The translations under genes and the position numbers were made by a program. From the IMG/VR virus record IMGVR_UViG_3300044946_000132, positions 1 to 31,941 of that record: a stretch of DNA of 31,941 bases; one strand, written 5' to 3'. The stretch is from a virus. Positions within the stretch are counted from its first letter, which is position 1. Every line of letters starts with the position of its first letter. The notes beneath the pieces are model-generated. The model did no database searches and was not told the origin of the DNA. It saw only the letters and a list, made by a program, of their open reading frames with translations. Below are positions 1 to 31,941 of this stretch, one piece after another.

Positions 1-13
1 GTAACAACGTAAG

Positions 14-307
14 ATGGCTGACACCTATCAATCTATGGTGATGGGCGCAGAGCTTGTAGCTGGCAGTGGGGGTATCTCCACTGTCAACTCAACGCTTGCT
101 ACCCTAGTCGCCGATGGTGCCAGTCCTACGCAGGCCCATGTCACTGCGGTCGCCAACGCTGTTCTAGCCTTCCAAGGTGGGGCTCTCACTCCGCACGCGG
201 CAGTCTTCCTCAACGTTGACACCACCCAAGTTCCCACGGCTTCCGTGCTCCGGGGTATCCTGTTGCAGATGGTGAGCCGTATGACCAACGGAGGGTTATC
301 CCCCTAA
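14..307 (+). CDS. Small virion-context protein, unknown function (97 aa)
   Basis: I do not recognise a family. The protein is small, rich in Ala/Thr/Val, lacks cysteine, and has no signal peptide or membrane segment. It looks like an alternating helix/strand protein, with a helical C-terminus around residues 75-92. It is the first gene in the window and its TAA stop overlaps the ATG of the next gene (TAATG at 305-309). Because it sits just upstream of tail adaptor genes in a tightly packed rightward unit, a structural or assembly role is likely, for example a head-completion or decoration protein; that is inference from position only. The start at 14 follows a TAA at 10-12 that may end an upstream gene. 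The ribosome-binding site is weak. Confidence 0.75.
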   Translation: MADTYQSMVMGAELVAGSGGISTVNSTLATLVADGASPTQAHVTAVANAVLAFQGGALTPHAAVFLNVDTTQVPTASVLRGILLQMVSRMTNGGLSP

Positions 308-624
308 TGGCTACTGCATCCTACTTCTTCTCGTCGAGCGTCCCTGCCGGCCAGGATCGGCCCTACTCGGCTCCTGGTGTTGGTGCGGCCTCATCGGGTC
401 CGGTTGGCTCGCTGAACTGTGGTACCGCGACCTATGCTTCCGATGCCCTGGAAATTCGTATGACCACGAACACGTCTGGTTATACGCCGACCAAGCGCGA
501 TGTTGTGAACTTTCTGCGCCAGGTTGAGCGATGGTTGTTCGATCAGGAAGGTAGCTCGACTATCTCCGGCCAGGGCCTTGATGCCCTACTCTTGGCGAAC
601 TCGGCTACCGTCGGTATCCCCTAA
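307..624 (+). CDS. Small virion-context protein, unknown function (105 aa)
   Basis: Unrecognised. The N-terminal 40 residues are Ser/Ala/Gly/Pro-rich (FFSSSVPAGQDRPYSAPG). The C-terminal half has a predicted helix with alternating charge around residues 63-80 (TKRDVVNFLRQVERWLFDQE). The ATG at 307 overlaps the preceding stop (TAATG), with GGAGGG about 11 nt upstream. The next gene again starts in a TAATG junction at 622-626, so its translation is probably coupled. There is no membrane segment or signal peptide. The genomic position suggests a virion structural protein, but nothing in the sequence proves it. Confidence 0.75.
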   Translation: MATASYFFSSSVPAGQDRPYSAPGVGAASSGPVGSLNCGTATYASDALEIRMTTNTSGYTPTKRDVVNFLRQVERWLFDQEGSSTISGQGLDALLLANSATVGIP

Positions 625-1184
625 TGGACAGATACCCTCTGCTTCAACGATCGGCGAGCTATGGCTTCGTCAGTGGCTCCGTTATCGCGGGGGTGTCCAT
701 CATTGGCCCGGTCGCCGGCACTACCTTGGCTTCGACGGCAGGGCTCATCAATCCGGTGGGTTCTGGCGTCATTGTCAAAGTCAAGTCAGTTATGATCGCG
801 AACACCACAATCTCTGTGGCGTTGAAATCTATGGTGATCGGGGTTCAGTCTGTATTTACCTCAGCCTCGGGCTCGACACAACCTTCCTCGATCACCAAGC
901 AGACTGTTGTTTCCACCCCATTCGGCACCACCTACACCGGGCAGGCTTACACCTACTCGGCGGCTACGCTGAACTTTGGATCGGGCCACGAGTTCTTCGA
1001 TGCCAACTTCTACCCGTTTGGCACCTTCCAAACTGCCGTGGGTTGGAGCCAGGGCTTCGCTGAATTTAGCGATGAGTTGATCCTCAACCCCGGCACCAAT
1101 GCAGCGCTGTACAATATGGTGACTGCGATTGCTGGCGTGCAGAACACTTGGACCTGGGAAGAATATCCCTTGCAGGCGATCTAA
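624..1184 (+). CDS. Virion-context protein, unknown function (186 aa)
   Basis: Unrecognised. The composition (many Ser/Thr/Val/Gly, few charged residues, alternating hydrophobics) suggests a beta-rich structural protein. Residues 14-60 are hydrophobic and Gly-rich (VSGSVIAGVSIIGPVAG) but interrupted, so they are not a convincing membrane span. The C-terminal region is aromatic (FFDANFYPFG, NTWTWEEYP). The start is set by a TAATG overlap with the preceding gene, without a good Shine-Dalgarno sequence, so translation probably relies on re-initiation. The surrounding unit is tail/head structural, and a decoration or adaptor role is inferred from that context only. Confidence 0.75.
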   Translation: MDRYPLLQRSASYGFVSGSVIAGVSIIGPVAGTTLASTAGLINPVGSGVIVKVKSVMIANTTISVALKSMVIGVQSVFTSASGSTQPSSITKQTVVSTPFGTTYTGQAYTYSAATLNFGSGHEFFDANFYPFGTFQTAVGWSQGFAEFSDELILNPGTNAALYNMVTAIAGVQNTWTWEEYPLQAI

Positions 1185-1573
1185 TGGCAAACATGACATA
1201 TGTGAACCGTTGCCCTGTGGCCGTCGCGGCTACTGGTGGTCTCGGTTCCTACCCCGCGCCTGACAACAACAGGTTCACTACGGTCGATCCGGCCCAGGTG
1301 TTTAATGCTGCGGAGAGTACTGCTTGGACGGTGCTGATCGTGGCGGCGAATGCTGCGGCGGTCACTGCCGGCTACGGGCAGAACGATCCCGGCTATGGGC
1401 AGGGCATGATCACCAATTATGGCACGTATCTTGCCAGCGTTCTGGCGGCTGCTAAGACTGCCGGATATACCCCTGGCACCGCTGCGGTGGGCAGTATCAC
1501 CCCCAATGGTATTTGGACCTGGCTCTACAATGCCACGGCTCTGAACGGGACCATCCTCGCACCAGGGACTTGA
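1184..1573 (+). CDS. Virion-context protein, unknown function (129 aa)
   Basis: Unrecognised. The reading frame is open further upstream to 1148, but the ATG at 1184 is chosen because it overlaps the preceding stop (TAATG at 1182-1186), the junction type used throughout this operon. The protein is Ala/Thr/Gly/Tyr-rich, with a repeated AGYGQNDPGYGQGM stretch near residues 63-77 and a helical segment at about residues 83-95. It ends with TGA two nucleotides before the tail tubular protein A-like gene. A structural role is inferred from context. Confidence 0.75.
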   Translation: MANMTYVNRCPVAVAATGGLGSYPAPDNNRFTTVDPAQVFNAAESTAWTVLIVAANAAAVTAGYGQNDPGYGQGMITNYGTYLASVLAAAKTAGYTPGTAAVGSITPNGIWTWLYNATALNGTILAPGT

Positions 1574-1574
1574 T

Positions 1575-2252
1575 ATGGCTGAATACACTACTAGCGTGGA
1601 TATCGCCAACAAGGCCCTGCAACATCTCGGCGCACCGCTGATCGCCACTCTGGCGGACAACAGCAAGAACGCCGTGCAGATGAATTTCGCCTACGACAAA
1701 TGCCGGCAGGCTGAACTCCGCTCTCACGTCTGGCAGTTCTCGATCGCCTATTCTACTCTCGCGGCTGCCAGCCCCGCCACCCAAGCCTTCCAGAATGGGG
1801 CGGTCCGCAATAGGTTTACGCTGCCAGCCAACTACGTTCGTATGGCCCAGCAAGACCCGCACACTGCTGGTGTTTCTAACCAGAATGTGACTGCTGGCCT
1901 CCAGTGGTCCGACTATTCTGTAGAGGGTACGATCCTTCTCACCGCGAACCCAAGCGTCCTTCTTCGGTACGCATCGGACATTACCACCGTCACGGCCTTC
2001 GATGCTCTGTTCGATGAAGCCCTGGCGGCTCGCCTGGCATTCGATACGTGTGAAGTCATCACCCAGAACCTCCAGAAGCGCGGGCAGATGGCACAGATTT
2101 ACGCTGAGCGTATCGCTATGGCACAGACCCTTAACTTGATTGAGACCGCTGCTGATGAGCCGACTGAGCTTGAAGCGATGTTCTCGCGCATTAATCAGAA
2201 CCCTAATGGGCCTGTGCAACCACAACAGGGTGGTGGTAGAGGGCAACGGTAA
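1575..2252 (+). CDS. Tail tubular protein A-like head-tail adaptor
   Basis: Probable adaptor between portal and tail nozzle in the podovirus tail (T7 gp11 role). The N-terminus shows the pattern typical of these adaptors: a start of the type DIANKALQHLGAP, then DNSKNA, then AYDKCRQAELR (residues 39-49) and a Trp near residue 53. The C-terminal half has the LPANY and VTAFDALFDEALA stretches (about residues 83-150) followed by a helical tail ending in a Pro/Gln/Gly-rich segment. At 225 residues its length fits the family. The ATG at 1575 lies one base after the preceding TGA. The next gene encodes a paralogue of this protein, and the nozzle protein follows shortly after, which supports the assignment. 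Confidence 0.85.
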   Translation: MAEYTTSVDIANKALQHLGAPLIATLADNSKNAVQMNFAYDKCRQAELRSHVWQFSIAYSTLAAASPATQAFQNGAVRNRFTLPANYVRMAQQDPHTAGVSNQNVTAGLQWSDYSVEGTILLTANPSVLLRYASDITTVTAFDALFDEALAARLAFDTCEVITQNLQKRGQMAQIYAERIAMAQTLNLIETAADEPTELEAMFSRINQNPNGPVQPQQGGGRGQR

Positions 2253-3766
2253 TGGACGCCTTCAAGGCTCCAGTTGACATCTACAATCGGGCCGCTCAGC
2301 ATATGCACCTGCCTCGTATCGCTGCTCCTGGTGATATGTCTCAGGTAGCGCAGGAGCTAAACTTCGCCTACGACAAGATCAGACAGGCCGAACTACGCCG
2401 CAATCTCTGGAGGTTTGCCACCAGGAGGCAGCAAGTCAGGCCGCTCGACTACACGACGATGATTATAAAGCCCTTGTTGTGGCAGGCACCTACAGCCTAC
2501 CCTGCCGGGGCCATCGTCTCTTATCCGCTGGGCAACTATTGGATTAGCCGGTTGCCTAACACCAATCAGGTGCCGAGCAACACCACGGTAGACAGCTACG
2601 GCGAACTGGTGTGGGATAGCTATTTCGGCCCCCTCACCGCGCAATCTTGGAACCATCAGGTGCCCGGTCAACCTGAGCCGTCGCAAGGCAGCGGGGGTAG
2701 TGCCGCGTATGATACCCCTGGTTCCGAGAACTACCAGGCTGGTGAGCTTGCTTTTGTCCCTATAGGGAATGGCAGTGCAGTCCTGTTCCAATGCCTCCAG
2801 GGCACCAACATTGGGCCTCTTGAAGCCGAAGGATATGTAGACAACCACTATTACAACAAGGGGCAGATTGTCTCTTGGCCTAGCTCGGCGACCTTCATCC
2901 TGGGGCCGAATGGTGATACACTATCTGATGCGTCCGGTCTAGGCAATGTTCTATACCAGAGCACCAGCGACATCAACATCGGCAATGATCCCCAACTCAC
3001 TCAACTTGGTCCTGGCTCTGGTGGGGCACCGCCTTGGGATGGCGTCACCAGTTTTGTGGTTTCAGATTACGCTTACGGAACTGACAATCAAATCTATCTA
3101 TGTGTAGCACCCAGCACTGGCAACTACCCCGATGGTGTGGACGAGCAAGGGAATGTGGTTACTCCTGGCTCCAATCCTGTCACCGATTATGCCAACGCCT
3201 TCTGGCAGCCGCAGTATATGTATATGGGTATGTGGCAACCGCTCGCCACCAATCCCGGTGCTCTGTCTATCCACTGGCAGCAGATACAAGCCAACCTGGT
3301 TCCGATCACCCTCGCGTGGCCAAGAGGCTCAAGAGGCTGGCCAGTCGGCACCGGCCCCGCATCAGAAGAGACGAGCAGCAATATCTATCGGCTCCCGGCG
3401 AACTGGATGCGCAGGGCAGCGGAAGACCCGAAGTCGGACCTGACACCCTACCTAGGTGGACCGAGCTTCATCAACTACAAGGATTGGGTATTCGAGGGCG
3501 ATTGGATGATAAGTCATCTGACAGGTCCAGTTCTATTCCGTTTCGTCGCCGACGTGCAGGACGTTACCGCATTCGATCCCATGTTCGCTGAGGCATTGGC
3601 CCTGGCCCTGGCGATTGAGTGTGCTTCTGCTTGTGGCAGCCAGCGCCCTCTCAATGAGATTGTTAGTCTCTATAAGAACGTGATTGAGGATGCCCGCACG
3701 GTGGACGCCATCGAACAGGGCATGACAACTGAACCCGATGATCTTCTAATTGCAGTGAGGCGATAA
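2252..3766 (+). CDS. Tail tubular protein A paralogue with large repeat-bearing insertion
   Basis: A second adaptor-like protein (504 aa) that aligns with the preceding 225-residue protein at both ends. VDI (8-10), AYDK (39-42), RQAELR (44-49) and Trp53 fall at identical residue numbers in the two proteins, and the C-terminal part (RLPANW at 380, DVTAFDPMFAEALA at 437-450) matches the neighbour's LPANY and VTAFDALFDEALA. Between residues about 60 and 378 lies an insertion absent from the neighbour. It holds repeated short modules of the pattern Y-x-x-G-x-[IVL]-x-x-[YWF] ... Asn ... Pro ... Trp (about 83-135, 161-195, 201-250, 268-320), reminiscent of CBM5/12-type carbohydrate-binding folds. 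I infer a virion adaptor ring carrying surface-exposed binding domains. The start is a TAATG overlap at 2250-2254. Confidence 0.8.
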   Translation: MDAFKAPVDIYNRAAQHMHLPRIAAPGDMSQVAQELNFAYDKIRQAELRRNLWRFATRRQQVRPLDYTTMIIKPLLWQAPTAYPAGAIVSYPLGNYWISRLPNTNQVPSNTTVDSYGELVWDSYFGPLTAQSWNHQVPGQPEPSQGSGGSAAYDTPGSENYQAGELAFVPIGNGSAVLFQCLQGTNIGPLEAEGYVDNHYYNKGQIVSWPSSATFILGPNGDTLSDASGLGNVLYQSTSDINIGNDPQLTQLGPGSGGAPPWDGVTSFVVSDYAYGTDNQIYLCVAPSTGNYPDGVDEQGNVVTPGSNPVTDYANAFWQPQYMYMGMWQPLATNPGALSIHWQQIQANLVPITLAWPRGSRGWPVGTGPASEETSSNIYRLPANWMRRAAEDPKSDLTPYLGGPSFINYKDWVFEGDWMISHLTGPVLFRFVADVQDVTAFDPMFAEALALALAIECASACGSQRPLNEIVSLYKNVIEDARTVDAIEQGMTTEPDDLLIAVRR

Positions 3767-4023
3767 TGGCGACCTTGACCCTAGCTACTATGTCGGCAGC
3801 CCAGGTGCTCGCGACCAAGCTCATCACCGTCAACCAGGCCCTCACTACCCTGGCGGGCAACCCAGCCTTGTCAACGCCTCTCCTGTCCTTTGCTGGCTTT
3901 CCGCCGGTCCCTACTGACCTGGTGTCTAGCTCAGTTTTCAACTCAGCTTTCACTAGCGTTCTACAGGCTGAACAGACCGCCTTAGTAGCGGCCCTCGAAG
4001 CCCTCGGGGCACCCACGACCTAA
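3766..4023 (+). CDS. Small virion-context protein between tail adaptor and nozzle genes
   Basis: Unrecognised 85-residue protein. It is almost entirely Ala/Thr/Leu/Ser/Val, with a helical N-terminus (residues 8-30), a Pro-rich centre (FAGFPPVPTD, about 42-51) and a helical C-terminus (residues 59-82). There is only one Lys and no Cys or Trp. Both ends are TAATG overlaps (3764-3768 and 4021-4025), and GAGG lies just before the start. Its placement between the tail adaptor and nozzle genes suggests a small tail or scaffold component, which is inference. Confidence 0.75.
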   Translation: MATLTLATMSAAQVLATKLITVNQALTTLAGNPALSTPLLSFAGFPPVPTDLVSSSVFNSAFTSVLQAEQTALVAALEALGAPTT

Positions 4024-6779
4024 TGTCTCGTGCCAGCTATACCCAGCCTAATTTCCTTGGTGGTGAGTGGTCCCCATCAGCACAGGGTAGATTAGACCTT
4101 CCTCAATACAGGATGGCTCTAGCTCTCTGTCGTAATGCCATCGTAAGTGAAACAGGCGCAGTTAATCGTCGGTCAGGCACCAGGTTTATCTCCCCCACCA
4201 ATGGGGGCGAGGGTGCGTTTATCTATACCCTCACGCTTGGGCAGCTTGAAAACTACGTTATCTGCGAGACCTATGACGGATCGAACCTGATCCTGCATTT
4301 CTTTCGCGGCAACCACGTTGTCACATCAAATGATGAAGTGGGGATTAGCAGCATCAGCACAGCCACCCCTGCTGAGATTACTACGGCTTCCCCCACTTCC
4401 TGGGGAACTGGAACCCATATCAGGCTCCAGGTTGCCCCTCTAGCTACGCACGCTTGGTCGCCCTTGGTGAACCGGGATTTCGTTGTCACCAAAATCGACA
4501 CTACGCATTTCACCTTAGCCGATGGGATCACAAATGCCTCGGTGGTGGGTACAACCTTTGTGGGAACTCAGCCTTCTATACAGGCAGCATCGGTTGCAGG
4601 CTGGGACCCAAGCCAGTTCGCTGGCACCGAGCTAGTTCTGTTTAATGTGTTCACCGCGTTCCAGAACGGTATCATGGTGCCGTTGTCTCACTTTACGGGC
4701 GCTGGGGCACCACAGGTTATCGAGGTTACAACTCCACAGTCTCCTACGACCTGGGCCAATTTTCAAACCACTCCGCTGATCTTTCAGGATGGCCCGTACC
4801 AAGACGCGATCACGACTGACACGCTTACCCTCACAGTAATCTCCAATCCCTCGTTCACCTTCACAGCGGCCGCTGGGGATTTCACCACCAATCAAATCGG
4901 AGACCCCATCAGCATTGTCCTGGTGGCGAACCTCTGGGTTAGTGGAACCGACTACGCTGCTGATCAGATTGTTGTGACCGATCCCATTACCAACGGACAG
5001 TTCGTCAACATCAACACTACTGCGTTGAGCGCTACCAATCTTGGGAACCTCCCGTCGATCAGCGCAAACTTCTGGGCTCCCTATGCCGATGGCGCAATCA
5101 GGGTCAGCGGCTCAATCGCATCTATCAATTCCACTACGTCGATCGTTGTGACCCTTGGTCCTGGTGTGCCACCGCTCGCCGACTATTTTCCCCAAACATA
5201 CCAGCTTGCTTTGTATAGCGACAAGAACCAGCTTTGGCCCATCTGTGGAGTGTTCCATGAAGGGCGTCTGTGGTTCGGCGATCCCGACCAGAACATCAAT
5301 GCATCTTCTGTCTTTGGGTTCAATGCTCCCACTGTGAACATGAGCCCATCTGATCTTTACCAGGAGGTACTAGACAACAGTGGCATCAATGAAGAGATCA
5401 TTGGCCCTGGTTCCAACCCGGTCTTTTGGTTAGCCCCCGAGGCTGGCGGCTTATTGTTCGGTACTCAGGCTGGTGAGTGGCTTATACAAGCTTCCAACGA
5501 ACAGAACCCGCTCACCCCCACTAGCTTTCAGGCCCACCAGTACACCAAGTTCGGTAGCCTCACCACCGCTCAACCTGTTCGACCTGGCCTAGCTATAGTC
5601 TTCATTGACCGCTATTCGCAGCGGCTGATGGAGTACATCACCGATCCGTTCACCAGGAAGTTCTCGGGGCGTCCTCTAAACCTCCTCGCTCGTGGCTTAG
5701 GGAGACCAGCAGCACAAGATGTTGGGGGCTTAACCGTTCTGGCGTATTCCGAGACGCCTGACCCGATCATCTGGACCCTGGGTAACAATGGTGGTTTCCT
5801 CGGCTGCACCTATCGTCGTCTAAGCGCCTTCACTACGGAAGCTCCGCTCTACAATGCCTTCCATCTCCATACCTTGGGGAGCGGCTGGGGTATCTCGTAC
5901 CTCTGTGGCAGCTACACGTCAGACGGCGCTAATGACCAGCCGTATTTTGTTACCCAAGATGCCAACGGCAGGAACTACGTCGAGAGCCTTTACCCACAAT
6001 TCACTGACAACGATACGCTCCTCACCGCCTGGCCTGTCGATGAAGGTGTGACCGGGATCGAGTTTGGCACCCTACAAGGTGGTGGTAGTGATGGTGGCCC
6101 GCTTCGTTGCGAGGGTTGCTATGGTGTTGATGATGGCGCTGGCCACATAGTCTTCTCAGGCTTATGGTACTTCATCGGTGACACCCTAACCGTATGGCTT
6201 GGTGGCCTCGACTTCCAAGATTACGTAGTGGCAGCAGATGGTACCATTACTGTTCCCTACGCCGCAGACGTGGAGGGGATCGGCACCAAAGCATACCTTG
6301 AGAGCTTGAATGGAGTTAACCTCCCGCCTGCTAATTCTCAATGGCCTAGTGTATCTCAACTGCCGACTATCCCCATTTTGATTAGCGGCACCACTTACAA
6401 TGTACCTGGCGTCATTGGGTTCAAATTCACCACGGAGATACAGAGACTTCGGCCTGACGATCAAGAAACCGCTCGCACCCAAGCTGGTTCTGCTTCGGGG
6501 CAATTGAAGCGCAACCATTGGTTCTCTGTGCTCCTGGCGGCAGGAGTTGCCAACACGATCAGCATCGGTTGTAATCCTAATGGCAACCTCTATCCTATGA
6601 GCCTGGATAACTTTGATACAGGCCAGCCCACACCTACCAACGTGTTGTTCTCTGGGGTATTCCGCGATACAATTGAAAGCGATTACGATCTAGACGGACA
6701 GATGTATCTCGTGATCACCAGGCCAGCGCCGTTCGTTCTTAATTCATTGACCGGATTTATGGAAGTGAATGAGCTATAA
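4023..6779 (+). CDS. Tail tubular protein B-like (nozzle) protein
   Basis: Probable distal tail tube/nozzle protein (T7 gp12 role, 918 aa). Residues 9-57 carry the family-typical opening: NFLGGEWSPSAQGRLDL, a Tyr-x-x-x-Leu segment, then an Asn-rich turn and GAVNRRSGTRFI. Later blocks such as GRLWFGDPDQNINASSVFGF and GLLFGTQAGEWLI resemble the beta-propeller-like repeats of this family. Residues 304-354 contain a module with the same pattern as the insertions of the upstream adaptor paralogue (Tyr, Val, Gly, Asn, Pro, Trp spacing). The gene starts in a TAATG overlap and the following gene does too, so the tail genes appear translationally coupled. Assembly onto the adaptor ring is known for the family and inferred here. 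Confidence 0.85.
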   Translation: MSRASYTQPNFLGGEWSPSAQGRLDLPQYRMALALCRNAIVSETGAVNRRSGTRFISPTNGGEGAFIYTLTLGQLENYVICETYDGSNLILHFFRGNHVVTSNDEVGISSISTATPAEITTASPTSWGTGTHIRLQVAPLATHAWSPLVNRDFVVTKIDTTHFTLADGITNASVVGTTFVGTQPSIQAASVAGWDPSQFAGTELVLFNVFTAFQNGIMVPLSHFTGAGAPQVIEVTTPQSPTTWANFQTTPLIFQDGPYQDAITTDTLTLTVISNPSFTFTAAAGDFTTNQIGDPISIVLVANLWVSGTDYAADQIVVTDPITNGQFVNINTTALSATNLGNLPSISANFWAPYADGAIRVSGSIASINSTTSIVVTLGPGVPPLADYFPQTYQLALYSDKNQLWPICGVFHEGRLWFGDPDQNINASSVFGFNAPTVNMSPSDLYQEVLDNSGINEEIIGPGSNPVFWLAPEAGGLLFGTQAGEWLIQASNEQNPLTPTSFQAHQYTKFGSLTTAQPVRPGLAIVFIDRYSQRLMEYITDPFTRKFSGRPLNLLARGLGRPAAQDVGGLTVLAYSETPDPIIWTLGNNGGFLGCTYRRLSAFTTEAPLYNAFHLHTLGSGWGISYLCGSYTSDGANDQPYFVTQDANGRNYVESLYPQFTDNDTLLTAWPVDEGVTGIEFGTLQGGGSDGGPLRCEGCYGVDDGAGHIVFSGLWYFIGDTLTVWLGGLDFQDYVVAADGTITVPYAADVEGIGTKAYLESLNGVNLPPANSQWPSVSQLPTIPILISGTTYNVPGVIGFKFTTEIQRLRPDDQETARTQAGSASGQLKRNHWFSVLLAAGVANTISIGCNPNGNLYPMSLDNFDTGQPTPTNVLFSGVFRDTIESDYDLDGQMYLVITRPAPFVLNSLTGFMEVNEL

Positions 6780-7387
6780 TGGCTGATGCAGGCTCCTTCA
6801 CACCAACGACAGATGTAGTGAGCGCTGGGGATCAAACCTTCGGAGCTGGTGGTAGCTTCCTTTCAGGGGTATCCGGCTCAGACCTCTCTACCTTAGGCGG
6901 TATCGCTGGCGCGGCTGGTTCCCTGTTTGGGGCTATCGGCAGCTCACAGGCTTCCCAGGCCCAGGCTTCTGGATACGAACAGGAAGCTGCGCTCTACACC
7001 CAAGCATCTAACATTTCTGAGCAGGACGTGCAGATTGCTGGGGCCGAAGGTCAGGTTCAGACGGCTGCTGTTAAGCGCCAGGTAGCCCAGACTGAGGGCA
7101 CGGCTGCTGCGGTGGAGGGAGCTGGGGGCACTGGCCCTGGCGGCAGCAACGCAGCTATCGCTAATGAGAGTAATATCCAAGGCAACCTCGCTGTCGCCCA
7201 GACCAATCTCCAGACGCAGCTACAGAAGAATAGCTACCAACAACAGGCGACAGCTTACCAGGCTCAGTCAGCAGGAGCTACAGCAGCAGCCCAAGCAGCT
7301 AAGGCAGCCTCCAGTTCTGGCTTGCTTGGCGGCATCCTCGGTGCCGTAGGATCAATCGCGAAGATCGCTCTTCCATTTCTCCCATAG
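6779..7387 (+). CDS. Internal virion/ejection protein, small (T7 gp14-like position)
   Basis: A 202-residue Ala/Gln/Gly/Ser-rich protein. Residues 38-60 are small and hydrophobic (GGIAGAAGSLFGAIGSS), residues 60-180 form a long Gln/Ala helical region, and the C-terminus is hydrophobic and Gly-rich (GLLGGILGAVGSIAKIALPFLP, about 180-202). This composition and the place immediately after the nozzle and before two large internal proteins match the smallest ejectosome protein of podoviruses, which is expelled into the host envelope at infection. The TAATG start at 6777-6781 couples it to the nozzle gene. It is recognised by character and position, not by a sequence motif. Confidence 0.7.
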   Translation: MADAGSFTPTTDVVSAGDQTFGAGGSFLSGVSGSDLSTLGGIAGAAGSLFGAIGSSQASQAQASGYEQEAALYTQASNISEQDVQIAGAEGQVQTAAVKRQVAQTEGTAAAVEGAGGTGPGGSNAAIANESNIQGNLAVAQTNLQTQLQKNSYQQQATAYQAQSAGATAAAQAAKAASSSGLLGGILGAVGSIAKIALPFLP

Positions 7388-7395
7388 GAGTTTAG

Positions 7396-9000
7396 ATGCC
7401 GACTATCCCGATCTATGAAGCACCGGCTAGAGAAGTTGCGATCCCCGATCGTGGCGTCGAAGCTCTGGCTCAGGCTGGCAGACGGCTAGGGCAGCTTGGT
7501 AATGAGCGCGGTGCTGAGATACGCCAGGGTGCTGCTGACATCGCTCGCGGTGCTGAGCAGTTTGGTAATGATCTTGAGAACGCCGGCAAGCTACAGACTG
7601 CCAAGGAAGGCAACGCCGAAGTCCTAAACCTTGGGGCTCAAGCGGCCATCGCCAACAATGCGCTCACCCAAGCCTGGCAGCAGACGCTCGCTACCTCTAA
7701 TCCCACCGATCCTAATGTCAAGCAGAAGTTCATCGAGAACAACGTTCTGCCGACCTACCAGGACTTGCAGAACAGCGCTACTACACCCGAAGCTCAACGG
7801 TGGATAGCTGACCATGCCGCCCAGCAGATGACTAGCTGGGATCATCTCACCAGTGCAGGACAGGCTCAGCTTGTAAACACTCAGGCCACCACGGCTTACA
7901 GCACTGCATTCGAGCACCTGAGTAATACTGTCGCCACCGATCCCAACCATCTTGGAGATGCACTCACTACTCTCCGCTCCCTCACCGACAATGTGATCGG
8001 TGCTGTTGGTGGCACGCAGACCGCTGAGGATGCCGCCAAACTCTCAGGCCCCATCTACCAGGAGCGAGCCAGGGCACTGGTGCAGCAAGCCTACACTGCC
8101 CAGCTTCGCGCTAATCCTAACATGGACATGACCGCCTTCAAACAGAAGTACGGCGACATCATGGGTGGTGAAGGGATTGAGCACCTTGACCAAACCCAGC
8201 ATGTGTATCAGGACCAGGCTCGCAAGACTGCTAATGAAGACCGCGTTGCCCAGGACCGCCAGGCTAAAGACCTTTCCACCCAGAACTCACAGGCTGCTAT
8301 TGGGCAGCTAATCAATCCCCAGACCGGGCAATATATTGGCCCCACGGCTGGTAGCAATTGGCGGCTAAATGTTGTGACCGCCATTGGCAAGGGGCAGCTT
8401 ACCCGCGAGGATGGCTCAGCCCTACTCGGCCTCCAGGATCGCCTATCCAAACCGCAGCAGGAACCCAATGACCCCACTACTTTCCAACACTTCATGCAGC
8501 TTGCCGGTAGAGCACCTGATGACCCGCAGCGGCCAACGCTTGACCAGGTGTATGACACCATTGGTAGAGGGCTAGACCTAGCACATGGGCGGATGGTGAT
8601 CGACGCCATCCAACGGAAATCCCCGCAAGACATCGCCGACACCCAGCAGTTCAATGCGGATGCTGGTGCTCTGGCTGCTGCGGCTGGGCAGATGGGCGGC
8701 AACATGGCAGCTAATGCCTATGCTGCTGTCGAGGCTCGCAGGCTATTCACAGATGGGTTCGCCAAGGCTAGGGCTGGTGGTTACACATCGGAGTATCTAT
8801 CCCCAGATGGCCCGCGATCCTATACGAAGACCATCGACCTGAACAAGATCGCACAGGCAGCGACGAACAGTTCCGTGCACCCTGTTGCTGTTCCTACGGC
8901 CCCGGTGCAGGTTAAGCCTAGCGACACTGGTAGCGGAGTGGTTCCTATGCCGCCCGCTGCTGCCCCCAAGCTCGGAGACTTCTTCAAGGGGTCTGAGTAA
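7396..9000 (+). CDS. Internal virion/ejection protein (T7 gp15-like position)
   Basis: A 534-residue, largely alpha-helical and Gln/Ala-rich protein with no membrane segment or signal peptide. The opening MPTIPIYEAP followed by basic/acidic helices with regular Ala and Leu spacing (residues 20-75) is commonly seen in middle ejectosome proteins of podoviruses of this type. The C-terminus turns Pro/Val-rich (residues about 495-525). TAGGAG lies just before the ATG at 7396, and the stop overlaps the next start (TAATG, 8998-9002). The order small-middle-large before the spike genes is the ejectosome order known from T7-like phages. The identity is inferred from order and composition. Confidence 0.7.
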   Translation: MPTIPIYEAPAREVAIPDRGVEALAQAGRRLGQLGNERGAEIRQGAADIARGAEQFGNDLENAGKLQTAKEGNAEVLNLGAQAAIANNALTQAWQQTLATSNPTDPNVKQKFIENNVLPTYQDLQNSATTPEAQRWIADHAAQQMTSWDHLTSAGQAQLVNTQATTAYSTAFEHLSNTVATDPNHLGDALTTLRSLTDNVIGAVGGTQTAEDAAKLSGPIYQERARALVQQAYTAQLRANPNMDMTAFKQKYGDIMGGEGIEHLDQTQHVYQDQARKTANEDRVAQDRQAKDLSTQNSQAAIGQLINPQTGQYIGPTAGSNWRLNVVTAIGKGQLTREDGSALLGLQDRLSKPQQEPNDPTTFQHFMQLAGRAPDDPQRPTLDQVYDTIGRGLDLAHGRMVIDAIQRKSPQDIADTQQFNADAGALAAAAGQMGGNMAANAYAAVEARRLFTDGFAKARAGGYTSEYLSPDGPRSYTKTIDLNKIAQAATNSSVHPVAVPTAPVQVKPSDTGSGVVPMPPAAAPKLGDFFKGSE

Positions 9001-12000
9001 TGGCTGACACGATGCCCCCGGCACCCGCTCCTGCCGTCCAGGACGCTGCTGTAGCTGCTCGGGTTGAAGGTGGGCATACATGGGGTGACATCAACAACCA
9101 CGTCACCCAGGCTGCTGGGGCGGCTGTGGATGCAGGGTATCACCCCGACACTGTTGCGGCCTACCAAGGCAACGCACCTGCCTCTACAGCCGTTGAGAAC
9201 GCCGAGGATCACCATGCAGTGGCGGCACACTCGCCCCCGGTGGATGAGACCAAGGCTATGCGCTTCAACTACGCCGACGCCGTGCTCAATGGCTCCGTCG
9301 AGGGGCCTACTCAGTTCGCCAAGAGTTGGGATGCAGGCAAAGCAGCGGCGGCACAGAACGCTTTAGGCCCCCGTTCAACGCCCGCTGAAACCGTGCCATC
9401 CACTGAAAAGGTGGCTGACTTCCCCAAGCCCCAGGACATTACCGACACCGCTATCTCAGCCGTGCATGACCAGGGCTTGCCGCTCACCCCAGACAACATC
9501 AACACGGCGAAGCAAAACTTGGCGAAGGGATGGGTTAACACTGGCACCCCACCGGCGAAGATCGCTCAGCAGGCCCCTGATTGGGTAACGAAGGCACCAG
9601 CAGCCCCGATCAACGACACCGTGCTCGGCATCTTCAAAGCACTGGAGGGAAGCCCGGATCGTAATGGACAGCCCCAGGTATCCCCGACCGGAGCCGTGGG
9701 CGCATTCCAGATCGAGCCTGGCACTGCCAAACAATACGGGGCTGACCCCGCCAAGCTGAGTGACCCGGCTTACAATAAGCAAGTCGCCGGCACCATCCTC
9801 ACTGACTTGTCCCACCGCTACAATGGCGACATGCAGGCGATGGCAGTGGCGTATAATGCCGGCCCAGGTACCGCCGATCGTTGGATTAGAGACGGCAGGA
9901 ACATGGCCGATCTTCCCAACGAAACCCAGAAGTACCTCGCGCACCTGAGTAACATCGCCCCCAGCATGGGAGACCTTACCCAAGGCCACCGCGATGCCAT
10001 CTATGATCCCCTTACCTCCAGTGGTGTACCGAGTGAGGAGCCTAATCTAGCTGCCGGCTGGGCCGCGCTAAAGGGCCTTCCTGCTGATATCCAGAAGGTG
10101 ATCGACGACAACAGCAAGCCCCCTGAGCCTACGATGGGCCAGGAGATGGAGAAGAACAAGCTCGAAGAGCCGGAACAGCAAGACAAGGTGATAAGCATCG
10201 CTCTTGGCTTCGCTGGCGCAGGCCCTGGCAAGATAGCTGGTGACGTACTGCGCGCATACATGGGGCCGGCGAGAGCAGTAGCCTACGACTTCTCCCGAGC
10301 TGGCAAGAGTGCTGCTACCGACGTGGTGACTGAGGCTCAGGGCTTGATCAAACAGAAGACCGCTATCGCTGCGGCCGCCCTGGAACAGTATCGCTCCCTG
10401 ATCAATAGCAAGCTTGTAGCCTACAAGCAATGGATTGATCTCCCCAACAAAGGGAACCAACCTGTCCCGGAGATACAGCATCTCATCAACTATGTCGAGG
10501 GCATCCCCGGTGTGCAGATTGGTGGCGAGATGAAAGACCTGGCTGATGCAATGCGTGGCATTTATCAGGATACCAGGACTAGCATCGAAAACACTATCCC
10601 AAATATGAAGTCATTCGTTGACGATTACTATCGTCATATGTGGACGGACCCGGTGAAGGCAACCCAGGCATTTGCTGGCCGGACTGGTAGCTCAGCGTCC
10701 CTCAAGCTGCGGACAATCCCCACGCTCGCCGAAGGTATCCTCACTCATGGACTGGTGCCACGCATCCTCGACCCGATTGAGAATACGCTGGCCTACGTTC
10801 ATTCGATGCAAAGCTACCTGGCGAACCACACTGTCCGCGAGATTGGTGCGAGCATCGGCCAGGTCAAATACAGCACCAGTGGGCCACCAGTCGGGACCAA
10901 TTGGATAAAGCTGAAAGGCGCATCCTCCAACACCTTTCAAGGTCAAGCCTACGCTCCACCAGGCTGGGCTCGGGTCTATAACTCCTGGGTAGGGCGCGGC
11001 GTCTATGATTGGTCTAACCCTATGTGGGGGAAAATCTATGACAAACTGCTGGTGGCAAGCAATACTATGACCGCCTTGAAGCTCGGGCTCAGCGGCTACC
11101 ATGCGTGGAACATCGCGCAGGAAACCATTACCTCGGGGCTCTCGAAAGCTCTCGGTAACTTTGAGCACGGTGAACTTGGCCGTGGCCTGGCTGAACTCGG
11201 TCTGACGGCTACTGTTGCCCCCAAGATCGTGAAGAATTTGTATCGTGGTAGAGAGCTTAGACTGGCCTACCTGGAGACTGCCGGTGCCCATCCTGATGAC
11301 GTGGCTTTGATGAAGCTCGCTGCTCGTTCGGGGGTGCGTGTGACTAAGCCAGCAGTCTATCAGGGTGCAGGGATACCCAACTACGTGAAAGCGTTCCAGG
11401 CGGGCTCCCTAAAGTTCCAGATGAAGGAACAGTTGGCGAAGCTGGCCGGTGCCCCTGGTGAGACTAAGCTGGCGACCGGGCTCCTAGCACCTGGCCGTGC
11501 CACAGAGTTCTTTGCCAACCAAATCGGCAGCACCTTCTCCACTATCATGTCTCCCCTGTTCGACATGGCCATCCCCGCGCTAAAGAACGCAGCCTGGGCT
11601 GATGAGATGGAGATGTTTATTCGTAACAACCCCAATGCCACTATGAGTGAACTGCTCGCACACGGACGCCCGTTGTCCAACCACATGGATGACGTGTTCG
11701 GGGAGATGCAGCAAGATAATCTCTATTGGGCTCGTGGCTTCAAGCAAGCGATGAACCTCCTCACCGTCTCCGTAGGTTGGGAGTATGGCACCCTGCGAGC
11801 CTTTGGCACCGGGGCTAGTGACATTCTCAACGTGGATGGTCTCACTCCCCGCTCACGTTGGCTGATCTCGTTCCCTGTTATGAATGCCTCTATCGCCAAC
11901 ACATATCAGTATCTAAGAACCGGAACCACTGGATTTACAGATTGGCAAACGATGGCTGGCGCTCCCCTCACTGGTGGCACCAACCCGGACGGTTCACCTG

Positions 12001-12509
12001 AGAGAGCTTGGAACCCTGGGCCGCAGAAGGAACCATTGCAAGTCGCAAGTGAATGGATGCAGGCCCCCCAAGTCCCACCGCCGTTCAGAGCCGCCATCGC
12101 TGTTAAGAACTACGCCGAAAGTAAGTTGGGGCCGGCCCCTCAAACCCTCGTGGGGCTCGCCACCAGTAAGAACTACGCAAACATGGACCTTCGTGGAGCT
12201 TACCCAACTGGTGCCCTACCAGGCTATTGGAGCAGCTATGTGAAGTTCATGGAGGACCAGCTTACCTCCATTCAGTTGGAGAATGCAGCGGAGAAAGGAA
12301 CAAAGATCACTCTGCCGGAGCGCGTCATGGGGATTAGGGCAGCCAACAAGATGATGACCAACCCCGAAGATTTTAAACGCACAATGGATTGGGTGGACCA
12401 AAATAACCTGCGGCAAGCTCAGCACTTCGCTGGTACACAGAACGCTAAGCTGCTGGCACCTGACCCCACCATCCCACTCGTCCCGCTGCACCAAAGGAAG
12501 TTGCGATGA
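9000..12509 (+). CDS. Large internal virion protein with lytic transglycosylase domain
   Basis: The largest ejectosome component (1169 aa, T7 gp16 role). Residues about 205-320 form a soluble-lytic-transglycosylase (SLT/goose-lysozyme-type) domain: putative catalytic Glu216 in KALEGSP, then SPTGAVGAFQIEPGTAKQYG (228-247), a DP-x-x-N turn, and AYNAGPG (284-290). This would open peptidoglycan locally so DNA can cross the envelope. The rest is long helical sequence, as expected for a tube-forming ejection protein, with an Ala/Pro-rich stretch and a hydrophobic patch near residues 395-410 (ALGFAGAGPG). The start overlaps the previous stop by TAATG; the stop overlaps the next ATG by 4 nt (ATGA, 12506-12509). 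Confidence 0.88.
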   Translation: MADTMPPAPAPAVQDAAVAARVEGGHTWGDINNHVTQAAGAAVDAGYHPDTVAAYQGNAPASTAVENAEDHHAVAAHSPPVDETKAMRFNYADAVLNGSVEGPTQFAKSWDAGKAAAAQNALGPRSTPAETVPSTEKVADFPKPQDITDTAISAVHDQGLPLTPDNINTAKQNLAKGWVNTGTPPAKIAQQAPDWVTKAPAAPINDTVLGIFKALEGSPDRNGQPQVSPTGAVGAFQIEPGTAKQYGADPAKLSDPAYNKQVAGTILTDLSHRYNGDMQAMAVAYNAGPGTADRWIRDGRNMADLPNETQKYLAHLSNIAPSMGDLTQGHRDAIYDPLTSSGVPSEEPNLAAGWAALKGLPADIQKVIDDNSKPPEPTMGQEMEKNKLEEPEQQDKVISIALGFAGAGPGKIAGDVLRAYMGPARAVAYDFSRAGKSAATDVVTEAQGLIKQKTAIAAAALEQYRSLINSKLVAYKQWIDLPNKGNQPVPEIQHLINYVEGIPGVQIGGEMKDLADAMRGIYQDTRTSIENTIPNMKSFVDDYYRHMWTDPVKATQAFAGRTGSSASLKLRTIPTLAEGILTHGLVPRILDPIENTLAYVHSMQSYLANHTVREIGASIGQVKYSTSGPPVGTNWIKLKGASSNTFQGQAYAPPGWARVYNSWVGRGVYDWSNPMWGKIYDKLLVASNTMTALKLGLSGYHAWNIAQETITSGLSKALGNFEHGELGRGLAELGLTATVAPKIVKNLYRGRELRLAYLETAGAHPDDVALMKLAARSGVRVTKPAVYQGAGIPNYVKAFQAGSLKFQMKEQLAKLAGAPGETKLATGLLAPGRATEFFANQIGSTFSTIMSPLFDMAIPALKNAAWADEMEMFIRNNPNATMSELLAHGRPLSNHMDDVFGEMQQDNLYWARGFKQAMNLLTVSVGWEYGTLRAFGTGASDILNVDGLTPRSRWLISFPVMNASIANTYQYLRTGTTGFTDWQTMAGAPLTGGTNPDGSPERAWNPGPQKEPLQVASEWMQAPQVPPPFRAAIAVKNYAESKLGPAPQTLVGLATSKNYANMDLRGAYPTGALPGYWSSYVKFMEDQLTSIQLENAAEKGTKITLPERVMGIRAANKMMTNPEDFKRTMDWVDQNNLRQAQHFAGTQNAKLLAPDPTIPLVPLHQRKLR

Positions 12510-13165
12510 GCTTTCCCAGCCTCGGCATGGTGGCTGAAATGATCGCTTCTAAGATCACGGCAGCCCCCAACAAGACCATCACTATTAGCGGGAGTGCATC
12601 AGGCTCAGGAACCTCTAGCGTGCCTATCACTCTCGCCACGGTGAACAGTGATGTCGGCACCTTCGATGGGATAACTGTCACCGGGCAGGGTCTTGTCACC
12701 GCAGCAGTAGCGAAGGCGAACCTCCAGACTACCCCCATTGCAACCTCGGTTGGCCTCACCACGTCAAGCACCACCGGGGTAATGATGGGGCTCGCGAGTA
12801 CGCCTACCTCGGGAGCGGGTAACGCAGCAGTCATTACCCCCGAAGCAACAGGCAACGTGATGGTGTCTATCATATTGACCGGAGAGGTAGCGACGGGTAC
12901 CGACTATGCAAATGCCCAGCTTGCCCACGGTACGGGCACTGTTCCTACTGCCGGGCACACCCCCACTGGCACAGTAATTTCCGGTGTGACATGGGGTCAA
13001 ACCAATGCTGCTGCTGATGTACCCTTCTTCCCTATCACTCTAACCGGCATCATCAAGGGTGCTGCTATCGGCACCCAACTTTGGATAGATGTCGTATGGG
13101 CAAATGGTGTTGGCGCTAGAGCCATTACAGCCTACTCAATCTCTGTCTCGGCCTTTGAAATTTGA
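12506..13165 (+). CDS. Fibre-like or decoration protein, beta-rich (219 aa)
   Basis: No named family is certain. Residues 42-66 read as a tail-fibre shaft-type repeat: a VNSDVGTFDG turn followed by ITVTGQGLVTAA, close to the VGTF...VTxxGLVTAA pattern common in phage fibre shafts. The rest is Gly/Thr/Ser/Val-rich with predicted beta strands and almost no charge, fitting a trimeric beta fibre or virion-surface protein. AGGAAG lies 6 nt before the ATG at 12506, which overlaps the preceding TGA by 4 nt; this is the only ATGA junction inside the rightward virion operon up to this point. A short adhesin or baseplate-type fibre is my best inference. Confidence 0.7.
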   Translation: MSFPSLGMVAEMIASKITAAPNKTITISGSASGSGTSSVPITLATVNSDVGTFDGITVTGQGLVTAAVAKANLQTTPIATSVGLTTSSTTGVMMGLASTPTSGAGNAAVITPEATGNVMVSIILTGEVATGTDYANAQLAHGTGTVPTAGHTPTGTVISGVTWGQTNAAADVPFFPITLTGIIKGAAIGTQLWIDVVWANGVGARAITAYSISVSAFEI

Positions 13166-13183
13166 ACCTCTGTGGAGTATAAT
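13155..13183 (+). promoter_or_regulatory. Sigma70-type promoter directly before the spike gene
   Basis: TTGAAA (13155-13160) and a perfect TATAAT (13178-13183) are separated by exactly 17 bp. The predicted transcription start, 7 bases after the -10 box, is A13190, the first base of the ATG of the next gene. The promoter lies across the end of the preceding ORF. It is the best host-type promoter match I found on the rightward strand, although the surrounding operon shows no other promoter. Confidence 0.65.
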
Positions 13184-13189
13184 CGACCG

Positions 13190-15031
13190 ATGCGCAAACT
13201 GATCCTAGCGGCGTGCTTGGCACTCGCATCCCTGACCCTCGGCCACGCTGCTCATGCTGGTTGTCCGGTTCCCAATCCTAATCTCCAAGCCCCCCCGTTC
13301 TATGATGGGTGTCAGATACCAGCTATCGCCCTCAATCGGCTAGGTGCTCCCGGTCCCGTCTTTTCCCCGCTGGCCTATGGTGCCAAATGCGATGGGGTGA
13401 CTGACGACACCACCGCGCTCAATGCTACTGGTGCAGCGGCAGTGGCGACTGGCGGCTCAATCGCATGGCCTGCCAAGACTTGCTATAGTGCGACGGGTGT
13501 TACCTTCGCCGGCCCAATCTCAATCCGAGGAACGTCGTTTGTCCCCAGCTTGGATAGCGGGTTGGTAGGCTCGGCTCTCGAATGTCCTAACACCATCACG
13601 ACATGCCTCAAGCTCACTGGTGGCACCGGCAACTTAAATGCCGTGTCGATCCGTGACCTGTTTGTGTACGGCAAAGGTACCACACCTACCTCTGGTTCGA
13701 CTGGCATCTGGCAGGCGAATGGTGCAGTAGTTACGTGGCAGGATGTTGCCTCAGTCAATTGGGATACGTGCACTAAATTCAGTTCCAGTTCGTCGGCTGG
13801 CATCCGTATGTCGGGACAGAGTATCTACACCGGCGCTTGCTTCACTCATGCGTACACCATTGACGGCTGGCCTGAAATCCTAATCAATGGTGGCGCTGCG
13901 GATATTGAAGGTTCTAATTCTGTTGCAGCTACCGGGCAAAACGATTTTATCTTCGGCACTAATACCGCCTGCACTACTGGTGGCTGCGGACCTAACACCA
14001 TCAATTTTGAGAACTACAACTTCATCACCAATGGTGGGGTATCCTGCTTCTTCAATCTCGCGGGCAACCAGCATCCGACCGATGGTGTGGTCGCAGAATT
14101 TCGGTTCCTAGATGACCATGTTGAGTTTCACGATGCTGCAACCGCGCCAGCAGGATTAATCTGTACCGACAGCACTATTCCACTATTGGCAAATTTGTAT
14201 GTCACGAATATGCTGACAGCTTCGTTCCAGGCTGGTGGTGCAGCGGGTTCCTATCTGCCTTTGTTCAGCCTGAACTCCAACACTGCCTTGAATGAAGTTC
14301 ACTTCTCCAACAACAGCTTTGATAACTGCACCTACAGTGGCGGCCCCAACATGGCCCTCATTGATCCGTCGCCCGCTTCTGGGGCAGCAGTTAGCAATAC
14401 CCACTTCGACAGCAATGATTTTTGTTCTGGGATCAGCGTTACCTCCAATGGCGTAGGCTCTAATAAGTTCCTTTCGACCGGCAACATTGGTGCTCTGTCT
14501 AATATCGCAGGCTCCTGGGCTGATTTTGAGAGCATGGGCGACGGGTTGCAGGCAGGCTTTACTGATACCGCGACCGGGCATGTGGCGATCGGTTCCTCGT
14601 ACATGAAAGCGTGGACGCCGGTTCTCCAGTTCTGCACAGGCAGTTCGTGCTCAGGCTCGGGCATCACCTACTCCACTGACAGCGGCTCCTATAGTCGTAC
14701 CTCAGACGGTGGCTTCACGGAGACCTTCGCTATCGTGCTCTTGACGAACACCGCAGGCTCGGGCACGTCTACCGAAATTACCGGAGAGCCAGCGGGGCTT
14801 GCCTGCACGGCGGCGAACATTGGTAGCGGGTCGATCCCTTATGTGTCTGGCTTTGCCAGCGCTAGTATCTCTGTGCCACTACAACCGTATTGGAACCCCA
14901 ATGTAAGCCCGGTTTCGATCGGGGTACAACAAGCCGCAGCGTCCGCTACCGGATATGCACCCATCCCCTATTCAGCCTGGGTGGCTGGCTCTACGATTTA
15001 CGGTTCTATCCACTGCGCTCACACCACGTAA
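13190..15031 (+). CDS. Exported, cysteine-rich pectate-lyase-like beta-helix spike protein
   Basis: A 613-residue protein with a clear Sec signal peptide: basic MRK, hydrophobic core LILAACLALASLTL, and AHA before Gly24 as a probable cleavage site. Residues about 48-95 show the pectate-lyase-superfamily entry (YGAKCDGVTDDTTALNA... GGSIAWPAKTCY), followed by irregular beta-helix-like rungs. The C-terminal 150 residues resemble the common fibre-tip domain (AWTPVL ... GITYSTDSGSYSR ... EITGEPAG). It has 18 cysteines, unusual for cytoplasmically assembled phage spikes and consistent with disulphides outside the cytoplasm. A GTG at 13172 in the same frame is an alternative start; ATG 13190 is chosen because it gives a proper signal peptide. 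GGAG lies 12 nt upstream, too far to be convincing. It may be a depolymerase or receptor-binding protein, or a secreted decoy. Confidence 0.75.
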   Translation: MRKLILAACLALASLTLGHAAHAGCPVPNPNLQAPPFYDGCQIPAIALNRLGAPGPVFSPLAYGAKCDGVTDDTTALNATGAAAVATGGSIAWPAKTCYSATGVTFAGPISIRGTSFVPSLDSGLVGSALECPNTITTCLKLTGGTGNLNAVSIRDLFVYGKGTTPTSGSTGIWQANGAVVTWQDVASVNWDTCTKFSSSSSAGIRMSGQSIYTGACFTHAYTIDGWPEILINGGAADIEGSNSVAATGQNDFIFGTNTACTTGGCGPNTINFENYNFITNGGVSCFFNLAGNQHPTDGVVAEFRFLDDHVEFHDAATAPAGLICTDSTIPLLANLYVTNMLTASFQAGGAAGSYLPLFSLNSNTALNEVHFSNNSFDNCTYSGGPNMALIDPSPASGAAVSNTHFDSNDFCSGISVTSNGVGSNKFLSTGNIGALSNIAGSWADFESMGDGLQAGFTDTATGHVAIGSSYMKAWTPVLQFCTGSSCSGSGITYSTDSGSYSRTSDGGFTETFAIVLLTNTAGSGTSTEITGEPAGLACTAANIGSGSIPYVSGFASASISVPLQPYWNPNVSPVSIGVQQAAASATGYAPIPYSAWVAGSTIYGSIHCAHTT

Positions 15032-15040
15032 GGAACAATC

Positions 15041-15316
15041 ATGAAGTACCTAATCTATGCTACCGTTGCTGTTGCTCTCGCCATGCTATGTGCCTCCTGT
15101 CAGCCCGTCAATGATGGAGCCTCGGGCATGAAGCTAATGGTGGCTGGCAATGCCTGTCACTTCGGCGACGTACCTGGTGGCGCTGGTGCAGTCCGCTCGA
15201 TGCAGGCTTGCGTTGTAATCACCACGTCCGGGGCCACTAGCTCGGTTCCCACCACCACGACCACACCGACTACTACGGTTACGGTGCCGGTCTCTGCCGT
15301 CCCACCAATTCCATGA
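15041..15316 (+). CDS. Small probable lipoprotein (91 aa)
   Basis: Basic-hydrophobic N-terminus (MKYLIYATVAVALAMLCASC) with a probable lipidated Cys20. The residue at -3 is Cys rather than Leu, so the lipobox is relaxed. The mature part has two more cysteines (about residues 38 and 57) and ends in a Thr/Pro/Val-rich tail (residues 64-91). AAGGAA lies 6 nt before the ATG. The stop overlaps the next lipoprotein gene by 4 nt (ATGA, 15313-15316). An outer-membrane lipoprotein could act as an outer spanin subunit or in superinfection exclusion; neither is shown by sequence. Confidence 0.7.
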   Translation: MKYLIYATVAVALAMLCASCQPVNDGASGMKLMVAGNACHFGDVPGGAGAVRSMQACVVITTSGATSSVPTTTTTPTTTVTVPVSAVPPIP

Positions 15317-15561
15317 GCCGCGTATGGGCTCTACTAGGTCTGCTGATCTTACCTAGTTGTGTCGATATTAAGTCGATACCCGAAATGCCTGGCGATCGGT
15401 GCCATGCTGATTTAAACTTCGCTTATTGTCATGTCGTCCTAAAGACTAAGGACGGACCACAAGAAGTGATCGTCAGTGGAAGCACCGTCCTATCAGCCTT
15501 CGGAGCAGGCATCACCGACGTTGTTGGTGGGGCATCCGCTCACTCAACACTCGCCAAGTAG
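15313..15561 (+). CDS. Second small probable lipoprotein (82 aa)
   Basis: N-terminus MSRVWALLGLLILPSC gives a short signal sequence with an LPSC lipobox, so Cys16 would be lipidated. The mature part has Cys30 and Cys39 (GDRC, AYC), a possible disulphide, then a Gly/Ala/Ser-rich C-terminus. The 4-nt ATGA overlap couples it to the preceding lipoprotein gene, suggesting they are made together. A holin-like membrane protein follows after 10 nt. A role as outer spanin, or in envelope modification, is possible; I recognise no family. Confidence 0.7.
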   Translation: MSRVWALLGLLILPSCVDIKSIPEMPGDRCHADLNFAYCHVVLKTKDGPQEVIVSGSTVLSAFGAGITDVVGGASAHSTLAK

Positions 15562-15571
15562 GAGACGAGCC

Positions 15572-15889
15572 GTGGACTTCCATACCCGCATCCTCGCTGA
15601 GACAGCGGTAGCCTTGGGAGTTCTCATGGGCTTCTTCTCCGTCATCCCCGCGATCGTTGCCACCATTGGCGGCATCCTCGGCATCACCTGGTACAGCATC
15701 CTCATCTTTGATAGGATGGCCCAGGCTCGTGCCAAGATCGCCGCCTCTGCCCTCCATGCCGAAGCGAAGATTGCTGCCTCAGCAGTCCAAGCAGAAGCTA
15801 AGATTGCCGCGCAATCCACCGTTGCGGCAGCGGAACTTGAGGCAGCCAAGCTTGTACATGCTGCCAATGTTGCCACCAGTGGAGATTAA
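15572..15889 (+). CDS. Holin-like membrane protein with repeated Ala-rich helix
   Basis: A 105-residue protein starting at GTG 15572 with AGGAG 8-9 nt upstream. Residues 10-46 are strongly hydrophobic with a Pro in the middle (SVIPAIVATIGGILGITWYSILIF), enough for two closely spaced membrane helices; the WYSILIFDR end resembles the WYxIxIYE motif seen in many small phage holin-like proteins. Residues 50-100 are a charged Ala-rich helix made of about three copies of an 11-residue repeat (AKIAASAxxAE). Context next to lipoprotein genes suggests lysis. An inner spanin is the alternative, because a membrane anchor plus coiled coil would also fit. Confidence 0.65.
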   Translation: MDFHTRILAETAVALGVLMGFFSVIPAIVATIGGILGITWYSILIFDRMAQARAKIAASALHAEAKIAASAVQAEAKIAAQSTVAAAELEAAKLVHAANVATSGD

Positions 15890-16156
15890 ATGGAGAAACT
15901 TGTTCTGCAAACCGCAGGATGGTGCGCGGCTACTTTGGTAGCTATCCTCGCCGTCGCTGCTAATCAGGACTGGAACCATGCTCACGGACGTATCGTCGGT
16001 GCCGGCATGTGCCTTGCAGTTCTACCCGCCGCGCTTACTACGTTCCCGACATTCACAACTGCTGGGGAGAAAGTCAACGCCGCAGTCTCAGCCGCTATCG
16101 TTGCTGCTGATCCTAACACCCCGAAACCCACTATCACTGTTCGTGCAGGAGCATAA
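15890..16156 (+). CDS. Small two-span membrane protein (88 aa)
   Basis: The ATG follows the previous stop directly (TAA at 15887-15889). Two hydrophobic segments, about residues 6-24 (TAGWCAATLVAILAVAA) and 34-52 (RIVGAGMCLAVLPAALTTF), are separated by a short polar loop with His and Asp. The C-terminal 30 residues are soluble and Ala/Pro-rich. Size and topology fit a holin, antiholin or other lysis accessory, and it adjoins the holin-like gene. No family is recognised. Confidence 0.65.
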   Translation: MEKLVLQTAGWCAATLVAILAVAANQDWNHAHGRIVGAGMCLAVLPAALTTFPTFTTAGEKVNAAVSAAIVAADPNTPKPTITVRAGA

Positions 16157-16159
16157 ATC

Positions 16160-16432
16160 TTGAGCGCATCCGTTAATGTCGTCTTCGATGTTGTCAGCAC
16201 CCCGGCAACCTCGGTAACTTTCACTCCCGCCTCTGGCCCGTTCGTGGCTCCCCTCGCTGATGGCACTGTGCTCGGTCAGCTTGCTGTCCTGCCGGCTGCC
16301 TGGAATGGTACGCTGACTATCAGTGGCACCAACGCTGCCGATGTGTCGATCAATGGTTCCTTGCAGCTTGTGACTTCGGTTGCCAACCTGGCAGTCGGGG
16401 CCTACAGCGTCACCATCACCGCCAACCCGTAA
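16160..16432 (+). CDS. Cadherin/Ig-like beta-sandwich ORF, probable N-terminal part of the following spike
   Basis: TTG start at 16160 with AGGAG 8 nt upstream. The 90 residues have the look of a cadherin-like domain used in phage spikes: DGTVLGQLAVLPAAWNGTLTISGTNAADVSI, then NLAVGAYSVTITANP. Such domains normally end with one more strand of the type ASVTVxWTV. Exactly that strand (TASVTVNWTV) is found at the start of the next ORF in the +1 frame, immediately after this stop codon. Either the domain is truncated here and the spike restarts at TTG 16434, or a +1 frame change (programmed or an indel) fuses the two. Confidence 0.65.
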   Translation: MSASVNVVFDVVSTPATSVTFTPASGPFVAPLADGTVLGQLAVLPAAWNGTLTISGTNAADVSINGSLQLVTSVANLAVGAYSVTITANP

Positions 16433-16433
16433 G

Positions 16434-19400
16434 TTGACGGCTTCTGTCACGGTCAATTGGACCGTTGCTGCCTCTGGGGGTAACTCCCCAGACGGTAGCA
16501 CCCTCATCGCCCCCGCTACGGGCTCCCTCACAACCTCGGCTGGCACCTGGGCATGGGGAGGGGCGTATCCTCCTGGCACCAGTGGACCGGGCCAGTATTA
16601 TATCCTACTGAATGGTTCCTCCGCTGCCAATGGTGCCGCTTCTGAATTGGAAGTAGACAATGGCGGGCAGATGTACGCCCTCAATTCTGCCTCTAATTCC
16701 TGGTACGTGTGGAATGGGAGCGGCTGGGCGGCCGCATCAAACCCTAATTCTGGTGGTTCGACAGGAGGCAACGCGGGCCTCAGCGGAGCTACCACTTTCC
16801 CAACCACAGTCTCGCTTCTGAACCTCACTGCCGGGATGCCAACCCAGACCTTTGGGCAGGTTTTCCATGACGGTGATGTGCCTGTTGGTAGTGTGCCCAC
16901 ACTCACCATCGGCGGCGTAGCACAGCCCTTCTCTGCCGGGATGCAGGCGTATCATCCCAGCGGGTGCCTGCGCTTCTGTACTCTGGTGGTCAACCCCACG
17001 GTCAACGGCAACGCTACCCTGACAATTGGTAGTGCTGCTGGCTCGTGGCCGGCTGCCTCGGGTCGCACTGCGGCTGACGTGTACGCGCAGAACCTCATGA
17101 TTGAGGCTCCCCCACTCACTGGTATCACTGGTGGCATCGGGCAGACGCAGCCCACCACGGTTTTTGCCAGGGTTAATGGAGACGCAAACACCTTTAATGT
17201 CAGCAAGTGGTTCGACGGCCAGGCCGGTGCGGGCTTCAAGTTCTCCTGCAATATGGTGGATACCTCAGGTACGGCTCATCCCCAATTGAAGGCAGACTTA
17301 TATGTGCAAGCTCTGGGGGCTGGTGCTTCTCCGCTTGGCTTCCGCTGGTCAGGGTGCCTACGTGCACCGGACTTCACTGCCACCGGGGCACAGTACAACT
17401 TCTTCTTTGCACCACCCAATCCGAGCAACCCCACGGCTGGCCTGAACTGGTCCGCCAATGGAGTAGCACGCGCCCCAACATGGCCCTTTGCCCCTGCCAC
17501 TGACGTTACATCATCGGTTGCTTTCGTCGGCGTAGGTTCTGTAACCAACAACGTGCTGACGATCACCACTACAGAGAGCGGGTCGCTAGCCCAAGGCCAG
17601 CCAGTTACTGCTACCGGCATTGGTGCTCTTAACGAAGGATGCTACATTGCCGCTATTCTGTCGAGCAACACTTACCAACTCGGCAATCTACCCGACGGCA
17701 CCAATGTCCCAGCCGGCACGACGTTCTACACCCCTGGTGTGCTAACCACCACTCAGGGAGAAGCGTGGAGCACAGGGTCACAGAACCTTGTCCCGGTTCA
17801 ACTCTCCGGTAGCGCTCTGCCCAACCCCCTAGCTTCGGGTCAAGTCTATTGGGGACAAATCAATGGAAACAGCCTCTCGCTGAATACTAATCCTGGAGGC
17901 GGTGGATCGTCACAGGTAACAACTGCTGGTGTCTTCACTGCTACCCCGGTCCCCGGCTTCGGATACTTTAATCGGCTCAGCCTAGCCGGCCCCGACGCCA
18001 AGTATATGTACTTCCAAGGCGGTGGTACACAGGCATCGGAGACAGGTTCCAGAGCGCAGCAGAACCAACTCTATCTCCAGAGCAGTGGGATGATCCCGCC
18101 GTATGATCCTGCCCTGACTGGCACGAGCATGGGTGGCTCTCTCCCTGACACTACCTACCCCTTCCCCTGGAACCCCTACAACCAGGGCACTGTCCCCAGC
18201 AACATCAACCAAGGGGGTGACGGCGCGTTCATCGGGGCATTGATGAACCAACAGGTCATCGACTTTGAGAACCAGTCGGCGTTGAGCGAGCAGCAAATCC
18301 GTATCCTCGGATGGGCGGGTGGCTTAATGCCTTACGATCTCAAAGACCATACCCTTGGCACCGTGCTCAATATGACCGGCAATACCTACGCTGGTCTGCC
18401 CGCTTCCAATCTTACTATCTCTTGGGATGGGGCAAACGCCAATGGGTTCACTATACCGGGACCGAGTGGAGCCAACGTCTCCGGGCCTATGGGGATGAAT
18501 GCTGCTGACAGTTCCCACATGCCCTTCTTCTGCTTCTGGCCGTATTTGAGGACCGGGGAACTCCAGTTCTTCGACTACCTCGTGGACACGGCTCTGGGGG
18601 GTGCGCTTATCGCCCAGCCAAATCGTAATCCACGAGTGGCCAATGGCGACAGCCCTTATGACCTAGATGGTGTTGCCCTATATGGCAGTGGGCAGTACCG
18701 TGGTCTAGGCTGGTCTAACCGAAACCTCCAGTGTGCGGCGCTGCTTGCCCCCTACAATCCGACCACGCCGACAGCGCTTGACTTCGATGGCACCCAGCGG
18801 AGCAAGATGCTGAATGACGTAGCGGACTATGCGTCTAATATCCTCATCGACACATGGAACTACGGCAAGACCAACCCTGCTATCGGGTCGGTGCCCGCGT
18901 CCTTCGTCACACCGTACATGCAGTCGGCATCTATGTGGATGCAGTATAGCTATGATCTCCTCGATGGTGGACCCGGTTACAATATCGGACCCTATTGGGA
19001 ACAGTGCTATGTTGGGCTCGGCGAATGCTATGCTGCGGCTCGTGGTAATACCAAGGCTGTTGAGTTCCTTAGTTTGCTGGGGGCTCGTGCGGCCTACGTT
19101 GGTCAAACCTATGGCTTCTTTCCGCTCTACCACTATAATCAAGCCACCTGTCTTGACCAGCCTGCGGCCCCATACAACATCGGTGTGACCCCAATATCAG
19201 CGGACTATGAGTACACCATCAGCCAGATAAGCGCGGTTAATGGGAACCCCGCTGATCTTGGGTGGACTACGGGGGCAGGGCCAGCTTGCTTCTATCTCGA
19301 CACGCAACCCAACAATGGGTATGTGCCACAGAACGGGGATATTATTACGCCGTATGATGGCAATGGTGTGTTCCGACCCTCGGAGATAGCAGACGCTCAG

Positions 19401-19757
19401 TTCTACCAAATCATTGACTTCACGCTGACGCCAGCCGGCCCCAACTATGCTACCTTCGGGTTGGCACCCTACGGCTCGACTACTGCTATCCCCATCTCAT
19501 CGGGGACTGGTTCAGGGATGGTATTCAACTACATGCCATCGAACCCAGGACCACAATTTACGTATCCCTACGCTGGTAACTTTGCATACCAGGTTGGTGA
19601 ATGCGCAGTGTGGGCGACCAAGATGGGCGCGGCGAATTGGGCAACCTGTATCGCCGACGAGGCAACACGCAACCAGGGCCAAGGGTTCTCATTTGGTGGG
19701 ACTGGTGATCCCTACAATACCGAGGACTATCGGTACATCGTCCTCATCCCGAACTAA
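16434..19757 (+). CDS. Large tail spike/glycan-degrading-type protein (about 1107 aa)
   Basis: A very large extracellular-type protein: few Lys, rich in Gly/Ser/Asn/Tyr/Trp. No ribosome-binding site is visible. Start TTG 16434 lies one base after the preceding stop, and the open frame begins at 16380. Residues about 80-115 hold a short Trp-bearing module. Residues 145-240 show TFGQVFHDGDVP ... TLTIGG ... YHPSGCLRF, the beta-sandwich pattern found ahead of catalytic domains in some bacterial and phage polysaccharide lyases. Residues about 690-900 form alternating amphipathic helices (RGLGWSNRNLQCAALL, DVADYASNILIDTW, YWEQCYVGLGECYAAA) suggestive of an alpha/alpha toroid. I infer a receptor-binding spike with glycan-cleaving activity; the enzyme class is not determined. 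It is the last gene before the terminator. Confidence 0.7.
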   Translation: MTASVTVNWTVAASGGNSPDGSTLIAPATGSLTTSAGTWAWGGAYPPGTSGPGQYYILLNGSSAANGAASELEVDNGGQMYALNSASNSWYVWNGSGWAAASNPNSGGSTGGNAGLSGATTFPTTVSLLNLTAGMPTQTFGQVFHDGDVPVGSVPTLTIGGVAQPFSAGMQAYHPSGCLRFCTLVVNPTVNGNATLTIGSAAGSWPAASGRTAADVYAQNLMIEAPPLTGITGGIGQTQPTTVFARVNGDANTFNVSKWFDGQAGAGFKFSCNMVDTSGTAHPQLKADLYVQALGAGASPLGFRWSGCLRAPDFTATGAQYNFFFAPPNPSNPTAGLNWSANGVARAPTWPFAPATDVTSSVAFVGVGSVTNNVLTITTTESGSLAQGQPVTATGIGALNEGCYIAAILSSNTYQLGNLPDGTNVPAGTTFYTPGVLTTTQGEAWSTGSQNLVPVQLSGSALPNPLASGQVYWGQINGNSLSLNTNPGGGGSSQVTTAGVFTATPVPGFGYFNRLSLAGPDAKYMYFQGGGTQASETGSRAQQNQLYLQSSGMIPPYDPALTGTSMGGSLPDTTYPFPWNPYNQGTVPSNINQGGDGAFIGALMNQQVIDFENQSALSEQQIRILGWAGGLMPYDLKDHTLGTVLNMTGNTYAGLPASNLTISWDGANANGFTIPGPSGANVSGPMGMNAADSSHMPFFCFWPYLRTGELQFFDYLVDTALGGALIAQPNRNPRVANGDSPYDLDGVALYGSGQYRGLGWSNRNLQCAALLAPYNPTTPTALDFDGTQRSKMLNDVADYASNILIDTWNYGKTNPAIGSVPASFVTPYMQSASMWMQYSYDLLDGGPGYNIGPYWEQCYVGLGECYAAARGNTKAVEFLSLLGARAAYVGQTYGFFPLYHYNQATCLDQPAAPYNIGVTPISADYEYTISQISAVNGNPADLGWTTGAGPACFYLDTQPNNGYVPQNGDIITPYDGNGVFRPSEIADAQFYQIIDFTLTPAGPNYATFGLAPYGSTTAIPISSGTGSGMVFNYMPSNPGPQFTYPYAGNFAYQVGECAVWATKMGAANWATCIADEATRNQGQGFSFGGTGDPYNTEDYRYIVLIPN

Positions 19758-19764
19758 AGGAAAA

Positions 19765-19793
19765 GCCCCTGGAAAAATCCAGGGGCCTCTTTC
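19765..19793. terminator. Bidirectional intrinsic terminator between converging operons
   Basis: Perfect 9-bp stem GCCCCTGGA (19765-19773) / TCCAGGGGC (19778-19786) with a 4-nt A loop. On the plus strand it is followed by a pyrimidine/T-rich tract (CTCTTTCTT); on the minus strand it is followed by TTTTCCTTT. It sits in the 36 bp between the spike stop and the stop of the leftward DUF5664-like gene, so it can end both transcription units. Confidence 0.9.
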
Positions 19794-20219
19794 TTACTCT
19801 ACTGTGTTCTCTCGGATCAGCCTGCCACCTATACCGCTGGGTGGCCGGTTGTCGATTAGTTTACCTACCTGAGCGGCATCAATCAGAATAGCTAGGCAGG
19901 CCCTGGCGTGCCCAAGATGGTGAGCCCCGCTATCAGGATCGTAGTTCTCACCCTCCTGATACGCATAGAGATGCCGAAGGGCAGCGCCGATGTAGGTCTG
20001 TGCCTCGACCGCTGTTTCTCTCCAATTGAAGGGGTCATACTTATTTGCCCCTTCCTTCAATGCCATCGCCTCTTCGATAATCGCGCTGCTGGGGATTAGG
20101 TGCAGCGGCGGCTTCTTATCCCCATAGATTTGTTTCGGATTTGGTGGCAACCTTACCCAACCACATTCACACCAAACCACATCTGAGTGGTCCAATGGGC
20201 ATTCGCTGAAACGGGGCAT
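19794..20219 (-). CDS. dATP/dGTP diphosphohydrolase-like (DUF5664) protein
   Basis: A 141-residue protein of the phage family once called DUF5664, now described as dATP/dGTP diphosphohydrolase N-terminal-type (MazG/MazZ-related). Visible motifs: GDKKPPLHLIP (33-43), EGANKYDPFNWR (56-67) and RHLYAYQEGENYDPDSG followed by HHLGHA (82-105). Acidic and His residues there fit a metal-dependent dNTP pyrophosphohydrolase. The N-terminus adds a small Cys cluster (Cys7, Cys17, Cys19). Its ATG overlaps the TGA of the deoxyribosyltransferase gene (TGATG), so the two nucleotide enzymes are coupled. It probably adjusts deoxypurine pools during phage replication; this is inferred from the family. Confidence 0.8.
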   Translation of the reverse strand: MPRFSECPLDHSDVVWCECGWVRLPPNPKQIYGDKKPPLHLIPSSAIIEEAMALKEGANKYDPFNWRETAVEAQTYIGAALRHLYAYQEGENYDPDSGAHHLGHARACLAILIDAAQVGKLIDNRPPSGIGGRLIRENTVE

Positions 20220-20626
20220 CAGAGCACCATAAGCAAATCGTTGACGGGGCCGATCACTAGCTCAGCAAAGCGATACATCAAATCCCATTCCTCCGGCTCC
20301 TGTTCCATGTAGATGATGCCCCGCTTACCCTTGCCAATCATCCAACCAAGCTCCAGGTGCCCAGACTTCCCAGCCGGCAGAACGAGAACGCCAGTGTCAG
20401 ACATCATCATGTGTTCGCGATCGAAATCAAAAGCGTGATTAGTAAAATCAGTTACCATCGCCGTCCTGAAATCATGACCGTATTGCTGGTGGTAATCCTT
20501 CCAATGGCGGTCTGCATCCGGCCCACAAGCATACCATTCGTCGAAGACATGATGTCCGTCCGCCCTCAAGGCAGACGCTACGACAGGTATATTGGGATTT
20601 TTCAGGCTCCCGATTATGTAAATCAT
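20219..20626 (-). CDS. Nucleoside 2-deoxyribosyltransferase-like protein
   Basis: A 135-residue Rossmann-like protein. IYIIGSLKN (2-10) is the N-terminal nucleotide-site strand and loop. FDEWYACGPDADRHW (28-42) and SDTGVLVLPAGKSGHLELGW (76-95) match the deoxyribosyltransferase family, with Glu92 the likely nucleophile. The frame is open upstream to 20770, but ATG 20626 is chosen because AGGAG lies 5-6 nt before it and the family starts at MIYIIGSL. The family swaps or hydrolyses bases on deoxyribonucleosides/nucleotides. Coupled to the DUF5664-like gene, it suggests a small dNTP-pool or base-salvage module. Confidence 0.8.
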   Translation of the reverse strand: MIYIIGSLKNPNIPVVASALRADGHHVFDEWYACGPDADRHWKDYHQQYGHDFRTAMVTDFTNHAFDFDREHMMMSDTGVLVLPAGKSGHLELGWMIGKGKRGIIYMEQEPEEWDLMYRFAELVIGPVNDLLMVL

Positions 20627-20653
20627 CTGTTCTCCTAAACTGACAACGATCAA

Positions 20654-20682
20654 CTTCCCCCCTATTAACGCAAGGGAGGAAG
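20654..20682 (-). other. Intergenic stem-loop
   Basis: CTTCCCCCCT (20654-20663) and AGGGAGGAAG (20673-20682) pair over 10 positions with one mismatch around a 9-nt loop. It lies in the 74-nt gap between the 66-residue gene and the deoxyribosyltransferase gene. There is no clear U-tract on the minus strand, so it looks like an mRNA stability or processing hairpin more than a terminator. Confidence 0.45.
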
Positions 20683-20700
20683 CCGGCTGGACGAATTGTG

Positions 20701-20901
20701 TCACACCAAGGGCACGGTCGCTTGCTCGGTAACATGCGGGTCTTCCTCCGGCCAAGGAACCAAGCCACATTCGAGGTTGACACCCTGCCCCTGCAACCCA
20801 GGGATCGGGCGGATGATAACCACATAGGGAGCACCGTCGATCACCACGACATGGGGCGGTGCAGCAACCCCCTTCAACTGCAAACCAACAAACGTTTTCA
20901 T
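20701..20901 (-). CDS. Small conserved-context protein, unknown (66 aa)
   Basis: Unrecognised. The first two-thirds look beta-rich and hydrophobic (MKTFVGLQLKG, HVVVIDGAPYVVIIRPIPG), the C-terminus is acidic and Pro-rich (LVPWPEEDPHVTEQ). There is no signal peptide. The ATG overlaps the TGA of the upstream 33-residue membrane peptide gene by 4 nt (ATGA, 20898-20901), which supports the start and the reality of both genes. Confidence 0.6.
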   Translation of the reverse strand: MKTFVGLQLKGVAAPPHVVVIDGAPYVVIIRPIPGLQGQGVNLECGLVPWPEEDPHVTEQATVPLV

Positions 20902-20999
20902 TTCATTGATGCCTTTACAATTGTGCCAATCACACCGACGATCAGGAAATTAGCCGCCCCTCCTGCCATCACTGCCAACATAACTTGAGCGAACGTCAT
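20898..20999 (-). CDS. 33-residue single-span membrane peptide
   Basis: A micro-gene, ATG 20999-20997 to TGA 20900-20898. Nearly the whole peptide is one hydrophobic helix (VMLAVMAGGAANFLIVGVIGTIV, residues 6-28) followed by a short basic tail (KASMK), predicting N-out/C-in insertion. It is locked between neighbours by 4-nt ATGA overlaps on both sides: with the phosphoesterase stop (20996-20999) and with the 66-residue gene (20898-20901). AGAGGTAG lies upstream. Function unknown; similar phage micropeptides act on host membrane processes, which is only a possibility here. Confidence 0.65.
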   Translation of the reverse strand: MTFAQVMLAVMAGGAANFLIVGVIGTIVKASMK

Positions 21000-22078
21000 G
21001 CTTCTACCTCTTCTGGTGTGATGGTGTAGCGGCAATACTCACCGCCGTCAAAGTTCAGAACGATAGCCTTCATCTCCCTCTTCGCACGGTGGCCGAGGTT
21101 GAATGAGTACGCATCACCTGGCGGCAGAATACCAAAGCTCTCCACATTACACCCTGGATAAGCACGATCATTGTGATGATGGACATGACCAGTCCACCAA
21201 GTATGGTGAGTAGTATTAGCCCAATCATGAGGGCGATCGAAAGCCATAACTCCCGGAAGCTGCTCGGCTTTAGCGAGATCACCGTGCGTCACCCCAATCA
21301 GGTTAAGACCATAGCGATGGTAATGGAAGCGGCCAGCAGTAGTATCAATGTGAATGCGAGGATTGGCTCCATAGTGAAGGGCGAGGGCTTCTGACACAAA
21401 CGCCATGCTAAACTCATCATGGTTCCCCGATGCTACGATGACGTGGACTTCGGCGAACTTCTCCGCTGCCAGGTCGATCATGGTACGCCACGACCGCAAG
21501 GCAACTCGGATCATTTTCCGGTAACGTCCATCACTATCGAGGATATTACCTCCACGTTGGGTGATCGGCAGCTTACCATCATAGTGCATGAAGTCACCGA
21601 GGCCGACAAGCAAAGCGGAGGTAGCGTAGTCGGTACGGTCATATAGAGCGGACATTGCTTGTCCAAGTAGGCGCTCTCCGATATCAAGATCGTATGAGGC
21701 TCCAACTTCTGGACGCCAGGCCAACATGCCAAGATGGTGATCACCAATAGGAAAGCAAGCTCGAAGGCCAATATGATTATCTTCATCGACCCTTCCTTTG
21801 CACCTAATCTCCTCACGCACCGGCAGATCGTCGAAGAAAGCCTGGCGGACCTCCGCCCACTTCTTCACCCGCTCGACATCATCCTGCCGTTGGAAGGTGC
21901 TGTATCCTTTCAGCACCCCCTCGGGATCGAACCGCTTGGAGGTACGGTATTCGGGAGCCAGGACAATCTTAGTGTTGGAAACTACACCCTGGCTTTCCAG
22001 GAACATGCGCCGACGAAAGGATCGACCACTCTCATCGGGCCGTTTCAAGCTGTAATCCCACTTCGCTGGCCTGCCCAT
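20996..22078 (-). CDS. Calcineurin-like metallophosphoesterase
   Basis: 360 residues. The dimetal phosphoesterase motifs appear in order: GDHH (112-115), GDFMHYD (161-167), GNHD (218-221), THGD (264-267) and GHVHH (297-301). The N-terminal 90 residues are basic and helical without a recognised fold, possibly a DNA-contacting or regulatory extension. Phage proteins of this type are usually found with replication genes and are thought to be SbcD/Mre11-like nucleases or phosphatases; substrate is not evident here. ATG 22078 overlaps the upstream TGA by one base (TGATG). Confidence 0.85.
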   Translation of the reverse strand: MGRPAKWDYSLKRPDESGRSFRRRMFLESQGVVSNTKIVLAPEYRTSKRFDPEGVLKGYSTFQRQDDVERVKKWAEVRQAFFDDLPVREEIRCKGRVDEDNHIGLRACFPIGDHHLGMLAWRPEVGASYDLDIGERLLGQAMSALYDRTDYATSALLVGLGDFMHYDGKLPITQRGGNILDSDGRYRKMIRVALRSWRTMIDLAAEKFAEVHVIVASGNHDEFSMAFVSEALALHYGANPRIHIDTTAGRFHYHRYGLNLIGVTHGDLAKAEQLPGVMAFDRPHDWANTTHHTWWTGHVHHHNDRAYPGCNVESFGILPPGDAYSFNLGHRAKREMKAIVLNFDGGEYCRYTITPEEVEA

Positions 22079-22323
22079 CAGTTCGCCACCTGGGAACCGG
22101 GATTGGCAGCAGCGATACGATAGGACTGCCTCACCGCATCCGTTACCCCGGTGCCTTTGCCGAGAACCTGGAGGAAGTCCATCTTAGCCGCGATGCTGTT
22201 GCCCTCCAAAGCGACGCACACCAGAAATGCCAAGACCGTGAAAGCGTGATCAGCGTCCGGTTCATCCTGCAATGCAGTGTGAAAAACGGCTGCTGCCTTC
22301 TGTGTAGCGGTCAACTCGCCCAT
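22078..22323 (-). CDS. Small helical protein, unknown (81 aa)
   Basis: Unrecognised. Mostly alpha-helical, with a hydrophobic stretch at about residues 26-42 (HAFTVLAFLVCVALEG) too polar at the edges to call a membrane span with confidence. A TTG lies one codon upstream in frame, but ATG 22323 is chosen because it overlaps the TGA of the upstream 43-residue gene (TGATG, 22321-22325) and has GGAG 8 nt before it. It is followed by the phosphoesterase gene with the same junction type. Confidence 0.65.
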   Translation of the reverse strand: MGELTATQKAAAVFHTALQDEPDADHAFTVLAFLVCVALEGNSIAAKMDFLQVLGKGTGVTDAVRQSYRIAAANPGSQVAN

Positions 22324-22454
22324 CAACCTAACTCCTCGATCAAGTCGCCGATTGCATTTACAATAGCTTCCTCTTCTTCTGAAGATAAAGAAAAGAGCAC
22401 GCCCTTATCACAGAGCATGTCATAGATGACTTGAGCGAGCAATTGAATATCCAT
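22323..22454 (-). CDS. Small acidic protein (43 aa)
   Basis: A micro-gene from ATG 22454 to TGA 22323, with AGGAG 7 nt before the start. The peptide is acidic and amphipathic: helix about residues 3-16 (IQLLAQVIYDMLCD), a Glu run (SSEEEEA, 24-30) and a C-terminal helix ending DLIEELG. Its stop overlaps the next start by one base. The pattern resembles small host-takeover or protein-binding peptides, but no function can be named. Confidence 0.65.
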   Translation of the reverse strand: MDIQLLAQVIYDMLCDKGVLFSLSSEEEEAIVNAIGDLIEELG

Positions 22455-22455
22455 G

Positions 22456-22857
22456 TTAGAACTCCTGTGTTGCTAGGTAAGTCTTGTAGATTTTTAGGAA
22501 ATCGTTTGAGCGGAGAACGACGATCCAGTCGTTTCTAGATCGACGGTGAGCGACGATCGGGACACGTCCACTGGTTCCAGTATCACGGATAGACTGTGCC
22601 AGCCATACATATGGATTGCCAGCTTCAACTCTCTTAACCTCCACATGGAGCCCAGGTACTCCACGAACATCGGGGTCTTCTGCATTTCCCCCATGCCCCT
22701 GTTGACCGTCTCGACGAGCGCCGAGAAATCCATTGTCTTGCAAGTGTTGGGCATACTCTCTTTCCCCTTGCGCGCCTTTAGCTCGGCTGTTGATTTTGCC
22801 TCTTCTCTCTCTAACCACCTCTCGTACGGGGAGGGGGCCGGGTGACAAATGGAGCAT
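22456..22857 (-). CDS. PD-(D/E)XK resolvase-like nuclease (frame probably continues from 22889)
   Basis: The C-terminal 106 residues form a Hjc/RusA-position nuclease of the phage PDDEXK type: SRAKGAQGERE (putative Glu), GARRDGQQGHGG, DPDV (Asp) and HVEVKRVE (Glu-x-Lys catalytic core), then VPIVAHRRSRNDWIVVL. It probably resolves branched DNA after replication. In this frame the only ATG before the domain is 22857, with GGAG just 2 nt away. A better start, ATG 22889, overlaps the polymerase stop (ATGA) and has GAGG upstream, but lies in another frame. A -1 shift at the AAAA run (22794-22797) joins them seamlessly as EREEAK-INSRAKG. So the true product may be about 145 aa with a CxxC-type N-terminus. 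Confidence 0.75.
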   Translation of the reverse strand: MLHLSPGPLPVREVVRERRGKINSRAKGAQGEREYAQHLQDNGFLGARRDGQQGHGGNAEDPDVRGVPGLHVEVKRVEAGNPYVWLAQSIRDTGTSGRVPIVAHRRSRNDWIVVLRSNDFLKIYKTYLATQEF

Positions 22858-22889
22858 ATCTCCATCAGACGATGGTGATGACAACTCAT
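22798..22889 (-). other. Out-of-frame N-terminal segment of the PDDEXK nuclease
   Basis: From ATG 22889 this frame reads MSCHHHRLMEICSICHP then SPYERWLEREEAK, a plausible His/Cys-rich metal-binding start followed by a charged helix. It overlaps the polymerase TGA by 4 nt and has GAGG 9 nt upstream, all expected of a genuine start in this operon. The frame then continues only as a shadow of the nuclease (stop at 22494). A shift at 22794-22797 would connect it to the nuclease core. Confidence 0.5.
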
Positions 22890-24907
22890 TTTTTGTACCT
22901 CGTGGACTGCCAGGTTTCGACGTTGATCGGGACTTTGATTTGCTCGGCCCACTCGACTGGTGCGCACATGATTTCTTTGAGCCTGTCTTCTGTGTACTCT
23001 CCATTATCAGGAACCTCGCACATGATTTCGTCGTGCACTGTAAGGACAATAGGCCAGCCCGCAGCTTCCAACCGCTCCATCGCCCTGCATAGTAGCTGCC
23101 TTGCAAGGGCCTGAACGACGTTCTCGGTTAGAATACCACCATAAGCATCCACCCATATCCATGCGCCCTGCTTTTTCGAGCGGTACTTCCATGCTGGCCT
23201 TATGTCTTCCTTCTCTGGTGTGCTCCACGGCATCCGCTTCATACATGGGCGAGGATCAAAATAATAGATGCACTTTCCATCAAGAAGACGGCACACCATA
23301 AAATCCTTACCCCCAACGGGCTTGATTTTGTACCCAATACCATGAGACCAGAAAGCCCGACCAGGATTATGTACAGCAGCAAGAGCAGCATCTTCCAGAC
23401 CTTTCCATAACCGGGGGACGAGGGGGGCGAAGGCTTTACGATAGGTGTCGATGCCGGCCTTGGCAAACTCATCACTCTCATTAGGACAGTAGCGCTTCTG
23501 ATATGTCTGCCACCCCATCTGAAAGCCGCAGCCGAGGAAGGTGTTCTTCCCGATCGTGTACTCTATAGGGTCTTTGTACTTGTCGATAGGCCGGCCATAG
23601 ATCAAGCCCGCCACATCACAGTAGGGGCTCAACCCCTTCGCCATCAACTCTGTCTTGTCGTGCTGCCCAGCTAAAGCCAGGACTATCCGTGCCTCAATAC
23701 CAGCGTAATCTCCAGCGATAAAAGTGCAACCATCCCCAGCCAGAAGAGCGTGGCGGAGTGACGCGACCACCAGTTCAAGGGGATCACAGGGGCGGCCGGC
23801 TCTAGTGAAGCCATGTAGGATTGCGGCGCGGTCCCCTGCAAGCACGGCACTAATCTTTTCTTCGACGGTTCCACCTTCAACATCTGATCCTCGCGGGAAA
23901 TTCTGGGGCTGGAGGATACGACCGGCCCATCGACCCGTAGCTGCCGCATGGTATTGGAGTAAGCCTCTTGCGCGTCCATCGAAGCCGACACATGCTTCCA
24001 TACGATCAAGCTTTTTGAGGGAGGAAGAGCCGACAAGCGCTCTAATGTCAAGTGCTCTTCTCGCGTCTTCGGGTAAAGTACCCAACTCTGAGAGTTCATC
24101 AGCCGGATCAGCTTCATCATCTTCTCCTAAAATCGCGGCGACGGTTTCTTTCTTTAGATTGGGGAGTTCGACGCCTTTATCCCCAAGCCACTGTAGAAAC
24201 TTAGCGCCCTGCGTGGGGTTTAGCCCTGTGATTTCCCTGAACTCTTGCACGAGTGGCGATGTACCATCTTTGACGAGGCGTTTTGCTGCCCGCACGAAGG
24301 GCAAGTCGATCTTGATGCCGCGCTGGTTAATAGCCTGGTCAATCTCCCAGACTTTCCTTTCGCAATCCGGTAGCTCACCCAGAGCATCATGCAAGTGAAC
24401 AGTGCCAACCACATCAATTCGATTGTAGTCATAAACCTTCTCCATTATCTCGGGTGTCTTGGCCGGCAGCATCCCCGTTTTCTTGCTGATCTTCGACAGG
24501 TCTAATGTAACCTTCCTCCCCTCCAAATCTTTTACAACCGGGAGACCAAGGACAATTAGAGCATGATCCAAGTCCAGTGGCAGAGCATGGAGCGCACATG
24601 CCGCTTGCGTATCCGACCAACGTGAAATAGGGATGGGAGCGAAACCAAAAACTGGAACCATTATCCATCGCCATATCGCCTGTTCAAATGATGCGTGGGA
24701 AACGAATTTAACTGAGGGGTCTGCTGCTAAGCGTCGGAGCAAATCGTCCGAAGCGGCGGTCGCGGGTGTCCACAAATTGTACGTATTATTTACGTGATAC
24801 ACTAGGGACAAGACTTCCGTGTTCGGGTCTTGCGCGTACCGATCAGCGCCGCAGAGCTTTAGGTCACATCCCAAAGAACAGGTTTCAAAGTCAAGTACAA
24901 CTTTCAT
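22886..24907 (-). CDS. Family A DNA polymerase with 3'-5' exonuclease domain
   Basis: Replicative polymerase of 673 residues. Exonuclease motifs: DFET (5-9), an exo II-like SHASFE (70-75) and YNRID (161-165). Polymerase motifs: TGRWAGRILQPQNFPRG (324-340), motif A GDYAGIEAR (399-407, Asp400), the O-helix region GKNTFLGCGF (453-462, Lys454) and motif C VHDE (624-627). It lacks a 5'-3' nuclease domain, as in T7-like replicases. ATG 24907 is chosen: GGGAG is 7 nt upstream and the protein then starts at the first exonuclease strand; in-frame ATGs at 24973 and 24931 would add a non-conserved extension. The ribosome-binding site lies inside a 19-bp inverted repeat, so expression is likely translationally controlled. 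Confidence 0.93.
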   Translation of the reverse strand: MKVVLDFETCSLGCDLKLCGADRYAQDPNTEVLSLVYHVNNTYNLWTPATAASDDLLRRLAADPSVKFVSHASFEQAIWRWIMVPVFGFAPIPISRWSDTQAACALHALPLDLDHALIVLGLPVVKDLEGRKVTLDLSKISKKTGMLPAKTPEIMEKVYDYNRIDVVGTVHLHDALGELPDCERKVWEIDQAINQRGIKIDLPFVRAAKRLVKDGTSPLVQEFREITGLNPTQGAKFLQWLGDKGVELPNLKKETVAAILGEDDEADPADELSELGTLPEDARRALDIRALVGSSSLKKLDRMEACVGFDGRARGLLQYHAAATGRWAGRILQPQNFPRGSDVEGGTVEEKISAVLAGDRAAILHGFTRAGRPCDPLELVVASLRHALLAGDGCTFIAGDYAGIEARIVLALAGQHDKTELMAKGLSPYCDVAGLIYGRPIDKYKDPIEYTIGKNTFLGCGFQMGWQTYQKRYCPNESDEFAKAGIDTYRKAFAPLVPRLWKGLEDAALAAVHNPGRAFWSHGIGYKIKPVGGKDFMVCRLLDGKCIYYFDPRPCMKRMPWSTPEKEDIRPAWKYRSKKQGAWIWVDAYGGILTENVVQALARQLLCRAMERLEAAGWPIVLTVHDEIMCEVPDNGEYTEDRLKEIMCAPVEWAEQIKVPINVETWQSTRYKK

Positions 24908-24914
24908 ATTGTTC

Positions 24915-25017
24915 TCCCTTATGCCTACCATCCGGGACGGCTTGCACCCTATGCGGCCAAATGGTTGGTCCACTCGGTCTGTTCATGCCCTCTATTTGGG
25001 ATGGTAGGCATAAGGGA
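24915..25017 (-). repeat. 19-bp perfect inverted repeat covering the polymerase ribosome-binding site
   Basis: Left arm TCCCTTATGCCTACCATCC (24915-24933) and right arm GGATGGTAGGCATAAGGGA (24999-25017) pair perfectly around a 65-nt loop. In the leftward mRNA the distal arm carries AAGGGA, the Shine-Dalgarno of DNA polymerase, so a hairpin would hide it. It may alternatively be an RNase III processing site. There is no target-site duplication visible that would suggest an insertion element. Confidence 0.8.
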
Positions 25018-25040
25018 AAAAGTGGGGGCTTTGCACCCCC
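25018..25040 (-). terminator. Intrinsic terminator (leaky) after the SSB gene
   Basis: On the minus strand, GGGGG (25040-25036), a 7-nt loop and CCCCC (25028-25024) are followed by ACTTTTTCCC, a 5-T tract. It stands between the SSB stop and the polymerase start. No promoter is evident downstream, so polymerase transcription likely depends on read-through, placing it below SSB in expression. Confidence 0.65.
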
Positions 25041-25053
25041 TCGGCCGTCCATG

Positions 25054-25114
25054 CGCGGCTCTGTACTCCCCCCGTTTACCAGGGGGCAACGGACATCCGT
25101 TTACCGGAGCCGCG
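25054..25114. other. Nested stem structure with repeated CCGTTTACC
   Basis: An outer 8-bp stem CGCGGCTC (25054-25061) / GAGCCGCG (25107-25114) encloses two inner stems: CCCCC/GGGGG (25069-25073 with 25082-25086) and AACGGA/TCCGTT (25088-25093 with 25096-25101). CCGTTTACC occurs twice in direct orientation, 25 bp apart (25072-25080, 25097-25105). It lies in the non-coding 210-nt stretch 24908-25117, the longest gap in the replication unit. Candidate replication origin, protein-binding site or structured RNA. It is not a tRNA: no T-arm or anticodon arm can be drawn. Confidence 0.5.
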
Positions 25115-25117
25115 AGT

Positions 25118-25753
25118 TTAGAAGTCCGACTGAGGCACCTGGCCCGGACGGCTGCCGGGGAGATGAGCCTTATACACCAGGTCGGAGAAGGCAGTGGCAT
25201 CGTTCTGCCCACCGATACGATCACCCCGGCCCTGACTAAAGACCGAATTGAAGTACCCGGTGACACCACCACCAAACTCGGAGTAGGCTTTCAGGCTAAC
25301 CTCGGCGCGTACCAGAACGCCAGTGTAGAACTTGTCCTTCGCCGCAGCCACCAGGTCGGGGGTCGTGAGATTGGTGGCCTTGCCGTTCACCCAGCAACCC
25401 AGCATAGGCGGGCGAGCAGCCGTAGCATGAGCAGAGAACTGCACCTTGCCGGCGAGTGTCTTGCGCATCTTCTCGACGGTTGCAGCGTCCTTGCCCTTTT
25501 CAACTGCCTCTTTAATCAAAGTCCCGGCGCTTTTGAAAGGGATCTTTACCCCCTTGATATCCCCGCCGTGGGCATCGACCGTAAGAGCAATCAATGCTTC
25601 AAGGTCAGCGCTGTTTTCGGACAACAAGAGCTTGAGGTTGTAGCGGGGGTCGCCAGGCTTACCCTTCTCAGGGGTGTATCGGCTCGTCTCGAAGAGGTTG
25701 GAGAAATAGAGGATCGCATCCTCGGTCAGACGGTAGTTGAAATACTCTGCCAT
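25118..25753 (-). CDS. Single-stranded DNA-binding protein, DUF2815/T7 gp2.5-like
   Basis: 211 residues, matching the phage DUF2815 group that serves as replicative SSB. Features: a helical Ala/Lys-rich region (residues 76-100), beta stretches GKVQFSAHA and FYTGVLVRAEVSLKAYS (142-157), the family-typical GRGDRIGGQNDATAF (175-189), and an acidic-aromatic C-terminus (QVPQSDF) like the C-terminal tips by which SSBs bind partners. The ATG at 25753 has AAGGAAG close upstream, and three GTGAAA repeats cover this leader. Lying between the Cas4-like nuclease and DNA polymerase genes, it belongs to the replication/recombination module. Confidence 0.8.
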   Translation of the reverse strand: MAEYFNYRLTEDAILYFSNLFETSRYTPEKGKPGDPRYNLKLLLSENSADLEALIALTVDAHGGDIKGVKIPFKSAGTLIKEAVEKGKDAATVEKMRKTLAGKVQFSAHATAARPPMLGCWVNGKATNLTTPDLVAAAKDKFYTGVLVRAEVSLKAYSEFGGGVTGYFNSVFSQGRGDRIGGQNDATAFSDLVYKAHLPGSRPGQVPQSDF

Positions 25754-25779
25754 TTCACTTCCTTTTCACACAGTTTCAC
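25753..25779 (-). promoter_or_regulatory. Three phased GTGAAA repeats over the SSB ribosome-binding site
   Basis: On the minus strand GTGAAA occurs at 25779-25774, 25769-25764 and 25758-25753, with spacings of 10 and 11 nt. The last copy overlaps the A of the SSB ATG, and the Shine-Dalgarno AAGGAAG sits between the second and third. Regular spacing at the start of an ssDNA-binding-protein gene suggests an operator for translational or transcriptional control. Confidence 0.5.
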
Positions 25780-25788
25780 AATGGGGGT

Positions 25789-25827
25789 GGGGCTAATATT
25801 TAGCGTGTGTAAGCCCCCAGCCACACG
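25789..25827. other. Palindromic intergenic element before SSB
   Basis: The 80-nt gap 25754-25833 contains three overlapping inverted repeats: GGGGCT (25789-25794)/AGCCCC (25812-25817), GCTAA (25792-25796)/TTAGC (25800-25804) around TAT, and CGTGTG (25804-25809)/CACACG (25822-25827). They are mutually exclusive as RNA stems, so a switch or a dyad protein-binding site is possible. No T-tract follows, so it is not a standard terminator. Confidence 0.4.
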
Positions 25828-25833
25828 TCTTAC

Positions 25834-26961
25834 TCACTCATCTTCGCATACAAGGTTCGTAAAATCAATTGCGGTGCGGACAATAGCTTGGCGCTTGTCT
25901 GCTATCCCAACAACCGTAACACCAGGGTCCGGTGGTATGTGGGCAAACTCGGCGGTTAGCTGCTTCCCGTTCTCCAGGCGATCCTCGGCTTGCTTCGGGC
26001 TCATCGGCACGCTCATCCGAGGGGCTTGGTACCCCGGTATCCATTGTCGATCGGCTTTCTTCCTTACTATCTTCCACGGCCCCTCCTGTCCTGACAAGGC
26101 CCGCCTGCTCATCTCTGTGTAGACCGCCTTCAAGTAGATTTCGACGGCCTTACCAAGCTCGAACTCATACCCAAGCGCTTCATTAGATAACGTCTCCAGC
26201 GCCACGGTGGGAGCCGTCGCGGCAGCTTTTGATAGCGCACCAAGGACCGGGCATACAAGCTTGACCGGACAGAAGCGGCACCAGGAGCCTGGGATAACGT
26301 CTCCCTTGCCTTCCTGGGCCTTCCTGATGCCGGGTAAAAGCACATTGGTAGCCCAATATGATAATTTGCCGCCGGTAATACTCCATTCACGGATTATACC
26401 ATCCTTATGAAAGCCACGAGGTTGAACGATGACGAGATTGAAGATGTCTATTCCGGGATATCGGCACTGCAATCCGACGGCGTAATATTTGAGTTGCCCG
26501 TTGTCAATAACGTCAACGGCAATACCAACTCCGTGCTTGTAGTCGATGACTTCCGCGTAAATCCATATACCAGGTTCATCACCAGCGAGGAAATAAACGT
26601 CGATTGTTCCGTAAAACGCCGGTTCGTCCGGGTGCGTGACATGTTGCTCTACCTCCATTTCCACATAGGAGAAACGAGCGCGTAGCTGCTTCAACCTTTT
26701 CCACACGAAATCTATGTACTTCTGTACTCCCTCCACATGATCGGCTCGGAAGCGGCGGATACCCGGAGTAACAAATTCCCAGGCATCCAGGTTGTTGCGC
26801 AGGGCTTCGGAGGCAACCTCATGCGCGAGGGTGCCATCCACGCGATAGTCAGGCTCATCGCTTTCCTGCTCCAACCCGGCCCCCTTGATTAAGGAGACCG
26901 AGCCGGGGCAATTCAGGAAACGCTCTGTGCTGCTACCGCCTGTCTTACTATGGAAGGTCAA
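25834..26961 (-). CDS. Cas4/RecB-like PD-(D/E)XK nuclease (DUF2800-type)
   Basis: A 375-residue exonuclease-type protein. HSKTGGSSTERFLNCPGS (4-21) is the usual opening of this phage family. His47 (TLAHEV), Asp121 (GTIDVYF), the Asp140-x-Lys142 pair in EVIDYKHG and Gln156 in NGQLKYY form the RecB-type catalytic set. Cys18 with Cys228, Cys231 and Cys237 (WCRFCPVKLVC) would hold a Cas4/AddB-like Fe-S cluster. Start: the frame is open to 27051, but TTG 26961 gives exactly the family N-terminus. It overlaps the upstream stop by 14 nt and lacks a good ribosome-binding site, so coupling is likely. It probably resects DNA ends with the neighbouring SSB during recombination-dependent replication. Confidence 0.85.
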   Translation of the reverse strand: MTFHSKTGGSSTERFLNCPGSVSLIKGAGLEQESDEPDYRVDGTLAHEVASEALRNNLDAWEFVTPGIRRFRADHVEGVQKYIDFVWKRLKQLRARFSYVEMEVEQHVTHPDEPAFYGTIDVYFLAGDEPGIWIYAEVIDYKHGVGIAVDVIDNGQLKYYAVGLQCRYPGIDIFNLVIVQPRGFHKDGIIREWSITGGKLSYWATNVLLPGIRKAQEGKGDVIPGSWCRFCPVKLVCPVLGALSKAAATAPTVALETLSNEALGYEFELGKAVEIYLKAVYTEMSRRALSGQEGPWKIVRKKADRQWIPGYQAPRMSVPMSPKQAEDRLENGKQLTAEFAHIPPDPGVTVVGIADKRQAIVRTAIDFTNLVCEDE

Positions 26962-27595
26962 TGTGCAGTGTCTGAGCAAGGAGGTAGCGCAAAAACTCGG
27001 GTCGCCCCTCCATGCTGATGTCGGCGGCTTTCTTACCGCGCTCCCCAACAAACCGGGCGATCAGTTCACGGATTTCATCACCAATAGCGGTGTTGCCTTC
27101 CGCCAAGCCACGCTCCTGCCGAGCCGCACAAGCTGACCGCAGCATCTCATCCGTTGGAGCTAGGCTTTCCCCAGCCGAAGGCATCGAGGAGCTTTCGGTT
27201 GGCTTCGACGCCTCCCCAGATGGCGTAGGGTCCGCTGCACTCTTACGCCCGCGCTTCTTCGGGGCAGGCATACCGCTCTCGCCAGCGCCTACCTGATCGC
27301 TCTCAGGCATAGCAACAGCTTCTGCCTGGTGACGCTGCTCCACCGCGCTAGTGGTTGCTGCCAGGCGTTCCGGGGTCTCTACCACCAAAGGCATAGAGGC
27401 AGGAACCACTAGGCCGGATGGGGTGATGCCGAGGCTGGCAAAAACTTGCTGCTGAGCGAGGAGGCGAGCCTGTTCAGCTAGACCAGCCCCATCATCCTTG
27501 TCAGTGGAAAAGGTGATTTCAGCCTTGGCAACACGGTGCTGGAAATCGCCATCATTGATGCGCTTCTCGAAAGTGATGGTGCCATTAGTGATCAT
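26948..27595 (-). CDS. Beta-domain protein with AT-hook-like linker, unknown function
   Basis: A 215-residue protein. The N-terminus (MITNGTITFEKRINDGDFQHRV... AEITFS, residues 1-30) looks like a small beta domain with a pattern I associate with phage proteins encoded beside Cas4-like nucleases, but I cannot name a family. The middle is Ser/Pro/Ala-rich and disordered, with an AT-hook-like KKRGRK (113-118). The C-terminal 70 residues are helical and charged (EIRELIARFVGERGKKAADI). ATG 27595 with GGGGAG 7 nt upstream is chosen over the open frame to 27676. It overlaps the upstream gene by 11 nt. A DNA-binding accessory of the nuclease/SSB is my inference. Confidence 0.75.
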   Translation of the reverse strand: MITNGTITFEKRINDGDFQHRVAKAEITFSTDKDDGAGLAEQARLLAQQQVFASLGITPSGLVVPASMPLVVETPERLAATTSAVEQRHQAEAVAMPESDQVGAGESGMPAPKKRGRKSAADPTPSGEASKPTESSSMPSAGESLAPTDEMLRSACAARQERGLAEGNTAIGDEIRELIARFVGERGKKAADISMEGRPEFLRYLLAQTLHIDLP

Positions 27596-27884
27596 CGCGC
27601 ACTCCCCAAAAGGTGTAGAGTTCATCGGGCGTTCCGTAATCAAGATACCAACTCTGCCCATGCTCATCAAACCCAATGGGCTCGCGCTTGTTGTATTCGG
27701 CTTCGGCTCGCTTCATGTTTGCCTCAGCAGTGAACAAACTGTTAATTACTTCCTCGTCATTGAATACCTTTTCAAACTCTGCCCTGTGCTTAGCATCAAA
27801 TTCCGCTGCCTCGTAGCCTTGGTAAAAAGCCTCATCCAACAACCGATCAACCTCGGCTAACTGTTTGTTAGTGAACTTCCTCAT
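27585..27884 (-). CDS. Small charged protein, unknown (99 aa)
   Basis: Unrecognised. Acidic, helical N-terminal two-thirds (LAEVDRLLDEAFYQGYEAAEFDAKHRAEFEK as alternating charged helix), then an aromatic, Gly/Asp-rich end (GQSWYLDYGTPDELYTFWG). AAGGA lies 7 nt before ATG 27884, which overlaps the upstream stop by 4 nt (ATGA). Its own stop overlaps the next gene by 11 nt. The YxxGYEAA segment resembles the GYDDA repeats of the acidic protein at 29713-29910, a weak similarity. Confidence 0.65.
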   Translation of the reverse strand: MRKFTNKQLAEVDRLLDEAFYQGYEAAEFDAKHRAEFEKVFNDEEVINSLFTAEANMKRAEAEYNKREPIGFDEHGQSWYLDYGTPDELYTFWGVRDDH

Positions 27885-28039
27885 TTGGATTTCCTTCTAG
27901 GTTTGGCTTTGGAAAGCCTGCCATCTTCATAGGCTTGTTGCTCGGATATGATCCATTTGTCATAGAGAGGATGGAAAGGTCGCCCCTCCTCAAAATCTTC
28001 CTCGCCCATAGCGAAGAACTTTTGAAGTTGGGGGCTCAT
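27881..28039 (-). CDS. Small protein (52 aa), unknown
   Basis: A micro-gene, ATG 28039 to TGA 27881, with ATGA overlaps at both ends. The peptide has a hydrophobic-aromatic N-terminal helix (LQKFFAMGEEDFEEG), a central HPLYDKWIISEQQAYEDGR, and a strongly basic tail (KAKPRRKSK). Segments such as Y-DKW and Q-AYEDGR look like real conserved protein, not chance. A nucleic-acid or protein-binding role may be guessed from the basic tail; nothing further is supported. Confidence 0.65.
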   Translation of the reverse strand: MSPQLQKFFAMGEEDFEEGRPFHPLYDKWIISEQQAYEDGRLSKAKPRRKSK

Positions 28040-28134
28040 CGGTTAGACATCATTAATGTTACGATAACCCCTACAGCGACCCCAACAAAATAAGTGAGTG
28101 TTGCTATCGCTTCTATGCTCATATAAAAGGTCAT
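28036..28134 (-). CDS. 32-residue single-span membrane peptide
   Basis: A micro-gene, ATG 28134 to TGA 28036, held by 4-nt ATGA overlaps on both sides (28131-28134 and 28036-28039). Residues 6-28 form one hydrophobic helix (SIEAIATLTYFVGVAVGVIVTLM) ending in SNR. An internal ATG at 28122 is an alternative start. It is the second of three tiny membrane peptides in the leftward operon. Function unknown. Confidence 0.6.
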   Translation of the reverse strand: MTFYMSIEAIATLTYFVGVAVGVIVTLMMSNR

Positions 28135-28337
28135 ACTGACACCACTGGGAGATTGTCCAATTGCACCCATCTGCCTGTTTGATAGGCCCAAGCGGTTCCA
28201 TCTGTTGCCACGGCATAAAGCAGGCCCAAACACTCCGTCAGGCTGGCGAACTTACGGGGTGCTGGCTTGTATTGAGCAGCCTGCTTTACGACGACGGCGG
28301 CGAGTGCAGCACCTTCGGCTTGTATATCAAAACCCAT
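28131..28337 (-). CDS. Small protein, unknown (68 aa)
   Basis: Unrecognised. A strong Shine-Dalgarno AGGAGG stands 9 nt before ATG 28337. The N-terminal half is Ala/Val-rich helix (GAALAAVVVKQAAQY, about 9-23); the C-terminal half is strand-like with aromatics (LLYAVATDGTAWAYQTGRWVQL). It overlaps the upstream 35-residue ORF by 11 nt and the downstream membrane peptide gene by 4 nt. No membrane span or signal peptide is convincing. Confidence 0.65.
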   Translation of the reverse strand: MGFDIQAEGAALAAVVVKQAAQYKPAPRKFASLTECLGLLYAVATDGTAWAYQTGRWVQLDNLPVVSV

Positions 28338-28434
28338 AGTTTATTCCTCCTAAAACGGGGTCGTGCATCCCCATCCACATATTAACCCACTCACGCCACA
28401 TGTCGCGATAGGACAAGAAAGCTGAGAGGGTCAT
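28327..28434 (-). CDS. Trp/Met-rich micropeptide (35 aa)
   Basis: ATG 28434 to TGA 28327. The peptide MTLSAFLSYRDMWREWVNMW then MGMHDPVLGG is aromatic and Met-rich, resembling an amphipathic membrane-surface helix. The start overlaps the upstream TGA (ATGA, 28431-28434); the end contains the Shine-Dalgarno of the next gene and overlaps it by 11 nt, an overlap length used four times in this operon. Short length keeps confidence moderate. Confidence 0.5.
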   Translation of the reverse strand: MTLSAFLSYRDMWREWVNMWMGMHDPVLGGINYGF

Positions 28435-28586
28435 CGCTTCTGCGCAGTCTTCGCCTTCTTAACAGGCGCGAGTAGATTGACGGAACTAGTGCTAGTGCCT
28501 CGGGCGTCAACGCGACCTTTCTTCGGGCCGAGGCGTTCCTGCTTAGCAGCCTTGCGGCGGTTCCTCGCGATACAACAGACACTCAT
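28431..28586 (-). CDS. Small very basic protein (51 aa)
   Basis: ATG 28586 to TGA 28431. About 15 of 51 residues are Lys/Arg (ARNRRKAAKQERLGPKKGR and VKKAKTAQKR), with a CC pair at residues 4-5. Likely nucleic-acid binding by charge. Its start overlaps the upstream stop by 4 nt and its stop overlaps the next start by 4 nt. A competing frame starting at GTG 28582 is judged spurious because this frame gives both junctions. Confidence 0.6.
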   Translation of the reverse strand: MSVCCIARNRRKAAKQERLGPKKGRVDARGTSTSSVNLLAPVKKAKTAQKR

Positions 28587-28741
28587 GAGAGACCGTCCAC
28601 TTTATCAAGGACATCACTGAGAGTACCGTGCTCATCAAGAGCGCGAAGCGCAGCCCAAAAATCCTCTGCGCTCTCTTCATCGAGGTTAAGACACCCTTCC
28701 TTTATGCAGGTGAGGCAGTGGATAAAGTCTTCATAGCTCAT
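28583..28741 (-). CDS. Small acidic protein, paralogue of the next gene upstream (52 aa)
   Basis: ATG 28741 to TGA 28583 with ATGA overlaps at both ends. The core LTCIKEGCLNLDEESAEDFW followed by L-x-x-L and a DVLDKV tail aligns with the 55-residue product of 28738-28905 (LTYLKKGMVNLTDETAKDFF). Acidic, helical, with three cysteines (residues 9, 12, 17). Function unknown. The pair is a clear tandem duplication, which implies a conserved fold. Confidence 0.65.
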   Translation of the reverse strand: MSYEDFIHCLTCIKEGCLNLDEESAEDFWAALRALDEHGTLSDVLDKVDGLS

Positions 28742-28905
28742 AGGATTGCCTGCACTTCTTCTAGAAGTTCGCCTAACTCCATATTGAAATAGGCGTCGTA
28801 AAGAGAGTTGAAAAAGTCCTTTGCGGTTTCGTCGGTCAAATTCACCATGCCTTTTTTAAGATAGGTCAATTCCTCTAGAAGCTGGTCTACCTTCATACGG
28901 CTCAT
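28738..28905 (-). CDS. Small acidic protein, paralogue of its downstream neighbour (55 aa)
   Basis: ATG 28905 to TGA 28738, with AAGGGA 8 nt upstream. Residues 12-46 share the pattern L-T-x-[LI]-K-[KE]-G-x-x-NL-x-[DE]-x-[TS]-A-[KE]-DF with the 52-residue neighbour, and both end with an acidic LL/VL-[ED]-[EK]-V helix. It begins in an ATGA overlap with the upstream 44-residue gene. Likely a small helical protein-binding factor; no family is recognised. Confidence 0.65.
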   Translation of the reverse strand: MSRMKVDQLLEELTYLKKGMVNLTDETAKDFFNSLYDAYFNMELGELLEEVQAIL

Positions 28906-29036
28906 AACATTTTCCCTTCCTGGGCTGCCTTGTCCGCTTCGTCAACGATATCGCGCAGGCGACGCTTTGTCATCTCCATCAGTCTGAGATAATTCCAGAG
29001 CCGGCGCGCGTTCAGCGCATCAAGCGCATAATTCAC
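28902..29036 (-). CDS. Small basic helical protein (44 aa)
   Basis: GTG start 29036 overlaps the upstream TGA (GTGA, 29033-29036); TGA at 28902 overlaps the next ATG by 4 nt. The peptide is an almost continuous charged helix: ALDALNARRLWNYLRLMEMTKRR then LRDIVDEADKAAQEG. Possibly a coiled-coil or nucleic-acid binding peptide. Supported mainly by the two coupled junctions. Confidence 0.6.
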   Translation of the reverse strand: MNYALDALNARRLWNYLRLMEMTKRRLRDIVDEADKAAQEGKML

Positions 29037-29245
29037 TTCTTTTTCCTCGGCACTAAAAACTTGTCAGCATCATACCCCTCCAATCCACGAACCTTAGCAG
29101 TAGCTAGTTGGTCACGGCTAAAATTTAGCTGCCGTAGGGCGTCCGCCAAGTTGTCTTGCATCTTCAAAAGTATCGCTTTGCTACGCAGGTAGTGGTCCTC
29201 CCGGTTGCGAAGGCATTCTTCATGCCAGGCCAGGGGCATCTTCAT
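29033..29245 (-). CDS. Small helical protein (70 aa), unknown
   Basis: Unrecognised. Residues 5-50 look like a long amphipathic helix with coiled-coil character (WHEECLRNREDHYLRSKAILLKM, DNLADALRQLNFSRDQLATAK), and the C-terminus is basic (PRKKK). ATG 29245 overlaps the upstream stop (ATGA, 29242-29245) with AAAGGAA-type sequence upstream. Its stop forms the GTGA junction with the next gene. Confidence 0.65.
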   Translation of the reverse strand: MKMPLAWHEECLRNREDHYLRSKAILLKMQDNLADALRQLNFSRDQLATAKVRGLEGYDADKFLVPRKKK

Positions 29246-29562
29246 GCGGGTTCCTTTGGAGTTGGGGGTTCACCATCGGCCCAATCGGAGTAGATCAGGG
29301 CGGCAACGTAGGCACCATGCTCTTTAGTGTATTCGTCGGCTTTGTCCGCTAGGGCGAATAATCTAGCTTTAGAGACACCACGCTTCTGAGCCAGGCGGTT
29401 TATACGCTCGATGTCCTTCAAGGTTTGCTCACGCTTGTTGGGGTCGTCATCGAGCACAGACGGCCAAGGGGGTGCTGACCTAAAGAGCGTTTCGACAAAT
29501 CCCTGATCGCGCGCGGCTGATTTAATCATCCGGGACAGAGCCTCAACCGTCCTTTTCGTCAT
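29242..29562 (-). CDS. Small basic helical protein (106 aa), unknown
   Basis: Unrecognised. Start ATG 29562 (MTKRTVEALSRMIKSAARDQGF) is preferred over the open frame to 29637, because GGGAG lies about 10 nt upstream and the longer N-terminus only mirrors the overlapping gene. A predicted helix-rich fold includes QTLKDIERINRLAQKRGVSKARLFALADKAD (about residues 45-75), which could be a helix-turn-helix-like element (RINRLAQKRGVSKARL). The C-terminus is Pro-rich. A DNA-binding role is possible but unproven. Confidence 0.65.
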   Translation of the reverse strand: MTKRTVEALSRMIKSAARDQGFVETLFRSAPPWPSVLDDDPNKREQTLKDIERINRLAQKRGVSKARLFALADKADEYTKEHGAYVAALIYSDWADGEPPTPKEPA

Positions 29563-29716
29563 CCCATTTGTACTCCCATCCCCGCTTGGTTTTCGCGACG
29601 GGGGTAGTGATATTAGTGGTTTGTGGGCAGCGATCATCTAGCCCCTCTAGCCGGAGACAGTTACGGATGATGCAGGTGTGGCTATCGGCTGGGCACATGC
29701 GGAAAAAGACGCTCAT
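29543..29716 (-). CDS. Small Cys-rich, possibly zinc-binding protein (57 aa)
   Basis: ATG 29716 to TGA 29543. Four cysteines (Cys8, Cys15, Cys20, Cys30) with His13 in the first half (RMCPADSHTCIIRNCLRLEG) suggest a small metal-binding knuckle; the second half is basic-aromatic then acidic (TKRGWEYKWDDEKDG). Its start overlaps the upstream stop by 4 nt (ATGA, 29713-29716). It overlaps the next gene by 20 nt. Confidence 0.6.
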   Translation of the reverse strand: MSVFFRMCPADSHTCIIRNCLRLEGLDDRCPQTTNITTPVAKTKRGWEYKWDDEKDG

Positions 29717-29910
29717 TCTTCCGACCCCTCATCATCGTAATAATAAATCTCCTGCTCAGCATCGTCATAACCGGCATCATAATCAAGTTGAAGGTCGCCG
29801 GCATCCTTCCTCGGTCTGCCAAGGCTGGCATCGTCATAGCCTTCGTCATAGGCTGCGTCCTGCAATCGGGTCATATATTCCATAGTCTCGGGCATGGGAA
29901 TGTATGTCAC
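29713..29910 (-). CDS. Small very acidic, Asp/Tyr-rich protein (65 aa)
   Basis: GTG 29910 is chosen because it overlaps the upstream TGA (GTGA, 29907-29910); GTG 29913 is an alternative. The protein is strongly acidic with an internal repeat: AAYDEGYDDASLG and DAGYDDAEQE, then YYYDDEGSEE. Such acidic small phage proteins are often DNA mimics or inhibitors of host nucleic-acid-binding proteins; here that is a hypothesis from charge only. Confidence 0.65.
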   Translation of the reverse strand: MTYIPMPETMEYMTRLQDAAYDEGYDDASLGRPRKDAGDLQLDYDAGYDDAEQEIYYYDDEGSEE

Positions 29911-30059
29911 CACTTGGTTCCTTTCCGTAAGCCGGTGAAGAAGAGAACGAGAAGCAGGAAGATGGCGAAGAGGATAGCAACAGCCACCCCCTCCAGCCCA
30001 TTGATGATGCTGATCAGGGTGCAGTGAACTTGGTCAAGCTGACAGATATTAAAACTCAT
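29907..30059 (-). CDS. 50-residue single-span membrane protein
   Basis: ATG 30059 to TGA 29907. A polar N-terminus with two cysteines (SFNICQLDQVHC) is followed by a strong membrane helix at residues 25-43 (VAVAILFAIFLLLVLFFTG) and a basic end (LRKGTKW), predicting N-out/C-in. It overlaps the DUF3102-like gene by 11 nt and the next gene by 4 nt. Function unknown. Confidence 0.65.
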   Translation of the reverse strand: MSFNICQLDQVHCTLISIINGLEGVAVAILFAIFLLLVLFFTGLRKGTKW

Positions 30060-30924
30060 CCCGGTTCACTTTCTTATCACTCTGCTGGGAATGCAACTTG
30101 ATGTCGAACAGGGCACGGACTTCCTTCGGTGCCGCTTCGTAATCGCGAACAACCTGGAAACTGGCGTCGCCCTGGCCTTTCAGGTCGAGTGGCAACCCCG
30201 CTTTTATATCATTGAAGCGCTGCGCCATCCAGAGGCTCTTGCTGGGCATGTCGAGATATGACCGCCATAACTTAGTAGCGGCTTCCTCATCCGGGGATGG
30301 GTCTTCTCTAACCCGTTCTTTTCTCAGCTTTGGTGTAGGGAGAGGGGATTGAGTTTCGGACGCCAATTTAGCCTCAAGCATGTGAATATGGGTAACGTGT
30401 TCCTCCCTTATTTGATGGACGTTGGTTATCTCCAATTTGAGAGAGGCAACTTCGGCTCGCAACGCCAGCACTTCGTCAGTGGGGCCGATCAGAGCGGTGC
30501 GGTGGGGCATGTACCAAGCGTCGAACACCCGAAGGTTCTCAAAGCCCATAGCCTCCACGATGCGGCGTGCCTGGTTAGCCTCATGGTGCACCGGAGCCTT
30601 GGCCTGCTCGGCGATTTCCTTGCGCGTCTCGGCTAGAGCCTCTTCCTCGCTTTCTACAGGATCATTTTGCTGAACTAGTTCAGCAGATTTCTTATGTTCA
30701 ATAGCAAGGATTTTATAGGCGGCGCGATAAGTGATGGTGAGATTGTTTTCTACCCAAGCCTCCCATCCCTGGTCGGTTTCACCAGCTTCGATCCTTCCAT
30801 GAGCCTCAATAATGAGTTGATTTCGGGTATCGCGATATGCGCGGGCATCCTTTACTGCCTTACCCATTTTCTCGGTAAGAGCGTTGATTTTGCCGGCAAC
30901 AGTTTCAAGGGTGTCATTCGCCAT
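30049..30924 (-). CDS. DUF3102-like coiled-coil protein
   Basis: A 291-residue protein. Residues 5-80 fit the DUF3102-type pattern: a long helix, EAHGRIEAG, then WEAWVENNLTITYRAAYKILAIEH, the W-x-x-W/N...S-x-R-x-A-x-x-x-x arrangement seen in phage and plasmid proteins that look DNA-binding. A coiled coil follows (about residues 155-195, ALRAEVASLKLEITNVHQIREEH). The C-terminal 80 residues contain ATKLWRSYLDMPSKSLWMAQRF. It is the second gene of the leftward unit, overlapping the first by 11 nt, a plausible position for an early regulator. Function unproven. Confidence 0.7.
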   Translation of the reverse strand: MANDTLETVAGKINALTEKMGKAVKDARAYRDTRNQLIIEAHGRIEAGETDQGWEAWVENNLTITYRAAYKILAIEHKKSAELVQQNDPVESEEEALAETRKEIAEQAKAPVHHEANQARRIVEAMGFENLRVFDAWYMPHRTALIGPTDEVLALRAEVASLKLEITNVHQIREEHVTHIHMLEAKLASETQSPLPTPKLRKERVREDPSPDEEAATKLWRSYLDMPSKSLWMAQRFNDIKAGLPLDLKGQGDASFQVVRDYEAAPKEVRALFDIKLHSQQSDKKVNRDEF

Positions 30925-31327
30925 TGGTGGTGATCCTTTTCAGGTTCGGGCGGATGGTCGGAACAGTTTCATTGGCACCGTGATAAGTGGGATCGGGGTG
31001 GCGGTGATCGCGGGTGTTGTCTTCGCCATCGCGGTCGTCTACCGCTTCGTAAACCTTTTCCTCGCCGGTGACGTTCTGAATATCCAGTTGCGCGGGAATA
31101 CCGCGGTCGATGCTGTTAAAACCATAAGCGCAAGGATGGCTTGTAGGCGAGCGCTTCGGTGCTGTTACGTAGGATTGTACCATGTCCTTAGACATGATCC
31201 CATCAAGCGGCTCGCGGTATCGCCGGCTGAAAGAGAACCAGTAGTCCGGTGGGTTCCGATCAGCGTTAGCCTCGGACTGGCAGGAGTGCCAGATATAGGC
31301 AAGGCTGGTATCCAAATTCGTGTTCAT
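30914..31327 (-). CDS. First gene of the leftward operon, unknown (137 aa)
   Basis: Unrecognised. N-terminal residues 5-45 are aromatic and polar (AYIWHSCQSEANADRNPPDYWFSFSRRY); the C-terminal half is hydrophilic, His/Asp/Arg-rich and likely disordered (DDRDGEDNTRDHRHPDPTYHG). AGAAGGA lies 6 nt before ATG 31327. It faces the rightward primase gene across 43 bp and, as first gene of the operon, is probably expressed early. Confidence 0.65.
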   Translation of the reverse strand: MNTNLDTSLAYIWHSCQSEANADRNPPDYWFSFSRRYREPLDGIMSKDMVQSYVTAPKRSPTSHPCAYGFNSIDRGIPAQLDIQNVTGEEKVYEAVDDRDGEDNTRDHRHPDPTYHGANETVPTIRPNLKRITTNGE

Positions 31328-31370
31328 GTGGTATCCTTCTTATGTTTCATAGAGTTAGTGGAGAGTACGA
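31328..31370. promoter_or_regulatory. Divergent intergenic region (43 bp)
   Basis: Only 43 bp separate the leftward operon start from the rightward primase. Both ribosome-binding sites (AAGGA for the left gene, GGAG for the right gene) are inside it. I see no convincing -35/-10 pair for either direction, so promoters must overlap the flanking coding sequences or be of an unfamiliar type. Confidence 0.4.
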
Positions 31371-31941
31371 ATGAGTTATGCGATTTTGCAGGCTGCCCTC
31401 CGTTTGGCAGAGGTTGGTATCCCGGTATTCCCCACCAGTGGGAAGATGCCGGTAACGATGCACGGTTTTAAGGACGCTACCACGCATCGTAAAACGATCA
31501 CGGATTGGTTTGAGCACACGGATTACAACGTAGCGATCGTACCCGCTTCGGCTGGTTGGCTTGTTGTTGATGTTGATCTAGGTGCCGATCCTGATTTGGT
31601 GAGCCAATTACCACCAACGTTTACGGTTCGCACCCCGTCTGGCGGTCATCATTATTATTACGATGATGAGGGCCTGGGCGAGATAGGAAATGCGAAACTC
31701 GCCGCTAGGGTTGATATCCGCCATGCAAGCGGATACGTGCTCGTGCCACCATCGGCAGGGTATGTTCAGATTGATCGACGTGATCCTGTTCCTTTACCAA
31801 AGTGGGTGAGTGAGAGCCTTGCATCTAGGTCGGAGGTTCCGGCCCACGTGGAAGGCTCTCCGGTGAGCAACAGTGAGCTTATCGCCACTTTGAGCAGGAT
31901 TGACCCTGCCTGCGATTATAATGCCTGGGTGCGCGTCCTGG
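31371..31941 (+). CDS. Primase-polymerase (PrimPol) N-terminus, truncated by the window edge
   Basis: 190 codons of an open frame that runs off the window. GGAG lies 7 nt before ATG 31371. It matches the bifunctional primase/polymerase N-terminal (archaeo-eukaryotic primase-type) domain: LVVDVDLG with Asp67 and Asp69 as metal ligands, SGGHHYYY (90-97), then RVDIR (Asp115) and GYVLVPPS (121-128). The segment PACDYNAWVRVL at the edge resembles the start of the primase C-terminal region that usually precedes a superfamily 3 or DnaB-like helicase domain. It would prime DNA synthesis for the family A polymerase, and is transcribed opposite to the rest of the replication genes. Confidence 0.85.
   Translation, partial: MSYAILQAALRLAEVGIPVFPTSGKMPVTMHGFKDATTHRKTITDWFEHTDYNVAIVPASAGWLVVDVDLGADPDLVSQLPPTFTVRTPSGGHHYYYDDEGLGEIGNAKLAARVDIRHASGYVLVPPSAGYVQIDRRDPVPLPKWVSESLASRSEVPAHVEGSPVSNSELIATLSRIDPACDYNAWVRVL

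Follow-up and report, generated by a model that had tools for sequence, protein, structure and literature searches.

A covarying hairpin between the ssb and family-A DNA polymerase genes of uncultivated phages, very probably a control element of the polymerase message

What is the role of a long inverted repeat that lies in the gap between two replication genes of a phage, just before the start codon of its DNA polymerase? The question arises from the virus record IMGVR_UViG_3300044946_000132, of which the whole stretch of 31,941 nucleotides was analysed (hereafter the window). The leftward genes of the locus stand in the order exonuclease, ssb, the element under study, polymerase, exonuclease and nucleotide-metabolism genes. 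The order ssb, gap, polymerase is general among relatives, and a comparable order, with a DUF2815 protein followed by DNA polymerase A, is found in Sinorhizobium phage phiM5. The window also encodes a T7-lysozyme-like protein (19794-20219, minus strand; PHROG “endolysin; inhibits RNA polymerase”); a single-subunit RNA polymerase gene was found neither in this record nor in the other phage records, a weak absence given that the search control matched nothing. The features of the locus, in window coordinates, are:

25834-27051, leftward: PD-(D/E)XK/Cas4-like exonuclease
25118-25753, minus strand: ssDNA-binding protein gene, gp2.5/Enc34-like, upstream of the element; synteny kept in relatives
24908-25064, minus strand: whole conserved block of 23-nt leader, terminator, hairpin and Shine-Dalgarno (SD) sequence; 155/157 identical to the related locus L001
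25024-25040, minus strand: intrinsic terminator hairpin, GGGGGTGCAAAGCCCCC, followed by AC and a TTTTT run (25021-25017)
24999-25020, minus strand: 5′ arm of the long helix, UUUUCCCUUAUGCCUACCAUCC, placed by arm sequence and covariation
24934-24998, minus strand: apical domain of 65 nt, identical in L001 and similar to the apical domain of the distant locus L006
24912-24933, minus strand: 3′ arm of the long helix, GGAUGGUAGGCAUAAGGGAGAA, holding the SD AAGGGA at 24920-24915
22886-24907, minus strand: family-A DNA polymerase, 673 aa (phrog_17), start codon 4 nt past the helix

An initial annotation, made from the letters of the window, had described a perfect 19-bp inverted repeat preceded by a terminator, and both are borne out. 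The arms at 24915-24933 and 24999-25017 are exactly complementary, and the helix extends to 22 nt (24912-24933 with 24999-25020), with one G-U pair in the mRNA sense and 65 nt enclosed. The hairpin 24912-25020 is the best and the longest inverted repeat of the 31.9-kb window, with no other of equal quality; its 19 perfect base pairs compare with a maximum of 16 bp and a mean of 7.7 for the longest perfect repeat within 150 nt in 60 first-order Markov sequences simulated with the base statistics of the window. Folding of the transcript, proposed in the same annotation as a check, gave −58 kcal/mol for minus-strand RNA 24905-25021 (z = −8.2), a stability reached in 0/200 shuffles. The GC-rich terminator lies directly upstream (25040-25024), and its TTTTT run leads straight into the 5′ arm of the helix.

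Two close relatives, L001 and L002, are identical to each other across the 12-kb locus and carry a polymerase 91% identical to that of the window (88.5% DNA identity between window and L001). Between the window and L001 only 2/157 positions differ in the non-coding block, versus 11.5% in the polymerase gene (binomial 1e-6): one difference replaces C-G by U-G at a pair within the helix, the other falls in the terminator loop, and the apical domain is invariant (65/65). Little weight is placed on this conservation, given the mosaic nature of the genomes and the fact that 2.6% of 157-nt windows across the replication region reach the same conservation between the two phages; the other three such clusters lie in coding DNA. 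Taken alone, the L001 conservation is weak evidence for function. Mosaic exchange between phages is visible at 18018-19797 of the window, where DNA identity to L001 is 97.5%, against ~85-89% in the replication genes. In addition, L001 holds a second copy of the terminator-like hairpin upstream (L001:4700-4870; GGGGGTGCAAGGCCCCC), without a T run, at a place where the window has other hairpins.

More distant carriers were sought among 80 polymerase loci from IMG/VR, scanned for long stems near the polymerase start. Three further lineages with the same arm sequence were identified in that scan: L006 (arms TTTTTTCTTACGCCTGCCGGG and CCCGGCAGGCGTAAGGGAAAA, 83-nt loop), L059/L060 (arms CCTTTTCTTTCGCCTGCCGC and GCGGCAGGCGAAAGCAAAGG, 65-nt loop) and L043 (arms TTTCCGATTTCGCCTGCCCGGC and GCCGGGCAGGCGAAATCGGAAA, 58-nt loop). 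Their polymerases are only about 45-47% identical, and the element occupies the same ssb-polymerase gap. In all four lineages the helix is uninterrupted or nearly so and 20-22 bp long, within the range of RNase III sites (~20 bp or more), and the apical domain spans 58-83 nt. The 5′ arm is immediately preceded by a terminator-like hairpin in L006 and L059 and by a weak one in L043, and the 3′ arm of L006, L059/L060 and L043 coincides with a ribosome-binding site (RBS) or is followed at once by one. The element immediately precedes the polymerase gene in the window, L001 and L043, where the RNA structure overlaps or adjoins the polymerase RBS in the manner of T4 gene 43; in L006 and L059 a small ORF lies between element and polymerase. 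The apical domain of L006 can be aligned with that of the window (local alignment, equalled by 0/300 shuffles); for the others the alignment is not significant. A covariance model built from five sequences, which score high by construction, places exactly one site in each genome, always upstream of the polymerase genes, and found nothing above chance in 70 other loci. In the polymerase tree the element-bearing lineages do not form one clade and three changes are required, so that loss, transfer, or both have occurred. In two of these lineages (L006:5001-7587 and L059:1143-3426) the family-A polymerase is itself split at about residue 146/150 into exonuclease and polymerase ORFs, and in L006 the halves are separated by a 177-aa ORF with a match to a DNA methyltransferase PHROG.

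Compensatory changes between the arms of related phages, named in the initial annotation as a further check, were found in the helix. The analysis used an alignment of 18 helix pairs (A4) in which the window and L001 count nearly as one row, leaving four lineages. Both sides have changed in 8/18 pairs, nine pairs are invariant and 98.9% of cells are paired. The covariation score is 0.483 versus 0.237 ± 0.048 for shuffled alignments, and none of 500 shuffles equalled the observed paired percentage, covariation score or count of doubly changed pairs; shifting the partner by 1 to 3 columns lowered pairing to 40-58%. G-U pairs occur only in the mRNA sense (two in L006, one in L001 and one near the outer end in window/L001), and no A-C position pairs only on the opposite strand. 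Within the helix an 11-bp core, TTNYGCCTRCC/GGYAGGCRNAA, is kept in sequence apart from paired changes at three positions. This substitution pattern marks the element as a structured RNA under selection; no Rfam family covers it. It is best explained as an RNA structure acting in cis within the leader of the polymerase (polA) message. The hairpin is very probably a genuine control element of that message, as matched compensating mutations have been kept in divergent relatives.

The position of the SD bears on which property of the hairpin is conserved. According to the initial annotation the hairpin buries the polymerase RBS, and in this phage it does: the SD occupies the outer portion of the 3′ arm, 7 nt upstream of the polymerase ATG (24907), with a probability of being unpaired of 0.02 (0.01-0.02 over window and L001). 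Opening would cost about 12.6 kcal/mol for the SD and about 32 for the initiation region from −20 to +13, and removal of the 5′ arm raises the unpaired probability of the SD to about 0.3. The claim finds no support as a general rule. The SD is within the helix in the window and L001, at the helix edge in L059 and just 3′ of the helix in L006 and L043, and burial thus characterises this phage and its close relatives. What is conserved is the 20-22-bp helix at the SD, its core, and its place between terminator and RBS, not SD burial. Longer polymerase isoforms had also been proposed, starting at in-frame ATGs at 24973 and 24931; the latter is present, the codon at 24973 is GTG. A coding reading, whether as a longer isoform or as a leader peptide, was rejected: the distances from core to start are 22, 30, 31 and 27 nt in the four lineages and fall in differing frames, so no shared peptide is encoded.

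Known identities were also searched for. Rfam returned for the window only a mir-4436 match, far below cut-off and on the plus strand, and no match at gathering score in L001, L006, L043, L059, L040 or L066; a riboswitch or ribozyme of an Rfam family was thus rejected. A tRNA-like element, considered because of the 58-65-nt loops and a tRNA-Pro in locus L091, was rejected for want of any tRNA signal in the element-bearing family: ARAGORN and Rfam gave no tRNA in the window, L001, L006, L043 or L059, and at this place one only in the distant L091. A mobile inverted-repeat element was rejected on the grounds of one copy per genome. Arm-pattern scans of IMG/VR, incomplete in that one of them missed L043 although L043 contains the pattern, returned outside the known loci only chance matches with stems of 8-15 bp, or coding coincidences. 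No close kin of L006 or L043 emerged from the searches for them, cultured phages and plasmids gave no DNA-level match beyond chance, and such a helix is absent from six cultured or named phages whose polymerases are related. The mechanism appears to be of a known kind, an RBS-proximal phage leader RNA, and the family new. The element would be a compact case of a phage setting the ratio and timing of SSB and polymerase from one operon, with family-A polymerases and in uncultivated phages, and would add an RNA family missing from Rfam.

As to how such a leader might work, our preferred reading, held tentatively at a probability of roughly 0.4, is a processing and translation-control hairpin that would be cut by host RNase III, releasing the polymerase RBS. 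A helix of 20-22 bp corresponds to about two A-form turns, the classic size of an RNase III substrate. Transcripts that pass the terminator would fold the long helix, and host RNase III would cut this uninterrupted two-turn duplex. The cut would split the ssb message, whose 3′ end would keep the terminator hairpin, from the polymerase message, and by taking off the 5′ arm it would free the polymerase SD. Before cutting, or in the uncut fraction, polymerase translation would stay low, and the predicted outcome is plentiful SSB and, from the same operon, polymerase that arrives late and in small amounts. No RNase III gene turned up in the phage records, so the enzyme would be the host's. We favour this reading, with support from four independent lineages only, because it accounts for the length of the helix, its location and its indifference to the exact SD position, and because there are precedents: in E. 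coli adhE an occluded RBS is opened by RNase III cleavage, and RNase III controls or cuts lambda cIII and T7 early RNAs (PMC5371410). Two observations speak against it. The conserved 11-bp core, and an apical domain unchanged at 65/65 positions in L001 and still discernible in L006, are more than RNase III alone would require; and L006 and L043 have their SD beyond the helix, so that no cleavage is needed there to open it.

Because RNase III alone fails to explain the conserved core and apical domain, an autogenous or replication-coupled operator is retained as a possible, if doubtful, alternative. Here the polymerase, SSB or another phage protein would bind the core and apical domain, stabilise the helix and block the ribosome; once the protein was engaged on DNA, the leader would be free and polymerase would be made, as for T4 gp43 and gp32. 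The sequence conservation of the core inside a covarying helix argues for such a binding site, as does the apical domain conserved between window and L006 and invariant in L001, and in T4 the DNA polymerase and the SSB each use an RNA structure at the RBS to repress translation of their own message (PMC3014915). With its SD buried, however, a bare helix of 22 bp needs no protein to be closed, and in L006 and L043 the SD lies outside the helix.

Other relatives carry unrelated helices in the same gap. In L040 (2913-3009) a helix of 19 bp with one mismatch and a 59-nt loop contains both the SD and the start codon; in L066 an imperfect 26-bp helix with a 60-nt loop, upstream of 2989, ends at the SD AGGAG; and in L091 (2839-2943) a tRNA-Pro(CGG) immediately precedes the polymerase ATG (2947), its acceptor stem lengthened by 16 bp to give a helix of 23 bp. 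Helices of ≥18 bp whose loops are ≥40 nt are, in the loci scanned, almost confined to the ~400 nt upstream of the polymerase; the one exception is a second helix of L091 (2076-2172; 26 bp, 45-nt loop), shortly before another gene start (2196). A more speculative proposal, which we consider unlikely though worth stating, is an undescribed family of phage leader RNAs whose core and apical domain would respond to a replication factor (polymerase, SSB or a host signal), with processing as well as translation of the polymerase operon under their control; the unrelated helices and tRNA of distant relatives would then mark the ssb-polymerase gap as a repeatedly re-invented RNA control point.

Stable 5′ hairpins protect mRNAs, and the terminator and hairpin might do no more than set a low polymerase-to-SSB ratio and shield RNA ends, as a constitutive attenuator or mRNA stabiliser without a switch. 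Terminator-like hairpins occur in 10/30 ssb-polymerase gaps examined (three of them element-bearing), the others without the long helix, and one without the long helix is also present in the phiM5 gap. We rate this account as rather improbable, since the conservation of core and apical sequence exceeds that of a generic hairpin. Inverted sites acting at the DNA level, as operator, replication origin or recombination sites, would agree with two inverted copies of the core 66-89 bp apart in every lineage and with the adjoining replication genes, but a DNA-reading protein would need neither covariation on both sides of pairs outside the core nor G-U pairs confined to the mRNA sense, which makes this explanation very unlikely. 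A functionless repeat, arisen by chance or recent mobility, could draw on the partly mosaic, near-identical stretches that weaken the L001 comparison, yet with a single copy per genome, the same gap in four lineages and compensatory changes it is hardly credible, and the covariation already contradicts it.

Post-transcriptional control of phage DNA polymerase has been well studied mainly in T4-like phages, and the element shares traits with several known systems. With the E. coli adhE and lambda cIII leaders it has in common an RBS held in RNA structure beside the start codon (in the window) and an RNase III-type substrate; it differs in that two related lineages have the SD outside the helix, a terminator adjoins the 5′ arm and cleavage is only predicted. 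The RNase III sites of T7 early RNA are likewise inter-cistron hairpins in a phage operon, and the present one may similarly cut a long message into gene-sized pieces; its helix, however, is uninterrupted, with a 58-83-nt apical domain and a conserved core sequence, and its cleavage is again a prediction. Like the gene 43 operator of T4/RB69, it is an RNA structure at the RBS of a phage DNA polymerase, although the T4 operator is a 16-18-nt hairpin bound by gp43, whereas here the element measures 110 nt, the polymerase is of family A and protein binding is hypothetical. The T4/RB69 gene 32 (SSB) operator also places a regulatory RNA structure near the RBS of a replication-protein message, but there the structure, which includes a pseudoknot, lies on the ssb message itself, whereas here it lies downstream of ssb and before the polymerase gene.
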